Shown here: in pieces, positions 1 to 64,000 of the stretch
How the letters are laid out: every line of letters begins with the position of its first letter
How positions within the stretch are numbered: position 1 is the first letter of the stretch
DNA from: Sphingobacteriales bacterium
GTDB taxonomy: Bacteria; Bacteroidota; Bacteroidia; Sphingobacteriales; Sphingobacteriaceae
Length of the DNA: 64,000 nt
Assembly: GCA_025353765.1 (NCBI GenBank)
Contig: JANXOD010000008.1
Location: 372,001-436,000 of the forward strand
Direction of reading: 5' to 3'
Translations under genes and position numbers: made by a program
Notes under the pieces: model-generated
What the model was told of the DNA's origin: nothing
What the model saw: only the letters and a program-made list of their open reading frames with translations
Databases searched by the model: none

Positions 1-432
1 AGATGTAGCTGGTGATTTAGATGTACTAGCTGGTTTTTTAACGACTGGTTTAGGCGCTGGGTTCGCTTTTACAGTTACTGCTTTAGTAGCTTTTGCAACT
101 ACTTTTTTCGCTTTAGCAACAGCTTTAGGAGCTATTTTTTGAGGAGCTGTAACTGCTTTTTTAACAACTTTAGTAACTTTACCTTTTTTAGAATTACTTT
201 CAATTTTATCTTCTACTGCACCTTTAACTTCTTGAAACTTATCAGCAAGCTTTTTAGCTAATCCTTTACTTGCTTTTTTAATGTCTTTAGATAGCTTTCC
301 GGCATCGTGCCCTAAGCCTTTAATAACTTCCATAAACTTCTCAGAAATACTCGTCTCTAATTGTTTTTTCACAGCACGTTTAATTTGTTTTTTTGCTGGT
401 TTCTTAGTTGTTTTAGCTTTATTTGCTTTCAT
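1..432 (-). CDS. Lys/Ala-rich histone H1-like protein, C-terminus cut by the window edge
   Basis: The reverse strand reads 144 codons without a stop from an ATG at 432 to the window edge, so the C-terminus is missing. The start reads MKANKAKTTKKPAKKQ. The first 25 residues are very basic, residues 25-85 form a mixed-charge probably helical part, and from about 85 on there are repeated KKAV, KAKKVVAKA and PKPVVKKPA blocks like eukaryotic histone H1 tails and bacterial AlgP/Hc1-like proteins. Such proteins usually bind DNA non-specifically and help compact the nucleoid; that role is inferred from composition alone. It is divergent from yajQ, with about 90 nt between the two start codons. Confidence 0.72.
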   Translation of the reverse strand, partial: MKANKAKTTKKPAKKQIKRAVKKQLETSISEKFMEVIKGLGHDAGKLSKDIKKASKGLAKKLADKFQEVKGAVEDKIESNSKKGKVTKVVKKAVTAPQKIAPKAVAKAKKVVAKATKAVTVKANPAPKPVVKKPASTSKSPATS

Positions 433-524
433 AATTTAAGGTTTGCTTAACTTTACCATTAATGAGTATTTAGTTAATAACTAAATGTATCAATAAAATT
501 TAATTTACCAATAGAATAATAATT

Positions 525-1016
525 ATGCCAACATTTGATATTGTAAGTAAAATTGATAGTCAGACACTTGACAATGCAATTAATACCGCTAAGAAAGAAA
601 TTCTAAATCGCTATGATTTTAATGATTCTAAAAGCACAGTTGAGCTGGATAAAAAAACCAATGAAATAACTATTGTTACCGAAAATGACATGCGTTTAAA
701 GGCGATACAAGATGCTATTATTTCCAGAATGGTTAAACATAATCTTGATCCAGGAAGCATGGATTTAGGAAAAGAAGAATACGCATCCGGCAATATGCTT
801 CGTAAAGAGATAAAGATTAAAGAAGGAATTGATAAAGAAGCCGCTAAGAAGATTGTTAAAAAAATAAAAGATAGTGGCTTAAAAGTACAGGCATCTATTA
901 TGGATGATCAGGTGCGTGTACAGGCAAAAAAAATAGATGATTTGCAGGCTGTTATTTCCTTGTGCCGTTCAGAAGATTTCGGGCAACCTCTGCAGTATAT
1001 TAATATGCGTAATTAG
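525..1016 (+). CDS. yajQ: YajQ family nucleotide-binding protein (DUF520)
   Basis: The 163-residue protein opens with MPTFDIVSKID, the hallmark of the YajQ/DUF520 family, and has the full family length. The family folds into two ferredoxin-like repeats. Some members bind cyclic di-GMP or other nucleotides; which ligand this one binds cannot be told from sequence. It has no signal peptide and should be cytosolic. A HEAT-like gene starts 25 nt downstream on the same strand, so the two may be co-transcribed. Confidence 0.93.
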   Translation: MPTFDIVSKIDSQTLDNAINTAKKEILNRYDFNDSKSTVELDKKTNEITIVTENDMRLKAIQDAIISRMVKHNLDPGSMDLGKEEYASGNMLRKEIKIKEGIDKEAAKKIVKKIKDSGLKVQASIMDDQVRVQAKKIDDLQAVISLCRSEDFGQPLQYINMRN

Positions 1017-1041
1017 TATTCCCAATTATTCTTATTGGGGA

Positions 1042-1557
1042 ATGAAAACAGATTGGCTCAAAATTGCAATTAAAGCAGGTTCAATAGATCCCAAAACAAA
1101 TATTGAAATCGGGGGTAAGGATGTAGCGCAGAAGGCATTAGAAGAAGCATTGGGTAATGATTGGATCAGAGAAACGGTTAAGCATGCTTTAGCTTTTAAA
1201 AAAGGATCCGAACTGGCTATGAATTGTTTAAGGCTTCTCTGTTCTGAAAAAGCAACTATTTACGCTTATCAAATTTACCAATCAGAACAAGGCCAAAAAG
1301 CTATAGATGCAGTTTGGTTAATTCAACATATTTCTAATTCTGTTTCATTAAAATGGATAGAAGAATTCTTAAATGATGAAAATGTATCTGTATGCGGAAT
1401 TGGAGTTCTCGACCAATTGCTTTATAACGAGAAAATTAGTTATGACGAGTTTGTGGAAAACCTACTTCATAAAGCTGAATGCCATGCTATTGAGAATGTA
1501 AGGGAACAGGCAGAATTTATGAGACGATACTTGAAGAAAGGATCTGATTTTTTATAG
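1042..1557 (+). CDS. HEAT-repeat-like hypothetical protein
   Basis: I start this gene at the ATG at 1042 (MKTDWLKIAIKAG); a longer frame opens at 937 but would run inside yajQ. The 171 residues are predicted to be mostly alpha-helical, with repeating amphipathic helices such as ALAFKKGSELAMNCLRLL and SLKWIEEFLND, which resembles a short HEAT-type solenoid. No catalytic motif or signal peptide is visible. It may be an adaptor or an immunity-like protein, but I do not recognise the family and assign no function. Confidence 0.6.
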   Translation: MKTDWLKIAIKAGSIDPKTNIEIGGKDVAQKALEEALGNDWIRETVKHALAFKKGSELAMNCLRLLCSEKATIYAYQIYQSEQGQKAIDAVWLIQHISNSVSLKWIEEFLNDENVSVCGIGVLDQLLYNEKISYDEFVENLLHKAECHAIENVREQAEFMRRYLKKGSDFL

Positions 1558-1585
1558 CCTATTTAAATAACCAATTTAACGAAAA

Positions 1586-2647
1586 TTACATTTTCATTAA
1601 CCAATTTACGTGCCCATTTGAAACATCCATGGAGAGTATAAATCCATAAAAAGCCAAAATTGCTTTGTCTTTATAAAAGAATGCTTTTGCAAATTTAGGT
1701 TCGGGATTTAAAAAATTACCAATCTTTAAGTTGTGTTGTTTGGCCTCCCATAAAAGTTTTCCATCTAAAGAAAGGCATCTCAAAATGAAGGCTTTCTTAT
1801 CCAATGTTTCATAACTCATGATAATACTCTTTCCTGATGGTTCATCAAACAGTATTGATTCAGGAGCCAGAAAAGTAAGATCTTTATTAATTACATGCCC
1901 GGTTTGATCAATCATATTTTGTTTTATAGCTCCATTAAAAGTAACTCCGTTCTTCTTGTCTTTTTTCGAAATATCATAGCCTAAATTTTCTGCAATTCTT
2001 TCTATAGGATGATCAATTTTTACATTAGCTACCGGATCAATTGAAATATTAAGACCATCTTTTGATTTAACATCAAACAATGATGTTTTAGGGTTAAATT
2101 TATATTGGTAGACTCCCTTTGCCAGATCAGGAAATTTTTTCATTAAATTTTCCTCATTAACTGTGATGCGAGTTTTACCACTCATTAAATCCATCCCAAT
2201 AATCTCTTTATTTATAGACAGCCAAACAAGGTGATTTTTATTCCCAAGAACTTCACACTTATTCATAATAAGCCTGCGAAATAGTTTTGTACCTGAATCC
2301 AGAGTCAAACCCTGTATTTTATAAGCTATCTCAGTACCACCACCTGGTGCCAGGTTCTCAGAAACTCCCCAAGAGTTCATACTCCATATAACATTATCCT
2401 CTTGTGCAACCACTTCAAAATTATCTGTAGCATAACCATAGCCGGTAAAATAGGGATTGATGTAGTTCAAAAACAGGTATGACAATATAAATAAAACGCC
2501 AAGAACGGATACCGAAAGAGGGATTTTTGTTGTCCGGCCTTCTATAAAAAGCCAAAGTGCAGCCCCAATAAAGATTGAAATAAATATGCACCAAACACTA
2601 TAAACATGTAAAAGTGTAACAGTAAAATTTAGAAATGATTCTATCAT
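1586..2647 (-). CDS. Membrane-anchored PA2928-like protein, paralog 1 of 3
   Basis: This 353-residue protein has two N-terminal hydrophobic segments (about residues 10-35 and 43-63) and then a beta-rich extracytoplasmic part beginning near GYGYATDNFEVVAQED. Phrases such as GLTLDSGTKLFRRL, VWLSINKEIIGMDLMSG and LSLDGKLLWEAKQH resemble the blades of PQQ-like beta propellers and the PA2928 family. The family has no established function. It is the last of three head-to-tail paralogs on this strand, the others starting at 3757 and 4973, so the set arose by tandem duplication. It probably senses or binds something at the outer face of the inner membrane, which is only a guess. Confidence 0.62.
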   Translation of the reverse strand: MIESFLNFTVTLLHVYSVWCIFISIFIGAALWLFIEGRTTKIPLSVSVLGVLFILSYLFLNYINPYFTGYGYATDNFEVVAQEDNVIWSMNSWGVSENLAPGGGTEIAYKIQGLTLDSGTKLFRRLIMNKCEVLGNKNHLVWLSINKEIIGMDLMSGKTRITVNEENLMKKFPDLAKGVYQYKFNPKTSLFDVKSKDGLNISIDPVANVKIDHPIERIAENLGYDISKKDKKNGVTFNGAIKQNMIDQTGHVINKDLTFLAPESILFDEPSGKSIIMSYETLDKKAFILRCLSLDGKLLWEAKQHNLKIGNFLNPEPKFAKAFFYKDKAILAFYGFILSMDVSNGHVNWLMKM

Positions 2648-2680
2648 ATTTGTAATTTTAGAATAGATAACAATTAAATA

Positions 2681-3757
2681 CTACATTCTCGTTAGCCAAT
2701 TTAAATGACCGTTTGAAACATTTAAAGAAAATACAAATCCGTAAAAAGCCATGATCACTTTATCTTTATACAAAAAAGCTTTTTCAAACCTGGGCTCTGA
2801 ATTAAAAAAATCGCCCACTTTTAAGTCGTGTTGTTTAGCTTCCCATAATAGTTTCCCATCTAAAGACAAGTATCTTAAAACAAATTTCTTCTTATCCAGT
2901 GTTTCGTAACTCATCACTAAAGCTCTTTCGGATGCTTTATCAAATAATAGAAATTCACCTTTCAGAAAAGTTAAATCTTCATTAAGTATATGCCCATTTG
3001 CATCGGTCAGTTTTTGCCTTATATCACCTTTAAAAGTAATTTTACGGCGAAGAGTATCTAAATTTCCAGCATCATGTTCGCTTTTTGTCAGGGATGTAGC
3101 AGCATGATCAATTTTTATATTCGCTACCGGATCAATAGAGATGCTAGTTCCATCTTTTGATACCACATCAACCAAGGAGGTATTAGTATTATACTTATAT
3201 TCATAAACTCCTTTAGCAAGCTCAGGAAATTTTTCCATTAAATTTTGCTCGTTTATGGTAATTCGGGTTTCCCCGCTCATCAGATCCATCCCAAGCACCT
3301 CTTTTCCTGTAGAAACCCAAACGAGATGATTTTTATCGCCAAGAGCTTTAAACTCATAGGGAATAAGTTTTCTAAATAGCTTTGTACCAGAGTCAAGGTT
3401 TAAACCCTGTACTCTATAAATTGCTACTCCACCGCCTCCTGTTGCTCCTCCTCCTGGTGTTGTTCGATAATCAATGCCCCACAAAATATTATCTTCCTGA
3501 GCAACTACTTCAAAGTTATCTACAGCATAGCCATAACCTCCATGTCTAGGATTAAGGTCAAACACAAAAAAAGCGCAGGCTATAGGAAAAACTGCAAAAA
3601 TCAGGGTAATCCATAGAAATACTGTAGATGATAGCTTTATCTTACATGCTTTTGCACCAATAACAATTACAAATCCAAGAAAGATCAAAACAGCCATAAT
3701 CCATAGACCATAAGCTTCACAAAACGTTATACTAAAATCTAAACAGGATTCTAACAT
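2681..3757 (-). CDS. Membrane-anchored PA2928-like protein, paralog 2 of 3
   Basis: The 358-residue middle paralog has the same plan as its neighbours: two hydrophobic N-terminal helices, then GYGYAVDNFEVVAQEDN and a blade-like beta domain ending NVSNGHLNWLTRM. It differs from the others by a Gly-rich insertion near residue 100 (TTPGGGATGGGGVA) and by a distinct central segment around residues 225-245. It is separated by 33 nt from paralog 1 and 85 nt from paralog 3, so one transcript could cover all three. No catalytic motif is visible. Confidence 0.6.
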   Translation of the reverse strand: MLESCLDFSITFCEAYGLWIMAVLIFLGFVIVIGAKACKIKLSSTVFLWITLIFAVFPIACAFFVFDLNPRHGGYGYAVDNFEVVAQEDNILWGIDYRTTPGGGATGGGGVAIYRVQGLNLDSGTKLFRKLIPYEFKALGDKNHLVWVSTGKEVLGMDLMSGETRITINEQNLMEKFPELAKGVYEYKYNTNTSLVDVVSKDGTSISIDPVANIKIDHAATSLTKSEHDAGNLDTLRRKITFKGDIRQKLTDANGHILNEDLTFLKGEFLLFDKASERALVMSYETLDKKKFVLRYLSLDGKLLWEAKQHDLKVGDFFNSEPRFEKAFLYKDKVIMAFYGFVFSLNVSNGHLNWLTRM

Positions 3758-3842
3758 CTTTATAATTTCGAAAATATTGGCAATTTAAAAATGCATTAAT
3801 TTGAAATTAGGGAAAATAAAAGTAACTCAAAATAAATTAGAG

Positions 3843-4973
3843 TTACATTCTTGTTAACCAATTTACGTGGCCGTTTGAGGCATTTAAAGAAACTACAAAG
3901 CCCTCAAATGCTACAATTAATTTATCTTTGTAAACAGAAGCATTTGAAAATTTCGGTTCCGAATTAAAAAAATCTCCAATTTTCAAATCGTGCTGTTTAG
4001 CTTCCCACAGAAGTTCCCCATTTAAAGACACACATCTCAAAATAAACTCCTTTCTATCCAACGTTTCATAACTCATTAACAGAAGTTTTGAAGATGGTTT
4101 ATCGAACAATAGAAAACTACCTTCCAGAAAAGTCAAATCATTATTTAAGATATGCCCGTCTTTATCAATCAATTTGTTCCTTGAGTCTTCTCTATCAAAG
4201 GCAAAAGCTGTACTATAGTATTCTGAACTATCACTTAGTTTTTCTGAAATACCATAATGTTCATCAATTTTATATTTAGAATCTGTTACTGGTTCAATAG
4301 GATGATCAACCTTTTTATTGGTAGTGGGATCTACTGATATGCGAAAGCCATCTTTTGACAAAACATCAAATAAAGACGTTTTTGGATTAAAGTTATATTG
4401 ATAGATCCCTTTTGCCAGAACAGGAAATTTTTCTATCAAACTTTTTTCATTGATAGCAATTCGGGTTTTACCACTCCTAAGATCCATTCCAACAAAATCT
4501 TTATCCTTGGAAGTCCAAACAATACCATTTTTTGAACCTACAACAGGCGCAACGTGATTTTTTATAAGCCTTCGGAATAATTTTCTACCAGAATCAAGAT
4601 TTAGACCCTGAATTCTATAAATTGTTGGGCCACTGCGTCTAACACCTGATATAACCCATCGGTTCATCCCCCATAAAATATTATCTTCCTGAGCAACTAC
4701 TTCAAATTTATCAGTAGAATAACCATAACCAAGGTAATATGGATTAATTTGGGATACAAAAAACCAGCATCCAAAAACTAAACATAAAAAAACTATGATC
4801 CCTATGGATACTTTACGAGGTAGGTATTTTTGCTGATCTTCTTTCTTTTTACGATTTTCTACAACAGCTCCAGTAAAAACTCCAATCATGACAATACATA
4901 TCAAAGCCATTCCACACCAAATACCATAAACTTGAAAAAATGTAACACAAAAATCTAAAAGGGATACTAGCAT
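3843..4973 (-). CDS. Membrane-anchored PA2928-like protein, paralog 3 of 3
   Basis: At 376 residues this is the longest and first-transcribed of the three tandem paralogs. It has an N-terminal helix, a short basic cytoplasmic loop (ENRKKKEDQQKYLPRK), a second helix and then the beta-rich part from about residue 80, starting at GYGYSTDKFEVVAQEDN. A central insertion around residues 235-260 (DEHYGISEKLSDSSEYY) is absent from the other two. The shared ending (NASNGHVNWLTRM) and shared blade phrases show common descent. It follows the gene at 4990-6300 by 16 nt and may share its transcript. Confidence 0.6.
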   Translation of the reverse strand: MLVSLLDFCVTFFQVYGIWCGMALICIVMIGVFTGAVVENRKKKEDQQKYLPRKVSIGIIVFLCLVFGCWFFVSQINPYYLGYGYSTDKFEVVAQEDNILWGMNRWVISGVRRSGPTIYRIQGLNLDSGRKLFRRLIKNHVAPVVGSKNGIVWTSKDKDFVGMDLRSGKTRIAINEKSLIEKFPVLAKGIYQYNFNPKTSLFDVLSKDGFRISVDPTTNKKVDHPIEPVTDSKYKIDEHYGISEKLSDSSEYYSTAFAFDREDSRNKLIDKDGHILNNDLTFLEGSFLLFDKPSSKLLLMSYETLDRKEFILRCVSLNGELLWEAKQHDLKIGDFFNSEPKFSNASVYKDKLIVAFEGFVVSLNASNGHVNWLTRM

Positions 4974-4989
4974 CTTTATAATATATTAA

Positions 4990-6300
4990 TTAAACCGTTT
5001 TCACATCTTTTGTATCATATTCATCAATATCTGTGATATAACCATTTTGTATTAGAAATTCAAATAACGGTTTTGCCTCTGCGGAGACCGGCATATTATG
5101 AGTAGTGATAATTTGATTATTTTTTTTATTTAAATACGGGTAAGCATACAATTTAACATTTTTACTAAACAAATCACTAATGTAGGCCAATAAACCATCG
5201 GTATAATTCTCTCCGTAATTTTTAGAATTGAAAATATTTTTAAGGTTGGCAATATTAGTAGATATGCCCACATTGTTAGGTTTACAACGTGATAAGTATT
5301 GAGCCAATTTATGGTTTCGGGTAAAGTTTGAAACAATTACATGGTTACCTGTTGCACATAATTCTTCTGCCCGTTTAGCAAAAATTTGCAAATCTTCATT
5401 GATGGGTTCTGTATGGTCATCCAGCAGATTAGTCATTAATACCTCTATCAAAACAATAATATTCTCATCACTAACCTGTTGTGAGCGTTTAAATTGTTCT
5501 ACAGCACGGTTAAATAAATCAAAATTAGGAGTTGATTTTTGTCCGAATTTGGTACGCAAAATCATGACATCCTTTTTGTATAAAATGTCTTTTGATTGCC
5601 TGGCAATACCATCAGCATCAAAAATGGCAGCTCCGGAAAACCCTTTAGCAATAAGATAAAGATTTACTAAACGATCATTCGCATTTTTAAATATTGGCCC
5701 GTTAAGACTCACCAAATCAATTTCCACTGAACCTACAGAAAGATTATCTACCAAAGATTCGATCATTGCCTTTACATCATGATGATAGAAATAGGCTGCA
5801 TAAACTAAATTTACACCTAAAATACCAAGCACATTTTGCTGCAAATTAGAATCGCTGTCGAGTAAACGAACATGGAAAATAATATCATTAGGTTCTCCGC
5901 CAGGAGTTATCTGGAATCGAATTCCAAGCCATCCATGCGGATCATTCGTTTTATTGAAATTAAGTGTAGTAACGGTATCTGCAAAAGCGAAGAAAGTTTT
6001 GCCTTCATATTTGGGGCCGAATAAACGTTCCGTAAGCAGTTCAAACTCATGGTAGAGCATTTTATCCAATCGTGATTTGGTTACATACCTACCAGATTCC
6101 TCTACTCCATAGATAGAATTACTGAAAACCATATCGTAGGCCGACATTGTTTTTGCTATTGTACCAGACGCAGCACCGGCTGTAAAAAAATTACGGGCTA
6201 CTTCCTGCCCTGCTCCTATTTCGGCAAATGTGCCATAAATAGCTTCATCCAAATTAATTTTTAATGCTTTTCTTTTTGTTTCTAAAATTTCCCTGGGCAT
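4990..6300 (-). CDS. Conserved protein of unknown function
   Basis: The 436-residue cytosolic protein starts MPREILETKRKALKINLDEAIYGTFAEIGAGQEVARNFF. I know this start as conserved among Bacteroidota homologs annotated inconsistently, and I cannot name a verified function. It has a Gly/Ala-rich stretch (TAGAASGTIAKTMSAYDMVF, residues about 41-60) and a central part with VVDNLSVGSVEIDLV-like alternating hydrophobics. There is no signal peptide and no membrane helix. It is transcribed ahead of the three PA2928-like paralogs with a 16-nt gap, so it probably heads a four-gene transcript. Confidence 0.55.
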   Translation of the reverse strand: MPREILETKRKALKINLDEAIYGTFAEIGAGQEVARNFFTAGAASGTIAKTMSAYDMVFSNSIYGVEESGRYVTKSRLDKMLYHEFELLTERLFGPKYEGKTFFAFADTVTTLNFNKTNDPHGWLGIRFQITPGGEPNDIIFHVRLLDSDSNLQQNVLGILGVNLVYAAYFYHHDVKAMIESLVDNLSVGSVEIDLVSLNGPIFKNANDRLVNLYLIAKGFSGAAIFDADGIARQSKDILYKKDVMILRTKFGQKSTPNFDLFNRAVEQFKRSQQVSDENIIVLIEVLMTNLLDDHTEPINEDLQIFAKRAEELCATGNHVIVSNFTRNHKLAQYLSRCKPNNVGISTNIANLKNIFNSKNYGENYTDGLLAYISDLFSKNVKLYAYPYLNKKNNQIITTHNMPVSAEAKPLFEFLIQNGYITDIDEYDTKDVKTV

Positions 6301-6344
6301 GCTGTAAAATTACAAACATTTGGCATTGGCAAAGCATGCAAAAT

Positions 6345-6379
6345 AAAAAGGCATCTGGAATATCTCCGAACGCCTTTTA
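6345..6379 (-). terminator. Rho-independent terminator after hsp20
   Basis: AAAAGGC at 6346-6352 pairs with GCCTTTT at 6372-6378. Read on the minus strand the hairpin is followed by TTTTTATTTT. It lies between the stop of the Hsp20 gene and the start of the next minus-strand gene, so it would end hsp20 transcription. Confidence 0.7.
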
Positions 6380-6410
6380 CCAATCAGGAAATAACAAAAT
6401 TATTTAACCC

Positions 6411-6851
6411 TTATCTTACAGAAATTTGCTTAGCCTGCATCTTTGCGTCTTCTTTTTTAGCAATTTTAATTTCAAGTACTCCATCGTTATATTCTGCGTC
6501 TATATGTTCCGGATCAGCAGAATCCGGCAACGTAAATGTTCGCACAAAAGACATATAACTATATTCGCGTTTGTTATACCTTTTATCTTCTTCTCTATTT
6601 TCTTCCTTTTTCTCGACAGAAATAGTCAATAAATTTTTATCCAGGTTTATTTTAAAGTCATCCTTTTTCATTCCGGGAGCCGCTAACTCTATACGATATT
6701 CATTCTCTGTCTCTGCAATATTAACTGCAGGAACACGGGATATCATTCGGTCTGATAAAAATGAATCATTAAACAATGATTCGAAAACATCACTAAATAT
6801 TGGACTTAATGCTGTGTCTCGGTTTCCATTTGTGAATTTTACTAGTGCCAT
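6411..6851 (-). CDS. Hsp20/alpha-crystallin small heat shock protein
   Basis: The 146-residue protein has a short N-terminal arm, an alpha-crystallin domain from about residue 38 to 133 (VNIAETENEYRIELAAPGMK, then LLTISVEKKEE and FTLPDSADPEHIDAEYNDG VLEIKIAK in order) and the C-terminal KQISVR tail with the I-x-V motif that packs between dimers. Small heat shock proteins hold unfolding proteins without ATP. The start is backed by a perfect AGGAGG 8 nt upstream, rare in this phylum. The gene stands alone between a terminator and the divergent thioesterase gene. Confidence 0.94.
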   Translation of the reverse strand: MALVKFTNGNRDTALSPIFSDVFESLFNDSFLSDRMISRVPAVNIAETENEYRIELAAPGMKKDDFKINLDKNLLTISVEKKEENREEDKRYNKREYSYMSFVRTFTLPDSADPEHIDAEYNDGVLEIKIAKKEDAKMQAKQISVR

Positions 6852-6859
6852 TTTTAATT

Positions 6860-6865
6860 CCTCCT
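6860..6865 (-). promoter_or_regulatory. Unusually strong Shine-Dalgarno of hsp20
   Basis: The minus strand reads AGGAGG 8 nt before the ATG at 6851. Most genes in this window, as usual in Bacteroidota, lack a clear Shine-Dalgarno, so a perfect one suggests this gene is set for high translation, which fits a chaperone needed quickly under stress. Confidence 0.75.
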
Positions 6866-6973
6866 ATGCTTATTTGTTAATCTATATTTGTAATTAAACA
6901 ATCGGAATACCGCCTCCGTTTTAAAAATTATAAATATTTTTAGAATAAAATCGCATTAGATATATTCACATCC

Positions 6974-7408
6974 ATGATCACTTTAACAGGATTTAATTAT
7001 AAAACTTCAATACCTATTCGTTTTGCAGATATTGATGCTTTTGGACATGTAAATAATGCTATTTATTTAACCTATTTTGAGATTGCCAGAAGCATTTATT
7101 GGAAAGAAATCATCAAATGGGATTGGGATGCCATGGGAATTATTGTAGGCAGGGCAGAAATAGATTTCTTGAAGCCCATCACCCTAAATGATGAAGTCAT
7201 TGCTTATGTGCGTACCTCCAGAATTGGGAACAGCAGTTTTGACCTGGAGTATGCTTTAGTTAAACTCAACGATGGAAAAGAAGAATTATGTACTACTGGC
7301 AAAACGATTTGCATTGCATTTAACTATCGGCTAAACCAACCTGCTTCTATTCCCGCATTGCATCGTATTAAAATGCAGGAGTTCGAAAGATTAAACGATT
7401 ATATCTGA
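6974..7408 (+). CDS. Acyl-CoA thioesterase, hotdog fold (YbgC/FadM-like)
   Basis: The 144-residue protein contains IPIRFADIDAFGHVNNAIYL (residues 14-33), the 4-hydroxybenzoyl-CoA thioesterase motif with the catalytic Asp followed by GHVNN. The rest matches a single hotdog domain of normal length. It likely hydrolyses acyl-CoA in the cytosol; the chain-length preference cannot be read from sequence. Its last 10 nt overlap the convergent mgtC-like gene. Confidence 0.9.
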   Translation: MITLTGFNYKTSIPIRFADIDAFGHVNNAIYLTYFEIARSIYWKEIIKWDWDAMGIIVGRAEIDFLKPITLNDEVIAYVRTSRIGNSSFDLEYALVKLNDGKEELCTTGKTICIAFNYRLNQPASIPALHRIKMQEFERLNDYI

Positions 7409-8025
7409 TATATTTCATCCAGGTTAATCAGCTTCTCATTTAGAATTTTCATTCTCTTTTTATTACCCGAAACTTCCAGAGTAGCTACTAATCGGTTATC
7501 CCGTTTAGAAACTTGTACTCTTTTTGATTTCAGTTTATTTTCATCAATCAGTTTTTCAATCATATACAAATTGTCCAAATCGGTATTTGTAAAAACAATA
7601 GTAAATACTTTACGATTGTTCATCACATCAATCAGAACTTCTACGCGACTAAACAAGGATAAAATAATGAGTATAATACCGGCTAAAAGAAGCCCCAGAG
7701 AGTAATCTGAAATACCAATGACCATTCCTATGGCTGCAGCTATCCAAATTACAGCGGCAGTTGTTAATCCTTTTACATAAAAATTATCTTTAAAGATGAC
7801 ACCAGCACCAATAAAACCTATACCTGTTATGATGTTCGCTGCAATACGGTCATCACTTCCTTTCATGTGTTGAGATACAATGGTAAATATGGTGGCTCCC
7901 AAACAAATTAAAATAATAGTTCTGAAACCTGCCGATTTATTTTGATATTCCCGCTCTAAACCCAGAATACTCCCGCAAAGAATTGAAATTAGTATTTTAA
8001 CCAGATCACTATGTACGATTTCCAT
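7399..8025 (-). CDS. MgtC/SapB family inner-membrane protein
   Basis: The 208-residue protein has the MgtC N-terminal membrane domain of four to five helices (residues 8-130) with the family signature GSILGLEREYQNKSAGFRT and GIGFIGAGVIFKD, followed by a soluble C-terminal domain of about 70 residues. MgtC-family proteins modulate cation homeostasis or F-type ATPase in some species; the role here is unknown. It overlaps the end of the convergent thioesterase gene by 10 nt. Confidence 0.9.
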   Translation of the reverse strand: MEIVHSDLVKILISILCGSILGLEREYQNKSAGFRTIILICLGATIFTIVSQHMKGSDDRIAANIITGIGFIGAGVIFKDNFYVKGLTTAAVIWIAAAIGMVIGISDYSLGLLLAGIILIILSLFSRVEVLIDVMNNRKVFTIVFTNTDLDNLYMIEKLIDENKLKSKRVQVSKRDNRLVATLEVSGNKKRMKILNEKLINLDEIYQI

Positions 8026-8082
8026 ATATGTTTATGAATTATAGTTCATTAGTCTATTTAGTATCATTATCTATCTCCACCA

Positions 8083-8185
8083 TGTCATCCCGAACCTGAA
8101 AGGTGAGGAAACTTATTTATTTTAATATTACTTTACTTTTACTACTAAGGAGTTTCCTCCTCATTATCATTTGTTCGGAATGACA
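8083..8185. repeat. Long imperfect inverted repeat (REP-like intergenic element)
   Basis: The left arm TGTCATCCCGAAC (8083-8095) with AGGAAACT (8106-8113) is the mirror of AGTTTCCT (8151-8158) and GTTCGGAATGACA (8173-8185). The arms fold into a long interrupted stem around an AT-rich loop. It lies between the starts-and-ends of mgtC and the glcD-like gene and codes for nothing. TGTCATCCCGAAC-type palindromes recur in many Bacteroidota genomes; only one copy is visible here. Confidence 0.7.
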
Positions 8186-8214
8186 GTTTTGTTTCTCCTT
8201 CGCTACTACTCATT

Positions 8215-9627
8215 TCATAGGACAAGATCAGGCATTATCTTCCCAGGGTTTAATATACCATTGGGGTCAAAAACCTTTTTAATTCCTCTCATTAAATCTA
8301 AATGAATTTCAGAATATTTAATAGACATATATTCCCGCTGAACTAAACCGATACCATGTTCACCTGATAATGTTCCGCCTAATGAAACCGTTAATTCAAA
8401 TATTTCACGAATACCGTCTTTAAGTTTAGTATTCCAGTCATGATCGGTCATATTACCTTTAATGATGTTAACATGCAGGTTACCGTCGCCGGCATGGCCA
8501 TAACAAACGGATTCGAATCCATACTGGTTACTTATTTGTTTTATTCCCTGTATTAGTTTTGGTAATTCAGCACGGGGCACTACGGTATCTTCTTCCTTAT
8601 ATATCGAGTTTGATTTAACAGATACAGCCATTGTACGCCTCATTCTCCAAATCTCTTCTTTCTGTACAGAAGTATCGGCAAAAAGCACATCTGTACATCC
8701 ATTTTGTTCTAATACCACGTTTATCTTTTCGCATTCGGCAAGAAGCACATCCATATTAGTTCCATCAAACTCAATTAGTAAAAAAGCCTCCACTCCATCT
8801 TTCAGATCAAATTGTATATGATCATATTCCATTACCCACTCCACTCCTTTTCGTTCCATAAATTCTAAAGCGGATGGTGTAACTCCTGCTCTGAAAATTG
8901 CTGAGACTGCTGCACAAGCCTGTTCATTATTGGTAAACGAAGCCAACATTAAAACATCTTGTGTTGGTCGGAATATAAGTTTTACAACAATTTTAGTAAT
9001 AATCCCAAGTGTTCCTTCCGAGCCAATCATTAATTGGGTAAGGTTATAACCCGATGCATACTTCAGGGTGTTTGCGCCTGTCCATATAATTTCACCTGTT
9101 GGTAAAACCACTTCTAAGTTTAACACATATTCACGAATGGTACCATACTTAACAACTCTTGGACCACCACTCCCATGAGCCATATTACCGCCCATAAAAC
9201 AAGTTCCCTTGCTGGATGGGTCAACCGGGTAAAGCAAACCTTTTTCTGAAACTGCATTCATGAATTCTTCGGTAATTACACCCGGTTCAACCGTAGCCTG
9301 CAAGTTGCGTTCGTCAATTTCAATGATCGTATTAAATTTTTCCATGGAGATGAGCAAACCGCCATAAACAGGCAAAGCTCCGCCACTTAAACCCGTTCCG
9401 CCACCGCGAGGTGTTACCGGAATACGATGCTCATTACAAATTTTTAGTAATGCTGAGATCTCTTGCGTAGTTTGCGGTTTAGCTACAGCCTGCGGATAAT
9501 AATGCAAATCTTCCGTTTCATCATGGGCATATTTTTCAAGCCGTTCAACACCTATAATCAATTGGTCAGCCCCAACGATTGCTGTTATTTTAGCAAGAAT
9601 TTCTTTTGTTATAGTGTTAAAAGGCAT
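8215..9627 (-). CDS. FAD-linked oxidase, GlcD/D-lactate dehydrogenase type
   Basis: The 470-residue protein has an N-terminal FAD-binding type 4 (PCMH) domain at about residues 40-220, with VTPRGGGTGLSGGALP as the FAD-pyrophosphate loop, and a C-terminal FAD-linked oxidase domain with YGHAGDGNLHVNI (about residues 378-390) and GEHGIGLVQREYM. This arrangement is that of GlcD, D-lactate dehydrogenase and D-2-hydroxyglutarate dehydrogenase. No GlcE or GlcF partner is nearby, so the substrate is open. It begins one base after the folB stop (TAA-G-ATG), which suggests translational coupling to folB. Confidence 0.9.
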   Translation of the reverse strand: MPFNTITKEILAKITAIVGADQLIIGVERLEKYAHDETEDLHYYPQAVAKPQTTQEISALLKICNEHRIPVTPRGGGTGLSGGALPVYGGLLISMEKFNTIIEIDERNLQATVEPGVITEEFMNAVSEKGLLYPVDPSSKGTCFMGGNMAHGSGGPRVVKYGTIREYVLNLEVVLPTGEIIWTGANTLKYASGYNLTQLMIGSEGTLGIITKIVVKLIFRPTQDVLMLASFTNNEQACAAVSAIFRAGVTPSALEFMERKGVEWVMEYDHIQFDLKDGVEAFLLIEFDGTNMDVLLAECEKINVVLEQNGCTDVLFADTSVQKEEIWRMRRTMAVSVKSNSIYKEEDTVVPRAELPKLIQGIKQISNQYGFESVCYGHAGDGNLHVNIIKGNMTDHDWNTKLKDGIREIFELTVSLGGTLSGEHGIGLVQREYMSIKYSEIHLDLMRGIKKVFDPNGILNPGKIMPDLVL

Positions 9628-9628
9628 C

Positions 9629-9994
9629 TTATCTATGAAAATTTAATTCTACCAGGGAGCTATTTACTTCACCAGCCAAAGGAGGATGAAGTTTACGTAT
9701 ACTTATCCGAATACTTTTTACAGCAAGAAAATCATGCCTGATTTGTGCCAAAATAGAATGAGCCACAGTTTCCATCAATTTGCGGGTAATATTCATTTCT
9801 TTTTTAGCGATTTCGAACAAGCGTTCATAATTAACAGTTTGCGAAAGATCATCATTTCCATTACCGTAAACTTCCAGTTCTGTTTCAATATCCAATATGA
9901 ATTCATTTCCAAGAAGCTGTTCTTCTGGATAAAACCCATGATAGGCAAAAAAACGAACACCCTGCAATGCTACTTTTTGACGTGTAGTTCCCAT
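9629..9994 (-). CDS. folB: Dihydroneopterin aldolase
   Basis: The 121-residue protein matches FolB in full length: VALQGVRFFAYHGFYPEEQ (residues 8-26) carries the family's YHG..EE active-site motif, and IRISIRKLHPPLAGEV near residues 95-110 holds the conserved catalytic Lys and K-x-x-P-P pattern. The enzyme converts dihydroneopterin to 6-hydroxymethyl-dihydropterin in folate synthesis. The downstream FAD oxidase starts one base after its stop, so the pair is an operon although the functions are not obviously linked. Confidence 0.93.
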   Translation of the reverse strand: MGTTRQKVALQGVRFFAYHGFYPEEQLLGNEFILDIETELEVYGNGNDDLSQTVNYERLFEIAKKEMNITRKLMETVAHSILAQIRHDFLAVKSIRISIRKLHPPLAGEVNSSLVELNFHR

Positions 9995-10203
9995 AAGAGC
10001 AAAAATAGAACATTTTAGATAGATGCTGTGGGAATATTATTAGTCAAGGTACATATAATAAAATCTTATTTTTAGTTAATTGAACTAGTTTTTTCATCAA
10101 AATATAAAGTATATTCATTAGCGATTACTAATGTTATAAATACATGATAAATTAAAATCTTACTTTATCTTGCGCATTCATTCACAAACTAAAAATAAAA
10201 AGC

Positions 10204-10863
10204 ATGGCCAAAGTTTTATCACTAACTATTTTATTCTTTCTTGCTTTTCAGGGACTAAAGGCACAAACAGAAAAAGGCAGCACAAACCTGGGAATCATTT
10301 TAGGTGCTGGTACAAGCACTAGTAAGACTATTTCTATAACTAATAATATTGCAAGTAATATTACAACCAAAGACAATCATTTTACTATAACACCTAATTT
10401 TAGCTATTTTATTAAGGAAAAATTGGACTTAGGAACTGAATTAGGATTTGGCAGGGGCAATAGCAATTATAATAGTACTCCCAGCATTTACACTAGCAGT
10501 TCTAACAATTATTCCGCATCTGTTTATCTCAGAAAATACTTTTTATATGAAAATAAAATAGGAATAAGAACGGGGCCTTATCTTCATTATGAATACAGCA
10601 ACAGCAAAACTGAATATGTTATGCCTGTTGCTTCTACATTTGATATAAAGAAAAATATATATAGCTCTGGTATTCGTGCTGCTTTAGTTTACTATCCATC
10701 TAAAAAAATTGGTTTAACCGCACAGCTATTAGATTTAGGATATAGTTACTATAAACAAACTACCAGTCAGAATGAGACTACAACAAACAATGCAATAAAT
10801 TTTAATTTGATAGGAGAAGGTGATTTAAGTTTTGGCGTTTTTTTCGTGTTAGGTAAGAAGTAG
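10204..10863 (+). CDS. Secreted outer-membrane beta-barrel protein
   Basis: The 219-residue protein has a signal peptide (residues 1-20, cut after GLKA). The rest is built of alternating amphipathic strands such as FTITPNFSYFIKEKLDLGTE and YLRKYFLYENKIGIRTGPYL, rich in Ser, Thr, Asn and Tyr, and ends with hydrophobic FGVFFVLGKK. This is the pattern of 8-stranded barrels (outer membrane protein beta-barrel domain). The ligand or role is unknown. It is a single gene closed by a strong terminator. Confidence 0.82.
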   Translation: MAKVLSLTILFFLAFQGLKAQTEKGSTNLGIILGAGTSTSKTISITNNIASNITTKDNHFTITPNFSYFIKEKLDLGTELGFGRGNSNYNSTPSIYTSSSNNYSASVYLRKYFLYENKIGIRTGPYLHYEYSNSKTEYVMPVASTFDIKKNIYSSGIRAALVYYPSKKIGLTAQLLDLGYSYYKQTTSQNETTTNNAINFNLIGEGDLSFGVFFVLGKK

Positions 10864-10917
10864 GTCAATTATAAATGATTGAATAGATATTAGTAAAAGT
10901 ATTACTAACAATATTTT

Positions 10918-10951
10918 AAAGCCAATTGAAGTACTTCAATTGGCTTTTTTA
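10918..10951 (+). terminator. Rho-independent terminator after the beta-barrel gene
   Basis: Positions 10921-10944 form a perfect palindrome (GCCAATTGAAGT and its mirror), preceded by AAA and followed by TTTTTT, so it can act on both strands. It lies 58 nt after the beta-barrel stop codon. Confidence 0.9.
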
Positions 10952-11017
10952 GTTTAAAAGCCTTAGAGTTTATAAAACGTATTCCAGTCATGAAAATAAA
11001 TACTAAATTTGTTAGTA

Positions 11018-12220
11018 TTGAAAAGGTCGGGAAGCACAGATTTACCATTACATTACGGGCATGTTCCAACTTGGCTGGCACAGCGTATGGCCAAACTTGG
11101 CCTTGCCATTACTGAAGCTATTATTGTTGAATATGGCAAAGCAGAAGTATTACGTCGTTTAAGTAATCCATTTTGGTTTCAAAGTTTAGGTGCGGTTATG
11201 GGCATGGATTGGCATTCCTCCGGCATTACCACTTCCGTTATGGGGGCATTGAAAAAGTCCATTAATCCGCTTTCAAAAGAACTAGGCATTTACATTTGTG
11301 GCGGTAAAGGAAAATATAGTCGTGAAACTCCAAATGAACTTTTAAAAATTGCAGATCAAACCGGGCTTAATGGAATGGAACTGGTGCGTTCAAGTAAATT
11401 AAGTGCTAAAGTAGATAACACAGCCATTCAGGATGGTTTTCAATTGTATCTGCACAGCTTTATTTTAAGCAGCGAAGGCGATTGGACCGTGGTACAACAA
11501 GGTATGAGCAATAACAGTTCAACAGCCAGGCGTTATCACTGGCATTCTGAAGGTTTAAAATCTTTTGTTGAAGAACCGCATACCGGTATTTGTGGCATTA
11601 ACCAGGGCAAAATTTTAAATCTGACATCAAATGAGGCTGATAAAACCAGGCAGGTAATGATGAGCATTACGGAAGAAGACCCGTTAAAAATGATTGCCGA
11701 AGTTCAGAAATTAATTATGCCTGCGCATCATGATGTACAGGCAAAAGATATTGATTTAAAACGTTTAGGAAGTATTTTATGGCTTGCTCAGGAAAAAAAG
11801 CCTGCAGATTTTGAAGAATTACTTTTATTGGAAGGCATGGGGCCCAGAACTTTACAATCTATGGCTTTGGTAAGTGAAGTAATTTACGGTACACCTTCAC
11901 GATTTAATGATCCTGCCCGGTATTCTTTTGCTCATGGCGGTAAAGACGGACATCCATTTCCTGTGCCTGTTCATGTTTATGATGAAACGATAGCTATTCT
12001 ATCCAAAGCAGTAGAAAAAGCAAAGATCGGCCATGCCGATAAACAACAAGCGATCAAATCATTACACCAGATCACAAAAAGGGCCGAAAATAATTTTATC
12101 CCAAATATGGATTTTGATAAAGTAATTGAAAAAGAAAGATCAGAAAGCTGGAAGTATGGCGGACGAACTATTTTTGGTAAAGCTAAACCTCCTAAAAATC
12201 AGCAGCTCAAATTATTTTAA
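11018..12220 (+). CDS. DUF763 domain-containing protein
   Basis: The protein (about 400 residues) matches DUF763 along its length, with KRSGSTDLPLHYGHVPTWLA at the start, GLAITEAIIVEYG, and YICGGKGKYSRETP near residue 95. Homologs nearly all begin M-K-R-S-G, so I choose the TTG at 11018; the frame also offers a TTG at 11009. No ATG suits the start. Family members are often called DNA-binding or HhH-like proteins on weak evidence; LLLEGMGPRTLQSMALVSEV (about residues 270-290) does look like a helix-hairpin-helix. The true function is unknown. Confidence 0.85.
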   Translation: MKRSGSTDLPLHYGHVPTWLAQRMAKLGLAITEAIIVEYGKAEVLRRLSNPFWFQSLGAVMGMDWHSSGITTSVMGALKKSINPLSKELGIYICGGKGKYSRETPNELLKIADQTGLNGMELVRSSKLSAKVDNTAIQDGFQLYLHSFILSSEGDWTVVQQGMSNNSSTARRYHWHSEGLKSFVEEPHTGICGINQGKILNLTSNEADKTRQVMMSITEEDPLKMIAEVQKLIMPAHHDVQAKDIDLKRLGSILWLAQEKKPADFEELLLLEGMGPRTLQSMALVSEVIYGTPSRFNDPARYSFAHGGKDGHPFPVPVHVYDETIAILSKAVEKAKIGHADKQQAIKSLHQITKRAENNFIPNMDFDKVIEKERSESWKYGGRTIFGKAKPPKNQQLKLF

Positions 12221-12290
12221 TTTCAAACGGTACATACTTCCCCGTTTAATCTTATCATAAATACAATATTCCCTTATCCTTGTGGATTAT

Positions 12291-12298
12291 TATCTTTG
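12291..12298 (+). promoter_or_regulatory. -7 promoter element before cvfB
   Basis: TATCTTTG matches the Bacteroidota -7 consensus TAnnTTTG and lies 48 nt before the cvfB start. I do not see a clear -33 TTG at the usual spacing, so the call rests on the -7 box. Confidence 0.55.
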
Positions 12299-12345
12299 TA
12301 CATTAATTTAAACTCTAAGAGCCATTATGGCCTCATTCAAAGAAC

Positions 12346-13179
12346 ATGATAGAAATTGGTAAATACAACGAACTCCGGTTTGTTAAAAAAACAGACACAG
12401 GGCTTATCCTTACAGATGGTCAAAAAGAGGTGTTATTACCCTATAATCATGCTCCTGAGAATGTAGAACAAGGCGATAATCTTCACGTTTTTGTATACAT
12501 TCATAGCGATGGAAGAATGCTCGCAACTACACAAACGCCTCTGGCATGTGTTGGAGAATTTGCCTTATTAAAGGTAGTTGACATTAATGAGAATGGTGCT
12601 TTTATGGATCTGGGAATTGATAAGGATCTTTTTGTGCCCGAACGTGAACAAAAACGCCCGATGTCTCTGGAAGAGAAGTATGTAGTATATGTTTATTTAG
12701 ATGAAATTAACGACCGGATGTTAGCTTCTTCTAAATTGGCAAACTATGTGGAAGATACTGGCTTTGATTTTGAAGTTGGCGATGAAGTAAGTTTAATGAT
12801 TACTGACCGGAGCGAACTGGGTTACAGTGCTATAATCAATCAGCAGTACATAGGTTTGCTATATCATAACGAAATTTTTGAAGAACTGCATCCCGGCTAT
12901 TTACGAAGAGGTTTTATTAAGAAAATTACCGCTGATAATAAAATTGATCTAAGCTTGCAGGTAATTGGTTTTAAGCATATTCTTGACCTAAAGAATAGTT
13001 TAATGATTGAATTAAAAGAGAATAATGGCCAGTTATTGTTAGGAGATAAGAGTTCGCCTGAAGAGATTTACGACCGTTTAAAGATCAGTAAAAAGGCCTT
13101 CAAAAAAACAATAGGAAGTTTGTATAAAGAACGGTTAATAGAAATATCTGATTATGAAGTTAAGCTTGTAAGTACTTAA
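12346..13179 (+). CDS. CvfB family S1-like RNA-binding protein
   Basis: The 277-residue protein has the CvfB/YitL layout: three S1-type OB folds (about residues 1-65, 68-130 and 145-215) and a winged-helix C-terminus (about 225-277, PEEIYDRLKISKKAFKKTIG). GAFMDLGIDKDLFVPEREQ is the typical second-domain phrase. In Staphylococcus CvfB binds RNA and affects virulence gene expression; in this lineage the role is presumably RNA binding without a known target. It follows DUF763 by 125 nt and has its own -7 box. Confidence 0.88.
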   Translation: MIEIGKYNELRFVKKTDTGLILTDGQKEVLLPYNHAPENVEQGDNLHVFVYIHSDGRMLATTQTPLACVGEFALLKVVDINENGAFMDLGIDKDLFVPEREQKRPMSLEEKYVVYVYLDEINDRMLASSKLANYVEDTGFDFEVGDEVSLMITDRSELGYSAIINQQYIGLLYHNEIFEELHPGYLRRGFIKKITADNKIDLSLQVIGFKHILDLKNSLMIELKENNGQLLLGDKSSPEEIYDRLKISKKAFKKTIGSLYKERLIEISDYEVKLVST

Positions 13180-13207
13180 AATTTCCCAGATTTCTTTCCA
13201 GCTATTA

Positions 13208-14788
13208 TTACCAACTACTTCCTGCTCCTCCTCCACCGGAAGAACCACCAGAACTACTGGAGGAGCTGCTACCAGAGCTACTGGATGAAGATGAACTGCT
13301 GCTTGATGATATCATAGGAATAATATACTTAACCTTATCTTCATACTGACAGAAACCGCAGGTAGAGTGCTTCCAACCCCAACCCTTTGCAGATGTAGTA
13401 GGACTTTCTATTTGTTCTCTATCTGTTTCTTTCAGTGTTTTATTTTTGCACTTTGGACAACGCTCTGTGAGAGAGTATAAATTTTCATAATCCAGTATCA
13501 ATTCATGTTTACAATTGTCGCATAGCCATACATCATAATCCACAGATTTAAGATTTTCTTCTACGATTTGTGATTTTTGAAGATGTTCATTATCATCAAT
13601 CTCGTTCAGTAAGCGCATCATATGGCCGCATTTTTCACAGGCACAGGGTTCTCTTCTCAATTTTCGCATCCTCCAACTATGCCATAAGCCATAAAAGGCC
13701 AATGGCAAAGGGAATAAGTAATAGGCCACAATTAAGTATTGGTGGGCGGCTGCAAGTTGTACGTATTGGCTATGATGGTTGGTATTCTTTAGTTGAGATG
13801 CTGCCCGTAAATTGATCTGCAGTACAAAATAAATCAGATAAATTAACCAGGTAACATAACATAATCCGGGGAAAATCCAGCTATTTATATTGATATTAGT
13901 AAAGAATATTAAATAGAGTTCAATAAGTATTGGCGTAAGTAATATGAGCGCTACAGTTGTTTTACCAATTTTATTTATACGATTGCTTAAAGATTTCTCG
14001 TCAACCTTTGCGGAAGATTTTGCAACCACAACAGCCTCTTCAGACTCTTCATTTTTAACTTTCAATGGCTTCTTTTTGAGTAAGGCATCTAATACTCCTA
14101 CTGTTATTACAAAATAAGCGGCAAAGAACATAAACAAGAATTCGAAACCAGGCGTTTCCCTTACCGGGGGTATGTTTCTCGATATTATTTCTTGCTCTTG
14201 GTTAGCTGCAGAAGAGGCAGCAGTATCCGTTACAGCAGCTAAAGAATCAGCCTCTGCATTATTAGATAGGTGATTGGGATTATTTAACCGGTTAATTACG
14301 GCTTGTACACCCTCCGTTATAGCCTCATCATATTTATTGTCGCGTATTTGAGGAATCATCTGTTCCTGTTGGATACGATAACAGATTGCATCCGGCAGAT
14401 CGCCTTCCAGTCCATATCCTGTTTCAAATTCAATACGGTGCTGATCTTTTACCAGCAGGATCAATAAACCATTATCGGTTTCTTTACTGCCAATTTTCCA
14501 ACGATTAAATAATTGATAAGCAAAATCTTTAGGCACTTGCTCCCCAATACTATTTAACAAAACAACATCAATATGTGCTCTACCTGAATTATCCAGGCTT
14601 CGTAATTCAGAATTAAGCACATCGACCGTTGACTTAGAAAGAATACTATCCGGGTTGCTTATATAAGATTCACCTAATGTTTTAGGATCAGCGACGCTTT
14701 CAACAGAATATTTTTTTTGGTTTGAGAAGTGACAGGATATAAGTAAGAGAAATGAGGTAAAAACTAATACATATTTAGATAATGACAT
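13208..14788 (-). CDS. TPM-domain membrane lipoprotein with zinc-ribbon and Ser/Gly tail
   Basis: I start at the ATG at 14788, because MSLSKYVLVFTSFLLLISCH is then a lipoprotein signal ending at Cys; an upstream ATG at 14839 would add 17 polar residues. Residues about 45-180 form the TPM (YgcG) domain with FNRWKIGSKETDNGLLILLV and IEFETGYGLEGDLPD. Several membrane helices follow, then Cys pairs CACEKCG, CDNCK, CPKC and CGFCQ typical of zinc ribbons, and a low-complexity Ser/Gly tail ending GSSW as in other YgcG proteins. Such proteins are linked to envelope repair; no partner is adjacent. Confidence 0.85.
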   Translation of the reverse strand: MSLSKYVLVFTSFLLLISCHFSNQKKYSVESVADPKTLGESYISNPDSILSKSTVDVLNSELRSLDNSGRAHIDVVLLNSIGEQVPKDFAYQLFNRWKIGSKETDNGLLILLVKDQHRIEFETGYGLEGDLPDAICYRIQQEQMIPQIRDNKYDEAITEGVQAVINRLNNPNHLSNNAEADSLAAVTDTAASSAANQEQEIISRNIPPVRETPGFEFLFMFFAAYFVITVGVLDALLKKKPLKVKNEESEEAVVVAKSSAKVDEKSLSNRINKIGKTTVALILLTPILIELYLIFFTNININSWIFPGLCYVTWLIYLIYFVLQINLRAASQLKNTNHHSQYVQLAAAHQYLIVAYYLFPLPLAFYGLWHSWRMRKLRREPCACEKCGHMMRLLNEIDDNEHLQKSQIVEENLKSVDYDVWLCDNCKHELILDYENLYSLTERCPKCKNKTLKETDREQIESPTTSAKGWGWKHSTCGFCQYEDKVKYIIPMISSSSSSSSSSSSGSSSSSSSGGSSGGGGAGSSW

Positions 14789-14884
14789 ATGCTTTCTTTC
14801 AGAATGGTTTAGCTTAAATTTATTAAACAAAGATATCATAAGCTACACATTCTGCAGACTTTGTTATTCTTAATAAAGCTTATG

Positions 14885-15625
14885 TTAAATAACCGCATTT
14901 TTGTTATCATGCAAAATTACTTCTGTCGTAATTTGCTCCTTATCTATATATATTAACCGGTAGCCAAAAACTCCTGCGTTTATTTCAATTTTATCAGCTT
15001 CGTTTACAATTTGATAAGAACTGGCTGGGGTAATATATTGCTTAATATTATCCATCCTTGTTTCGTCTTCCATGTGATAATGTCCGCAAAAAATAAGTAT
15101 ATCCTGTTTGTGTAAAAGCAATAATTCTTTAAATGTATCTCTGTTTGTTAAAGGGAATTCTTTATCGATTGGAGTATTGACTTTGAGGATAGGATGATGA
15201 ATAAAAACGATTGGTTTTTTATCCGTAACAAGAAGTCCATTTTTAAGCCATTCAAGTTGGGGAATACTGATTTCACTTGAAGAGGAGTCTAAAAAGAAAT
15301 ATTTGTAGAGATTGTCTTCATAATTGTAATACAACTCGTCCTGACTCTTTACAAATTTGTTTGAATAATACTTTTTAACTTCGCTATAAGAATCGTGATT
15401 ACCCAGTGTGATCTTTAAGTTTTCAGCATATTTATTTAAGGAATCAAAAAACCATTTATTAGAAGGTTTCTCGCCAATATCACCTCCAAAAATCACTTCA
15501 TCAATTTGCCTTGAAGCGATATCGGCTAATATAATTTCCCAATTTTTTCGTGCCTCTATACCATGATCAATTGGGAATTGTTCGTCCAAGTGAATGTCAG
15601 TAATATATGCAATTGTTTTTTCCAT
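14885..15625 (-). CDS. Calcineurin-like metallophosphoesterase
   Basis: The 246-residue protein carries the metallophosphoesterase motifs in order: ITDIHLDEQ (D-x-H, residue about 9), FGGDIGEKPS (GD-x-x), LGNHDS (GNHD, about 96-100), FIHHPIL (H) and FCGHYHM (GH-x-H, about 181-186). This binds two metals and hydrolyses phosphomono- or diesters. There is no signal peptide, so it acts in the cytosol. The substrate is unknown; the layout is close to cyclic-nucleotide phosphodiesterase-like members. Confidence 0.9.
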   Translation of the reverse strand: MEKTIAYITDIHLDEQFPIDHGIEARKNWEIILADIASRQIDEVIFGGDIGEKPSNKWFFDSLNKYAENLKITLGNHDSYSEVKKYYSNKFVKSQDELYYNYEDNLYKYFFLDSSSSEISIPQLEWLKNGLLVTDKKPIVFIHHPILKVNTPIDKEFPLTNRDTFKELLLLHKQDILIFCGHYHMEDETRMDNIKQYITPASSYQIVNEADKIEINAGVFGYRLIYIDKEQITTEVILHDNKNAVI

Positions 15626-15831
15626 ATTTTTCGAGTAAGATAGTTAGTGTACAAAAGTAAAGCAATATTAATTATCAATAAGTTATGATATTCTAATAGC
15701 AAATTAGTAACATGTATAATAATATCACCGTTTAATAAGGCAACCATTATTCAAGTTACTTTTAATAAAACTATACACTTACCCGTAATGGTGTTTAGCT
15801 TTAAATGATGAGGTAAACTGTAATTCTAGTA

Positions 15832-17250
15832 TTATTTCATAACTATGTCAGTTGATTGATTTAAATAGAATTCTTTCTTCTTAGCAGATTGCTCTATTTT
15901 TAATGAAATGAATCTAGATTGATGTACATCATCCAAAACAATGGGTATTCGGTAATCTCTTTTTTGACAGGCTAGAGTAATATTTGAAAACTGAATATTA
16001 CGTGCATGATGAATATAAATGCCCCAGGAAGGCAATTCGCCAAACATGGAGAACTCCGGATATTTTAGTGCCAGTTCGGGAATATGATCTAAAAAATCCA
16101 GCGAAGCTTTTGCATAAATAGAATTTCCACTACCAGGATGCTTTACTTCAATATTCTTTAAAGAAATGCCTGAAATTATTTCATCAGGTAATCCTGCAAT
16201 TATGATTGCCGGTGATATATTCCGGGGCAGATCTTCTATGGGTCCTTCATATTCATATCCTGCATCTGGTTTAGAAGATGCTACTTCTGCATATATATTG
16301 TTAAACTCTACATTCTCTAGACGTCCTTTCTTTCCTGCAATCCGCTCTCCTGTACGAAGAAAAATAACATTTCCCGTATTAAAAATCTGCATACTATCAA
16401 CTTCTACATTTTCAATAAATCCTCCATCAACAGCCTCAAGAGCTATGGCAGAGCGATATGTATCAAATATTTTATTCTTTAAGATGCGAATATTGCTAAA
16501 CCCTCCTCGAGAAGCAGTGCCAAACTTAATTGCACTGGCACTTGAACGGATAGTGCAGTTGCTAATCAAAACATTTTTGCATACACTTTTTGAATCATGC
16601 GATTTCAGACAAATGCCATCATCAGCTGCATCAACATAACAATGAGTGATAGAGACACTATCACAATCCACAATATCAAAACCATCATTGTTCCAGAAAG
16701 CTCTACTGTCTACATAAATGCTATCTAACTTTAATTTTTTGCACTGATCATAAGTTTGTACCCAGCTAGAAGAGTTGCGTAAGGTAACACCATGAACTAA
16801 TGCATTTTCACACGAGCGGAAATTAATGAGCATAGGTCTTGAATCGACCTCAGGTCTACCATTACGAAAAAGATTTTTTACAAGGCCCTTATCAATAATA
16901 TCCACAATATTTCTGGCCACATATCTACCCTGTCCATCAATTATACCTTTTCCCGTAATACCAACGTCATGTTGATTATAAGCAAAAACGAGTGCCATGT
17001 ATAGTTCCTTATCATAGTCAAAAGGATTTAAAGAGCCTAATAGTACTGCACCTTCCTGCAATTGAAGGGTAACACATGATTTTAGATGAATAGATCCGGT
17101 AAGGTATCTGCCCACATGAAAAACCAGAGTTCCGCCACCATTCTTATTAATATAATCAATCGCAAATTGTATAGAGCGGGTATTTAGTGTAACACCATCT
17201 GAATGGATACCAAATAAAGAAGCGGAATAATCCTTGGCATACAGTTGCAT
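15832..17250 (-). CDS. GH28 polygalacturonase-like protein, signal peptide out of frame
   Basis: The 472-residue frame covers a GH28 right-handed beta-helix: DGVTLNTRSIQFAIDYINKN at the start, WNNDGFDIVDCDS (about residues 187-199) and ADDGICLK (about 209-216) hold the catalytic Asp residues. The family cuts galacturonan and related pectins, normally outside the cytosol. The first residues MQLYAKDYSASLFG look like the end of a signal peptide (cut after LYA), but the hydrophobic start lies in another frame at 17251-17299. A one-base change in the T4 run (plus-strand A4 at 17258-17261) would join them. As it stands the product would stay in the cytosol, so the gene is probably inactive or the base call is wrong. 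Confidence 0.85.
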   Translation of the reverse strand: MQLYAKDYSASLFGIHSDGVTLNTRSIQFAIDYINKNGGGTLVFHVGRYLTGSIHLKSCVTLQLQEGAVLLGSLNPFDYDKELYMALVFAYNQHDVGITGKGIIDGQGRYVARNIVDIIDKGLVKNLFRNGRPEVDSRPMLINFRSCENALVHGVTLRNSSSWVQTYDQCKKLKLDSIYVDSRAFWNNDGFDIVDCDSVSITHCYVDAADDGICLKSHDSKSVCKNVLISNCTIRSSASAIKFGTASRGGFSNIRILKNKIFDTYRSAIALEAVDGGFIENVEVDSMQIFNTGNVIFLRTGERIAGKKGRLENVEFNNIYAEVASSKPDAGYEYEGPIEDLPRNISPAIIIAGLPDEIISGISLKNIEVKHPGSGNSIYAKASLDFLDHIPELALKYPEFSMFGELPSWGIYIHHARNIQFSNITLACQKRDYRIPIVLDDVHQSRFISLKIEQSAKKKEFYLNQSTDIVMK

Positions 17251-17299
17251 GGATAGTAAAACAGAAAGTAGCTATGATTAAAGATTTTTTGATGTTCAT
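17251..17299 (-). other. Out-of-frame signal peptide start of the GH28 gene
   Basis: An ATG at 17299 opens MNIKKSLIIATFCF, a good signal-peptide start, but its frame is shifted by one base from the GH28 frame. Removing one T from TGTTTTAC gives MNIKKSLIIATFCLLSMQLY followed by A and then KDYSAS, an almost ideal signal peptide and cleavage site. This supports one former gene from 15832 to 17299. Confidence 0.75.
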
Positions 17300-17338
17300 A
17301 AGTAAATTTTTAAGGCGATAAATATTAATTAGTAAATG

Positions 17339-17874
17339 TTAGTAAATAGTAACAGGGCCTATTAAACCCATGGATTGAATGGGCTGGTCCTTTCTTTTTT
17401 CATTTGTCCAGTATTGCGCAACCGGGTTGTCTTTTAATTGCTTTAAATAATTGCCCATAACGGTAATCACCTTGATTTCTATAGTGTTATTCCCATTTTG
17501 TAACAGATCTTTCACCGGATAAATTCTGCGTCCGTACCATTTCGTTCCACAGTTTTTTCATTAATTTTTAATTCTGAAATACCATGTACTTTCCCAAGAT
17601 TCAGGTATTCTATTTCTTTATCTATAATCAGGTTAGTCTGATAAATAACAGTTCCTGAAAAATGAGCAACTTCAGGCACATCTTTAAGGTCTTTTAGCAC
17701 TTCCATCGATATTTTTTTAACAGAACCGTCGATGTGTCTAAATTCAACTAACCAGGGATTATTGAGTGCTCCATTTTGCAATCCATTAATTTCTCCTAAA
17801 TAAGGAACTTTAGCCCAAGGTATAAGAGTTAGTCCTGCTCCTGTAATTGCTAATAATACTGTAATGAATTTCAT
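17339..17874 (-). pseudogene. C-terminal remnant of a GH106-like alpha-L-rhamnosidase
   Basis: The open frame 17512-17874 encodes HIDGSVKKISMEVLKDLKD, VAHFSGTVIYQTNL and LNLGKVHGISELKINEKTV, the end of the GH106/GH2-like sugar-binding domain. Near 17548 the homology jumps one frame to GTKWYGRRIYPVKDLLQNGN and GNYLKQLKDNPVAQYWTNEK, ending GLIGPVTIY at a stop at 17339. Intact enzymes of this class exceed 800 residues, so more than four fifths is gone and the rest is frameshifted. Together with the broken GH28 gene next to it, it marks a lost pectin/rhamnogalacturonan locus. The GH106 label is from memory of motif order; a related GH2-type family is possible. Confidence 0.72.
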
Positions 17875-17922
17875 ATTAATTGTTTTTTAGTTTGATTTAT
17901 TAATGCCCTAAATATAAATATT

Positions 17923-17940
17923 ACTTAGACATAACTAAGT
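17923..17940. promoter_or_regulatory. Candidate operator palindrome before the XRE gene
   Basis: ACTTAG, six bases, then CTAAGT form an inverted repeat 35 nt upstream of the XRE start codon and 49 nt upstream of the divergent remnant. The spacing and half-site length suit a dimeric XRE repressor, so it may be the autoregulatory site; this is inference. Confidence 0.5.
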
Positions 17941-17975
17941 GTTATAAAAAAATTCTATTCCGTTCTTGGCTTTTA

Positions 17976-18218
17976 ATGACAATAAGAGCAAATAAGTCTG
18001 AGATTGAATTGTACGTTATCAATCAAGTACGTAATATGAGAGCTAGCTTAGGTATGTCACAATCTGAATTAGCGCACAAATTGGATGTTTCTTCAGGCTT
18101 TATCGGTCAAGCTGAAAGTCCTAATTATAGAGCTAAGTATAATCTTAACCACATTAATAAATTAGCACAAATTTTCAATTGCTCTGTCAAAGATTTCCTT
18201 CCAGATAAACCTTTATAA
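17976..18218 (+). CDS. XRE-family helix-turn-helix regulator
   Basis: The 80-residue protein is one HTH_3 domain: LGMSQSELAHKLDVSSGFIG (about residues 26-45) holds the two DNA-contacting helices, followed by NHINKLAQIFNCSVKDFLP. There is no second domain. It is likely a small DNA-binding repressor, with a palindrome right upstream as a possible own site. It stands ahead of the RadC-type gene in the same direction with a 183-nt gap, a pair often met in Bacteroidota accessory regions. Confidence 0.88.
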   Translation: MTIRANKSEIELYVINQVRNMRASLGMSQSELAHKLDVSSGFIGQAESPNYRAKYNLNHINKLAQIFNCSVKDFLPDKPL

Positions 18219-18244
18219 TACATTTGGTATACTCATTCCTCAGT

Positions 18245-18353
18245 CTTAAGAGAAAATGTGTTAGATTGAAGGTATTCCATGTTAAACATGCTTTCTTATA
18301 CCCAAAGTTCAATCAAATTTGAAGCTTAATAATTGATTTTTATCTCTCTTAAG
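18245..18353. repeat. Nine-base inverted repeat between XRE and RadC genes
   Basis: CTTAAGAGA at 18245-18253 is mirrored by TCTCTTAAG at 18345-18353 with 91 nt between them. The interval has no gene. It could be a regulatory or recombination site, or chance in AT-rich DNA. Confidence 0.35.
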
Positions 18354-18401
18354 ATTTACGAAGAATATTTATTAAAATTAGGTAGAAAGTAACCTAAACT
18401 A

Positions 18402-18845
18402 ATGCTACAAGTATCAGAAGTACAAATAAGCTATAACCCTAAACTAAAAATATCTCAGTTACCTCGTGTAACAGATGCCCTCCAAGCTTATAAACTTTTG
18501 TATGAAAAGTGGGATAAAGGTAAACTTGAATTTGTTGAACAATTTAAAGTGCTTCTACTAAACAGAAGCAACAGAGTCTTGGGAATATATGAAGTTTCTA
18601 GTGGCGGTATTACCGGAACTATAGTAGATCCGAAACTTATTTTTATTGCTGCTTTAAAAAGCTGTGCTACCTCCATAATTTTAGCCCATAATCATCCAAG
18701 CGGTAATTTAAAACCAAGTAAGGATGATATTTCTATTACCCGAAAAATAGAAAATGCAGGTAAGCTTTTAGATATAGCAGTTGTGGATCATTTAATTATC
18801 ACAAATGAGGGTTATATAAGTTTTGCAAATGAAGGATGGATGTAA
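18402..18845 (+). CDS. RadC-type JAB/MPN domain protein
   Basis: The 147-residue protein has the JAMM metal motif AHNHPSGNLKPSKDD (about residues 97-111, H-x-H-P-S-G-x8-D) and a preceding Glu-bearing strand VLGIYEVSSGG. It lacks the N-terminal helix-hairpin-helix of long RadC proteins, as do the short members common in Bacteroidota mobile regions. The name RadC does not imply a proven repair role. The N-terminal motif VSEVQISYNPKLKISQLPRV reappears in a truncated copy at 33788, which ties both ends of the island together. Confidence 0.9.
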   Translation: MLQVSEVQISYNPKLKISQLPRVTDALQAYKLLYEKWDKGKLEFVEQFKVLLLNRSNRVLGIYEVSSGGITGTIVDPKLIFIAALKSCATSIILAHNHPSGNLKPSKDDISITRKIENAGKLLDIAVVDHLIITNEGYISFANEGWM

Positions 18846-18901
18846 TACGTAAAAATAATACACATATATTTAATACCTCTTAAGCTGAAATAAGCAAACG
18901 A

Positions 18902-19850
18902 TTATTTTTCTGGCAACTTATAATAAATATCCCAGTGTTTGGCATACACTTCTAATGGTTCAAGCCCTACTTCTGCCCTTCGTTTATTTACATTAGGTTC
19001 GTCTTCAATTGGTGCTAAAAAATATTTACCGGTTATATTATCTCTATGAATTTGACTGCCGTAAATTTGCTTTTTCCCTTGACTTAATGCGACTCTATCT
19101 TCCAATAAAGCTAAATCACTTCCCTTTGCTTTACCATTTTTAACAGCCTCTCTCATCATGGGTAAATACTTTTCCTGGGTTTGCTTATCTACATGCTGAA
19201 TAACCAGAAATAAGGCTGCACTACCTTTATCTCCTATTACATCTGGTCCAAGCCATCCGTATTTATCTAAAGTGTTTGTTATTTCAATGAGGTTAATGGC
19301 ATCTTTCTCATTAATTGTTTTCCATAAGTCCTTCATCTCTTGGGATTCATACCCATATTTTTGCTCAACACCCTCAACCATTTGCCGATATTTTTGATCT
19401 TCTATAAGAATACTGTCAAGATGTTGAGCAAGTGGTTTATTAAGGTTTGCTTCCGCTTTGTCTTTATTTTGCTTAATTGATTCTAAGAGTGGCTGCCAAC
19501 GTTTATCCTTATGTAAGGAATTTAAAGTCAGGGTCAGTTGAAATATGATCGTAATTAGTGTAATTTCCTTTAGTTGCGACCCTGTTTAATTGAAAAAATG
19601 AACTATCAGGGTAATTAGCTAATGCCCAAGAGCAGGCTGCATTATATCTATCATTAATTAATCCTTTCCAGCCATTCGTTTTAAAAGCAGATGAGTATGT
19701 AAAAGCAGAGCATTTGTAATCTTTTGCTTTATATAGGGAGTCAGCCTTTTTTATAAAATCATAATAGGCTTGCGAAGGTCTCTTCTGTCCGCAGGCAAGA
19801 TTAGTTATGAGAGTGAAACTTATTATTAAAATTCTATTTTTAATGTTCAT
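18902..19850 (-). pseudogene. Secreted DUF6624 protein broken by a frameshift
   Basis: Two abutting frames make one gene. The first (from the ATG at 19850, MNIKNRILIISFTLITNLAC as signal peptide) runs through a TPR-like stretch to a premature stop at 19509. The second (open from about 19523 to 18902) continues with SLHKDKRWQPLLESIKQNKD and the DUF6624 region (YGWLGPDVIGDKGSAALFLV, QHVDKQTQEKYLPMM). Removing one base of the AAA (plus strand TTT 19521-19523) gives DPDFNSLHKDKRW and restores the frame. Such proteins are secreted with unknown role. It may be true decay or a sequencing error. Confidence 0.75.
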
Positions 19851-20056
19851 GGTTATTGATTTATACACTTTAACTCTCCCATTCTGCAATGCTCTGTAGT
19901 CAGTACATATATAGTTAAAAATTCAATATTTAATGTGGTAATGTTTCTATTTATCCAGACTTTAATAGATTTACAGCATGTTGATTAATAATTATTTAGT
20001 TTCAGATAGAGAGATTGTTGTAAATTGGGGAAAACGTACTATTAAATATTTCATAG

Positions 20057-20665
20057 ATGTTGCTTAAAGATTATCGGAATACCTATCTACTGTTTATTTT
20101 AGTTTTTATAGGCTGTGCCAATAAGCAAGCTAAACTTACAGACAAAACTAAATCAAGTTATAATACCGGAGTCAGCAAATTATCGGCAATTGTTGATCAA
20201 AAAGTTAGCGTAAAATTAACGCCCCCATCTGATTGGGGGTCCCTTACCAATTGAAGATGCAAATAAACTAAAAAACATAAATACTTACTCCACTTTTGTG
20301 ACGGGGTTTAAAAACAATAAAGATGTTTTTTATTATCATGAAATTAATCTTGAGCGTTATGGACATGATTATGCCTATTTAATTAACGATATAAATGAAC
20401 AAGTAACAAATGAATTTAAATGGAGTGAAAAATTTCCTTCCTATATAAAACTAAATTTAACAAAGATATTTTATTAGGAAATACAAGCTACTATCGTATT
20501 GAAATTGCTTTACGTGATACGAATTCTAAAATACCTTTCTTAATATCTTCCCTATACTTTAAAAAAATAGGTGACAACAAAGTTTTTATGGGTTGTGGTA
20601 ATTATACGACTTTGTTAAATCGTTTTGAAGTAGAAGAAAAAACATTAGCAGAATTAAAATACTAA
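20057..20665 (+). pseudogene. Lipoprotein gene with two frameshifts
   Basis: The first frame encodes a lipoprotein start (LLFILVFIGCANKQ) but stops at 20254. The coding sense goes on in a second frame from the GATTGGGGG stretch at 20231-20239 (PLPIEDANKLKNINTYSTFV, then DVFYYHEINLERYGHDYAYL) to a stop at about 20477, and in a third frame from CTAAATTT at 20451-20458 (FNKDILLGNTSYYRIEIALR) to the true end LAELKY at 20665. One extra T and one missing A would restore an intact protein of about 200 residues. I do not recognise the family. Confidence 0.68.
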
Positions 20666-21057
20666 AATATAAAGCCTTCTTTCTTGTTATTAATGGCCTG
20701 GTTGTATAATAGTAGGTGGCGGTGGGAAATCTACATTATAGAAATAGGTTGTTAAATTATAGTATAGCCTCACCCTTATGCTAATATTATTACTGAACTC
20801 AATCCCCTATCAAATTTATGATACTAGATTTTTAAAGTGCTTATGATAGAGCATACTATTTTCGTTTTATGAAGATAAAGAATTACTCTCTGGAAGCAAT
20901 ATATAAATAAATTCCATATACTGCAGAATAGTTTCTCATATATATTAATAAAATTATTAATTAAAATACTATTGTAACAATCTTGTTCCAAAATATTAAT
21001 ATTGTTTCTATATTTACGGCTACTAAATCAATGAAATTAAACTGAATATAGCTGCCG
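20666..21057. other. AT-rich intergenic region upstream of cassette A
   Basis: No gene of useful length is visible in these 392 bases. The last 90 bases hold the conserved promoter block described separately. The rest is very AT-rich, with no clear terminator after the broken lipoprotein gene. Confidence 0.6.
20971..21017 (+). promoter_or_regulatory. Conserved promoter block of cassette A
   Basis: This stretch is nearly the same as 27874-27920 before cassette B. It holds the palindrome ATTGTAACAAT (20971-20981) and TATATTTAC (21009-21017), which resembles a -7 box. The transcript would start about 30-40 nt before the VKOR-fusion start codon. The palindrome overlaps where a -33 element would lie and could be an operator. 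Confidence 0.6.
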
Positions 21058-22653
21058 ATGAATTTGACTACTGCACTACCTTATCTGAATCCCCTATATA
21101 CTCATGAACCTGTTTCCTTCGCATTATCTCAGTTTTTAAAAAAGCAAGGCATTAAATTAGACCGTGATAGGCTTCAACAGAAACTATCTGAGCACCCTTA
21201 TTATTCAAGCTTGTTAAGCATTAGCGATATTTTGAATGATCTGGGTATAGCACATCAAGTTTACCAAACAGACATAAATACATTAATTAGCGATTTTTCT
21301 AAGCCTTTATTTACTCACCTAACCATACAAGGACAGGAACTTTTCGCAATTATTGAGCAATTTGAAAATGATAAATTTAAAATTATAACAGAAAAGGCAG
21401 AGACCCATTGGTACTCCCATAAAGAATTAGAAACAGTTTGGGGCGGAATCCTGCTTGAATTGGAAAGCGGAGAATCTGTCATCATGCCTAAGCAAAATGA
21501 AACTTATCCTAAAGCTTTAAAATATGGTATTTATGTTTCTATCTTTTCAGCATTGGCATGTTTCATTTACTTAAAAACTGCTGGATTCTCCTTTCAACAA
21601 GTTCTTCTTTTTATTTTTAATTGCGTCGGGATAGCCATTTCATGGATATTGGTTTTACAACATCTCAATAAAAATAATGCCTTAGTTAAACAGCTTTGCC
21701 AAAGTAAAACACAGGAAGGTTGCAGTTCGGTTTTAAGCAGTAAGGCATCTCAAATTACCCCTTGGCTAAGTATGGCAGAAGCCGGATTAATATACTTTAT
21801 AGGTGCTGCTTTAACTATGCTATTCTTTAGTAAGCCTATATTCTATTTATACCTGGCTTTACTCGCTCCCTTGTATTCCTTGTATGCCATTTATATCCAG
21901 GCTTTTGTTTTAAAAGAATGGTGTCGCCTGTGTATGGGAATTCATGTTTTGGTATTAGCCAGCTTTATTTCTGTATTAGTATTTTATGGCTCATTATTTT
22001 CCACGATACAATTACCTGAATTAGCACAATTTGCTGTTTTTCTAATTCCTTTAGTAATTTGGTTAACTGCTAATCCTATAATTAAGAAACTAAAGGACGC
22101 AGAGCATTCAAAGATTAAATACAGCAGACTAAAATCTAATCCTGAATTATTTAAAATATTAGCAACTAAGCAGTCCAAAATTGATATCCCCACTGAATTG
22201 AAAGTATTTCAATTCGGCAATCTGGAAGCAATACATGAATTAACTTTTATTTCCAACCCATTTTGCGGGCCCTGTGCTAAGGCTCATCAGATTATTGATG
22301 AATGGTTGCAAAACAACAACCTAGATTTTAAGATTAGTATCATTTTTTCACATACTAACCATGAAGAAGATAGAAACAAACAATTTGTGGAATGGATATC
22401 CGGGATTAGAAATAAGGAGGAACTCATATCTGCATTGCATAATTGGTTCAATTTAGATAATAAAGATATAACCAAATGGGCAGAAAGATTACACTTAACT
22501 AAAGCTGTTTTAAAATATGATGCCGAACATTTAGACCAGTGGATGAATATGACTGACATCAATGCGACTCCTACATTTTTTATTAATGGTTATCGTTTGC
22601 CAAATGAATATCGTTTAGAGGATATTAAATATTTAATATTAGAAATTAACTAA
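21058..22653 (+). CDS. C39-like / VKOR / thioredoxin fusion membrane protein, copy A
   Basis: The 531 residues fall into three parts. Residues 1-140 resemble a C39 bacteriocin-processing peptidase (HPYYSSLLSISDILNDLGI at 46-64, then HLTIQGQELFAIIEQF) but have no Cys, and the usual G-H-F is replaced by E-L-F, so it cannot cut. Residues 157-345 are a multi-helix VKOR domain with C214, C222 (CSSVL) and the EWCRLCMG pair C289/C292. Residues 385-531 are a thioredoxin-like domain with NPFCGPCAKAH (C403, C406) and ATPTFFING carrying the cis-Pro. VKOR oxidises thiols using quinone and passes electrons from the thioredoxin. Inference: the C39-like part holds a GG leader while the rest makes disulfides in the peptide encoded next. 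Confidence 0.9.
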   Translation: MNLTTALPYLNPLYTHEPVSFALSQFLKKQGIKLDRDRLQQKLSEHPYYSSLLSISDILNDLGIAHQVYQTDINTLISDFSKPLFTHLTIQGQELFAIIEQFENDKFKIITEKAETHWYSHKELETVWGGILLELESGESVIMPKQNETYPKALKYGIYVSIFSALACFIYLKTAGFSFQQVLLFIFNCVGIAISWILVLQHLNKNNALVKQLCQSKTQEGCSSVLSSKASQITPWLSMAEAGLIYFIGAALTMLFFSKPIFYLYLALLAPLYSLYAIYIQAFVLKEWCRLCMGIHVLVLASFISVLVFYGSLFSTIQLPELAQFAVFLIPLVIWLTANPIIKKLKDAEHSKIKYSRLKSNPELFKILATKQSKIDIPTELKVFQFGNLEAIHELTFISNPFCGPCAKAHQIIDEWLQNNNLDFKISIIFSHTNHEEDRNKQFVEWISGIRNKEELISALHNWFNLDNKDITKWAERLHLTKAVLKYDAEHLDQWMNMTDINATPTFFINGYRLPNEYRLEDIKYLILEIN

Positions 22654-22756
22654 GTGTTTAAACTTAGTCAATTTGAAGATAGGGGTATATAAGAACTAAA
22701 AAATAAATAAGACTATGCAATTCTCCTTTGGAAGATTAGGATAAGATTTAAAACTG

Positions 22757-22882
22757 GAAATGGCCACCCAAGGGGTAGCAGAATCAAGTAACCGCCTACT
22801 AAAATGGCGATAAATTAATTATTTAGATGAAATATAAATTTAAAGTTTTTGCTGTTTTTTGATAGATAAAAACAGTATTAAT
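22757..22882 (+). promoter_or_regulatory. Conserved two-hairpin leader before peptide A
   Basis: This leader is shared with 29657-29785. Hairpin 1 is CGCC (22793-22796), loop TACTAAAAT, GGCG (22806-22809); in copy B the stem is TACC/GGTA around the same TACTAAAA loop, so two base pairs differ by compensating changes. Hairpin 2 is CTGTTTTT (22852-22859) with AAAAACAG (22868-22875), ending 7 nt before the ATG. ACCCAAGGGG further up is also conserved. It may control translation or RNA stability of the peptide gene. Confidence 0.6.
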
Positions 22883-23137
22883 ATGGAAAATAAGCCGAAT
22901 ATTAAATTTAGCGGTATTAAAAAAATGCTAACCAGAGAACAGATGAAAGGTGTAACAGGTGGGTATGGTGGTTACAGTGGTTCCGGATCTTGTTACCAAT
23001 GCACCTGTGGTTCAATGACTAGTTGTTGGTATTTTTCAGGTGGTAATCCCAATTTTGGATGTGCAAGAGTATATACTGGATCATGTAGTACATTTAGCTC
23101 TATGCAGATTCCATGTTCAGCAGGATGTCATACTTAA
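22883..23137 (+). CDS. GG-leader Cys-rich secreted peptide A
   Basis: I use the ATG at 22883 (an in-frame TTG lies at 22859) because the paralog at 29786 starts at the matching ATG. The 84 residues comprise a leader of 27 (KFSGIKKMLTREQMKGVTGG) ending in a double Gly, and a core of 57 with eight Cys (37, 40, 42, 48, 60, 68, 78, 82) set in Gly, Ser and Thr. That allows four disulfides. The leader form is that of precursors cut by C39 ABC exporters. The core matches no bacteriocin I know. The redox gene upstream suggests that it is oxidatively folded outside the cytosol. Confidence 0.82.
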   Translation: MENKPNIKFSGIKKMLTREQMKGVTGGYGGYSGSGSCYQCTCGSMTSCWYFSGGNPNFGCARVYTGSCSTFSSMQIPCSAGCHT

Positions 23138-23384
23138 ATAAACTTGCAAATCAGTATCAATTATTTAGATTATAAATCAATTAACGAGGTCATTATTTTA
23201 TCGCAATTAAGAAAGTTTTGATTTTTAAGATATCTATGATTTAATGCCTTATAGTCTTCATTTAACTCCAAGTTACTATTGCCATGTGTGATATTAATCA
23301 TTTAGATATGAAATATAATAACAAATTCTATTTAAATATCAAAAGAATCACAACTAGCAATAGTAACTTTAACTCCTTGATTAT

Positions 23385-24338
23385 ATGTTAAATAATTTTA
23401 TTTTAATAACCTTATTTGTTACAACTTTATTTTTAATTTCCTCGTGTAATCCAGATAAGAAGCGGGCTAATCATTCTAAAACAGTTCCTACATCTTTTAA
23501 TAAACAAGTAAAATTAAAAAATTCTCATTCTCTTTTAAATATAGCCTTATTTGATACAAGTAGAAGGTTTAATAATTTATCAGATTTATGTAAATATAAA
23601 ATGAATGTGGAAACAACTTTTTATAACTACAAGGTTAAAGACAGGAATACATCAAAACAATTAACAGACCATACTATAGACTCCTTAGAAAATCATAATC
23701 AGGAAATGTTCCTGCTGTCTCTATATACTCATTTATCTAATTTACCAAAAAATATTTCCAACTTCCGGCTCTTAAGTGATATTCAATATTCGCATACTAT
23801 AAGCTATGAAAAGAAAATTGAACTGTTTAATTCTTATCCAGAGTCCTTACAAAAAAGCGCCATAGGTAAACAAGTTTTATCCGCATTAAATCTTTATAAT
23901 CATAATAAAGGACTTGACGTACTTAGTTTTAAACCAGTTAAAATATTAAATAAAGATCTTAAGCCCAACCTATTTTCTAGTTTATTTCAAAATAGATATA
24001 ATCACTATCTAATTATATTTAGTGCTACCTGGTGCTCACCATGTAGGTATCAAGAATTAATTTTAGAAAAAGAACTGCCTAAGATTGACATTACAAAAAT
24101 AAAAATTATCAGTATCTATATCGATAAGAATAAAACTAAGTGGTTAGATAAATATAAAAAAGGGGGATTTCTTTGGGATACCTATCTAGCTGAAAATGAA
24201 TTTAATGCTGATTTACTTCAAGTTTTAAATATTACTTCTATTCCGAGAGTATTTCTAATTAATGCTAGCAAGCAAATAGTTGTTGAAAGTAGTAGTGTTA
24301 ATGAAGCTCTTGATTATGTTAGAGGTTCAAAAAAATGA
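23385..24338 (+). CDS. TlpA/thioredoxin-like lipoprotein
   Basis: The 317-residue protein has a lipoprotein signal ending at Cys21 (LFLISSCNPDK), a poorly conserved helical middle of about 170 residues, and a C-terminal thioredoxin-like domain (about 190-317) with ATWCSPC (C217, C220) and a cis-Pro in NITSIPRVFLIN. It would act as a membrane-tethered thiol oxidoreductase in the periplasm. It lies 247 nt after peptide A. Its place in the cassette matches the TPR-thioredoxin gene of copy B, though the two are not close relatives outside the CxxC domain. Confidence 0.85.
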   Translation: MLNNFILITLFVTTLFLISSCNPDKKRANHSKTVPTSFNKQVKLKNSHSLLNIALFDTSRRFNNLSDLCKYKMNVETTFYNYKVKDRNTSKQLTDHTIDSLENHNQEMFLLSLYTHLSNLPKNISNFRLLSDIQYSHTISYEKKIELFNSYPESLQKSAIGKQVLSALNLYNHNKGLDVLSFKPVKILNKDLKPNLFSSLFQNRYNHYLIIFSATWCSPCRYQELILEKELPKIDITKIKIISIYIDKNKTKWLDKYKKGGFLWDTYLAENEFNADLLQVLNITSIPRVFLINASKQIVVESSSVNEALDYVRGSKK

Positions 24339-24556
24339 CAAAGCTCTTTTAAATACATATAAAACTAATAACTGGCGAAAATAGAATAAAATGGTTCACT
24401 GATATATGTTTTATTAATAGTTCCAATAAGTTCAAACATACGGTCCCGTTTAAAACATTAAAGTTATATTCCAAGAGCTGAATGAGCAAAAACTATAATA
24501 ATTACAAAAGCTAATAGTTTATTATATAGCTAAATATTACCTAAATTATATTCCCT

Positions 24557-25447
24557 GTGAATCGCATCGTAATTATATTTTCATTCCTTTTGTTATCATC
24601 CTGCACTAATTTGGGGCAAACACCTAAGTCATCTGAACAAGAGGAAGTGCTAATAAATAAAACAAATAATAAAACTAACCTGACAAACTATCTTGACGAA
24701 AAAAAATGGAATGCTCTTTTTCCAAAAAGATATGGAATTCTTAAAAAGGATTCGATAAATAACAATCCTGATTTTTATTCTTTTAAAGCCTTTGTTACTG
24801 CCGCTAAATGTTTCCCTTCTTTTCTTTCAGACGGAGATAAGAACAGTCAAAAAAGAGAACTGGCTGCTTTTCTTGCTAATATTGCACAAGAAACCAGTGG
24901 TGGTTGGCCTACCGCTCCTGATGGATATTTTAAATGGGGATTGTATTTTTTAGAAGAACAGTCCGAAGGCCATGGAATCACGTACGCCGATACCACTAAA
25001 AAGAACTATCCTCCAGTTCTTGGGAAGTATTATTTTGGAAGAGGCCCAAAGCAACTAAGCTGGAATTATAATTATGGGCAGTTTAGCCAATCATGGTATG
25101 GCAGTAAAGATACTTTATTAAACCATCCCGAATGGTTATCCAAAGATCCAGTTTTATCCTTTGCTTCGGCTTTATGGTTTTGGATGTATCCTCAAAAACC
25201 TAAGCCTTCATGCCATGATATTATGGTAGAAAAATGGAAACCAACAGAGGATGATATTTTAAAAGGGAGATTAACTGGCTTTGGAGCTACTGTAAATGTA
25301 ATTAATGGCGGAGTGGAATGTGGAAATGGAAAAGAGTTGGAAAAAACAGCATACCGTTATCAATATTACCAGTATTTCTGTAATTATTTCCATGTATCAC
25401 CGGGCAGTAATATTAGTTGTAGTAAGCAAAGAGCATTTGGCCAATAA
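24557..25447 (+). CDS. GH19 chitinase-like lipoprotein
   Basis: Starting at a GTG, the 296-residue protein has a lipoprotein signal ending at Cys16 (LLLSSCTNLG). The GH19 domain spans about residues 70-290: AQETSGGW holds the first catalytic Glu (E112), FLEEQS the likely second, and GRGPKQLSWNYNYG (161-174) is the family signature. GH19 enzymes cut chitin, and some act on peptidoglycan. It is found only in cassette A. Being surface lipidated, it could be an antifungal or wall-active weapon or serve nutrition. Confidence 0.9.
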   Translation: MNRIVIIFSFLLLSSCTNLGQTPKSSEQEEVLINKTNNKTNLTNYLDEKKWNALFPKRYGILKKDSINNNPDFYSFKAFVTAAKCFPSFLSDGDKNSQKRELAAFLANIAQETSGGWPTAPDGYFKWGLYFLEEQSEGHGITYADTTKKNYPPVLGKYYFGRGPKQLSWNYNYGQFSQSWYGSKDTLLNHPEWLSKDPVLSFASALWFWMYPQKPKPSCHDIMVEKWKPTEDDILKGRLTGFGATVNVINGGVECGNGKELEKTAYRYQYYQYFCNYFHVSPGSNISCSKQRAFGQ

Positions 25448-25500
25448 TGAAAGGTTTTTTTACAACTAAATCAAAAAGACTTTGAAATATATTCTAGTAA

Positions 25501-26724
25501 TTGAAGAATAAAATAAAAATCATTCAGACCTTATATATCCACCCAGGGGAGGATGATCCTATAAAAAATAGTATGGGATTTTTAGCTTCCGAGGTTAATT
25601 GGATGAGCTGGGCATTAAGCTGTTTGCAATTAAAAAAATTATATGGTGAAGTGGAGCTGTACACTAATACTACAGGCAAAGAAGTATTAATTGACCGCTT
25701 AAATTTACCTTATACAAAAGTTCATACGGTTTTAGATGAAATTAAATATGAAAAACAATTGTGGGCTTTTCCTAAAGTTTATACATATAGCTTACAACAA
25801 CAACCTTTCATTCACATAGATGGAGATGTATTTATGTGGGAAAAAATGAATCATAAGCTCTTAAATGCTGACTTAATTGCTCAAAATATAGAAACAGATA
25901 ATGGATTCTATACTAAAATTATGGCTCGTTTGATTGAAAGTGATATCTGGTTTAATGAATCTATAAAACAACAAATTAAATCTAAAGCCGAATATGCAGC
26001 CTACAATGCAGGAATTTTCGGAGGTAACGACATTGCATTTTTTAAAGAATATACAGAGCAGGCATTCAAATTAATTACTAAAAACAGAGATCGATTCAAT
26101 GAAATGGATTTGGGCAAGTTCAATATGATTTATGAACAATATCTGTTCTACTGCCTTGCCTTACAGTTTGATAAACCAGTAGAATGTTATTTTCCAGAAT
26201 CAGTAATTGATATCTCTTATAAAGGCTTCGCTAATTTCCTGGAGGTACCTTATAAAACCAAGTTTATTCATATGTTGGGGGATTATAAGAGAATTGAAGA
26301 TGTATGTGTTATGCTGGCCAAAAGATTACGGCAGGATTACCCAGAGTACTATTACCGCATTATTGCCGAATGTAAAAAAACAAGTACTTCCCAATTGTTT
26401 GTCTATTATGGTGCATATAATTTTAATGCACAACTGGAAAATCCTATTTGGAAAATGATCTCTTCTGTTATGTCGTCTCTTTATGAAATGGAGTTACAGA
26501 ATATAAAAGAGAGGACTACTATTGGAAGAATGGTTTATGTACAGAATGGAGGCATACTTGGCAGACCATCAGGAAGCAATGAATCTGAATTGAAATTTTT
26601 ACAAAAAGAGAGCTCTCAACAAATCATCAAATCCTTAAAAAAGGGGTTAACAATACGAGAAGTTAGTAAAGTTGTTAATGTTTCTACAAAAACAGTGATG
26701 AAAGTGAAGGCATTAATAGCTTAA
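25501..26724 (+). CDS. DUF6734-like protein A fused to a serine-recombinase tail (chimera)
   Basis: Starting at a TTG, residues 1 to about 290 closely follow the full-length paralog at 32224, including IHIDGDVFMWEKMNHKLLNA with a D-G-D motif like the metal site of glycosyltransferases. After RIIAECKK the two diverge abruptly. From about residue 305 the sequence is the end of a Pin-type serine recombinase (MSSLYEMELQNIKERTTIGR, GGILGRPSGSNES, then the HTH TIREVSKVVNVSTKTVMKV). The paralog's C-terminal 185 residues are lost. An illegitimate joining event must have produced it, so full function is doubtful, though the frame is open. Confidence 0.82.
   Translation: MKNKIKIIQTLYIHPGEDDPIKNSMGFLASEVNWMSWALSCLQLKKLYGEVELYTNTTGKEVLIDRLNLPYTKVHTVLDEIKYEKQLWAFPKVYTYSLQQQPFIHIDGDVFMWEKMNHKLLNADLIAQNIETDNGFYTKIMARLIESDIWFNESIKQQIKSKAEYAAYNAGIFGGNDIAFFKEYTEQAFKLITKNRDRFNEMDLGKFNMIYEQYLFYCLALQFDKPVECYFPESVIDISYKGFANFLEVPYKTKFIHMLGDYKRIEDVCVMLAKRLRQDYPEYYYRIIAECKKTSTSQLFVYYGAYNFNAQLENPIWKMISSVMSSLYEMELQNIKERTTIGRMVYVQNGGILGRPSGSNESELKFLQKESSQQIIKSLKKGLTIREVSKVVNVSTKTVMKVKALIA
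26375..26724 (+). mobile_element. 3' fragment of a serine recombinase gene
   Basis: The reading frame from about 26375 encodes only the last part of a resolvase/invertase: the long E-helix (ELQNIKERTTIGRMV), the GRPSGSNES linker and a C-terminal HTH. The catalytic serine domain is absent. With the XRE gene that follows, it marks the remains of a mobile element which has joined the DUF6734-like gene. Confidence 0.75.
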
Positions 26725-26801
26725 TGGTATAGAAAGCAATATTAGGGGTTCTTAGTGCTTACTTTATAATATTTACAAGAGTAGCTTTAAAGTTCTTCTA
26801 T

Positions 26802-27032
26802 TTATACTACGGATATTATTATTTCTTCTAAAGGTACATCTAATCCTAAACTGATCTGATACAAGTAATATATTGAAGGATTGATATTTCCAGATTCGAG
26901 CCTTTGGATAGATTGTTGGTCTTTGCCTATGGAATGGGCTAATTGTTGTTGGCTCATTTTCTTTAGGATTCGGATCTCACGAATTCTTGTCCCCATTTTT
27001 TTTAAGAATGCCTCCTTTTCCATTAGAGACAT
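26802..27032 (-). CDS. XRE-family helix-turn-helix regulator
   Basis: I choose the ATG at 27032 (MSLMEKEAFLKKMG); the frame can start as far up as 27065 or as late as 27023. The HTH is MSQQQLAHSIGKDQQSIQRL followed by ESGNINPSIYYLYQISLGLD, a standard HTH_3 domain, with no added domain. It points against the cassette genes and sits between the recombinase remnant and a small lipoprotein gene. Its targets are unknown. Confidence 0.85.
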   Translation of the reverse strand: MSLMEKEAFLKKMGTRIREIRILKKMSQQQLAHSIGKDQQSIQRLESGNINPSIYYLYQISLGLDVPLEEIIISVV

Positions 27033-27130
27033 AAAGCAAGGGTAAACAATCGAAAATAAACACAACAGATTAGTTGTATTAATTTAAAAAGATTTACATT
27101 AGCAGCAGCTTAAACCATAAAACTTATAAA

Positions 27131-27391
27131 ATGAAATTTTTAACTGCAACATGTATTACTTTGTTATTCGCCTCCTGTTCAAATCCCAAATCAGACGCTA
27201 AAAAAGTTTGCGATTGTTATTCAAGCATCGATTGGACTTCAGAAAAGCATGAGTATCAAAAATTTATAGGTTTAGAGGCTGACATGGCCAAAAAATACAA
27301 AGATAAACCAAGTGAATATTTAGAGTATCGGACTGAAGCAGATACTTGTATGAAAAGAGCTCTGGCAAAAATGGGGAAGGACAAACAATAA
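27131..27391 (+). CDS. Small lipoprotein of unknown function
   Basis: The 86-residue protein starts MKFLTATCITLLFASCSNPK, a lipoprotein signal with the Cys at 16. The mature part has three more Cys (VCDCYSS and DTCMKR) and charged helices. I do not recognise the family, although Cys-bearing short lipoproteins of this kind are common in Bacteroidota. It is divergent from the XRE gene. Confidence 0.7.
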   Translation: MKFLTATCITLLFASCSNPKSDAKKVCDCYSSIDWTSEKHEYQKFIGLEADMAKKYKDKPSEYLEYRTEADTCMKRALAKMGKDKQ

Positions 27392-27727
27392 GATAGCTTT
27401 TTATATAAATCAGCCTATATTCTTTACATTTTATCTTAAAGTTTAATGTGGGTGAAGGTAAGCTTCAGTGTACTGATCAATTCAAAATACTACCTATATG
27501 CTTAGAAAATCAAATTTTGCAGAATCATATTAAAGGTCATTAACAATACGCTAAAAAGTAATTTCTTAAATTTTTTTAATAAATTTTTTTAATAATTAGC
27601 TATGCGCAATATTGTTGTTGTTTATTTATTGAAATTTTTTTTTGAGATCTTCCTATTAAAGCATCTTGTATATACATATTTCATTATATATTATCTCTAT
27701 TGATTTTGTTAAAACTTCATAAAAATT

Positions 27728-27755
27728 GCATCTGGGCTCTACTAAGATGCTTTTT
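27728..27755 (+). terminator. Candidate Rho-independent terminator
   Basis: GCATCT (27728-27733) pairs with AGATGC (27745-27750) and is followed by TTTTT. It lies about 340 nt after the small lipoprotein gene and before the cassette B promoter, so it would insulate the two. Confidence 0.55.
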
Positions 27756-27873
27756 CAGAGAAAAATACCAGTGCATGGTATCCTCGCTATGATAGATGAA
27801 TAATTCCTATAAAATTCTTGCAAATAGCAAATAAAATAATATAAAAATTAATAATTTATTTACTAAAAACATT

Positions 27874-27920
27874 ATTGTAACAATCTTGTTTCAAAGTATG
27901 AATATTGTTCCTATATTTAC
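27874..27920 (+). promoter_or_regulatory. Conserved promoter block of cassette B
   Basis: It matches the block at 20971-21017: ATTGTAACAAT palindrome at 27874-27884 and TATATTTAC at 27912-27920, with nearly all bases between them kept. Conservation of this noncoding stretch in both copies suggests the two cassettes still answer to the same regulator. Confidence 0.6.
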
Positions 27921-27961
27921 ACCTAGTAAAACAATAAAATTAAACTAAATATTACCTGCCA

Positions 27962-28522
27962 ATGAATTTCATTACTGCCCTACCTTACCTGAATCCCCTA
28001 TATACTCATGAACCTGTTTCTTTCGCATTATCTCAGTTTTTAAAAAAGCAAGGCATTAAATTAGACAATGATAGGCTTCAACAGAAACTGTCTGAACATC
28101 CTTATTATTCAAGCTTGTTAAGTATTAGTGATGTTTTAAATGATTTAGGTATAGCACATCAAGTTTACCAAACGGATATAAATACATTAATTAATGATCT
28201 TTCTAAACCTTTATTCACTCATCTAAAAATACAAGGGGAAGACATTTTCGCAATTATTGAGCGCTTTGAAAATGATAAATTTAAAATTATAACAGAGAAA
28301 GCAGAAACCCATTGGTATTCAGAGGAAGAATTGGAAACAGTTTGGGGCGGAATCCTGCTTGAATTGGAAAGCGGAGAATCTGTCATCATGCCTAAGCAAG
28401 ATGAAACTTATCCTAAAGCTTTAAAATATGGTATTTGTTTCTATCTTTTCTGCATTCGCATATTTTATTTACTTAAAAACCACTGTTTTTTCCTCACAAC
28501 AGGCTCTCCTTTTTATCCTTAA
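27962..28522 (+). CDS. C39-like domain part of VKOR fusion copy B (5' half of a split gene)
   Basis: Residues 1 to about 157 closely match the N-terminal C39-like domain of copy A, again without a catalytic Cys or His. At 28435 two bases present in copy A (AT of ATTTATGTT) are missing, after which the frame reads unrelated residues (CFYLFCIRIFYLL) and stops at 28522. The break lies just before the first membrane helix, so the fragment is a whole soluble domain plus a short hydrophobic tail. It may still fold. Its partner half starts inside it at 28428. Confidence 0.75.
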   Translation: MNFITALPYLNPLYTHEPVSFALSQFLKKQGIKLDNDRLQQKLSEHPYYSSLLSISDVLNDLGIAHQVYQTDINTLINDLSKPLFTHLKIQGEDIFAIIERFENDKFKIITEKAETHWYSEEELETVWGGILLELESGESVIMPKQDETYPKALKYGICFYLFCIRIFYLLKNHCFFLTTGSPFYP

Positions 28523-29555
28523 TTGTGCCGGAATAGTCATTTCATGGATACTGGTTTTACAACATTTCAATAAAAACAATGTCTTAGTTAAACAGCTTTG
28601 CCAAAGCAAAACACAAGAAGGTTGCAGTTCGGTTTTAAGCAGTAAAGCTTCTCAAATCACTCCCTGGTTAAGCATGGCAGAAGCCGGATTAATATACTTT
28701 ACAGGATCTGCTTTATCAACCATCGTATTCAAAACTCCTATACTCTCTATTTATTTTGTTTTGTTAGCACCGCTTTATTCAATATATGCCATTTATCTTC
28801 AGGCTTTTGTGTTAAAGGAATGGTGCCGCTTATGTATGGGGATTCATGCTTTAGTATTGAGTTGTTTCATTTCTGTATTGGTGTTTTATAGCTCATTATT
28901 TTCGAGAATACAATTACCTGAATTAGCACAATTTGCTGTTTTTTTACTCCCAGCATTAATCTGGTTAACCGTTAGTCCTATAATGAAGAAACTGAAAGAT
29001 ACAGGGCAGTTGAAGATTAAATACAGCAAATTAAAATCTAATCCCGAACTATTTAAAGTTTTACTAACTAAGCAGCCGAAAATTAATATTCCTATCGAAT
29101 TAAAAACATTTCAATTAGGCAATCTGGAAGCAGTACATGAATTAACCTTTGTTTCCAACCCATTTTGTGGGCCCTGTGCTAAGGCCCATCAGGTTATTGA
29201 TGAATGGCTGCAAAACAACAACCTAGATTTTAAGATTGTTATCATTTTTTCACATTCCGACCATGAAGAAAGCAAAAACAAACAATTTGTGGAATGGATC
29301 TCCGGAATTACAGACAACGGGAAGCTTAAATCTTCATTGCATCACTGGTTTAAATTAGATAATAAAGATCTAAGCAGTTGGGCAGAAAGATTAAACTTAA
29401 CTAAAACAGCTTTAAAATATGATTCTGAACATTTAGACCAATGGATGAATATGGCTGAGGTACATGCTACACCCTCATTTTTTATTAATGGTTATAAACT
29501 GCCAAATGAATATCGCTTAGAAGATATTAAATATTTAATACCAGAAATTGACTAA
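28428..29555 (+). CDS. VKOR-thioredoxin part of fusion copy B (3' half of a split gene)
   Basis: The frame opens with an ATG at 28428, created in phase by the 2-nt deletion, and encodes the membrane VKOR domain and the thioredoxin domain. All redox Cys seen in copy A are kept: LCQSKTQEGCSSVL, EWCRLCMGIH and NPFCGPCAKAH, plus the cis-Pro in HATPSFFING. The overlap with the upstream half is 95 nt. Re-initiation at 28428 could yield a working VKOR-thioredoxin protein separate from the C39-like domain; otherwise this is a pseudogene in its early stage. Confidence 0.78.
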   Translation: MVFVSIFSAFAYFIYLKTTVFSSQQALLFILNCAGIVISWILVLQHFNKNNVLVKQLCQSKTQEGCSSVLSSKASQITPWLSMAEAGLIYFTGSALSTIVFKTPILSIYFVLLAPLYSIYAIYLQAFVLKEWCRLCMGIHALVLSCFISVLVFYSSLFSRIQLPELAQFAVFLLPALIWLTVSPIMKKLKDTGQLKIKYSKLKSNPELFKVLLTKQPKINIPIELKTFQLGNLEAVHELTFVSNPFCGPCAKAHQVIDEWLQNNNLDFKIVIIFSHSDHEESKNKQFVEWISGITDNGKLKSSLHHWFKLDNKDLSSWAERLNLTKTALKYDSEHLDQWMNMAEVHATPSFFINGYKLPNEYRLEDIKYLIPEID

Positions 29556-29656
29556 GTGCTTAAGCCCCGAGTACTTTAAATATGTGGGAATATATTAATC
29601 TAACTTAAAAAAATGCAGAAATATCCATATTAGAGATCTAAAAGGAAGCTCGAAAT

Positions 29657-29785
29657 AAAAACGGCTAACCCAAGGGGGATACCCGTTCTAAGTAATTACC
29701 CTACTAAAACGGTAAACAATTAATTAAAATGAATTACAAACTTAAAGTTTTTGCTGTTTTTTGATGAATAAAAGCAGATAATAAA
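29657..29785 (+). promoter_or_regulatory. Conserved two-hairpin leader before peptide B
   Basis: It corresponds to the leader before peptide A. Hairpin 1 is TTACC (29696-29700), loop CTACTAAAAC, GGTAA (29711-29715). Hairpin 2 is CTGTTTTT (29754-29761) with AAAAGCAG (29770-29777), one G-U pair, ending 8 nt before the ATG. ACCCAAGGGG is also present. The distance from hairpin 1 to the start codon is 70 nt here and 73 nt in copy A. Confidence 0.6.
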
Positions 29786-29980
29786 ATGGAAAAGAAATCA
29801 AATATGAAATTTAGTGGTATTAAAAAAATGCTAACCAAAGACCAACTAAAAAGTGTAGTAGGTGGCTATGGAGGAGGGGGCACTGCAACTATCGGTTGTG
29901 TAAATAATTGTGCACCATATTCTGCAGGATGCTATCAAGTAGCTTGTGGTGGACAACAGACGTATTGGATGCGTTATTAG
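29786..29980 (+). CDS. GG-leader Cys-containing secreted peptide B
   Basis: The 64-residue precursor has a 27-residue leader (KFSGIKKMLTKDQLKSVVGG) nearly equal to that of peptide A, followed by YGG in both. The 37-residue core differs almost completely: four Cys (38, 42, 49, 54) and a C-terminal aromatic tail YWMRY. A conserved leader with a variable core is typical of peptides that share one export and maturation route but have different targets. Two disulfides are possible. It lies 230 nt after the split VKOR fusion. Confidence 0.8.
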   Translation: MEKKSNMKFSGIKKMLTKDQLKSVVGGYGGGGTATIGCVNNCAPYSAGCYQVACGGQQTYWMRY

Positions 29981-30083
29981 TAAATAATAAAATGTTCATG
30001 TACAATACAGAAGGTATTCGAATCAAATCGAAAATCTTTTGTATTGTATTAATGGTACAAATCATAATATTAAAAACACACTA

Positions 30084-31613
30084 ATGAGAATTATCTGCTC
30101 TACCTTGTTATTATTTTTTATACAAACTTCATATTATGCTAGTGGACAAGTAAAGGATAGTAAAAATACTATTGTTGCAGATCTCAAAAAATTAAAATCT
30201 GCAATTGAATTAAATCCTGAAAATCAAAAGGCTCATGAAAATTATATAAATGAATCCAATATAAGAGATAGCAGTATTAATAGACAATATGTATTATGGA
30301 TGAAGAAATATCCTAAATCATCTATAGTCTATTTTAAGGCAGCTGAAGTTTATCGTCAACAAGGAAAATATGATAAAGCTAGAGAGTGCTTGCTTAAAGC
30401 TACTTCCATTAAATCCAATTTTGATGAAGCATGGTATCTCCTGGCCGATGATGCAACGTATTCTGGCGATACAATAAAATCACAGCAATACCTTCAAAAC
30501 GCAGTAATTTCTAATCCTAAAAATGCCAAATATTCCATGTATTATGCCTTGTCATTTGAACATTATGATATAGGAAAATGCGATTCTTTATTACTTGATA
30601 TAACTAGAAAATATCCTTCAAATGAATATGGAGCACAGTCTTTAAACTATTTGGCTTATAAAACAACTATAGTAAATGAAAAGATGGTTTATTATGATCA
30701 ACTATACAAAAATTATATAAACATAAGGTCAGATGCTAAAGAAGACGGAATGATTTCCTACTACGATATACTATTAACTCGTATACCGGAAAAAGCATTG
30801 TCGCTCGCAATAGATATGTTTCTAAATATTACCACTGTAAACAGGCATATATGGTCTGAAAGGATAAAAATTGCAAAAGAATTTATAGGTATAAGAGGTT
30901 TTTTAGCTAATTCCCAACCCCTGCAAGCCCAATTGGCTTTAAATAAAATTAGTATAAAAAAATACCTAAATCTTAACATAAAAGAAACGCTTGCATTACT
31001 AAAAGCAGAAGTTGCGGATGCAAACAATCAAACACAAACGGCATATGATAGTCTTACATATTTATACAGTAGATACCCTAGTGATAATTTGCATGCGGTA
31101 ATTTTTAATTATGCAAAGAAACTTGGTTTAGATAATAAACAAATCAATAAGGATATACAACAATTACGGGATTCTACTTCTCAGCCAGCTACATACTTTT
31201 CTTTACCATGTTATGCAACACCAGAAAAGGCATCGCTTAGCGATTATAAAGGGAAAGTAGTATTACTTACATATTGGTTTCCGGGATGCCTACCATGCCG
31301 TGAAGAGTTTAAATATTTAGAATCAGTTATTAAGAAATTCAATAGTAATCAGATAGCTTATTTGGCTATTAATATAAATAACTATCAAGAACAATATATA
31401 GACTCCTTTTTAAAATCGAATGATTATAGTTTTATTCCTTTATGTGATGACCCTGCTTGGAAAAAAGGAAATTTATCAGTAATCGGAGTACCTGCTAATT
31501 ATCTTATTGATCAAAAAGGGCGCATTATATTTTCAAATTTTCAAATTAATGCACAAAATAAGCGGATGCTTGAACTTATGATAAGTGAATTACTAAATGT
31601 TGAAACATATTGA
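30084..31613 (+). CDS. Secreted TPR / thioredoxin-like protein
   Basis: I start at the ATG at 30084, where MRIICSTLLLFFIQTSYYAS is a signal peptide; the frame is open further up but from a weak TTG. The 509 residues hold TPR-like helices (about 65-140, KYDKARECLLKATSIKSN) and a C-terminal TlpA-type domain (about 375-509) with FPGCLPCREEF (C402, C405). The cis-Pro is in VIGVPANYLID. It should act outside the cytosol as a thiol reductase or oxidase bound to a partner through its TPRs. It overlaps the next frame only if that frame starts early. Confidence 0.83.
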   Translation: MRIICSTLLLFFIQTSYYASGQVKDSKNTIVADLKKLKSAIELNPENQKAHENYINESNIRDSSINRQYVLWMKKYPKSSIVYFKAAEVYRQQGKYDKARECLLKATSIKSNFDEAWYLLADDATYSGDTIKSQQYLQNAVISNPKNAKYSMYYALSFEHYDIGKCDSLLLDITRKYPSNEYGAQSLNYLAYKTTIVNEKMVYYDQLYKNYINIRSDAKEDGMISYYDILLTRIPEKALSLAIDMFLNITTVNRHIWSERIKIAKEFIGIRGFLANSQPLQAQLALNKISIKKYLNLNIKETLALLKAEVADANNQTQTAYDSLTYLYSRYPSDNLHAVIFNYAKKLGLDNKQINKDIQQLRDSTSQPATYFSLPCYATPEKASLSDYKGKVVLLTYWFPGCLPCREEFKYLESVIKKFNSNQIAYLAININNYQEQYIDSFLKSNDYSFIPLCDDPAWKKGNLSVIGVPANYLIDQKGRIIFSNFQINAQNKRMLELMISELLNVETY

Positions 31614-31687
31614 AAAATCATGATAGTAGAGGGGTTTTTCAAAGTCTGCTATTTTGCTATTACTTTCATTTTAAGAATCTGAAAAAT

Positions 31688-32143
31688 ATGAAATACTTCT
31701 TATCACTCATATTTATTATTACACTTAATCTGCATGTATCTTCGCAGATACTGGAACCTATTAAATGGAAATTTAATGTAACCCAAATAGATAATACAAC
31801 TTTTGAGGTTCATTTAAAAGCTACTATAAAATCTGGGTGGCATGTCTATTCTCAGATACAACCTAAAAATGCTATTGCTGAGCCTCTACATATTAATTTC
31901 ATTAAAAATAACTTAATAATATTAGAAGGTAAACCTAAAGAAGTTGGTAAACTGTCAAAGGTTTTTGATAAAACTTTAGGTATTGGGGCTTATCAATATT
32001 CAGACAATTTAGATATTGTTCAGACAATTAAACTGAAAAAGAGAGGAAAAACTATTCTAAAAGGTTTTGTTACTTTTCAAACATGCAATGATCAGCAATG
32101 CCTCCCATCTCAAGATGAATCCTTTCAAATTTTATTAAACTAA
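31688..32143 (+). CDS. DsbD-alpha-like secreted protein
   Basis: I start at the ATG at 31688, giving the signal peptide MKYFLSLIFIITLNLHVSS; an upstream frame start at 31610 would bury it. The 151 residues resemble the N-terminal domain of DsbD: SGWHVYSQ near residue 60 and the redox site FQTCNDQQCLPSQDE near the end, with two Cys four residues apart. In DsbD this domain passes electrons to periplasmic partners. Here it stands alone without the membrane part, next to a thioredoxin, so it may act as a shuttle or isomerase helper. Confidence 0.82.
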   Translation: MKYFLSLIFIITLNLHVSSQILEPIKWKFNVTQIDNTTFEVHLKATIKSGWHVYSQIQPKNAIAEPLHINFIKNNLIILEGKPKEVGKLSKVFDKTLGIGAYQYSDNLDIVQTIKLKKRGKTILKGFVTFQTCNDQQCLPSQDESFQILLN

Positions 32144-32223
32144 TGAAATAAGAGGTATTTGGAGCGGTAGTTAATTTAAAAGAATCTCAAAAGTTGACAA
32201 AGAGTTAAACTTCAATTTAATAA

Positions 32224-33651
32224 GTGAGCAAAATAAAAATCATACAAACCTTGTACATCCACCCAGAGCAAGGTGATCCCATTAAAAATAGTATGGGATT
32301 TTTAGCCCCAGAAGTTAATTGGATGAGCTGGGCTCTTAGTTGTTTGCAACTAAAGAAACTATATGGCGAAGTAGAACTTTATACTAATGCTCTTGGAAAA
32401 GAAGTATTAATTGATCGCTTAAATCTACCCTATACAAAAGTTCATATGGTTTTAGGTGAGATTAAGTATGAAAAGCAATTATGGGCTTTCCCTAAGGTTT
32501 ATACATACAGTTTACAGGAGCAGCCTTTCATTCACATAGATGGTGATGTATTTATGTGGGAAAAAATGAATCATAAGCTCTTAAATGCTGATTTAATTGC
32601 TCAAAACATGGAAACAGACAATGGATTCTATGATAAAATCATGACCCGTTTGATTGAAAGCAATACTTGGTTCAATGAGTCTATTCAGCATCATATACAA
32701 AGTAAATCAAGCTATGCAGCTTATAATGCAGGAATTTTTGGAGGTCATGATATTGCATTTTTTAAAGAATATACCAACCAGGCCTTTGAGTTAATTGATA
32801 AAAACCGAGATTGTTTTGCTGACATAGATTTAGATAAATTTAATATGATTTATGAGCAATATCTTTTTTATTGCCTTTCAAAAGAGCGTAACAAATCTGT
32901 AGAATGTTATTTCCCTGAATCTGTAGGAGAAATATCTACCTATGAAGGCTTTGCCAACTTCCTAGAAGTTCCTTATCAAACCAAGTTTATTCATATGTTG
33001 GGAGATTATAAAAGGGTTGAAGAAGTATGTGTTATGCTGGCTAAGCGATTAAGGCAAGATTATCCTGAATACTATTATCGAATCATTGATGAATGTAAAA
33101 AAGCAGGCATTTCACCCTGGTTTAACTGTTATAGTCTGTATGATATTAATTTAAAAAAGTTCAACCTACGATCGGAGAATCTTGTTTTGAACCAGGAGGC
33201 TATATCCCAGAAATCCAGTTTTAACTATAACTGGAAAGATCTATATGAAGTGGAGAAAAACCAACATATACAAATGGAGCAAGCTTTTAGCAGCTTCAGT
33301 GAATTATTTCCTGCTGTATTTGTTAAAGAAAAACAAATTAAAATCTATGTTGAAGAAACTATTCAGCCTGATGAAGATGAAATCAAAGCTATTTGCCAAG
33401 CCCCTGATTGTTATAAATTAGGGGAAAGGCAATTCCCCTGTGACGACCTTGATCTGGTACTGCTGGAATTACTTACTGCTCCAAAAACATTTGAAGACTT
33501 GCTCCATTCTCTTAAAGACTATTTTGATGAGGAAGAAATAAATTCAGACCCAACTACTTTTTATGAACTCATATCTCTTCGCTTAAAGACTGGATGCAGT
33601 AATAATATGTATCGAATTGTTAAATCATCTATAGACTTTTCAATTAATTAA
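32224..33651 (+). CDS. DUF6734-like protein B, full length
   Basis: Starting at GTG, this 475-residue protein is the intact form of the gene at 25501. Residues 1-290 carry FIHIDGDVFMWEKMNHK, whose D-G-D within a hydrophobic strand is like the nucleotide-sugar and metal site of GT-A glycosyltransferases. Residues 350-475 form a separate part: EKQIKIYVEETIQPDEDEI, then DLDLVLLELLTAPKTFEDLL and FYELISLRLKTGCSNNMYRI, a winged-helix-like arrangement reminiscent of PqqD-type peptide-binding domains. I infer it may modify the GG peptide by recognising its leader; neither point is proven. DUF6734 is from memory. Confidence 0.68.
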   Translation: MSKIKIIQTLYIHPEQGDPIKNSMGFLAPEVNWMSWALSCLQLKKLYGEVELYTNALGKEVLIDRLNLPYTKVHMVLGEIKYEKQLWAFPKVYTYSLQEQPFIHIDGDVFMWEKMNHKLLNADLIAQNMETDNGFYDKIMTRLIESNTWFNESIQHHIQSKSSYAAYNAGIFGGHDIAFFKEYTNQAFELIDKNRDCFADIDLDKFNMIYEQYLFYCLSKERNKSVECYFPESVGEISTYEGFANFLEVPYQTKFIHMLGDYKRVEEVCVMLAKRLRQDYPEYYYRIIDECKKAGISPWFNCYSLYDINLKKFNLRSENLVLNQEAISQKSSFNYNWKDLYEVEKNQHIQMEQAFSSFSELFPAVFVKEKQIKIYVEETIQPDEDEIKAICQAPDCYKLGERQFPCDDLDLVLLELLTAPKTFEDLLHSLKDYFDEEEINSDPTTFYELISLRLKTGCSNNMYRIVKSSIDFSIN

Positions 33652-33787
33652 TGAAACTAGATTAATACAAGCAATTCCAAAAACACATCAGTATCATTCA
33701 GGAAAACTAGTGGTCTCAAAATGGATAATTGATAGTTTATTTTAATTATAATATCCTAGAATATAGAGGTTTGTATACTTTTACCCT

Positions 33788-33967
33788 ATGCCTTCTAAAG
33801 ATTTTACAGTTTCAGAAATAGAAATTCTATATAAGCCCAAACTGAAAATTTCCCAAATGCCTCATGTCAAAACAGCTCAAAAAGCATATACATATATAAA
33901 CATCGGCAATCATCTGAAAATAAAATTACTTTCCGATACAAAACTTACTAAATATCGTTTCCAGTAA
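33788..33967 (+). pseudogene. Truncated radC-like remnant at the mnmE border
   Basis: A 59-codon frame starts VSEIEILYKPKLKISQMPHV, clearly related to the start of the RadC-type protein at 18402 (VSEVQISYNPKLKISQLPRV). The resemblance ends near codon 38, about 33900, and the frame then runs antisense into the mnmE 3' end. The JAMM part is missing. It appears to be a copy cut off by the event that joined the island to mnmE. Confidence 0.7.
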
Positions 33968-35311
33968 ATCATCAGTAGTCACCTGACCGGTGATTTCACC
34001 TAAATAATATAGAGCCTGTTTAATATCCATGGCTAAAAAATCGGATGTAACCGGATTATCAATATTTTCTAATACACGATTTAAAGCCTGTTCTGTTTTC
34101 TGTAAGGCTTCTAAATGACGGATATTGCTCACCAGAACATCATCTGTATTTATTTGATTAAGGTTTACCTTTTGTAAGATCTCCGTTTTTAGTTCTTCAA
34201 TTCCCTCCTTATTGCGGGCTGAGATGTAAGTCAGATTCAAATCTGAAAGCTCTCTTTTAACTTCATCAGAAAGAATGTCTTTTTTATTTACCACCGCGAC
34301 ATAGGGAATATGCACGTTATTAAGATATTTCAATTGCTCAGCAACCTCATCATGGGTTTGTACTGGATCTATAAGATAAATAATCAGCTTGGCCAGCCTG
34401 ATCTTTTCATGCGTACGCTCTACTCCTTTCGCTTCTATAATATCTTCGGTATCCCGGATGCCGGCAGTATCTATAAAACGGAAATTAATTCCATTAATGG
34501 TTATTTCATCTTCTACTGTATCGCGGGTTGTCCCGGCAATTTCCGAAACAATAGCCCGTTCTTCGTTTAAAAGAGCATTTAATAAAGTTGATTTCCCTAC
34601 GTTAGGCTTACCGGCAATAACAACAGGAACCCCGTTCTTCATCACATTTCCCTGTTCAAAGGATTGAATCAGTCGGTGTAAGATCTTATTAATCTGGAAA
34701 ATTAATTTCTTTAGGTCATCGCGGTTAGCAAATTCTACATCCTCTTCGCCAAAATCCAATTCCAATTCAATCATAGAAGCAAAGTGAATGAGCTGATCAC
34801 GTAAATGTTGTAATTCGTTCGAAAATCCGCCACGCATTTGTTGCATCGCTACCTGGTGTGAAGCTTGCGAATTGGAAGCAATCAAATCTGCTATCGCTTC
34901 TGCCTGCGAAAGATCCATTTGCCCGTTTAAAAAAGCTCTTAATGTAAATTCACCAGGATTTGCAGGCCTGGCACCATGTTTTATAAGAAGCTTAATAATG
35001 CTCTCTATAATAAAAGCAGAGCCATGAGTAGATACTTCCACTACATTTTCTTTGGTATACGATTTTGGGGCAATAAACAAAGAAATCAATACTTCATCCA
35101 AAATAGTTTCGTCATCACATATAGTCCCGAAATGGATGGTATGAGATGTTTGCTTTGTTAAATCTTTCCCCTTGAAAACCTGATTTGCAATAACAATGGC
35201 ATCCGGTCCGGATAAGCGTATAACACCAATTGCGCCCACTCCGCTGGGTGTGGCTAAGGCTACGATGGTATCTGCTGAGTATTGAGAATTAAGACTTGAA
35301 ATTTGAGACAT
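33926..35311 (-). CDS. mnmE: tRNA modification GTPase MnmE
   Basis: The 461-residue protein has the N-terminal folate-binding domain (TIVALATPSGVGAIGVIRLS), a helical domain with an inserted Ras-like GTPase (GKPNVGKSTLLNALL near residue 225, DTAG, NKKD), and the conserved C-terminal CIGK whose Cys is needed for modification. With MnmG it installs cmnm5U34 in certain tRNAs. Length is normal and it looks intact. The gene's last bases lie directly against the accessory island. Confidence 0.97.
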   Translation of the reverse strand: MSQISSLNSQYSADTIVALATPSGVGAIGVIRLSGPDAIVIANQVFKGKDLTKQTSHTIHFGTICDDETILDEVLISLFIAPKSYTKENVVEVSTHGSAFIIESIIKLLIKHGARPANPGEFTLRAFLNGQMDLSQAEAIADLIASNSQASHQVAMQQMRGGFSNELQHLRDQLIHFASMIELELDFGEEDVEFANRDDLKKLIFQINKILHRLIQSFEQGNVMKNGVPVVIAGKPNVGKSTLLNALLNEERAIVSEIAGTTRDTVEDEITINGINFRFIDTAGIRDTEDIIEAKGVERTHEKIRLAKLIIYLIDPVQTHDEVAEQLKYLNNVHIPYVAVVNKKDILSDEVKRELSDLNLTYISARNKEGIEELKTEILQKVNLNQINTDDVLVSNIRHLEALQKTEQALNRVLENIDNPVTSDFLAMDIKQALYYLGEITGQVTTDDLLETIFSKFCIGK

Positions 35312-35375
35312 TATATATTCACTTATAAGCGAATTTCGGTTATTTTAAAAGCCAAACCTAATTCATTTTGTTCTT

Positions 35376-36161
35376 TTAAGAGATTTTGGCAGCAAATTTT
35401 TCTTCTATCCCCAAGCCAAACAAAGCAAAATCATACTTTACAGGATCAAGAGGATCAAACTGGCGAAGGTTTTCTGTTAATTCGAGAGCCATTTGCCAAT
35501 CTGCCTGTTTACGGGTTATTAAGTTAAGCTTTCGGGCTACGCGTTCTACATGCACATCTGTGGGGCAAATGAGTTGCGAAGGCTTGATGTGTTTCCAAAT
35601 ACCAAAATCAACACCTTGTTCATCGCTTCGCACCATCCAGCGCAAAAACATATTTAAGCGTTTACATGCCGATTTCTGTTTAGGTGATGATACGTGTTTT
35701 ATAGTCCGGTGAGGAAAATCTGGTAAGGAAAAGAAATTGGTACGGAGATTATTTAGATAGCTTTCTATTGAAGAATTAATATTCAATTTTCCAATAAAGG
35801 CTGTCTCTAAGGTATCTGATATTTGATAATGCTGTCTGAAAAATTCAATGAAGTAGAGCGTGTCGGTATCATTAAAGGTTCGATGTTTAAATCCTAAAAA
35901 TCGTTTTAGATCTGTTTCCTGATGATTCTTTATAAAATCATAAGGCGCACCCTCCATTAAACGAATCAGTTCATTACATTTATTAATGATAGTTTTACGT
36001 TGTCCCCAAGCCAACATAGCCGACCAAAATCCCATAATTTCTATATCCTGCTTTACAGAAAACTGATGAGGGATTACAATCGGATCATTCTCAATAAAAT
36101 CTACCCGGTTGTATTGTTCAACTTTAGAATCGAGCAAAGATTTAAGATTTTCGTATTGCAT
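35376..36161 (-). CDS. TIGR02757 family protein (DUF2400)
   Basis: The 261-residue cytosolic protein matches this family: DFIENDPIVIPHQFSVKQDI at about residues 20-39, FWSAMLAWGQRKTII, GFKHRTFNDTD, RWMVRSDEQGVDFGIWKHI and PSQLICPTDVHVERVARKL. It is all-helical and resembles HhH-GPD DNA glycosylases in arrangement (the final LDPVKYDFALFGLG is like the GPD loop), but no activity is proven to my knowledge. It is transcribed before mnmE, 64 nt apart. Confidence 0.85.
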   Translation of the reverse strand: MQYENLKSLLDSKVEQYNRVDFIENDPIVIPHQFSVKQDIEIMGFWSAMLAWGQRKTIINKCNELIRLMEGAPYDFIKNHQETDLKRFLGFKHRTFNDTDTLYFIEFFRQHYQISDTLETAFIGKLNINSSIESYLNNLRTNFFSLPDFPHRTIKHVSSPKQKSACKRLNMFLRWMVRSDEQGVDFGIWKHIKPSQLICPTDVHVERVARKLNLITRKQADWQMALELTENLRQFDPLDPVKYDFALFGLGIEEKFAAKIS

Positions 36162-36162
36162 G

Positions 36163-36266
36163 TGAGTATTGAGATTTGCGTATTGCGTATTGAGACAGGC
36201 TAAGATTGAATTGTGTTAAATTAGTTTCTTTATAAAATCGCAATACGCAATACTCATTACGCAATA
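36163..36266. repeat. Inverted intergenic repeat of ATTGCGTATTG units
   Basis: GTATTGCGTATTG at 36180-36192 is mirrored by CAATACGCAATAC at 36241-36253, and further partial copies of GTATTG flank both arms. The hairpin fills the gap between the cystathionine synthase gene stop and the TIGR02757 gene start. It may end or attenuate transcription on the minus strand, or be a genome-wide repeat. Confidence 0.7.
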
Positions 36267-36270
36267 CCAC

Positions 36271-37410
36271 TTAAGCTAATGTAGCTTTCAAATCTTCCAG
36301 CAAATCCTCAATATCCTCCACTCCTACGCTCAATCTCAATAAATTATCTGTAACTCCAACTTTTTCGCGTTCTTCTTTTGGGATGGAACCGTGTGTCATA
36401 GAAACCGGATGATTAATTAAAGATTCTACTCCGCCTAATGATTCCGCCAAAGCGAAAACTTTAAAATTAGAAGCTATACGATAAGTTTCTTTTAAATCTG
36501 CACCTTTAAGTGTAATGGAGATCATTCCGCCAAAATCACGCATTTGCTTTTTTGCCACTTCATGGTTAGGATGATCGGTAAAACCAGGCCAGTAAATTTT
36601 ATCTACTTTGGGATGAATTTTTAAGAATTGGGCTACCTGCCTTCCATTTTCACAATGTGCTTTCATACGTAAATGCAGGGTTTTTAATCCGCGTAATACT
36701 AAAAAACTGTCCATTGGACCGGGTGTAGCACCACAGGCATTGTAAATGAACCACAATCTTTTATATAATTCCTCGTCATCCAGCATTAATGCGCCCATTA
36801 CCACATCTGAGTGGCCACCCAAATATTTAGTCACTGAATGCATCACTATATCTGCCCCCAGATCTATTGGGTTTTGTAAGTATGGCGAGGCAAATGTATT
36901 ATCCACAGCTAGAAGGATATTCTTTTCTTTCGCTATCCTGGCCACCGCAGCAATATCTACAATCTTCATGGTAGGATTAGTTGGTGTTTCTATCCAGATC
37001 AATTTCGTTTTTTCATTAATATGCTTACGGCAATTTTCTGCATCAGTCATGTCAATAAAATGAAACTTAATGCCATAGTTAGAAAATATTTTGGTAAACA
37101 TTCGGTAAGAACCTCCGTAAAGATCATTGCCTGTTACCACTTCATCTCCCGGACTAAGCAATTTCATAACTGCATCAGTAGCACCCATTCCGCTGGAAAA
37201 AGCAAGGCCATATTTTGCATTTTCTAAGGCAGCCAAACATGCTTCCAAAGCTTTACGCGTTGGGTTAGTTCCTCTTGAATACTCAAATCCCTTATTATCA
37301 CCGGGAGATTTTTGCCAATAAGTAGACGTTTGATATATGGGAGTCATAATTGCTCCTGTACTTGGATCAGGCTCCTGGCCTGCATGTATTGCTTTGGTTC
37401 CGAATTTCAT
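36271..37410 (-). CDS. Cystathionine gamma-synthase / PLP-dependent sulfur transfer enzyme
   Basis: I choose the ATG at 37410 (MKFGTKAIHAGQEPDPSTGA), the usual start of the family; the frame is open up to 37521 without homology. The 379 residues hold TPIYQTSTY, YSRGTNPTR, AFSSGMGATDAVM and the PLP-Lys motif MHSVTKYLGGHSDVVMG (about residues 200-216). It is full length for MetB/MetC-type enzymes, which use cysteine and an activated homoserine or cleave cystathionine; the exact reaction cannot be fixed from sequence. It acts in the cytosol in methionine or cysteine metabolism. Confidence 0.92.
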   Translation of the reverse strand: MKFGTKAIHAGQEPDPSTGAIMTPIYQTSTYWQKSPGDNKGFEYSRGTNPTRKALEACLAALENAKYGLAFSSGMGATDAVMKLLSPGDEVVTGNDLYGGSYRMFTKIFSNYGIKFHFIDMTDAENCRKHINEKTKLIWIETPTNPTMKIVDIAAVARIAKEKNILLAVDNTFASPYLQNPIDLGADIVMHSVTKYLGGHSDVVMGALMLDDEELYKRLWFIYNACGATPGPMDSFLVLRGLKTLHLRMKAHCENGRQVAQFLKIHPKVDKIYWPGFTDHPNHEVAKKQMRDFGGMISITLKGADLKETYRIASNFKVFALAESLGGVESLINHPVSMTHGSIPKEEREKVGVTDNLLRLSVGVEDIEDLLEDLKATLA

Positions 37411-37587
37411 GTTCAAAAATTTGTTGTCAAAAATACAGCTTCTATTATCCTTAAAAAGAGAAATGGAATATTTATTTCTATTCGTCGGAAAGTTCGGAAA
37501 GAAATTAACCACATTAAGCAATATTCACTACATAATACACAATCCAATTGTAAATTCTCGCAGATTTCACCTAAACTTGTAATACAT

Positions 37588-38727
37588 ATGAAAGCATTTT
37601 ATGGCGATTTACGTTTAGGTATACTGGGTGGCGGACAATTAGGGCGAATGCTGATTCAGGGAGCTATAAACTACAATATTACCACACATGTTTTAGATCC
37701 GGATGGGGATGCTCCCTGCAAAAATCTGTGCGATCAATTTACAAAAGGATCCTTAACAGATTATAAAACGGTTTATAATTTTGGCAAACAGGCCGACTTG
37801 ATCACCATTGAAATTGAAAAAGTAAATGTGGATGCTTTGGCTCAATTAGAAGCAGAAGGTATTGCTATATATCCGCAATCACGGGTTATCCGTTTAATAC
37901 AGGATAAAGGTTTACAGAAACAATTTTTCAAGGAAAATGGTATTGCTACCGCTCCCTTTCAACTGATCTCATCTAAGGAAGATTTGAAAAAAACTTCATT
38001 TGATTTCCCTTACATTCAGAAACTACGGAAAGACGGCTATGACGGGCGTGGTGTTTATAAAATACGATCTGAAGCAGATTGGGATAAAGCTTTTGAAGCT
38101 CCCAGTATCATCGAGCAATGGGTAGATTTTGAAAAAGAACTGGCTGTTATTGTAGCCCGAAATGAAAAAGGAGAAATAAAAACGTTTCCTTGTGTTGAAA
38201 TGGAGTTTAATCCCGAAGTGAATATGGTTGAGTTTTTAATTTCACCCTCCACACTTGATTTTGAAACGCTGCAACGTGCTGATCAGTTAGCGATTAAAAT
38301 TGCAAAAGATCTTAAAATTGTGGGTGTTCTGGCTGTCGAATTATTTTTGACTAAAACAGGAGAAATCCTGGTGAATGAAATTGCTCCAAGGCCTCATAAT
38401 AGTGGTCATCAAAGTATTGAGGGAAATTATACTTCGCAATATGAGCAACATTTAAGGGCCATTTTTAATTTGCCTTTGGGCGATACTCAATCTATCAGTA
38501 ATGCTGTTATGGTGAATCTTCTGGGTGAAAAAGGATACGAAGGGCCGGCAGTATATGAAGGCTTAGATGATGTGCTTCATATTCGGGGAGTATACATTCA
38601 TCTGTATGGCAAAAAGATTACAAAACCTTACCGAAAAATGGGCCATATCACTATTATTGATGATGACCGTGAAAAAGCGATAGAGAAAGCCAGATTTGTA
38701 CAGCAAACTATAAAAGTTAAAGTTTAA
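37588..38727 (+). CDS. purK: 5-(carboxyamino)imidazole ribonucleotide synthase
   Basis: I start at the ATG at 37588; the open frame extends to 37312 but the homology starts with YGDLRLGILGGGQLGRMLIQ. The 379 residues form an ATP-grasp enzyme with KLRKDGYDGRGVYKI, VNEIAPRPHNSGHQSIEGNY (about residues 260-280) and the expected length. PurK carboxylates AIR with bicarbonate and ATP; PurE, encoded 146 nt downstream, then rearranges the product. Both act in de novo purine synthesis. Confidence 0.96.
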   Translation: MKAFYGDLRLGILGGGQLGRMLIQGAINYNITTHVLDPDGDAPCKNLCDQFTKGSLTDYKTVYNFGKQADLITIEIEKVNVDALAQLEAEGIAIYPQSRVIRLIQDKGLQKQFFKENGIATAPFQLISSKEDLKKTSFDFPYIQKLRKDGYDGRGVYKIRSEADWDKAFEAPSIIEQWVDFEKELAVIVARNEKGEIKTFPCVEMEFNPEVNMVEFLISPSTLDFETLQRADQLAIKIAKDLKIVGVLAVELFLTKTGEILVNEIAPRPHNSGHQSIEGNYTSQYEQHLRAIFNLPLGDTQSISNAVMVNLLGEKGYEGPAVYEGLDDVLHIRGVYIHLYGKKITKPYRKMGHITIIDDDREKAIEKARFVQQTIKVKV

Positions 38728-38743
38728 TATATGGATTGTTGTA

Positions 38744-38774
38744 TTGGTTGGAAAGTTAGAAGGTTGAAAAGTTA
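38744..38774 (+). repeat. Intergenic repeat, copy 1 (TTGGTTGGAAAGTT family)
   Basis: TTGGTTGGAAAGTTAGAAGG followed by TTGAAAAGTT recurs with few changes at 40813-40843, both after a plus-strand gene stop. It is followed by a pyrimidine-rich stretch (38810-38840, TCCATCCTTCAATC) that is roughly its complement, so the transcript can fold. It is likely a dispersed element of this genome. Confidence 0.6.
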
Positions 38775-38873
38775 AAATAAATGAATTATTGAAATGTTGA
38801 AGAATATTTCATTCCATCCTTCAATCATTCTTTCATTCAATCATTATAAATTATAAATAGGAAAATATCAGTT

Positions 38874-39374
38874 ATGAGCAGTTCAGCACAAGCAAAAGTA
38901 GGTATTATCATGGGCAGTAAATCTGACCTTAACGTTATGCAGGATGCGGCCGATATTTTGAAAGAGCTTGGAATTGATTTCGAAATGACTGTGGTATCTG
39001 CTCATCGCACACCCGAAAGAATGTTTGATTATGCAAAAACAGCTGCCAATCGCGGATTAAAAGTGATTATTGCAGGTGCAGGCGGAGCTGCCCATTTGCC
39101 GGGTATGGTTGCCTCTCTTACTCATTTGCCTGTAATTGGAGTTCCCGTAAAATCATCAAACTCTGTGGATGGCTGGGATTCTATTTTATCTATATTACAA
39201 ATGCCTAACGGGATACCTGTTGCCACAGTGGCCTTAAATGCAGCTAAAAATGCCGGAATACTTGCTGCACAAATTTTAGCAACCTGCGATGAAAATTTAG
39301 TTCAACGCCTGCTTGATTATAAAGAAGATTTGAAGATAAAAGTGGAAGAAAGTGCAAGGGAGATGGGGAGTTAA
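38874..39374 (+). CDS. purE: 5-(carboxyamino)imidazole ribonucleotide mutase
   Basis: The 166-residue protein shows [20 protein letters not shown] (residues 8-27), SAHRTPERM, and [12 protein letters not shown], the class I PurE motifs that bind N5-CAIR, with the active-site His and Ser in place. It converts N5-CAIR to CAIR, taking the product of PurK encoded just upstream. It is full length and cytosolic. Confidence 0.97.
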
Positions 39375-39443
39375 GAGAGTATCTAGTATTAAGATAAGAT
39401 AAACACATAGTCCTTATACTATATACTTACTACTCCTACTCAT

Positions 39444-40007
39444 CTAATTCCACTTCGGGTTTTCAGGAAAGTTAGCAATATGAGCATACTTAGGCCCGAA
39501 CCCAATAACTACTTCTTTCCATAAATTTTCTTCATCCTGTACAAACACTATATCCGGATTATACTTTTGCGTAACCAACCAGGAATTTTGTTCCATTTCT
39601 GTTTTTAATTGCTCGTATCCCCAGCCTGAATATCCCATAAAAAACTTAATCTCATTCTGTTCTATCTGATTATTTTCGATAAGCAATTTCAATGCTTCGA
39701 AATTAGCGCCCCAGTACATGCCCTCCATGATTTCAATCCCACTATTCAATTTTTCATAGCAACAGTGAATGAAGTGCAGTGTATCATTTCCAACAGGACC
39801 TCCAATAAAAACGGGGAAATCAGCATTTGGGCAATCAGTAATTATATCATTCAAAATTAAATTACTACGCTGATTTAATACAAAACCTATTGCTCCCTCC
39901 TCTTCATATTCTGTAAGAAGTACTACAGATCTTTTAAAGTTAGGATCCAACATAAACGGCTCGGAAAGAAGTAAACTTCCTTTTTGGGGTCGATTTGGAC
40001 TTATCAT
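39444..40007 (-). CDS. YqgE/AlgH family protein
   Basis: The 187-residue protein matches YqgE/AlgH: GSLLLSEPFMLDPNFKRSVV at the start, GAIGFVLNQRSN, FIGGPVGNDTLHFIH and FFMGYSGWGYEQLKTEM. The family is a compact cytosolic fold once called a transcription regulator on thin evidence; its molecular role is unclear. It is convergent with purE and divergent from pdxH. Confidence 0.93.
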   Translation of the reverse strand: MISPNRPQKGSLLLSEPFMLDPNFKRSVVLLTEYEEEGAIGFVLNQRSNLILNDIITDCPNADFPVFIGGPVGNDTLHFIHCCYEKLNSGIEIMEGMYWGANFEALKLLIENNQIEQNEIKFFMGYSGWGYEQLKTEMEQNSWLVTQKYNPDIVFVQDEENLWKEVVIGFGPKYAHIANFPENPKWN

Positions 40008-40100
40008 AAGTATTAAACGTTTAATTTACGCATTCTGTTTATTGCAAAAATAAATTCTACGTTAAAAAATTAGATATGATACATTACCCGCTCCATTTAT

Positions 40101-40108
40101 TAAGTTTG
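40101..40108 (+). promoter_or_regulatory. -7 promoter element before pdxH
   Basis: TAAGTTTG fits TAnnTTTG and lies 42 nt before the pdxH start codon. No clear -33 TTG is seen at standard spacing. Confidence 0.55.
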
Positions 40109-40150
40109 CATGAGTAAAAACTTCATTTAATCGCAAAAGGTTTAAATAAC

Positions 40151-40804
40151 ATGTCGGTAGAAAGAGAAATAATAGAAAATCTTCGTAAGGATTATAAATC
40201 TGAAATCCTTTCAGAGAAAGATGTAGCTAAAGATCCTATAAAACAATTTGGAAAATGGTTTAAAGAAGCCCTTGACTCTGGTATTTACGAGCCAAATGCT
40301 ATGACTTTAGCTACTAGCAGTATCGATAGAAAGCCATCTGCCCGAATTGTATTACTGAAAGGAGTTGATGAAAATGGATTTGTTTTTTACAGTAATTACT
40401 TAAGTGCCAAAGGCAAAGAAATGGCTAAAAACCCGGTTGTGGCTTTAGTCTTTTTCTGGCCAGAGTTAGAGCGTCAGGTTCGTATTGAAGGAACTGTAGA
40501 AAAGCTAAGTAAGGAACAATCTTCACGTTATTTTAGTTCCAGACCTAAAAACAGCCAGATTGCAGCCGTAGTTTCTCCCCAAAGCCAGGTGATTATTAAT
40601 CGCGTTGAGATAGAGAAAAACTGGAAAGAAATGGAAGAACGTTATGCGGATAGAAATGTACCTAAACCCGCACATTGGGGTGGTTATTTAGTAAAACCAC
40701 AGGTTATAGAATTTTGGCAGGGACGTGAAAGCCGCTTACATGATCGTATTGTTTACAAGAAGGCAGATAAGCAAACTTGGAAAATAGTTAGACTGGCTCC
40801 CTGA
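40151..40804 (+). CDS. pdxH: Pyridoxamine 5'-phosphate oxidase
   Basis: The 217-residue protein has the PdxH motifs ALATSSIDRKPSARIVLLKG (FMN binding, about residues 52-71), FYSNYLSAKGKEM, FFWPELERQVRIEG, YFSSRPKNSQIAA and the C-terminal WQGRESRLHDRI with the substrate Arg and His. It oxidises pyridoxine or pyridoxamine 5'-phosphate to PLP using FMN and oxygen. It is full length, cytosolic and apparently a single-gene unit. Confidence 0.96.
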   Translation: MSVEREIIENLRKDYKSEILSEKDVAKDPIKQFGKWFKEALDSGIYEPNAMTLATSSIDRKPSARIVLLKGVDENGFVFYSNYLSAKGKEMAKNPVVALVFFWPELERQVRIEGTVEKLSKEQSSRYFSSRPKNSQIAAVVSPQSQVIINRVEIEKNWKEMEERYADRNVPKPAHWGGYLVKPQVIEFWQGRESRLHDRIVYKKADKQTWKIVRLAP

Positions 40805-40812
40805 AAATTCTG

Positions 40813-40843
40813 TTGGTTGGAAAGTTTTAAGGTTGAAAGGTTT
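40813..40843 (+). repeat. Intergenic repeat, copy 2 (TTGGTTGGAAAGTT family)
   Basis: TTGGTTGGAAAGTTTTAAGG followed by TTGAAAGGTTT matches the copy at 38744-38774. A complementary T- and C-rich stretch follows (40880-40945), as in copy 1. It starts 8 nt after the pdxH stop and is followed by the convergent protease gene. Confidence 0.6.
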
Positions 40844-40954
40844 ATGATTTGTGGTTGAATATTGGAATGTTGAATGTTTTTGTTTTCTCCATTTCAAATT
40901 AACTCATTCTCAAATTTTCAAATTATTATTCCATTCCTTCATTCATTATTTACT

Positions 40955-42046
40955 TCAATAAACCTTAACCATAAAAATATAATCCTGCAATTTTTTAATT
41001 TGGTCGGTAGGACTTAAGTTACTGAGTGTATTTTTCTTATTCAACACCAGTTTATCTTCCAGTAAATCTTTTGGAATAGCCTCCAGCGCTTTTAACAGAT
41101 ACTTAGATTTTATCGCAAAAGCTGCACCATCTGATTGGGTTTGCTTACCGCTGATAATTCCAATTATGTTCCCTCTGTTATCTAATAACGGGCCACCACT
41201 ATTACCCGGATTAACAGGAATGTCAACTTGGTAGGCAACAGAATCTCCATCATAACCTGTGCGTGAGCTTAAATAGCCTTTTCCAATAACCTGATCGTCA
41301 CGAGGGAATCCAATGGTATATACATTTTCACCCAGATCTGAAGTTGCCTTTTTAAAACTGTATGGCAATGATGGCAGTGTTTTAAAGTTAGGATCTACAA
41401 TTTGCAATACAGCTATATCATAAGCAGGATCAACATAAACCTGTTTAACTTTAAAAGATTCACCTTTTGTATTTTGTATATAAACCGAATCTGCATCTTT
41501 AATCACATGATAATTAGTAACCACATAACCATTAGAAGAAAGTGCAAAACCAGTTCCACCAAAATGCCCCGGATCTGAAGGACCTTTTACTGGTTTATTA
41601 TTGATATTCTTTATCAGTGCATTTTGAGAACGTTTAATATTGTTGATTTCTCTGCGTAATGCACTATAATTAGTTGAAATAGTTTTAGAAAAATACCCTG
41701 TTGAAAGCATGGTTGATAAAACAGCTATCATCGCAATAGATGCCGCAATAGCAGTATTAACACGATACTTTTTCCATAAGTTTCTAATTTGAACTGTTTT
41801 AGGCAAAACTTCATCTTTTAGCCCAATAATATCTAATTGCTGATGAATAGCATCCATATTTGCAGCAAGCTGACGACGATTACCATATTCTGATAATTGT
41901 TTAGTAAAATTTTGATGCTCTACTACCTTATGGTCAATATCCGGATTTGATGCACGCAATTGATCAAACTCTGCCTGTTCTGCAGATGATAATTCTCCAC
42001 GTAAATACGCTTCAATCTGATTGGTTAATTCTAAATCACTCTTCAT
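40955..42046 (-). CDS. Membrane-anchored S1C trypsin-like protease with anti-sigma-like N-terminus
   Basis: The 363 residues split into a cytoplasmic part (1-95; IEAYLRGELSSAEQAEFDQL is typical of anti-sigma factor zinc-less N-termini), one membrane helix (about 98-118), a linker, and a protease domain (about 160-330) with the triad in VTNYHVIKDAD (His), DPAYDIAVLQIV (Asp) and NPGNSGGPLL (Ser). No PDZ domain is present. It overlaps the upstream ECF sigma gene by 11 nt. I infer that one protein both holds the sigma factor and senses or processes envelope damage. Confidence 0.87.
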   Translation of the reverse strand: MKSDLELTNQIEAYLRGELSSAEQAEFDQLRASNPDIDHKVVEHQNFTKQLSEYGNRRQLAANMDAIHQQLDIIGLKDEVLPKTVQIRNLWKKYRVNTAIAASIAMIAVLSTMLSTGYFSKTISTNYSALRREINNIKRSQNALIKNINNKPVKGPSDPGHFGGTGFALSSNGYVVTNYHVIKDADSVYIQNTKGESFKVKQVYVDPAYDIAVLQIVDPNFKTLPSLPYSFKKATSDLGENVYTIGFPRDDQVIGKGYLSSRTGYDGDSVAYQVDIPVNPGNSGGPLLDNRGNIIGIISGKQTQSDGAAFAIKSKYLLKALEAIPKDLLEDKLVLNKKNTLSNLSPTDQIKKLQDYIFMVKVY

Positions 42047-42623
42047 TTTTCAAATTATTATGCCTGAAAAAATATTTTTTCAAACGCTGCAGGCATTTAT
42101 ATTTTTGAGTTTTGGCATTATCCGCATTGGTATAACCAAATTTCTCACAAATCTCCTGCATAGATCTGTTTTGTATATAATAATCTTCAATAATGGTTCT
42201 GCATGGCTCTCCTAGTAGTTTAAGCGCATGCTCCATTTGTTTAAACTGTTTATCTTTTTCTTCATGTTGCTCCAGATCTTCATCAACTGATAAAAAATCT
42301 TCAAAATCTTTTACATTTCCAATATTTCGACTTTGTTGACTTAAACGCTTAAGCCATAACCTTCTACAAACAGAATAGATAAAAGTTTTAAGCTTACTAT
42401 TAAGTTCAAATTTGCCAGCTTTAACTCTATTATAAAGTACGATAACCGATTCCTGAAAGATGTCTTTTGCATCATCTTCATTTCCATTATTAGTAAGCAC
42501 TAATTGCAATACCATAGGAAAATAAGACTTATACAAGCGGTTAAGCATATCTTTAGAGTCATTCAAAATTCCAAAAACAACCTCCCTATCTGTTGGAACT
42601 GAACTTTTTATCTCTTTGCTCAC
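42036..42623 (-). CDS. ECF-type RNA polymerase sigma factor
   Basis: The 195-residue protein has region 2 (LYKSYFPMVLQLVLTNNGNE, DDAKDIFQESVIVLYNRV) and region 4 (EPCRTIIEDYYIQNRSMQEI, CEKFGYTNADNAKTQKYKCL) with a charged linker, as in small extracytoplasmic-function sigma factors. It should direct RNA polymerase to an envelope-stress or adaptive set. Its gene overlaps the membrane-anchored protease gene, whose cytoplasmic N-terminus is the likely anti-sigma partner. Confidence 0.92.
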   Translation of the reverse strand: MSKEIKSSVPTDREVVFGILNDSKDMLNRLYKSYFPMVLQLVLTNNGNEDDAKDIFQESVIVLYNRVKAGKFELNSKLKTFIYSVCRRLWLKRLSQQSRNIGNVKDFEDFLSVDEDLEQHEEKDKQFKQMEHALKLLGEPCRTIIEDYYIQNRSMQEICEKFGYTNADNAKTQKYKCLQRLKKYFFRHNNLKNEE

Positions 42624-42700
42624 TATTAATACTTTTTATAAGAAATTGTAACCCAATGATAGGCAAAATATTTTTTTTTAAGATGACCGGGTTACCTTTT

Positions 42701-42708
42701 TAAATTTG
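42701..42708 (+). promoter_or_regulatory. -7 promoter element before the DSTKM lipoprotein
   Basis: TAAATTTG matches TAnnTTTG, 46 nt before the start codon. The gene is divergent from the sigma factor gene, so this is the only promoter signal visible on the plus strand in the gap. Confidence 0.6.
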
Positions 42709-42754
42709 CGGTATTAAGGTTAAATTATTTAAATAACTTTAATCCAAATTAACA

Positions 42755-42973
42755 ATGAAAAATCTATTAAAATTCGGTTTCTTAGCTTTAGCTATCTCTT
42801 TCTCAGTTGTTGCTTGTAACTCAAACAAAAAAGCTGAAGGTACTGATTCTACTGCTGTTGTAGCAGCTGATTCAACTAAAATGGCAGCTGATTCAACTAA
42901 AATGACAACTGATTCTACTAAAATGTCAGCTGATTCAACTAAAATGGCAGCTGATACTTCTAAAAAGAAATAA
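42755..42973 (+). CDS. Small lipoprotein with ADSTKM repeats
   Basis: The 72-residue protein has a lipoprotein signal (SFSVVACNSNK, Cys at about 21) and a mature part made of 7-residue repeats of the type ADSTKMA, ending in a Lys-rich tail. No enzyme motif exists. Such short Asp/Ser/Thr/Lys repeats suggest an unstructured surface or periplasmic spacer. It is closed by a strong terminator and looks like an independently and perhaps strongly expressed gene. Confidence 0.82.
   Translation: MKNLLKFGFLALAISFSVVACNSNKKAEGTDSTAVVAADSTKMAADSTKMTTDSTKMSADSTKMAADTSKKK
42863..42960 (+). repeat. In-frame 21-bp tandem repeats in the small lipoprotein gene
   Basis: About four and a half units of 21 bp (GCAGCTGATTCAACTAAAAT plus G) run in frame, each encoding seven residues. 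Units differ slightly at the first two codons. Repeat number could change by slippage without breaking the frame. Confidence 0.75.
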
Positions 42974-42987
42974 TCAGGTTTAACCGT

Positions 42988-43022
42988 AAAAAACCGTCCT
43001 GAGTACTCAGGACGGTTTTTTT
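42988..43022 (+). terminator. Rho-independent terminator after the DSTKM lipoprotein
   Basis: ACCGTCCTGAGT and its perfect mirror (42993-43016) are flanked by AAAAA and TTTTTT, so it can work on both strands. It starts about 15 nt after the stop codon. Confidence 0.92.
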
Positions 43023-43097
43023 ATGCTTTATTATTTGATCTTTAATACTTCTTAAAGAAAGTACAGATTTTACAAAAACCTGCACTTTCTTTAAAAC

Positions 43098-46000
43098 CTA
43101 AACTGATTTTTTAAACCATCCTTTTATTCTTTTCGAATTAGAATCTGCCAATATATACATACATGGCACTAATATCAGTGTTAAAAATGTAGCGAAACTC
43201 AAACCGAAGATCATGGTCCATGACAGAGGACCCCAGAAGGCTACATTATCACCACCAAAATATAAATGCGGGTTAAAATGAGTAAAAAGCGTAGAAAAAT
43301 CGATATTCAGGCCTACAGCAAGTGGAATAAGTCCTAGCATGGTAGCTGTGGCTGTTAATAATACAGGTGTCATACGTGTACGGCCTGCTTCAATAACGGC
43401 TTCTTTTATAGTCATTCCCTGTTCAATCATCAGATCTGTAAACTCCACCAGCAAAATACCGTTACGTACCACTATACCTGCTAAAGCCACAATACCAATT
43501 CCAGACATTACGATAGACATTTCCATTCTGAAAATGGTAATACCCAGCAATACGCCGATAATACTAAACAATATCTCGCTTATTATAATAAGGGGTTTAC
43601 TCACAGAATTAAACTGAGTTACTAAAATAATAAGGATCAGTCCTAAGGATACTAACATTGCCGTTCCTAAAAATGCAGCCGTTTCTAATTGCTCTTCCTG
43701 CTCACCAGCCATCTTCACCTCTACACCACTTGGCGCACTAAACTGTGCAATCTCATTTTTAATACTGGCCACAACTTCGTTGGGATTATAATCTCCTAAA
43801 ACGTTTGATGATAAAATGATAATCCTTTTTTCCTGCTTGCGCTTAATACCGCCATACGTATTTACATAATCAATAGTTGCAAATGATGATAACGGAACCT
43901 GGCGTATAATACCGCCCATACCCATATCCCGGTAGGTAACCTTCATATTACGTAAAGCATCCAGATTATTACGTTGATCTTCCTTTGCACGAACGTTTAT
44001 CTCATAATCTTCCTTTGCATCCCGAAATTTGGAAACTTCCTTACCGAAAATGGCCGTACGCAAATCCGATCCAATCTGACCTGTAGATATTCCCTCCCGG
44101 TTAGCACGTTCACGATCAACATCAAATATAATTTCGGGTTTATTATTCAGAAAATCTGATTTTAATTCTTCTACACCTGCTATTTTTTTAGAAATGAGAT
44201 ACTGTTTTAACCGTTCGGATGTTTTTACAAGGGAATCTAAATTATCACCTGTAATCTCAATACTAATTGGTTTTGATGTTGGCGGACCTCCCTGCTCTTG
44301 TGCCACCGTGATCTCAGCACCAGGAATTCCTTTTACTGCCTTTCGGATTTTATCCAAATAACTTGAAGTTCTAGAGCCGGTTCGTTTTCCATACTCTACA
44401 AAAGCAACGGTTATTTTTCCTTTGTTTGAATATTTTCCCTGATCTTCATCCTGCGGATCAGTAACTCCCACCGTTACGTTAGAAATAATAGAAGAAACAT
44501 CTTTATTATTTTTACCTCCCACTACCTGGGTCACCTCTTTTTCTACCTGTTCAACAACCTTGTTAGTATAAGCCTGATCTGTCCCGATAGGTAAATTAAC
44601 ATAAACAAATACAAAATTAGGATCACCGCTTGGAAAGAATACCACTTTAGGCGGCACTACAATAATTAATGCGATTGTAAGAAAGAATAAACCAACTGTA
44701 CTCCATAACATGGTACGGGGACGATTCAATGCCCATGTTAAAAGATTAACATATTTATTTTGGATACGTGGCCATATATTCGTTTGAAAATTCTTTATAG
44801 CTCCTGTTAGATAAAAATGATTTAAAAGATATAATAGGATCAGTAATACTACAAAGTTTCCAAAACCAAAGTTCATGAGATATGCTACAACAGCGAAGCC
44901 ACCTAATACTAATACAGTACGTTTTACGCCCTTATCAAATATTGGCTTAGAAGTTTCGATATCATCCGGCTGCATAAAATCTACCGCAAAAACGGGATTT
45001 ATAATGTATGCTACAACCAGAGATGCTAACAGAGTAATAATTAGTGTTACTGGCAGAAAAAACATAAATTCTCCAATAACTCCGGGCCAAAATAATAAAG
45101 GAACGAAAGGTGCAAGAGTGGTTAAAGTACCAGAAAGTACCGGAAGAAACACCTCTCCTGCGGCCATTTTTGCTGCCTTAACTATGGGAACTTTACCATT
45201 ATTAAAAATACGATGCGTATTTTCTACTACCACAATAGCATCATCCACCACAATACCTAACCCTAATAAGAAAGAGAAAAGTACAATCATGTTCATAGTA
45301 AAACTGAATCCCAATAAGCCACCCAATGCAGGCATTGTCAGAAAGGCTATAAACATGGATAAAGGGACAGACATAGCTACAAACAGCGCATTTTTAACGC
45401 CCATAAAGAACATCAGAATTAATGTTACTAATATGAAACCAATGATGATAGTATTGATCAAATCATGCAAAGTAACACGGGTTTGATTTGACTGATCTCC
45501 GGTTATTGTTACATCCAAATTCTTAGGAAGTGCATTACCCTTCATCTCCGCAATTAGCGCATTAATTTTATCTGAAGCTTCAATCAGGTTTTCGCCACTC
45601 CTTTTTTTGACGTTTAGTGTAATTACATTTTTGCCATATAATGTGGCATAACTTTCCTGTTCTTTAAAAGAATCTTTTACTTCTGCAATGTCTCGTAAGT
45701 AAACGGACGCCCCAGTTGGTGTTTTAATGATCAGATTAGCAATTTCATCTGCATTTTTAAATTCTTTTTTTACGTTCAATGTTCTACGGATACCATCCAT
45801 TTTAATAGTACCGCCAGAAATTGTGAGATTTTCATATCCTACAGCACGCTCAATATCTCCAAAAGAGATTTGTGTGGCAGCCATTTTATTCAGATCCACA
45901 TTAATCTGAACCTCCTGTTCTAAAGCTCCAACTATATCAACTCCCGAGATTTCTTTCAGCCCTTCTATCCTATCTTTTAAATCATCAGCATATTCTTTAA

Positions 46001-46478
46001 GGCGTTTCAAATCATAGTTGCCGGAAATGTTGATATACATGATTGGCAAGTCGGAGAGGTTTATATCCTGAACGTTCGGTTCATTCGGAAGATCGTTTGG
46101 CAAATCCTGACGGGCTTTATCAACAGCATCTTTCACACGTTGCTTTGCGTCTTTAATATCTACATTGGTATTAAATTCAGCGGTGATAATAGAAAAATCC
46201 TGGTAGGAGTTAGATGTTATTTTCTTTAATCCCGGTGTAGATTTTAACTGTTTTTCAATCTGTTTGGTCACCAGATTTTCCATGTTTGCCGGTGAAGTTC
46301 CCGGATATACTGTTTGCACAAATATCTTCGGAATAATTACTTCCGGAAAATTCTCTTTTGGCAAATGCTGGTAAGAAAAATACCCGATAATAGCTATGAT
46401 AGCCGTTAATACGTATATGGATGTTTTATTATCTATAGCCCAACTGGAAGGCTTAAATTCTTTGTTAACGTCTTTCAT
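43098..46478 (-). CDS. RND efflux permease (AcrB/MexB-like or HAE1 type)
   Basis: The 1126-residue protein has the twelve-helix RND plan: helix 1 near residue 25, a large periplasmic loop to about 330, helices 2-6, a long second loop (about 640-900) and helices 8-12. VVDDAIVVVENTHR in helix 4 carries the proton-relay Asp pair. It exports drugs or other small molecules in a tripartite pump. The adaptor and TolC genes lie upstream in the same operon. Substrates are not apparent from sequence. Confidence 0.94.
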   Translation of the reverse strand: MKDVNKEFKPSSWAIDNKTSIYVLTAIIAIIGYFSYQHLPKENFPEVIIPKIFVQTVYPGTSPANMENLVTKQIEKQLKSTPGLKKITSNSYQDFSIITAEFNTNVDIKDAKQRVKDAVDKARQDLPNDLPNEPNVQDINLSDLPIMYINISGNYDLKRLKEYADDLKDRIEGLKEISGVDIVGALEQEVQINVDLNKMAATQISFGDIERAVGYENLTISGGTIKMDGIRRTLNVKKEFKNADEIANLIIKTPTGASVYLRDIAEVKDSFKEQESYATLYGKNVITLNVKKRSGENLIEASDKINALIAEMKGNALPKNLDVTITGDQSNQTRVTLHDLINTIIIGFILVTLILMFFMGVKNALFVAMSVPLSMFIAFLTMPALGGLLGFSFTMNMIVLFSFLLGLGIVVDDAIVVVENTHRIFNNGKVPIVKAAKMAAGEVFLPVLSGTLTTLAPFVPLLFWPGVIGEFMFFLPVTLIITLLASLVVAYIINPVFAVDFMQPDDIETSKPIFDKGVKRTVLVLGGFAVVAYLMNFGFGNFVVLLILLYLLNHFYLTGAIKNFQTNIWPRIQNKYVNLLTWALNRPRTMLWSTVGLFFLTIALIIVVPPKVVFFPSGDPNFVFVYVNLPIGTDQAYTNKVVEQVEKEVTQVVGGKNNKDVSSIISNVTVGVTDPQDEDQGKYSNKGKITVAFVEYGKRTGSRTSSYLDKIRKAVKGIPGAEITVAQEQGGPPTSKPISIEITGDNLDSLVKTSERLKQYLISKKIAGVEELKSDFLNNKPEIIFDVDRERANREGISTGQIGSDLRTAIFGKEVSKFRDAKEDYEINVRAKEDQRNNLDALRNMKVTYRDMGMGGIIRQVPLSSFATIDYVNTYGGIKRKQEKRIIILSSNVLGDYNPNEVVASIKNEIAQFSAPSGVEVKMAGEQEEQLETAAFLGTAMLVSLGLILIILVTQFNSVSKPLIIISEILFSIIGVLLGITIFRMEMSIVMSGIGIVALAGIVVRNGILLVEFTDLMIEQGMTIKEAVIEAGRTRMTPVLLTATATMLGLIPLAVGLNIDFSTLFTHFNPHLYFGGDNVAFWGPLSWTMIFGLSFATFLTLILVPCMYILADSNSKRIKGWFKKSV

Positions 46479-46606
46479 CTTATGAATTGCTTTTTAATGG
46501 TGATGAAGCTATCATGGGCAAAAATTATTCGAGTTGCTGCTCATGATGGTTTCATCTTATTCTTAATTGTGATGATTTTAGATTGGATTTTGGAAAGCCC
46601 TATTGC

Positions 46607-47698
46607 TTAAAATTTTACGATATCCCCTTCATTCAAATCCTGAAGTCCGGTAATAATTACTTTATCACCTGCTTTAATGCCTGATAAAATTTCAACTTTG
46701 CCGTCAGAAACTTTACCTTCCTGGATATTTACACGTTTAGCTTTTCCATTTTCAGCAATGAATAAATAACTTACATCTTCTGCTTTTTGAACCGCATTGA
46801 CAGGTATAGTTAATGCCTTATCATTTTTGTAATCAATGATCTTTAAAATGGCCAGCATATTAGGGCGATAACTTCGTTTAGATGCTAATTTTACTTCCAC
46901 ATTAAAACTACGTGATGATTGGTCAATAGTTTTTGAAGCGAAAGTGATGTGTGTATTGATCGTATCCGGAACATCCGGCAAAATAATGCTTACTTCATCT
47001 CCCTGATTCACTCTGCTGGCATAAGATTCTGCCACCTGTGCTTTTGCTTTTAATTTGCTTGCATTTATAACACGAATACCAGACATTCCCGGCATTACAG
47101 ACTGGCCGACTTTTAAATCCATTGCATCAATAGTACCGGCAATGGGTGATTTGATCTTATACATCGATATTTGGGAACGAAGTGTGGAAATGCGATTAGC
47201 TGCTGCTTCTTTTTGTGTTTTTGCATTTAAATACTGCACTTCAGTACCAATCTTTTGGTCCCAAAGATTTTTTTGGCGTTGAAATAAACTGCTTGCCAAA
47301 TCATATTGGGTTTGCAATTCTGAAATATTCTGGCGTAAAATTTTATCATCAATCTGTGCTAATACCTGCCCTTTACTTACATTTTGTCCAACAGTTACAT
47401 ATACCGTTGTAACAACACCCGCTGCTTCCGGGTTAACCTGAACATTCTCTTCGGCATCAATTTTACCCTGAACCTCTAAGTAATTTTGAAATAAACCTGG
47501 CTGTACTTCATATACAGATACCTCCTTAGAAGTTGCTCCTCCCTTTTGAGTGCCTACTTCGCTTTCAAGTTTCGCGATGCGGGTGCTTAATTCTGAGCGT
47601 TCTTTTTTTAATTTTTCGAGCTCTGATTTTTTATCAACAGACTTTCCTGCACATGAGGCCAGAAAAGTGACAATAGTAATAAGTAATAATTTTTTCAT
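46607..47698 (-). CDS. RND efflux periplasmic adaptor subunit
   Basis: The 363-residue protein has a lipoprotein signal (LASCAGKS, Cys near 16), a coiled coil (about 20-50, 125-180), the lipoyl-type halves (VYVTVGQNVSKGQVLAQIDD, SPIAGTIDAMDLKVGQSVMP) and a beta-barrel and membrane-proximal domain ending GLQDLNEGDIVKF. It joins the RND permease to the TolC channel. It sits 128 nt before the permease gene and 19 nt after the TolC gene. Confidence 0.93.
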   Translation of the reverse strand: MKKLLLITIVTFLASCAGKSVDKKSELEKLKKERSELSTRIAKLESEVGTQKGGATSKEVSVYEVQPGLFQNYLEVQGKIDAEENVQVNPEAAGVVTTVYVTVGQNVSKGQVLAQIDDKILRQNISELQTQYDLASSLFQRQKNLWDQKIGTEVQYLNAKTQKEAAANRISTLRSQISMYKIKSPIAGTIDAMDLKVGQSVMPGMSGIRVINASKLKAKAQVAESYASRVNQGDEVSIILPDVPDTINTHITFASKTIDQSSRSFNVEVKLASKRSYRPNMLAILKIIDYKNDKALTIPVNAVQKAEDVSYLFIAENGKAKRVNIQEGKVSDGKVEILSGIKAGDKVIITGLQDLNEGDIVKF

Positions 47699-47717
47699 TT
47701 TTTATTTTGTGATGGTT

Positions 47718-49052
47718 TTAGTTGATTTTTCCTAAGGCTTTGTCCAGATTAACTTTATTAATAAGCAGATCATACAAAGCATTAATATAATTATTTTGTG
47801 ATTCTTTCAATGAAGTTTCTGCGCTTGTTACTTCTAAACTGGAGCCTACACCTTGTTCATATTTCACCTTAGTAACTCTTAAAACATCCTTAGCTAATTC
47901 CATATTACGTTTTTGGTTTTCTAAAGACCGCATACCATTAATATAGGAAGTTTGAGTTTGAGATATTTCCAGGTTGATTCCATTTTGAAGGTTAGCAATT
48001 GTATTCGCCGTTTTAAGCACCTCTAATTTAGCATTACGCACTTGATATAATTTTTGTCCACCCGAAATTAAAGGAACTGATAATTTTAAACCAACCACCG
48101 TAGTAGGATAGCTTTGATCAAACAGGTTTGAAAAATTATTAGATTGAAAACTCTTAGATGTACTTCCAAAAGCAACTAAAGATGGTAAATACTGACTTTT
48201 ATACCGTTTAAGATCCAGCTCATTTAATTTTTTCTGAGTTTCCAGTAATGAATATTCTATACGACTGCGATAAGCAGTTGTATCAGAAACTACAGTTGTG
48301 GGTTCCATTTGTAAAGCGCCGATAGTATCTGTAAGTGTTAATGTACTCTTTACAGGCATACCCATTTGAAACTTCAAAAGATTTACATTTAAAGCTAATA
48401 AGCGAATTACGTTTTCCCGTTCTGTTTCCAGATTATTTTTCAAAACACTTAAACGATCTACATCAATTTTTTCAACAAAACCATTTTTGAAAAATGCTTC
48501 GGTGTCGTTTAAGGATTTTTTAAGCCTTTCTAAATTGGCATCTACCAAACTCAATTGTTCGTTGCTTACCAATACAGAATAATAGGCTTTAGTAACAGCC
48601 ACACTCGTTTCTATACGTGTACGCTTTAAATTACGATTAGAAAGTTCTTTAAACGTTTTTGAAGCTTGTAAGCCTACAATATAACTGCCATCAAATAAAA
48701 GCTGGGTTAGTTCCAGCCCGGCTGAAGATTGATACTTTACTCCAAACTTTACTGGTATTTGTGTCCCGGGTTGCCCGAAAACTTCACCCGGTAATAAGCT
48801 TGTTGGAATTTGTAAAAAATCCTGAAAACTGGCATTCCCACTCAATTGGGGCAAACCTATTCCAATAGTTTTTTTGACTGTATTTTTTGCAATTTCTTCA
48901 TCAATTTGAGCATTTAAAATGGCACTCTGATGTTTTTGAGTATAATTAATAGCCTCTTTTAAACTAAAGTTGGCAGTGGTATCAGCTTTTTGTGCTTTTG
49001 AAGATAAGGCGTAACATAAGCATAGTAATAAAGTGTAAAATTTATATTTCAT
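47718..49052 (-). CDS. TolC family outer-membrane efflux protein
   Basis: The 444-residue protein has a signal peptide (residues 1-20, ALSSKA) and two long repeated coiled-coil halves of the OEP family (about 25-220 and 235-440), including SLKEAINYTQKHQSAILNAQ and NYINALYDLLINKVNLDKAL. It forms the outer-membrane and periplasmic tunnel of the pump. It follows the TetR-type regulator by 11 nt and precedes the adaptor. Confidence 0.93.
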   Translation of the reverse strand: MKYKFYTLLLCLCYALSSKAQKADTTANFSLKEAINYTQKHQSAILNAQIDEEIAKNTVKKTIGIGLPQLSGNASFQDFLQIPTSLLPGEVFGQPGTQIPVKFGVKYQSSAGLELTQLLFDGSYIVGLQASKTFKELSNRNLKRTRIETSVAVTKAYYSVLVSNEQLSLVDANLERLKKSLNDTEAFFKNGFVEKIDVDRLSVLKNNLETERENVIRLLALNVNLLKFQMGMPVKSTLTLTDTIGALQMEPTTVVSDTTAYRSRIEYSLLETQKKLNELDLKRYKSQYLPSLVAFGSTSKSFQSNNFSNLFDQSYPTTVVGLKLSVPLISGGQKLYQVRNAKLEVLKTANTIANLQNGINLEISQTQTSYINGMRSLENQKRNMELAKDVLRVTKVKYEQGVGSSLEVTSAETSLKESQNNYINALYDLLINKVNLDKALGKIN

Positions 49053-49063
49053 ATTTATTGTAT

Positions 49064-49678
49064 TTATTCTTCTTCTGTAATCTGTTTGTATTTGTTTACT
49101 AATTTATGCCCTTTTAAGGTGCATATACCATAAAGAAAATGTTCTGTAAGCTCTGTCATCACTTGTGATATATTGAAATCCTTAATGGGATAAGTGATTT
49201 GATTAAAAACAGACCCAATTTGTTCAATCCGCATTCGGGTTAATATATCCAGGTTAATTTCTGAACGGAAATATCCTTCTTTAATGCCTCGTTTTAGATT
49301 TTGATTAATGGTTTTAAATAAATTACTTTCTCTGAATGTTTTAAAAACCATCCAGGCCTGCGGATGATATTTTTGAAGATCATAAAATAACATCGGGTTC
49401 ATTTTAGATAACATATTCTTCACATTTGTTACAGCATTAAAAACTTCCTGAACTGCATCACCCGATGCTACTGTGCTTTTATCCATAATACAAACCTGAT
49501 TTTCCATTTTATCCTGAAACAGGTTTACAACTAATTCGTTTTTATCACTGAAATGTAGGTATATCGTTTTTTTTGACATTCCCAGATGTTTGGCAATATC
49601 ATCCATCGTCACGCTTTTAATACCATATTGGCAAAAAAGATTATCAGCTTCTGCTATAATGCGGTTTTTCAATTCCAA
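49064..49678 (-). CDS. TetR/AcrR family regulator of the efflux operon
   Basis: The 204-residue protein has the N-terminal TetR HTH (GIKSVTMDDIAKHLGMSKKT, about residues 19-38, then IYLHFSDKNELV) and a helical ligand-binding C-terminus. It is the first gene of the four-gene unit with tolC, adaptor and permease, so it most likely represses its own operon until a ligand binds. I see no clear operator palindrome in the short upstream gap. Confidence 0.93.
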   Translation of the reverse strand: MELKNRIIAEADNLFCQYGIKSVTMDDIAKHLGMSKKTIYLHFSDKNELVVNLFQDKMENQVCIMDKSTVASGDAVQEVFNAVTNVKNMLSKMNPMLFYDLQKYHPQAWMVFKTFRESNLFKTINQNLKRGIKEGYFRSEINLDILTRMRIEQIGSVFNQITYPIKDFNISQVMTELTEHFLYGICTLKGHKLVNKYKQITEEE

Positions 49679-49863
49679 ACTATGCTATTCTTCATTGACG
49701 ACAAAACTATGGAAACTTTTTTCAATTCCAAAGTTTCCATTAAAAAACTAATATTTTTGTTACATTTTCTTGAAACTCTTTAAAAATATTTCATTATCGC
49801 CCTTTAATCCCTGTTCTGAAGTCTCTTTCAAAAACCGTAACTTCGAAAAAATCTTGTAATACA

Positions 49864-51207
49864 ATGACTTTATCTCCTCTATCTGCCATATCACCTGTTG
49901 ATGGCCGTTATCATAAAGCTACATCCGAACTTGCGGCATATTTTTCTGAAGCTGCTTTAATTAAATTCCGTGTTTATGTGGAGATTGAATACTTCATCGC
50001 ATTATGCGAAACCCCATTGCCTCAACTGCAAAATTTTGATCCTAAAGAGTTTGCAACTTTAAGAAAGATCTATCAAAATTTTAATGAAACTGATGCTGAA
50101 AACGTAAAAGAGATTGAGCAAACTACTAATCATGATGTTAAAGCTGTTGAATATTTTATAAAAGATAAGTTTAATGCGTTAGGCCTGAATGCCTATAAAG
50201 AGTTTATCCATTTTGGTTTAACTTCTCAGGATATTAATAATACATCAATACCACATTCCTTTAAACTAGCTGTAGAAAATTCCTATCTGCCGGCTATAAG
50301 TGAATTAGTTTTATTCTTAGAAAAGCTCTCTAAAGAATGGGCTCAAATCCCTATGCTGGCTTATACGCATGGCCAGCCTGCATCTCCCACACGCTTAGGC
50401 AAAGAAATTCATGTATTTGTGGAACGTATTAAAGCTCAGTTAAAGCAGGTAGAAAATATTCCTTTTTCTGCAAAATTTGGTGGTGCAACGGGTAATTTTA
50501 ATGCACATCATGTGGCCTATCCAACCATTAACTGGATTGATTTTGCGAATTATTTTGTAAATAATACGCTTCAGTTAAACCGGTCTCAATACACTACACA
50601 AATAGAGCATTACGATAATTTTGCATCCCATTGTGATGGTTTAAAACGAATAAATACGATACTGATAGATCTTAACCGAGATATATGGTCGTACATTTCG
50701 ATGGGTTATTTTAAACAGCGTATTAAAGTTGGCGAAGTTGGCTCATCGGCTATGCCTCATAAAGTGAATCCTATTGATTTTGAAAATTCGGAAGGCAATT
50801 TGGGCCTTGCTAACGCTATTTTTGAGCATCTTTCAGCAAAATTACCCATATCCAGACTGCAACGGGATTTAACAGATTCAACTGTTCTTCGGAATATCGG
50901 TGTCCCAATGGCTCATACATTGATTGCCATAAAATCAACATTACGAGGTTTAAATAAATTGATATTGAACGAAGAAGCTATTAAACACGATCTGGAATTA
51001 AACTGGGCAGTTGTAGCAGAAGCTATTCAAACTATACTTCGCCGCGAAGGTTATCCTAATCCTTATGAAGCGTTGAAAGAATTAACCCGAACAAATCAGC
51101 AGGTTAATGCAAATACTATTGCCCAATTTGTAGAAAAATTAGAAATTTCGGATGAGGTTAAAAAAGAAATTAAAAACATCACTCCCTCAAACTATACCGG
51201 AATTTAG
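49864..51207 (+). CDS. purB: Adenylosuccinate lyase
   Basis: The 447-residue protein shows LSAISPVDGRYHKATSELAA at the start, TNHDVKAVEYFI, GLTSQDINNTSIP, YTHGQPASPTRLGKE (catalytic His) and the fumarase-superfamily signature GSSAMPHKVNPIDFENSEGN (about residues 296-315). It makes AMP from adenylosuccinate and cleaves SAICAR in purine synthesis. Full length. It is not linked to purK-purE. Confidence 0.97.
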   Translation: MTLSPLSAISPVDGRYHKATSELAAYFSEAALIKFRVYVEIEYFIALCETPLPQLQNFDPKEFATLRKIYQNFNETDAENVKEIEQTTNHDVKAVEYFIKDKFNALGLNAYKEFIHFGLTSQDINNTSIPHSFKLAVENSYLPAISELVLFLEKLSKEWAQIPMLAYTHGQPASPTRLGKEIHVFVERIKAQLKQVENIPFSAKFGGATGNFNAHHVAYPTINWIDFANYFVNNTLQLNRSQYTTQIEHYDNFASHCDGLKRINTILIDLNRDIWSYISMGYFKQRIKVGEVGSSAMPHKVNPIDFENSEGNLGLANAIFEHLSAKLPISRLQRDLTDSTVLRNIGVPMAHTLIAIKSTLRGLNKLILNEEAIKHDLELNWAVVAEAIQTILRREGYPNPYEALKELTRTNQQVNANTIAQFVEKLEISDEVKKEIKNITPSNYTGI

Positions 51208-51262
51208 GTAGTCACCTGCATGTCATAACTTAAATGCAGGGATAATTTAATTAAAAATTAGC

Positions 51263-51270
51263 TAATTTTG
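51263..51270 (+). promoter_or_regulatory. -7 promoter element before the NifU-domain gene
   Basis: TAATTTTG matches TAnnTTTG and ends only 17 nt before the start codon, which implies a very short 5' leader. Confidence 0.5.
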
Positions 51271-51287
51271 GGGTATATTTTTCAGTT

Positions 51288-51860
51288 ATGAGTACAGGCA
51301 CAGCAAATCTAAATATAAACGTATATACCGAGAGTACGCCAAATCCGGCTACGATGAAATTTTTGGTAAATAAGCTGTTAATTAATAACAGTCTTGATTT
51401 TCCAACAAAAGAAAGTGCAGAAAAATCGCCTTTTGCCAAAGAGCTATTTCGTTTCAATTTTGTAACCGGCGTTTTCTTTGCGAATAACTTTGTAACCATC
51501 ACAAAAACTGAAACTGCAGATTGGGCAGATATTGAGCCTATTTTAAAGGAATTTGTGAAAGGTGCTGTTGAGTCTGAATTGAAAATACAGGAAAAAGCAG
51601 AAGAAGAATTAGCCAGTTTTGAAGGTTCTGAAACTGAAATTAAAATACAGCAAATATTGCATGATTACGTTCGTCCTGCGGTTGAGCAGGATGGTGGGGC
51701 AATTAGCTATAAATCATTTAATGAAGGTGTGGTAACTGTTGAATTACGCGGTTCATGCAGTGGTTGCCCGTCATCAACAATTACCTTAAAAGCAGGAATT
51801 GAAAATTTATTAAAGCGAATGGTTACGGAAGTTACGGAAGTTGTTTCTGAAGCTTTATAA
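51288..51860 (+). CDS. NifU-like Fe-S scaffold protein with Nfu N-terminal domain
   Basis: The 190-residue protein has an Nfu N-terminal domain (about 8-98; TESTPNPATMKFLVNK) and a C-terminal NifU domain (about 110-190) with VRPAVEQDGGAISYKSFNEG and the Cys pair GSCSGCPSSTITLK that carries a 4Fe-4S cluster. Such proteins deliver Fe-S clusters to client enzymes. It is cytosolic, preceded by purB and closed by a hairpin it shares with the convergent gene. Confidence 0.93.
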   Translation: MSTGTANLNINVYTESTPNPATMKFLVNKLLINNSLDFPTKESAEKSPFAKELFRFNFVTGVFFANNFVTITKTETADWADIEPILKEFVKGAVESELKIQEKAEEELASFEGSETEIKIQQILHDYVRPAVEQDGGAISYKSFNEGVVTVELRGSCSGCPSSTITLKAGIENLLKRMVTEVTEVVSEAL

Positions 51861-51924
51861 AATAGTTGAAATTGTTGGTGGGGACATCGACAATAGAATG
51901 TAAGATTCTAAAGCTCGAAAATAA

Positions 51925-51953
51925 AGAAATCCCAGCCTAAAGCTGGGATTTCT
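51925..51953. terminator. Bidirectional terminator between the Nfu and haem-binding genes
   Basis: AGAAATCCCAGC (51925-51936) pairs fully with GCTGGGATTTCT (51942-51953). On the minus strand it is followed by TTATTTT, and the minus-strand gene's stop codon TAG lies inside the loop, so the hairpin is partly coding. On the plus strand the T-run is weak. Confidence 0.8.
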
Positions 51954-52425
51954 GGGTTAAACTATCTGCCATAACTTGTTCCAGGGTTTTATCTGCCCAG
52001 TCTGCAATTTCTTTTCTTTGGAGATCGGTTAAATCTGCATTTTTATGAATGATGGTATATGAGCTTAAAGGCATTTCCTTTTCTTTCACCACTTGTTCAA
52101 TCACTCCTTCCAACTTGCGGCCTCTCCTTTTAAACGTATAAGCAGTAAACTCCGAAAAATTAAGCTTTCTTTTTCCTTCTTTAACATGGTTATTTAGCCA
52201 CCATGCTACAGGCTGAACATTTGCATACCAGGGATACGCGGTATTATTAGAATGGCAATCATAACAAGCTATTTTAACCAGTTGCTTTACGCTATCCGGA
52301 GCCGGATAATGGACAAAAATATCATTAGGAGTGGCAGCTGAAGACTCATTTCGTTTTGGACGAATAAACTGGATGACTATAAAAATGGCCAGTAATACAA
52401 GTAAAACTTTTTTGGTGATGGACAT
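51937..52425 (-). CDS. Haem-binding domain protein
   Basis: The 162-residue protein has one N-terminal membrane helix or signal anchor (VLLVLLAIFIVIQFI) and a CYDCHSNNTAYPWYANVQPV segment (about residues 53-72) with the C-x-x-C-H haem site of the Haem_bd family, followed by WWLNNHVKEGKRKLNFSEF. It probably binds a c-type haem in the periplasm, possibly as a redox or sensing protein. It stands alone. Confidence 0.87.
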   Translation of the reverse strand: MSITKKVLLVLLAIFIVIQFIRPKRNESSAATPNDIFVHYPAPDSVKQLVKIACYDCHSNNTAYPWYANVQPVAWWLNNHVKEGKRKLNFSEFTAYTFKRRGRKLEGVIEQVVKEKEMPLSSYTIIHKNADLTDLQRKEIADWADKTLEQVMADSLTQKSQL

Positions 52426-52549
52426 ACGCCTTATGAAGCTATTTTAATTCTATTCAATAATAGCCTTAAAAATTGTTTAAACAAAGTATTAGTCCTGATT
52501 AGATTATATGCGACAAATGTGTTATAAAGACAGGTTGAAAGTTTATAAA

Positions 52550-53071
52550 TTATCTTGTTCCCCCATTTAATGGCAGCTCAAACAAACTAACAATTGCATT
52601 ATTGTAATGTTGAGGAAGGCCATTCGTATTCTTTAATTTTGATAGTCCTAAAAAGTTGAACCCGGCATTCTTGTAGTGTTCGATTAGTTTTTCATTTTTA
52701 CCTACTGTATCCAGCCGGATAAATTTTTTGTTGTTTTCTTTGGCATAGCCTTTAGCCCAGCCTACAATTTCTAATACAAAATTTCTACCTCTAAACTCAG
52801 GATTTGTAGCAATGCGGTGGATATAAACGGCAGGATCACTATTTCTTTCTTCCCAGATTAATGGATCGCTAAATGTAGTCGCCCAAATGCAAGCAATTGA
52901 ATTGTTGATTATTATTTTCCATTGCCTATTTTCGCTGGTTTCTGTTTCAATAAGATTTCTTTCAAATTCAGGCCACTGAACTATATATTTTGTTTTTTGA
53001 TAATCGGTTGCTACTTTATAAAGCCTAAAAATTTCGTCAATATCTTCTATGGTGCTATTTTGTATCTTCAT
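52550..53071 (-). CDS. GNAT family N-acetyltransferase
   Basis: The 173-residue protein has the GNAT fold: N-terminal IQNSTIEDIDEIFRLYKVAT, a strand IHRIATNPEFRGRNFVLEIV that holds the acetyl-CoA motif, and LIEHYKNAGFNFLGLSKLK near the end. The Arg/Gln-x-x-Gly-x-Gly/Ala loop appears as EFRGRNF. Acceptor unknown. It lies in a minus-strand group of metabolic accessory genes with no evident common pathway. Confidence 0.87.
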   Translation of the reverse strand: MKIQNSTIEDIDEIFRLYKVATDYQKTKYIVQWPEFERNLIETETSENRQWKIIINNSIACIWATTFSDPLIWEERNSDPAVYIHRIATNPEFRGRNFVLEIVGWAKGYAKENNKKFIRLDTVGKNEKLIEHYKNAGFNFLGLSKLKNTNGLPQHYNNAIVSLFELPLNGGTR

Positions 53072-53133
53072 CTTATTATTTTTATGAAATTAGACTATTA
53101 GGCGAGCTTATTAATTCTTATTCAGACTTTATT

Positions 53134-53790
53134 TCATTCCTTCTCTGCACGAGCAATTAATGTTTCAGTTCTCATTTTTTCTCCGTTAACTTCTGGTTCT
53201 GGTTCTTCTTTTTCTATAGTGGCTAATATTTTAAAGCTGTTTTTTGATAATAAATCTGTCAAATCATTTTTAGTGAACATATTGAAGTCATATTTTACAA
53301 ATGGATAATGTTGCATGATTGATTTGGGCCTAATAGAAATAATTAGTTGCCCTTTGGGTTTTAAAACTCTCCGTATTTCAGAAAGAATTAATGGAGGATT
53401 ATCCCAAAAATAAAGCGTATTAACCGTAAATACCTTATCAAATAGTTCATTATTAAAAGGAAGTTTATCAGCACTTGCCAGGTAAAACTGCGCTTGTTTA
53501 CTATTGATAACCTTTTGATTATTCTTAGAGGCCTCCTCAACCATTATTTCCGAAAAATCACAACCTATATAGTTAATGGACTTATCTACAACTAAAATAT
53601 CCTTTACAAAAAAACCGTTGCCCATCCCAATTTCAAGAACATGGTCATTGGCTGCTAATTGAAGTGCTTCAATAGTATATCTGTTTATATACAAATTACC
53701 CGCATTCATTTTTTCACCAACCTGAATGGCATATTCGCCATGAGGCTTTCTTAGTTGTCCGGCAATTGTCTTAAGTATTTCTTCGTCCAT
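53134..53790 (-). CDS. Class I SAM-dependent methyltransferase
   Basis: The 218-residue protein has motif I HVLEIGMGNGFFVKDI (about residues 48-63), an acidic loop GCDFSEIMVEEA and post-II VFTVNTLYFWDNPPLILSEI, then LKPKGQLIISI. These mark a Methyltransf_11 class I fold. The substrate is unknown. It is 62 nt downstream of nothing in the same transcript except the hypothetical gene at 53833. Confidence 0.9.
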   Translation of the reverse strand: MDEEILKTIAGQLRKPHGEYAIQVGEKMNAGNLYINRYTIEALQLAANDHVLEIGMGNGFFVKDILVVDKSINYIGCDFSEIMVEEASKNNQKVINSKQAQFYLASADKLPFNNELFDKVFTVNTLYFWDNPPLILSEIRRVLKPKGQLIISIRPKSIMQHYPFVKYDFNMFTKNDLTDLLSKNSFKILATIEKEEPEPEVNGEKMRTETLIARAEKE

Positions 53791-53832
53791 TCATTTTTTG
53801 AGGTATACGAAAAATTAAACCTTATCTTCTTC

Positions 53833-54459
53833 TTACGTTAATATTTTCCGTTCATCAATTAACTTGCAATCTACAGCAGGAATCGTTTTTATAATCTCTA
53901 TTTTATTCAATTCTTTATATTCAATGGCCTCAGCTGTTCCAACAAATTCAATACTATAATCAAATTCGGCAAATGATCGTTGCTTTCTTCCGGTCATGGT
54001 AAAATCATGCTTACCATTAATTTTATACCAGATTGGTTTTCCAAGCCTGAGTTCTGCAATTTTATGATTCTCTCTTTTGGGTAAACCGATGCTATTTGCA
54101 TAGTTTAACCAAATCTCCATAATTCCATTCTCATTTTTTATGAATTTAAAAATTTCAAAATCCCGGGATTTTGATGAGATATCAAAGCTTTTGAATAGAA
54201 GGTTACTGGTAAGTACATGTTTTTCTTTTGCAAGCAGGTCAAAATTATGGATATCCTGAATGATAAGCAGGTCGGGTTTCTGATTAGCCAGCTCATCTCT
54301 ACTTTCAGCAGGCAGCGTGATTATTCCGTTTTTAAGAAATCCGGTTTTAGATTTAACACTTTCCCAAGCTCCTATTCTTTGCCTTGAAGCCGTATTATAG
54401 TCCGGCTTTTCAATATGCTCAACCCATTTGAATATTTGAATTACATCTGCCATAATCAA
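53833..54459 (-). CDS. Hypothetical protein
   Basis: The 208-residue frame (MIMADVIQIFKWVEHIEKPD) may start at the second Met. It has no signal peptide or membrane segment and is a mixed alpha/beta protein with PDLLIIQDIHNFDLLAKEKH and AELRLGKPIWYKINGKHDF as the more ordered-looking parts. I do not recognise it. The neighbours are a methyltransferase downstream and a terminator hairpin upstream, so it probably has its own promoter. Confidence 0.6.
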   Translation of the reverse strand: MIMADVIQIFKWVEHIEKPDYNTASRQRIGAWESVKSKTGFLKNGIITLPAESRDELANQKPDLLIIQDIHNFDLLAKEKHVLTSNLLFKSFDISSKSRDFEIFKFIKNENGIMEIWLNYANSIGLPKRENHKIAELRLGKPIWYKINGKHDFTMTGRKQRSFAEFDYSIEFVGTAEAIEYKELNKIEIIKTIPAVDCKLIDERKILT

Positions 54460-54464
54460 ATATA

Positions 54465-54502
54465 AAAAACCCTCCGGGAGTTTGGAACTCTCAGAGGGTT
54501 AA
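54465..54502 (-). terminator. Terminator of the gene at 54526-55098 (repeat family copy 1)
   Basis: AACCCTC at 54468-54474 pairs with GAGGGTT at 54494-54500, with more pairing (GGGAGTT with AACTCTC) inside. On the minus strand it is followed by TTTTTTATATTT. The same sequence with two changes recurs at 55160-55192. Confidence 0.85.
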
Positions 54503-54525
54503 TTGAAAGATTAACACTGCATATA

Positions 54526-55098
54526 TTATGCAATAACCGGCACCGGGCTTGCCACCGGATTACTGATTAACATCTTAAACACTTTAATTTCCTGGTTAAT
54601 GCGATCTATATTTTCGCCTATGGCTGTGGTCTGGGCTGCATTAAATTGTTGCGCACTTTCTATCAGTTTAGCAAAAATGGCGTAATGTGCATGTACACTC
54701 GGACGTATTTTATGCATAGGCAATACATTAGCCAGTTCGGTAGCAGCATCACCACGCAGGACATATTTATTCTCAAAGTTCTTATTGCATTGCGCCAGGT
54801 ATACTACATTTTGGGTTAAGCCTAATGCCTGCAAGGCAACAGCACCCTTGTTTTGCAAATCGCTAACCAAATTACTGAGGATAGCAGTTTCTTTATTAAA
54901 ATCAAACTGGACAATTTCACTGCCACCATATCGCTTCATAATAACCATAATATGTTCGGCATGGGCAATAGCACCAGCCAATGTACCATCTGTTAAATAA
55001 CTTTCGGTACGTACTCTAATGGTTCTAAAAGCGATCGCGTAAGCAGTCAAGGTCATGAAGCCTTCAGGCGTAACTGAGGAGGTTTCAATTAAGAACAT
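54526..55098 (-). CDS. Hypothetical all-helical protein
   Basis: The 190-residue protein has no signal peptide. It is mostly alpha-helical (ESAQQFNAAQTTAIGENIDR, NKETAILSNLVSDLQNKGAV, LTAYAIAFRTIRVRTESYLT) and ends PVASPVPVIA. The pattern resembles the DUF6261-type proteins of Bacteroidota, but I cannot confirm this. A terminator lies right after it. No function is assigned. Confidence 0.6.
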   Translation of the reverse strand: MFLIETSSVTPEGFMTLTAYAIAFRTIRVRTESYLTDGTLAGAIAHAEHIMVIMKRYGGSEIVQFDFNKETAILSNLVSDLQNKGAVALQALGLTQNVVYLAQCNKNFENKYVLRGDAATELANVLPMHKIRPSVHAHYAIFAKLIESAQQFNAAQTTAIGENIDRINQEIKVFKMLISNPVASPVPVIA

Positions 55099-55159
55099 GA
55101 AGGCCTAAGGCGTGGCGGAGGGGTTTTACAGGTCTGATTTAAGTTAGGGCTTATAGTAA

Positions 55160-55192
55160 AGCCCTCCGGGAGTTTGGAACTCTCCGAGGGTT
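55160..55192 (-). terminator. Terminator of the lipoprotein gene (repeat family copy 2)
   Basis: CCCTC at 55162-55166 and GAGGG at 55186-55190, with CGGGAGTT/AACTCTCC inside, form a strong hairpin. It is nearly identical to 54465-54502, including the loop. On the minus strand the tail is GCTTTACT, poorer in T than copy 1. Confidence 0.65.
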
Positions 55193-55197
55193 ATGCA

Positions 55198-55908
55198 TCA
55201 TAAACTTATCCGCTTAATTTCTGCATTAAACTTTTTCCTGGTGCTGACGGGCATTTCAGATTTCGCATCATAGTCAAAACCCTTAAAGGCGCCATAAATA
55301 CTCTTATTTTTGGCAATGGTTAATATGCTATCTATCTGCAAACCATCCGGTTTAATTTCATAATAAATAATCGGGCTGTATCCCATTAAGGAATTGTCCT
55401 GGCCCCAGGTTTCGCCACTCTCCCAAAAACCGGCATATTCTAAAGCAGGGTCATCATCTAAGTTTTTGGCTTTGGAGATAAAAATTGGGAATATTTGCCT
55501 GTCGCTTATTTTATCCTGGTGGATTTTAAAATAACTCAACTCATTTTGACCGGGCCGCCGGTTCACTTCGGCCAAAACTTCAAAAGTGTTACTATCAATG
55601 GCTCTTATTAGGGGATATAGTTTATCGCCGAACTCGTATTCAGTAGATGAGGTATCTGTATAAATTGGCTTATTATTGTGTGTGAGAATAAAAAGCATAT
55701 AGGTTTTAAAGGTACCAAAGTCTTCTCCTCGCCCTGCTTTAATTTCAAAATTATACTTCAATTTTATTATTTTTTGAATCTCTTTATTGAGTATCAATTC
55801 AGCAGGCGTTGCTTTTGATGTTACCACATTTTTTTGCCTTGAGGTACATGCACAGGCTAAAAGAATACAGATGCTTAAGATTATAAGGAATTGTTTACTA
55901 AATATCAT
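55198..55908 (-). CDS. Lipoprotein of unknown function
   Basis: The 236-residue protein begins LIILSICILLACACTSRQKN, a lipoprotein signal with two possible lipidated Cys at about 19 and 21. The mature part is beta-rich, with FGTFKTYMLFILTHNNKPIY, AEVNRRPGQNELSYFKIHQD and YAGFWESGETWGQDNSLMGY. It looks like a single soluble domain on the periplasmic side. I do not recognise the family. It ends at a repeat-type terminator. Confidence 0.68.
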   Translation of the reverse strand: MIFSKQFLIILSICILLACACTSRQKNVVTSKATPAELILNKEIQKIIKLKYNFEIKAGRGEDFGTFKTYMLFILTHNNKPIYTDTSSTEYEFGDKLYPLIRAIDSNTFEVLAEVNRRPGQNELSYFKIHQDKISDRQIFPIFISKAKNLDDDPALEYAGFWESGETWGQDNSLMGYSPIIYYEIKPDGLQIDSILTIAKNKSIYGAFKGFDYDAKSEMPVSTRKKFNAEIKRISL

Positions 55909-55972
55909 TTTGTTTTCAAATTATCTATAAATGAGATTTGAATATCAATATCTAAGTGCCTGTTTTGTTAAA

Positions 55973-56764
55973 TTATTGAAAATGCTTTTCAATAATCCCT
56001 AAAACTTCAGCAGATATATGCCCATTGGTGGCCACCAATTCTCGTTTAGCAATGGTTTCTATTCCGCCCGAAAAATCAAAAACCTGCCCCCCTGCTTCCC
56101 GCACCAATACGATTCCGGCTGCTACATCCCAAGAGTTTAAATTATATTCGAAATAGGCATCAAAGCGGCCGGCAGCAACATAAGCCAAGTCAACCGCGGC
56201 AGAACCTATGCGGCGCAAGCCGTGACATTTTTGCATAAATTCCTGAAAGGCTTTTAAGTAAGGTTGTTGTTTTTCAAAATCATAATATGGAAAACCCGTT
56301 GCCAGCAAGGCATGTTCGAGCTTTGGAGCTTTGGATACAGAAATAGGCTTGTCGTTTAACCAAGCTCCTCCATTTTTCCAGGCCGAAAAGCATTCATCCC
56401 TGTTAATTTCATACACCACTCCCAAAACTAATTCTTCATCATATTTTAAAGCAATGCTGATGGAAAAAGTGGGAATACCATGAATAAAATTGGTAGTTCC
56501 ATCAAGCGGATCAATAATCCAGTTATAGTATTCTCCTGTTTTATTAATCGTTTTTTCTTCCGTGATAAATCCGGCTTCGGGCAATAGAAGGGACAAGCCG
56601 GAGACTAATTTTTGTTCGGCAGTTTTATCTACATAAGAAACCATATCGTTTATCCCTTTATATTCAATCAAGTTTCGATCGAAAACAAGGGCTTCTTCAC
56701 GGATGAATTTTCCTGTTTCTTTGGTTAGGCTAATTACATCTGATACCAGGTTTGACAGCTCCAT
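55973..56764 (-). CDS. Inositol monophosphatase family protein
   Basis: The 263-residue protein has the family's metal motifs: GFITEEKTINK (Glu), WIIDPLDGTTNFIHGIPTFS (about residues 82-101) and NSWDVAAGIVLVREAGGQVF (about 208-227). It removes phosphate from inositol-1-phosphate or related sugar phosphates or nucleotides such as PAP; the exact substrate is open. The start codon shares the A of the lgt stop (TAATG), so the two genes are translationally coupled. Confidence 0.93.
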   Translation of the reverse strand: MELSNLVSDVISLTKETGKFIREEALVFDRNLIEYKGINDMVSYVDKTAEQKLVSGLSLLLPEAGFITEEKTINKTGEYYNWIIDPLDGTTNFIHGIPTFSISIALKYDEELVLGVVYEINRDECFSAWKNGGAWLNDKPISVSKAPKLEHALLATGFPYYDFEKQQPYLKAFQEFMQKCHGLRRIGSAAVDLAYVAAGRFDAYFEYNLNSWDVAAGIVLVREAGGQVFDFSGGIETIAKRELVATNGHISAEVLGIIEKHFQ

Positions 56765-57936
56765 TAGTTTCCTACAACTGTTTCCGGATGTTTACGGGCA
56801 TAGTTTACAGACCAAATAGCACCGGATACTCCTAAAATAACCAGAATAAATGAAATTAGTTCGGCCTGCGTAAAGCTTAACCCGAAGGCATGATATTTAG
56901 AATTTACACGTATCAATTCTACCGTAAAACGCTCTATTCCGTTTAATATTAAATAAATAGACCACATTAAACCTGGTATCTTTATCTTATCACGTATTGA
57001 CCATAAAAAAGCGAATAATAGCAGACAAATAACCACTTCATAAAATGGGGTTGGATAAACAGGTACGGGCAATTGATTACAATAATCGCCCACGCATCCC
57101 GGTATAGGTACTCCTTCATGCACTACATTATGGGGATATTTAAAAGCCCACATCCAATCCGGCGCCCACTTTAACCATGCTGGTTTTGCGGCGGCATTTT
57201 CTATTCCCCAATCTCCATCTCCGGCCATCTGGCATCCAATCCGGCCAACACCATAAGCTAACATCATTCCAGGAGCACCAATATCTAGCATGTGGAACCA
57301 TTTAATGCCGTATTTATTTGCATGATACAATACGGCTGCACCACCAAAAATTAATCCACCGTAAAATGTAAGCCCGCTAAAAGATAACAATCCACCAACA
57401 GGATCTTTCATGAAATCATCCAGATACTCCAGATTATGGAAAATTTTAGCACCCAAAAATCCCCAAACGGCAGCCCACATAATTAAGTTACCTACTAATT
57501 GATAAGGATGAACGGTTTCTTTAATTAGTTTAGGCTGAGGAAGTTTTTGCTTATTTTTTTCGGCATAAGCCCAATAAATAAATAAGGCCGCCAAAAGTAA
57601 GCCGCCAATAATACTCCCTCTGCTCGAAAGAATAAAATTTTGAGGACTGGCCACAAATGCATGATAATTGAGCAGTCCGTCTATTAATTTATACCCTATT
57701 ACAAAACCAAAAAACCCATTTAAAATAAGTTCGGATATGGATGCCGGCTCACCTACTTTAACCGTTCTTATAAAAGGATGAATAACTCCCAGTTTTTCTT
57801 TACGCTTAAACTCCTGGCTAAAGGCCCAATATCCTGCCATGAAGGCCAGTGCAACAAAAAACCCAAATGTTTGAATGGGAAGAGGAATAGTAAAACCGGT
57901 AAGGTATTCTATTAAATGTGTGATGGTTGGAAACAT
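56764..57936 (-). CDS. lgt: Prolipoprotein diacylglyceryl transferase
   Basis: The 390-residue integral membrane protein has about eight helices and the Lgt signature [17 protein letters not shown] (about residues 229-245), with [20 protein letters not shown] before and [20 protein letters not shown] after. It adds diacylglyceryl to the Cys of lipoproteins, many of which are encoded in this window. It is longer than Escherichia coli Lgt, with extra loops usual in Bacteroidota. It ends in the overlapping TAATG with the downstream phosphatase. Confidence 0.95.
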
Positions 57937-58003
57937 ATTTTAAATATACAGGTGTTTGTTAGATGATTGAGCGTTTTGAAGTATAAATTAATTTTGAAAA
58001 CTT

Positions 58004-59323
58004 TTAATGTACGAGTATTTCTGCCATTTCCCGGATTTCCATATCGCCATCTGCCGCGATAGCTGTTAACCGCACAGGTCTTAATTCGTTGATCATTAAA
58101 GGATCATAGGGCGATTTCACTTTTACATAATTACGGCTAAAGCCATGCATGAAGCCATTTTTATGATCCGCTTCAAACAATATTTGTGTGTATTTACCTA
58201 CTTGCGTTTCATAAAAAGCCCTGCGTTTTTTTTCGGAAAGAATGTGCAGCATTTTACTTCTATCGGCACGTTCTGAACCCCGAACCCGATTATCCATTTC
58301 TGCAGCCGGTGTATTTTCGCGTTCTGAATACGTAAATACATGTAAATAAGAAACATCTAAACCATTCAGAAAATTGTATGTATCCAAAAAATCTTCCTTT
58401 GTTTCGCCTGGAAAACCAACAATAACATCCACTCCAATACAGCAATCGGGCATTAGTTCTTTGATTTTTGCTACTCGTTCTGTATATAGTTCTCTGCGAT
58501 ATCTTCTTCGCATTAAGCCTAATATTTTATTAGAACCGGATTGTAATGGGATGTGGAAATGAGGTACAAAACGCTGGGAAGTAGCTACAAACTCTATGAT
58601 CTCATTAGTTAATAGATTTGGTTCGATAGATGAGATTCGAATCCGATCTATTCCATTTACCTCATCTAATTTCTTTACCAGATCAAAAAATTTATTTTCA
58701 CGATTTCCGTTTCTGATACCAAAGTCGCCCAGATTAACACCAGTGAGAACAATTTCTTTAACTCCTGATGCGGCAATATCTTCTGCTTGCTTAATAACGC
58801 TTTCAATGGTATCACTTCTGCTTGCTCCGCGGGCTAATGGAATAGTGCAAAATGTACAGGAATAATCACAACCATCCTGGACCTTTAAAAAGGTACGAGT
58901 TCTATCGCCAAAGGAATAGGAAGCTACAAACTGGTTAGTTTCTGCAATAGGCTGATTATAAACGAGGGTTTTTGGCTGTTTAGTCAAATCAGTGATATGT
59001 TCTATGATTTGAAATTTTTCTGCAGCACCCAATACCATATCTACACCCGGAATATTAGCGATTTCTGCAGGCTTTAACTGAGCATAACAACCAACGATAG
59101 TTATATAAGCGTTTGGCGAATGTTTTAATGCTTCGCTAACTACTTTACGGCATTTCTTGTCGGCATTTTCTGTGACAGAACAGGTATTAATTACATACAC
59201 ATCAGCCTTATCGGTAAACTCAACCGTATCAAAACCAGCTTTACTGAACTGTCTTCCTATTGTGGATGTTTCAGAGTAATTAAGCTTACAGCCTAATGTA
59301 TAAAATGCGACTTTTTTATTCAT
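58004..59323 (-). CDS. mtaB: tRNA N6-threonylcarbamoyladenosine methylthiotransferase
   Basis: I choose the ATG at 59323 (MNKKVAFYTLGCKLNYSETS), the family start; another lies at 59335. It has the N-terminal UPF0004 domain with Cys at GCKLN, NTCSVT and GCYAQ, the radical-SAM triad CDYSCTFCTIPLARG (about residues 152-166) and a C-terminal TRAM domain. MtaB puts a methylthio group on t6A37 of tRNAs. It is full length. Confidence 0.95.
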   Translation of the reverse strand: MNKKVAFYTLGCKLNYSETSTIGRQFSKAGFDTVEFTDKADVYVINTCSVTENADKKCRKVVSEALKHSPNAYITIVGCYAQLKPAEIANIPGVDMVLGAAEKFQIIEHITDLTKQPKTLVYNQPIAETNQFVASYSFGDRTRTFLKVQDGCDYSCTFCTIPLARGASRSDTIESVIKQAEDIAASGVKEIVLTGVNLGDFGIRNGNRENKFFDLVKKLDEVNGIDRIRISSIEPNLLTNEIIEFVATSQRFVPHFHIPLQSGSNKILGLMRRRYRRELYTERVAKIKELMPDCCIGVDVIVGFPGETKEDFLDTYNFLNGLDVSYLHVFTYSERENTPAAEMDNRVRGSERADRSKMLHILSEKKRRAFYETQVGKYTQILFEADHKNGFMHGFSRNYVKVKSPYDPLMINELRPVRLTAIAADGDMEIREMAEILVH

Positions 59324-59423
59324 GACGATGGTCAAAGATAAGAAATGCAGTTAAAATTATAAGCCAGGTATTAGGAGGAAGAAAGATCAAAGAGTAAATA
59401 ACAAAGATGAGTTCATCTAATGA

Positions 59424-59993
59424 TTAAGATCCTTCTCCCCATTGATAGGAATCGTTTTCTAATCCAGCCAGATCAATAACCCGGTTTACAACAGTTTCTG
59501 CTACATCTTCCAGTGTTTTTGGCATACTATAAAAGGAAGGATTAGCCGGACAAATAATACCTCCTGCTTCTGTTACAGTTTTCATATTATTAATATGAAT
59601 GAGATTAAAAGGACTATCGCGTATGACCAAAATAAGCTTACGGCGTTCTTTTAAAACTACGTCTGCTGCTCGTGTGGTCAAATCATTGGATATTCCCGAA
59701 GCAATTCGCCCTAAGGTTCCCATAGAACAAGGACAAATAATCAGGGTATCATACCGGGCAGAGCCGGATGCGAACGGGGCCATAAAATCATCCTTGTTAT
59801 AAAACCGGAATTTGTAATTTTTATAATCCTCATTTTGCAGTTCAAGTTTCCAGACGATTTTTGCATTGTCAGACATAACTACACCTACTTCTATAATCTG
59901 GTTTTGAAGTTTCATTAATTTATCTAATAAAACTTTAGCGTAAATAGATCCACTTGCTCCGGTTATAGCAATTGCAATTTTTCGAGATTTCAT
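59424..59993 (-). CDS. ubiX: UbiX family flavin prenyltransferase
   Basis: The 189-residue protein has the FMN site AITGASGSIYAKVLLDKL (residues 9-26), LIICPCSMGTLGRIASGISN (about 104-123) and RKLILVIRDSPFNLIHINNM, all UbiX hallmarks. It makes prenylated FMN, the cofactor of UbiD decarboxylases; ubiD is not in view. Its role could be in menaquinone-like or aromatic acid metabolism. Confidence 0.94.
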   Translation of the reverse strand: MKSRKIAIAITGASGSIYAKVLLDKLMKLQNQIIEVGVVMSDNAKIVWKLELQNEDYKNYKFRFYNKDDFMAPFASGSARYDTLIICPCSMGTLGRIASGISNDLTTRAADVVLKERRKLILVIRDSPFNLIHINNMKTVTEAGGIICPANPSFYSMPKTLEDVAETVVNRVIDLAGLENDSYQWGEGS

Positions 59994-60049
59994 CTAAATA
60001 GTTGGTTTGATGATTTTTATTTATGGCTGATTTGTTAATGTAATGATAC

Positions 60050-60120
60050 AAAAAAGGGCCGAATAACTAGTATTCGACCCTACATCTACCTATGAAAAAC
60101 ATGCCCTTTGGGAGGGCATA
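60050..60120 (-). ncRNA. Tandem hairpins in a gene-free gap, candidate small RNA or leader
   Basis: Two hairpins follow each other: GGGCCGAATA/TATTCGACCC (60056-60065 with 60071-60080) and ATGCCCT/AGGGCAT (60101-60107 with 60113-60119). On the minus strand each is followed by a T-run (TTTTTTG and GTTTTTC), so they look like two terminators in a row with no gene close upstream. A transcript ending here would be noncoding. On the plus strand the second hairpin lies in a nine-codon frame (MKNMPFGRA). Confidence 0.4.
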
Positions 60121-60337
60121 ACAAATGTAAAAAAATAAAAACAATTCCAAAACTTTTTTTTTAAATATTTCTTTAATAAAGTAATTATCTATGAAAATTC
60201 ATTTTTAAATAAATTGTATTAATTAATTGATTAGAACTTTAAAAGATGAGCTAGATATTAATAATTAATGAATTATGCATTAAACTAAGGTAATTTTAAA
60301 CTATTTCAATTATATGTGTTTTAAAATAAAAAAGCAA
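60121..60337. other. Very AT-rich gene-free stretch
   Basis: No gene, repeat or hairpin of note is visible here. It is nearly all A and T, including long A and T runs, and separates the VOC-family gene stop from the tandem hairpins. It could hold a promoter for a minus-strand small RNA. Confidence 0.5.
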
Positions 60338-60736
60338 TTATTTATTAATAGTAGATGCTATCCACCATTGGTTGCCCGCAAAATCTGTTACCCCAGCCAT
60401 TCTGTCTCCATAATCTTCATTCTTAGGCTCACGTATTGATTTAGCACCTGCTTCAAGTGTACGTTTATAATATGTGTCACAATCATCCAGATGTATGAAG
60501 ATCATCGTTGGCATGGCCGGGTATTCTGGTTTCGCGTCGCTAACCATAATCATTGAATCCCCAATGCGCATTTCTGCGTGCACCACAGTTCCATCAGGCA
60601 ATAAATGACACTGAACCTCTTCTGCATTAAAAGACTGCTTTAAAAAAGCCATCAATTTAATGGCACCCTCAACCATTAAATAGGGAATAATAGTGGGATA
60701 TTTTTGATTAACTGGCTTTGATTCTGTTGCTTCCAT
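60338..60736 (-). CDS. VOC family protein (PhnB/glyoxalase-like)
   Basis: The 132-residue protein is of PhnB type: TIIPYLMVEGAIKLMAFLKQ (about 13-32), FNAEEVQCHLLPDGTVVHAE, MRIGDSMIMVSDAKPEYPAM, then YGDRMAGVTDFAGNQWWIAS. These are the paired beta-alpha units of the vicinal oxygen chelate fold, with His and Glu positions that may bind a metal. The substrate is not known. It is divergent from the TrmH-type gene. Confidence 0.9.
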   Translation of the reverse strand: MEATESKPVNQKYPTIIPYLMVEGAIKLMAFLKQSFNAEEVQCHLLPDGTVVHAEMRIGDSMIMVSDAKPEYPAMPTMIFIHLDDCDTYYKRTLEAGAKSIREPKNEDYGDRMAGVTDFAGNQWWIASTINK

Positions 60737-60828
60737 TGTATTGGGAATTTTATGATAAATAATGTATCCTCAAATTTAAGAACTCTTTTTGAATGGACGT
60801 AACCGCTTGAAAACTTATACTTTTGCGA

Positions 60829-61368
60829 ATGCGAAAATTGAAATTAGAGGAGCTTAACCGGGTAGATGTAACGGCATTCAAAAAACAAATTAAATTGCCT
60901 GTAATAGTTATTTTAGATAATGTTAGGAGTATGCATAATATAGGATCTATTTTTCGCACATCTGATGGTTTCGCAGTAGAGAAAATTTATTTATGCGGGA
61001 TAACCGCACAACCCCCTCATCGCGAAATTGAAAAGACGGCCTTAGGCGCCACTCAATCTATCGATTGGCTTTATTTTGAAAATGTACCTGAAGTTATACA
61101 AACTTTAAAAACAGAGGGTTATCGCATAATTGCTATTGAGCAGGCGGAAAATAGTGTGATGCTAAATAATTATCATCCGCAAAGCGATGAAAAATATGCA
61201 TTGATCTTTGGCAATGAAGTGAACGGAGTTAGCGACGAAGCAATGAAATTGATAGATACCTGTATTGAAATCCCCCAAGTTGGAACTAAACACTCTTTTA
61301 ATATTGCCGTTTCGGCAGGTGTAGTTTTATGGGATTTTTTTGCTAAATTAAATTCAAATCTTAATTAA
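60829..61368 (+). CDS. TrmH/SpoU family RNA 2'-O-methyltransferase
   Basis: I choose the ATG at 60829 (MRKLKLEELNRVDVTAFKKQ); a TTG two codons up is the other option. The 179 residues hold VILDNVRSMHNIGSIFRTSD (motif 1), YALIFGNEVNGVSDEAMKLI (motif 2) and IEIPQVGTKHSFNIAVSAGV (motif 3), the knotted SPOUT fold. It methylates a ribose in tRNA or rRNA. A TACTTTTG box ends only 3 nt before the ATG, so its message may start at or next to the ATG (leaderless). Confidence 0.93.
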   Translation: MRKLKLEELNRVDVTAFKKQIKLPVIVILDNVRSMHNIGSIFRTSDGFAVEKIYLCGITAQPPHREIEKTALGATQSIDWLYFENVPEVIQTLKTEGYRIIAIEQAENSVMLNNYHPQSDEKYALIFGNEVNGVSDEAMKLIDTCIEIPQVGTKHSFNIAVSAGVVLWDFFAKLNSNLN

Positions 61369-61369
61369 G

Positions 61370-62035
61370 GTGTTAGAAAACTCATTAGCTAAAAAATTAC
61401 GGATTAAGCCTGCTCATCAAGTATTATTGGTAAATGCACCAGAAAACTATGGTGCTTTACTTGATCCTTTACCTGTTGAAGCTAATGTACAGTTCATAGC
61501 TGAAGGGACTTTTGATGTGGTACAGTTATTTGTAAAAAACAGTTCTGATTTAAAACGCGATCTGAAATGGCTGGAAAAGCATCTCCATTTGGATACTATT
61601 TTATGGATCACTTACCCCAAGAAAAGCTCAGGTATAAAATCAGATCTGGAAATGATGAGTTCCTGGGAAGAACTATCTAAATATGGGTTGAATGGTGTTG
61701 CTGCTGCAGCTATAAATGAAACCTGGACTGCTTTGCGCTTTCGCCCGAAAGACCAAATTAAAGAATCTGAGTCTCGTAATTCTGAAATTGAAAATAATGA
61801 ACTTGGAAAATATATCGATGTAAAGAACCGCATTATTACTCTCCCATTAGAAATAAAAACAGCATTGGAAGGACAGCCTGCAGCTCTGAGTTTTTTCCAT
61901 TCTCTATCATACAGCAATAAAAAAGAATATATCATATGGGTCATATCAGCTAAACAGGGAAAAACAAAATCAGAACGTCTTTTAAAAACAGTTGAAAAAT
62001 TAGCAGCCGGAAAGAAAAATCCAGCTGAAAAATAA
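61370..62035 (+). CDS. Two-domain protein: DUF3052-like and YdeI/OmpD-associated
   Basis: Starting at GTG one base after the TrmH-type gene stop, the 221 residues split into an N-terminal DUF3052-like part (KLRIKPAHQVLLVNAPENYG, LDTILWITYPKKSSGIKSDL, ALRFRPKDQI; about 1-130) and a C-terminal stretch with LPLEIKTALEGQPAALSFFH, LSYSNKKEYIIWVISAKQGK and TKSERLLKTVEKLAAGKKNP, typical of YdeI/OmpD-associated proteins. Neither part has a proven activity. Cytosolic; likely co-transcribed with the methyltransferase gene. Confidence 0.82.
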   Translation: MLENSLAKKLRIKPAHQVLLVNAPENYGALLDPLPVEANVQFIAEGTFDVVQLFVKNSSDLKRDLKWLEKHLHLDTILWITYPKKSSGIKSDLEMMSSWEELSKYGLNGVAAAAINETWTALRFRPKDQIKESESRNSEIENNELGKYIDVKNRIITLPLEIKTALEGQPAALSFFHSLSYSNKKEYIIWVISAKQGKTKSERLLKTVEKLAAGKKNPAEK

Positions 62036-62118
62036 TGCTTATCAAAAGGTTTCTCTAATTACTTATCAAAAAACAAACAAAGAATATCAATACTATACCC
62101 GAAATTCCATTTTTTTTC

Positions 62119-62126
62119 TACTTTTG
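62119..62126 (+). promoter_or_regulatory. -7 promoter element of the SRP RNA gene
   Basis: TACTTTTG matches TAnnTTTG and ends 4 nt before the RNA gene's first paired base, which fits a start site at about 62131. Confidence 0.75.
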
Positions 62127-62130
62127 TCGC

Positions 62131-62227
62131 GGGCAAGTCTTTTACGACCAGCTCCCTTCGAACTCCCCCAGGGTGGGAACGCAGCAAGGGTAGAAGGTTG
62201 TAGCGGTGCGATAAAAGGTGCTTGCCC
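62131..62227 (+). ncRNA. ffs: Signal recognition particle RNA (small, 4.5S type)
   Basis: GGGCAAG at the start pairs with CTTGCCC at the end, giving a rod of 97 nt. The apical part GTGGGAACGCAGCAAGGG (62173-62190) is the SRP domain IV with the GGAA-type loop and the asymmetric AGCA internal loop bound by Ffh. TTTTTTT follows the last stem as terminator. It targets ribosomes making membrane proteins to FtsY. Confidence 0.92.
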
Positions 62228-62372
62228 ATTTTTTTAATTTGCTGATGTGGCTATGAGTTAATGAACTCGACTCTTAACAGCCAGAAAAATTCTCTTCTTT
62301 AAAATCGCAAGAATCTTTGAGAATTAAATTATTAGCATATTTTTCACATTATTATATTAACACATTAAAACA

Positions 62373-63032
62373 ATGAAATTTTTTATAGATACAGCAAATC
62401 TTGCACAAATTAAAGAAGCACAGGATTTAGGCGTTTTAGACGGAGTAACCACTAACCCAAGCCTGATGGCTAAGGAAGGAATTACCGGACATAAAAATGT
62501 AATAAACCATTATAAAGCCATTTGTGATATTGTTGAAGGCGATGTGAGTGCCGAAGTAATTGCAACTGATTTTGCGGGAATGGTTAAGGAAGGTGAAGAG
62601 TTAGCTGCATTAAACCCTAAAATTGTGGTTAAAGTACCCATGATTGCCGAAGGCATTAAAGCCATTAAATATTTTTCTTCTAAAGGCATCAAAACCAATT
62701 GTACCCTTGTGTTTTCGGCAGGACAAGCTTTGTTGGCTGCAAAAGTAGGTGCAACTTATGTATCTCCATTTATTGGACGTTTAGATGATGTTTCAACAGA
62801 TGGTTTAACACTTATTGAAGACATCCGTTTAATTTATGATAATTACGGATACGAAACTCAAATTCTGGCCGCTTCTGTACGTCACCCAATGCATATTATT
62901 AATTGTGCAAAAATTGGAGCTGATGTAATTACAGGGCCATTATCTGCCATGATCGCTTTAATGAAACATCCGCTTACAGACAACGGACTTGCCCAGTTTT
63001 TAGCAGATCATGCTAAAGCTGCAGGCAAATAA
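62373..63032 (+). CDS. fsa: Transaldolase-like fructose-6-phosphate aldolase family protein
   Basis: The 219-residue protein is a TIM barrel of the small transaldolase class: [33 protein letters not shown] (about residues 25-37), [20 protein letters not shown] with the Schiff-base Lys, and [20 protein letters not shown]. It has transaldolase (or fructose-6-phosphate aldolase) activity in the pentose phosphate route; the two cannot be told apart by sequence alone. Full length, cytosolic, single gene. Confidence 0.94.
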
Positions 63033-63060
63033 TCCCCAATCTAATTCTCATAAAAAATAT

Positions 63061-63096
63061 AAAATAAGAGGTTCACGAGAGTAAACCTCTTATTTT
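63061..63096. terminator. Bidirectional terminator between fsa and the heptose phosphatase gene
   Basis: AAAATAAGAGGTT (63061-63073) pairs with AACCTCTTATTTT (63084-63096), a 13-bp stem with T-rich ends on both strands. The stop codon of the minus-strand gene lies in the stem. It can end both convergent genes. Confidence 0.88.
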
Positions 63097-63584
63097 ATCA
63101 AATGCAGCACTTCAGTAATCGGCTGATCGCTATCAATTAAGATGCCCTTCACCCCTGCTGCTTCGCCCGCCAATACATCCCGTTCACGATCGCCAATAAA
63201 ATAAGATTTTGCTGCGTCTACCCGGTAACGGGCAATGGCTTTCTCCAACATGATAGAACCCGGTTTCCGGCAAAGACATTTTCCATTATATTCGGGATGA
63301 TGATTGCAATAATATATGTAGGTAAGATGTATTCCCTGTTCAGCATACGTTTTGCGCAGGTGCTGGTGCATTTTTGATAGGTCTACATCGGTATACCAAC
63401 CTTTTGCCAAACCACCCTGATTGGTAATAACAATTAGTAAATAACCCCGCTCCTGAAGCTCTAATAAAGGTTTAAAATTATGCTCCAACACCTTAAAATC
63501 GGCTACACGACAAACATAATCCCCCAGCTCTTTATTTAAAACTCCATCCCTATCTAAAAAAACTGCTTTATTCTGCTTCTCCAT
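63090..63584 (-). CDS. HAD-IIIA D-glycero-D-manno-heptose 1,7-bisphosphate phosphatase-like
   Basis: The 164-residue protein has the HAD motifs [18 protein letters not shown] (residues 7-24, nucleophile Asp and acid Asp), [11 protein letters not shown] (motif II Thr) and [20 protein letters not shown] (motif IV). [15 protein letters not shown] holds the Cys and His positions of the GmhB zinc site. GmhB makes heptose-1-phosphate for LPS. The closest alternative is a histidinol-phosphate phosphatase-like enzyme. Full length. Confidence 0.9.
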
Positions 63585-63687
63585 ATTTATAAAACAAATT
63601 TACATTTCTAAAGTAAAGTATTCAGGGCTTGCTAACTTATCGTTAAAAAAACTATCTTTAAAATCGCGAAAACTAAAATTAAATTAC

Positions 63688-64000
63688 ATGTCAGAAGTAA
63701 AAACAGAAAAAGAATTTAAACCTTATATCCCTGCGAGTAGTAAAGTAGCAGAATTTACGGTTAAGTCCATTTTATTGGGTGCATTATTTGGAATTATTTT
63801 CGGTGCAGCAACCGTTTATTTAGCTTTAAAAGCTGGTTTAACCGTTTCTGCATCTATTCCAATTGCAGTGTTAGCCATATCTATCGGACGCAAATTTTTT
63901 AAAACTACTATTTTAGAGAACAACATTATTCAAACTACCGGCTCGGCGGGAGAATCTATTGCCGCAGGAGTAGTATTTACCCTTCCGGGATTTCTTTTTC
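63688..64000 (+). CDS. OPT family oligopeptide transporter, N-terminal part
   Basis: The ATG at 63688 opens a frame that runs off the window after 104 codons. The sequence has a polar start and then hydrophobic helices ([56 protein letters not shown]) with [12 protein letters not shown], typical of bacterial OPT transporters. These import peptides or metal chelates across the inner membrane. The C-terminal nine tenths is outside the view. Confidence 0.87.

Follow-up and report, generated by a model that had tools for sequence, protein, structure and literature searches.

Numerous members of the Bacteroidota encode a membrane protein in which a C39 peptidase-like domain is fused to a VKOR domain and a DsbA/thioredoxin-like domain, along with secreted cysteine-rich peptides bearing GG-type leaders and, in some instances, a predicted glycosyltransferase. 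Taken together, the genes give the impression of a production line for cysteine-rich peptides that has yet to be described. The reading that we favor, with a probability of roughly 0.5, is that they form a modular system for maturing Cys-rich GG-leader peptides destined for export, wherein the precursor would be oxidized on the cytoplasmic side of the membrane while docked through its leader on the fusion protein. The peptides themselves are probably bacteriocin-like.

The set is represented twice in the window, by which we mean the entire 64-kb stretch of Sphingobacteriales DNA that was analyzed. A preliminary description had proposed two paralogous cassettes of the same gene order, and both were recovered in that order (21058-26724 and 27962-33651; Table 1), but each of them is partly broken. 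In cassette 2, a 2-base deletion after about position 28435 splits the fusion gene into two open reading frames. In cassette 1, the DUF6734 protein retains its first 290 or so residues, and the C-terminal domain found in its relatives gives way to another tail, whose match to a serine-recombinase C-terminus is weak (PRK13413, E 5e-6, 26 bits where the cut-off is 272) and which has no second copy elsewhere in the genome. The cassettes share two blocks of DNA, 20938-22968 versus 27841-29871 (83%) and 25510-26379 versus 32230-33102 (82%), and their homology ends 5 bases past the GG codons, which suggests that the leader and enzymes were kept while the cargo was swapped. A third cassette, on another contig of this genome (L009, 7301-11095), comprises a fusion, a GG-leader peptide and DUF6734, and nothing more; thus, the extracytoplasmic CxxC proteins, which had been placed in every cassette and are indeed present in both of those in the window (TlpA-like and TPR/TlpA-like, respectively), are optional. 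One of the three fusion genes of this genome is frameshifted. There is no C39 exporter within the 64 kb of the window, and two were found by eye elsewhere in the genome, so that the exporter would act in trans here. An Rfam search of the window returned a single match, an SRP RNA.

Table 1. Genes of the two cassettes in the window
Feature	Position	Strand	Basis
Cassette 1 fusion, 531 aa, intact: C39-like, VKOR and DsbA/thioredoxin-like domains	21058..22653	+	Pfam, model, fold search
Cassette 1 GG-leader peptide: 27-aa leader, 8-Cys core	22883..23137	+	
TlpA-like thioredoxin lipoprotein, exchanged part of cassette 1	23385..24338	+	Thioredoxin_8 E 5e-9; lipobox by eye
GH19 (chitinase class I) family lipoprotein, exchanged part of cassette 1	24557..25447	+	E 7e-70; lipobox by eye
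Cassette 1 DUF6734 predicted glycosyltransferase, C-terminal domain replaced from about residue 300	25501..26724	+	DUF6734 E 4e-104; alignment
Cassette 2 fusion, first half (C39-like), early end by frameshift	27962..28522	+	
Cassette 2 fusion, second half (VKOR and thioredoxin-like), other frame	28428..29555	+	ORFs, Pfam
Cassette 2 GG-leader peptide: 27-aa leader, 4-Cys core	29786..29980	+	
TPR/TlpA-like protein, signal peptide by eye, exchanged part of cassette 2	30084..31613	+	AhpC-TSA E 1e-10; TPR
DsbD N-terminal-domain-like protein, exchanged part of cassette 2	31688..32143	+	DsbD_N E 6e-8
Cassette 2 DUF6734 predicted glycosyltransferase with C-terminal domain	32224..33651	+	Pfam, model, fold searches

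The intact fusion of cassette 1 is recognized in Pfam by the VKOR (E 2e-14) and Peptidase_C39 (E 7e-8) families, with Thioredoxin_4 (E 2e-4) falling slightly below its cut-off. All six redox cysteines are present in each of 45 aligned fusions (two genomes being counted twice, as L016/L122 and L017/L123), and all 45 display the four conserved cysteines of the VKOR family, a loop pair and a CxxC, within a four-helix membrane domain. The suggestion that the C39-like domain is non-catalytic was borne out: none of the 45 has a cysteine in the catalytic Cys column, where 34 have asparagine, or a histidine in the catalytic His column, whereas both residues are present in 48/48 C39 exporters. Within 5 columns of the catalytic sites a cysteine occurs in 2/45 fusions and a histidine in 2/45; the catalytic aspartate is retained in 24/45. 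Profile comparison related the domain to those of C39 exporters at 98.5%, and its predicted fold matches PDB 6mpz, an entry with bound leader. The model of the cassette 1 fusion is of modest quality (mean pLDDT 71.3, pTM 0.45, 8 sequences); no VKOR structure was among its best 50 fold matches, and a sequence search of structures reached VKOR entries solely at E 0.6 or worse. This domain has its fold in common with the C39 ABC exporters (PCAT) and with the C39-like domains found in type I secretion systems. Exporters of the HlyB type bind their substrate through a dead C39 domain; here the dead domain is found on a redox enzyme instead of the transporter.

Matches to the fusion were obtained in 102/301 genomes of the family and 44/395 of the phylum, counts which include fragments and some weak matches (e.g. 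G050, G058 and G175, with E above 1e-4). Neighborhoods were studied at 32 fusion loci, one per genome from 32 of the 102, chosen down the list blind to their neighbors and not at random. The expectation that fusion and peptide should co-occur in other genomes was upheld at 25/32 loci, which have a GG-leader peptide with at least 2 core cysteines; the leader model found none at the remaining 7, or 6 after L142 was read by eye, and at several of these peptide-less loci an exporter adjoins the fusion. A C39 exporter is present at 27/32 loci. TlpA-like genes, whose signal peptides were assigned by eye, occur at 17/32 and form one BLAST cluster with the TlpA-like lipoprotein of cassette 1. The absence of DUF6734 from these 32 loci is partly because the DUF6734-adjacent fusion loci (G000, G417, G485 and G602) were sampled as DUF6734 loci and so lie outside them.

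The peptides were collected with a leader model (E up to 1), seeded from DUF6734-adjacent peptides and retrained on matches from all loci, which matched 75 short ORFs at the loci surveyed, as against none after reversal of those ORFs. Within the window it matches the two cassette peptides only. Hydrophobic residues occupy leader positions -4 (68/70), -7 (59/70) and -12 (66/70), a regularity that is partly circular for peptides selected by the model. The prediction that cysteine counts beside the fusion are even holds at the 32 fusion loci for 40/40 cores with at least 2 cysteines, all 40 of which are on the strand of the fusion; the nearest peptide lies at most 300 bases from the fusion at 23/25 peptide-bearing loci. 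In two core alignments cysteines are missing two at a time. An odd core does exist, with 7 cysteines at L020, a locus with both fusion and DUF6734, and 5 loci encode small one-Cys GG peptides on the other strand. Known precursor families do not account for the peptides: all NCBIfam and Pfam matches of those scanned were under cut-off, the best of 8 scoring 19.0 bits against the cut-off of 25 for the rSAM-modified RiPP precursor family TIGR04149, which at E 0.1 left the two peptides of the window unmatched. Lanthipeptide or graspetide identity was likewise rejected, as the 10 cassette proteins scanned had no such Pfam match.

From these observations a four-step scheme may be sketched. 1) The precursor would dock through its leader on the fusion's dead C39-like domain. 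2) The DsbA-like domain would oxidize the core cysteines pairwise and be re-oxidized by the VKOR domain, with electrons passing to the membrane quinone, a relay that follows from the familiar functions of the VKOR and DsbA families. 3) Optionally, a glycosyltransferase, DUF6734 here and a GT25-like or GT2-like enzyme elsewhere, would add a sugar to the precursor, which DUF6734 may locate via a PqqD-like domain. 4) A C39 ABC exporter would cut after the GG and export the core. A more specific version, namely a quinone-linked, cytoplasm-facing VKOR of inverted topology that carries a dead version of the exporter's leader-binding domain and oxidizes GG precursors prior to export, with leader and enzymes constant, cargo swapped at the GG and three glycosyltransferase families in attendance, is put forward more tentatively.

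A first alternative concerns the side of the membrane on which oxidation occurs. VKOR-DsbA fusions are known to face the periplasm, and it is conceivable, albeit rather unlikely in our estimate, that the present fusion does so too, oxidizing or isomerizing the peptide in the periplasm along with the TlpA-like proteins, with its C39-like domain binding the exported peptide or the exporter instead of a cytoplasmic leader. The secreted TlpA-like partners, present at those 17/32 loci and in both cassettes of the window, argue for such action outside the cytoplasm, and the stretch ahead of the first helix, in contrast to the other loops on its side, carries no net positive charge (-0.42). Against this, lysines and arginines are biased to the redox side in 51/53 fusions versus 2/14 VKORs without a C39 domain (the exceptions being L202 and L213), in a comparison where 6/30 VKOR loci (L198-L201, L203 and L209) yielded no sequence by pattern and fusions L211 and L212, the latter the window's own, were left out. 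By this bias, the redox cysteines are predicted to lie on the cytoplasmic side, and the six predicted helices of the fusion place its C39-like and redox domains on the same side of the membrane; both soluble domains would then be in the cytoplasm, in which the precursor has yet to lose its leader. The archaeal VKOR of Aeropyrum reportedly acts in two compartments and offers a precedent for a non-usual topology; we know of no tie of this enzyme to peptide maturation.

Two further alternatives concern the purpose of the set rather than its orientation. That the peptides are signals or structural components of the surface instead of toxins, with their maturation unchanged from our preferred scheme, appears improbable: the high variability of the cores and the exchange of cargo past the GG codons suit antagonism better, even though LytTR regulators (8/32 loci), histidine kinases (6/32), the opposite-strand one-Cys peptides and the lack of any identified immunity gene would fit it. 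We give slightly less credence still to a general or exporter-linked thiol enzyme, oxidizing for example the exporter or a periplasmic protein, to which the peptides are near merely through co-regulation or clustering. The loci with no peptide, several with an exporter adjoining the fusion, are what this would lead one to expect, but the uniform strand, short distances and even cysteine counts of the peptides, as well as the patchy presence of the fusion (102/301 genomes), speak against it.

Among known systems, VKOR-DsbA/thioredoxin fusions have been found in Synechococcus, and those such as PDB 4nv2 share with the present protein a VKOR core of four cysteines attached to a DsbA-like domain; the present protein differs in its added N-terminal C39-like domain, added helix, reversed charge bias and genetic link with GG peptides. 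A clostridial example of such fusions appears in an excerpt of PMC12453122. Glycocins such as sublancin and glycocin F (thg and org clusters) are, in passages of PMC12457901, peptides with several disulfides and a leader of the GG type, which a C39 exporter removes; their clusters encode a glycosyltransferase and thioredoxin-like proteins. The leader and exporter recur here (in trans in this genome), but those passages describe no VKOR or C39-like fusion for glycocins, the hosts here are Gram-negative, and the predicted glycosyltransferase is DUF6734, with most fusion loci showing none by Pfam and BLAST clustering. TMcin resembles the present case in that the disulfide of a bacteriocin is formed by a dedicated oxidoreductase, TmcD. 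It differs, according to excerpts of PMC13252029, in that its precursor is embedded in the membrane, its enzyme belongs to the DsbA family, the leader is handled by an S2P protease and the ABC transporter is separate.

If our reading is correct, the set points to a dedicated disulfide route for Gram-negative GG-leader peptides, based on an oxidase carrying the leader-binding fold of the exporter. Bacterial disulfide formation is usually excluded from the cytoplasm, and C39-type exporters of such peptides may bypass the periplasm. The system would mark out a large class of Bacteroidota peptides and assign a role to DUF6734, besides providing a tool for in-cell production of multi-disulfide and possibly glycosylated peptides. 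Among the matches listed in searches of one open-access library, none was an article treating the fusion together with GG peptides, and no article there mentions DUF6734; VKOR and vitamin K are absent from PMC8939145, PMC10352776, PMC13252029 and PMC10885120, and PMC4555120 mentions none of Bacteroidetes, peptidase, C39 or fusion.

DUF6734 models as a GT-A glycosyltransferase, the cassette 2 protein aligning with glycogenin (Z 12.6, rmsd 3.8, 212 residues), and D106 and D108 of its DxD motif are invariant in 28 members. A profile of its C-terminal domain, built from 32/44 proteins with divergent ends, duplicates and a truncated copy left out, matched the PqqD profile at 87.8% locally and 50.2% globally (controls 0.1-0.2%); Pfam PqqD has no match in the 28 members, and no PqqD was found in this genome. 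Other glycosyltransferases adjoin 9/32 fusion loci, GT25-like at 5 and GT2-like at 4, called by Pfam for 4 proteins and by BLAST clustering for the others. Among 28 DUF6734 loci (L109-L136, of which L119 sits on a 5.9 kb contig), 22 come from genomes that match the fusion, and a GG peptide with at least 4 cysteines is present at 11 of those 22, as against 0/6 in genomes without such a match. A rule by which DUF6734 loci have a Cys-rich peptide only with a fusion at the same locus proved false, being contradicted by seven loci with no full-length fusion nearby (L109, L110, L113, L117, L121, L124 and L125), whose genomes carry the fusion elsewhere. At L129, DUF6734 adjoins genes named by eye as LanB-like and LanC-like.

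Matches to the membrane protein that fuses C39-like, VKOR and DsbA/thioredoxin-like domains came from 102 of the 301 genomes of the family and 44 of the 395 of the phylum, counts that include fragments and a few weak matches. From those 102 genomes we took 32 fusion loci, one per genome, chosen without sight of the neighboring genes rather than at random. A peptide with a GG-type leader and at least two cysteines in the core, the part following the GG, was found at 25 of these loci, and at 23 of them the nearest one lies no farther than 300 bases from the fusion; the peptide of L142, recognized by eye, adds a 26th. All 40 distinct cores with at least two cysteines from these loci carry 2, 4, 6, 8, 12 or 16, and the co-occurrence with even-numbered cysteines proposed in the preliminary description thus extends to other genomes. 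Among all loci scanned (71 distinct cores, 64 with at least two cysteines) one of the 64 is odd, having 7 (L020). In two comparisons cysteines are also absent by twos: the third and sixth of the eight in the cassette 1 core are unmatched in that of L168, and the third and sixth of the six in the L009 and L137 cores are both missing from cassette 2, which in two short gapped alignments weakly hints at disulfide pairing. The scanned peptides all scored below the TIGR04149 cut-off, and among the papers listed by searches of one open-access library none describes the fusion with GG peptides.

The first domain of the fusion was recognized as C39-like by Pfam, by profile comparison against 48 exporters (98.5%) and by its predicted fold. 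By prediction it shares this fold with the C39 peptidases but lacks their catalytic cysteine and histidine: across 45 fusions the catalytic cysteine column holds no cysteine (asparagine in 34), the histidine column no histidine, and the aspartate is retained in 24. Judged by these residues it is not a peptidase, as had been guessed. An HPxYPSL-type motif marks 33 of the 45 fusions and none of the 48 exporters. All six redox cysteines are present in every one of the 45; the middle region is a member of the VKOR family, and the last domain matches structures of DsbA, DsbC and ScsC.

Hydropathy and a model of modest quality point to six helices (one extra, four in the VKOR domain and one leading into the thioredoxin-like domain), which would place the C39-like and thioredoxin-like domains on one side of the membrane. 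The density of lysine and arginine is 0.117 on this redox side versus 0.036 on the other, and is higher there in 51 of 53 fusions, whereas 14 VKORs without a C39 domain show 0.058 versus 0.186, with the redox side higher in 2 (Mann-Whitney p 6e-8 for the difference in bias, kinship ignored). An alignment-based count also favored the redox side in 45 of 45 fusions, the compared loops being unequal in length; the segment that precedes helix 1 is without net positive charge. The side of a membrane protein richer in these residues is, by the positive-inside rule, cytoplasmic, and the redox side of the fusion would accordingly face the cytoplasm. Such a placement would suit the leader, not yet removed from the peptide there, the C39 domain of the exporter itself, which acts in that compartment, and DUF6734, which would act there too; the main tension lies with the secreted TlpA-like partners, whose genes were seen at 17 of the 32 loci and, in 12 cases, no more than 650 bases from the fusion. 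Two short VKORs without a C39 domain (L202 and L213) show the reversed bias seen in fusions; their neighboring genes, read by eye, gave no clue.

We propose that the precursor leader docks on the inactive C39 domain, that the DsbA-like domain would then oxidize the peptide, itself being re-oxidized by VKOR and quinone, and that optional glycosylation would be followed by cleavage and export. The observations behind this scheme are the gene association, with a C39 exporter encoded at 27 of the 32 loci, the even cysteine counts, the inactive C39 domain, the retained redox cysteines, the charge bias and the predicted glycosyltransferase fold; the chemistry, order of steps and compartment are inferred. 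Leader, exporter and variable cores together point to a putative bacteriocin-like role. Where a locus has a glycosyltransferase, the arrangement resembles the glycocin pathway as described in PMC12457901. However, the sugar here is only predicted and the methods used detected no glycosyltransferase at 23 of the 32 loci (GT25-like genes at 5, GT2-like at 4), hence we do not class the system as glycocin. LytTR regulators occur at 8 of the 32.

Features of the source genome and of other loci
Feature	Location	Content or remark
Cassette 1	21058-26724	intact fusion, GG peptide (8 core Cys), TlpA-like lipoprotein, GH19 lipoprotein, DUF6734 protein
Cassette 2	27962-33651	fusion gene as two ORFs, GG peptide (4 core Cys), TPR/TlpA-like protein, DsbD_N protein, DUF6734 protein
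Third cassette	other contig (L009)	only fusion, peptide (6 core Cys), DUF6734
C39 exporter 1	L010, 10 kb contig	set resembles graspetide cluster (by eye)
C39 exporter 2	L011	together with an HlyD-like protein (by eye)
Graspetide-like set	L010 2308-6584	separate, own C39 exporter (by eye)
End of cassette 1 DUF6734 gene	26404-26724	weak match to serine-recombinase C-terminus
Fusion-peptide spacers	22760-22880, 29660-29785	kept between window cassettes, partly in third
Inverted repeat with U-runs	22852-22875	directly 5' of peptide start (by eye)
Interrupted fusion genes	G620:C8 118804-120409; G419:C1 4308121-4309676	examples from other genomes
Single-core-Cys GG peptides	L156 7116-7298; L160 9696-9881; L163 6674-6928; L164 9796-9978; L165 14883-15092	strand opposite fusion
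Large GG-leader proteins	L012 11662-13014; L034 11663-13045	450-460 aa, Gly/Ser-rich start, followed by C39 exporters; DUF6734 adjoining

The source genome (Bacteroidota, 2.83 Mb in 44 contigs) encodes two C39 exporters, both outside the cassettes. The two paralogous cassettes described initially are indeed present in the window, but neither is whole: the fusion gene of cassette 2, lacking 2 bases relative to cassette 1, is split, and DUF6734 of cassette 1 has lost its C-terminal domain. Of the three, the third cassette alone appears to be intact. The 2-base gap may be a sequencing error; fusion genes of other genomes are likewise often split or stop-interrupted, suggesting that such clusters decay often. 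No second copy of the cassette 1 DUF6734 tail was found in the genome.

DNA of the two window cassettes is 83% identical from upstream of the fusion gene to 5 bases (by hand count) beyond the codons for GG in the peptide gene, where likeness ends, restarting at the DUF6734 start with 82% identity. Leader and enzymes are common to both, and the core and the genes 3' of it differ, a pattern whose natural reading would be cargo exchange. Since the TlpA-like, GH19 and DsbD_N genes lie within the exchanged part, their products may be helpers specific to a given cargo, or immunity proteins, rather than core enzymes. The conserved fusion-peptide spacer is a possible attenuator or other regulatory element.

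Matches to DUF6734 came from 16 of the 395 phylum genomes and 15 of the 301 family genomes, and in each set 12 of these also have a fusion match (Fisher p 1e-9 and 2e-4, values overstated owing to shared ancestry; four genomes are common to both sets). Its absence from all 32 fusion loci is partly a matter of selection, loci with both having been taken as a separate set. The model (mean pLDDT 84.9, pTM 0.83) resembles GT-A glycosyltransferases over residues 1-293, fold searches giving glycogenin (Z 12.6, rmsd 3.8 over 212 residues, 14% identity) and alpha-1,3-galactosyltransferase (Foldseek E 9e-7, TM-scores just 0.28 and 0.41). Invariant residues in 28 sequences include D106 and D108 (DxD), N168, E211, Q212, H257 and K263, and no signal peptide was seen by eye. 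Profile comparison of the C-terminal domain with PqqD (87.8% local, 50.2% global; controls 0.1-0.2%) lends moderate support to a putative leader-recognition domain. In Flavobacterium (L012, L014, L034) DUF6734 adjoins GG-leader proteins with few or no cysteines, and at L129 it lies beside LanB-like and LanC-like genes, named by eye; from these settings it looks like a predicted modifier of GG-leader products, independent of disulfides. The large Flavobacterium proteins are perhaps toxins modified by DUF6734.

The five GG peptides with a single core cysteine, most with LytTR or histidine kinase genes close by, are possible signal peptides.
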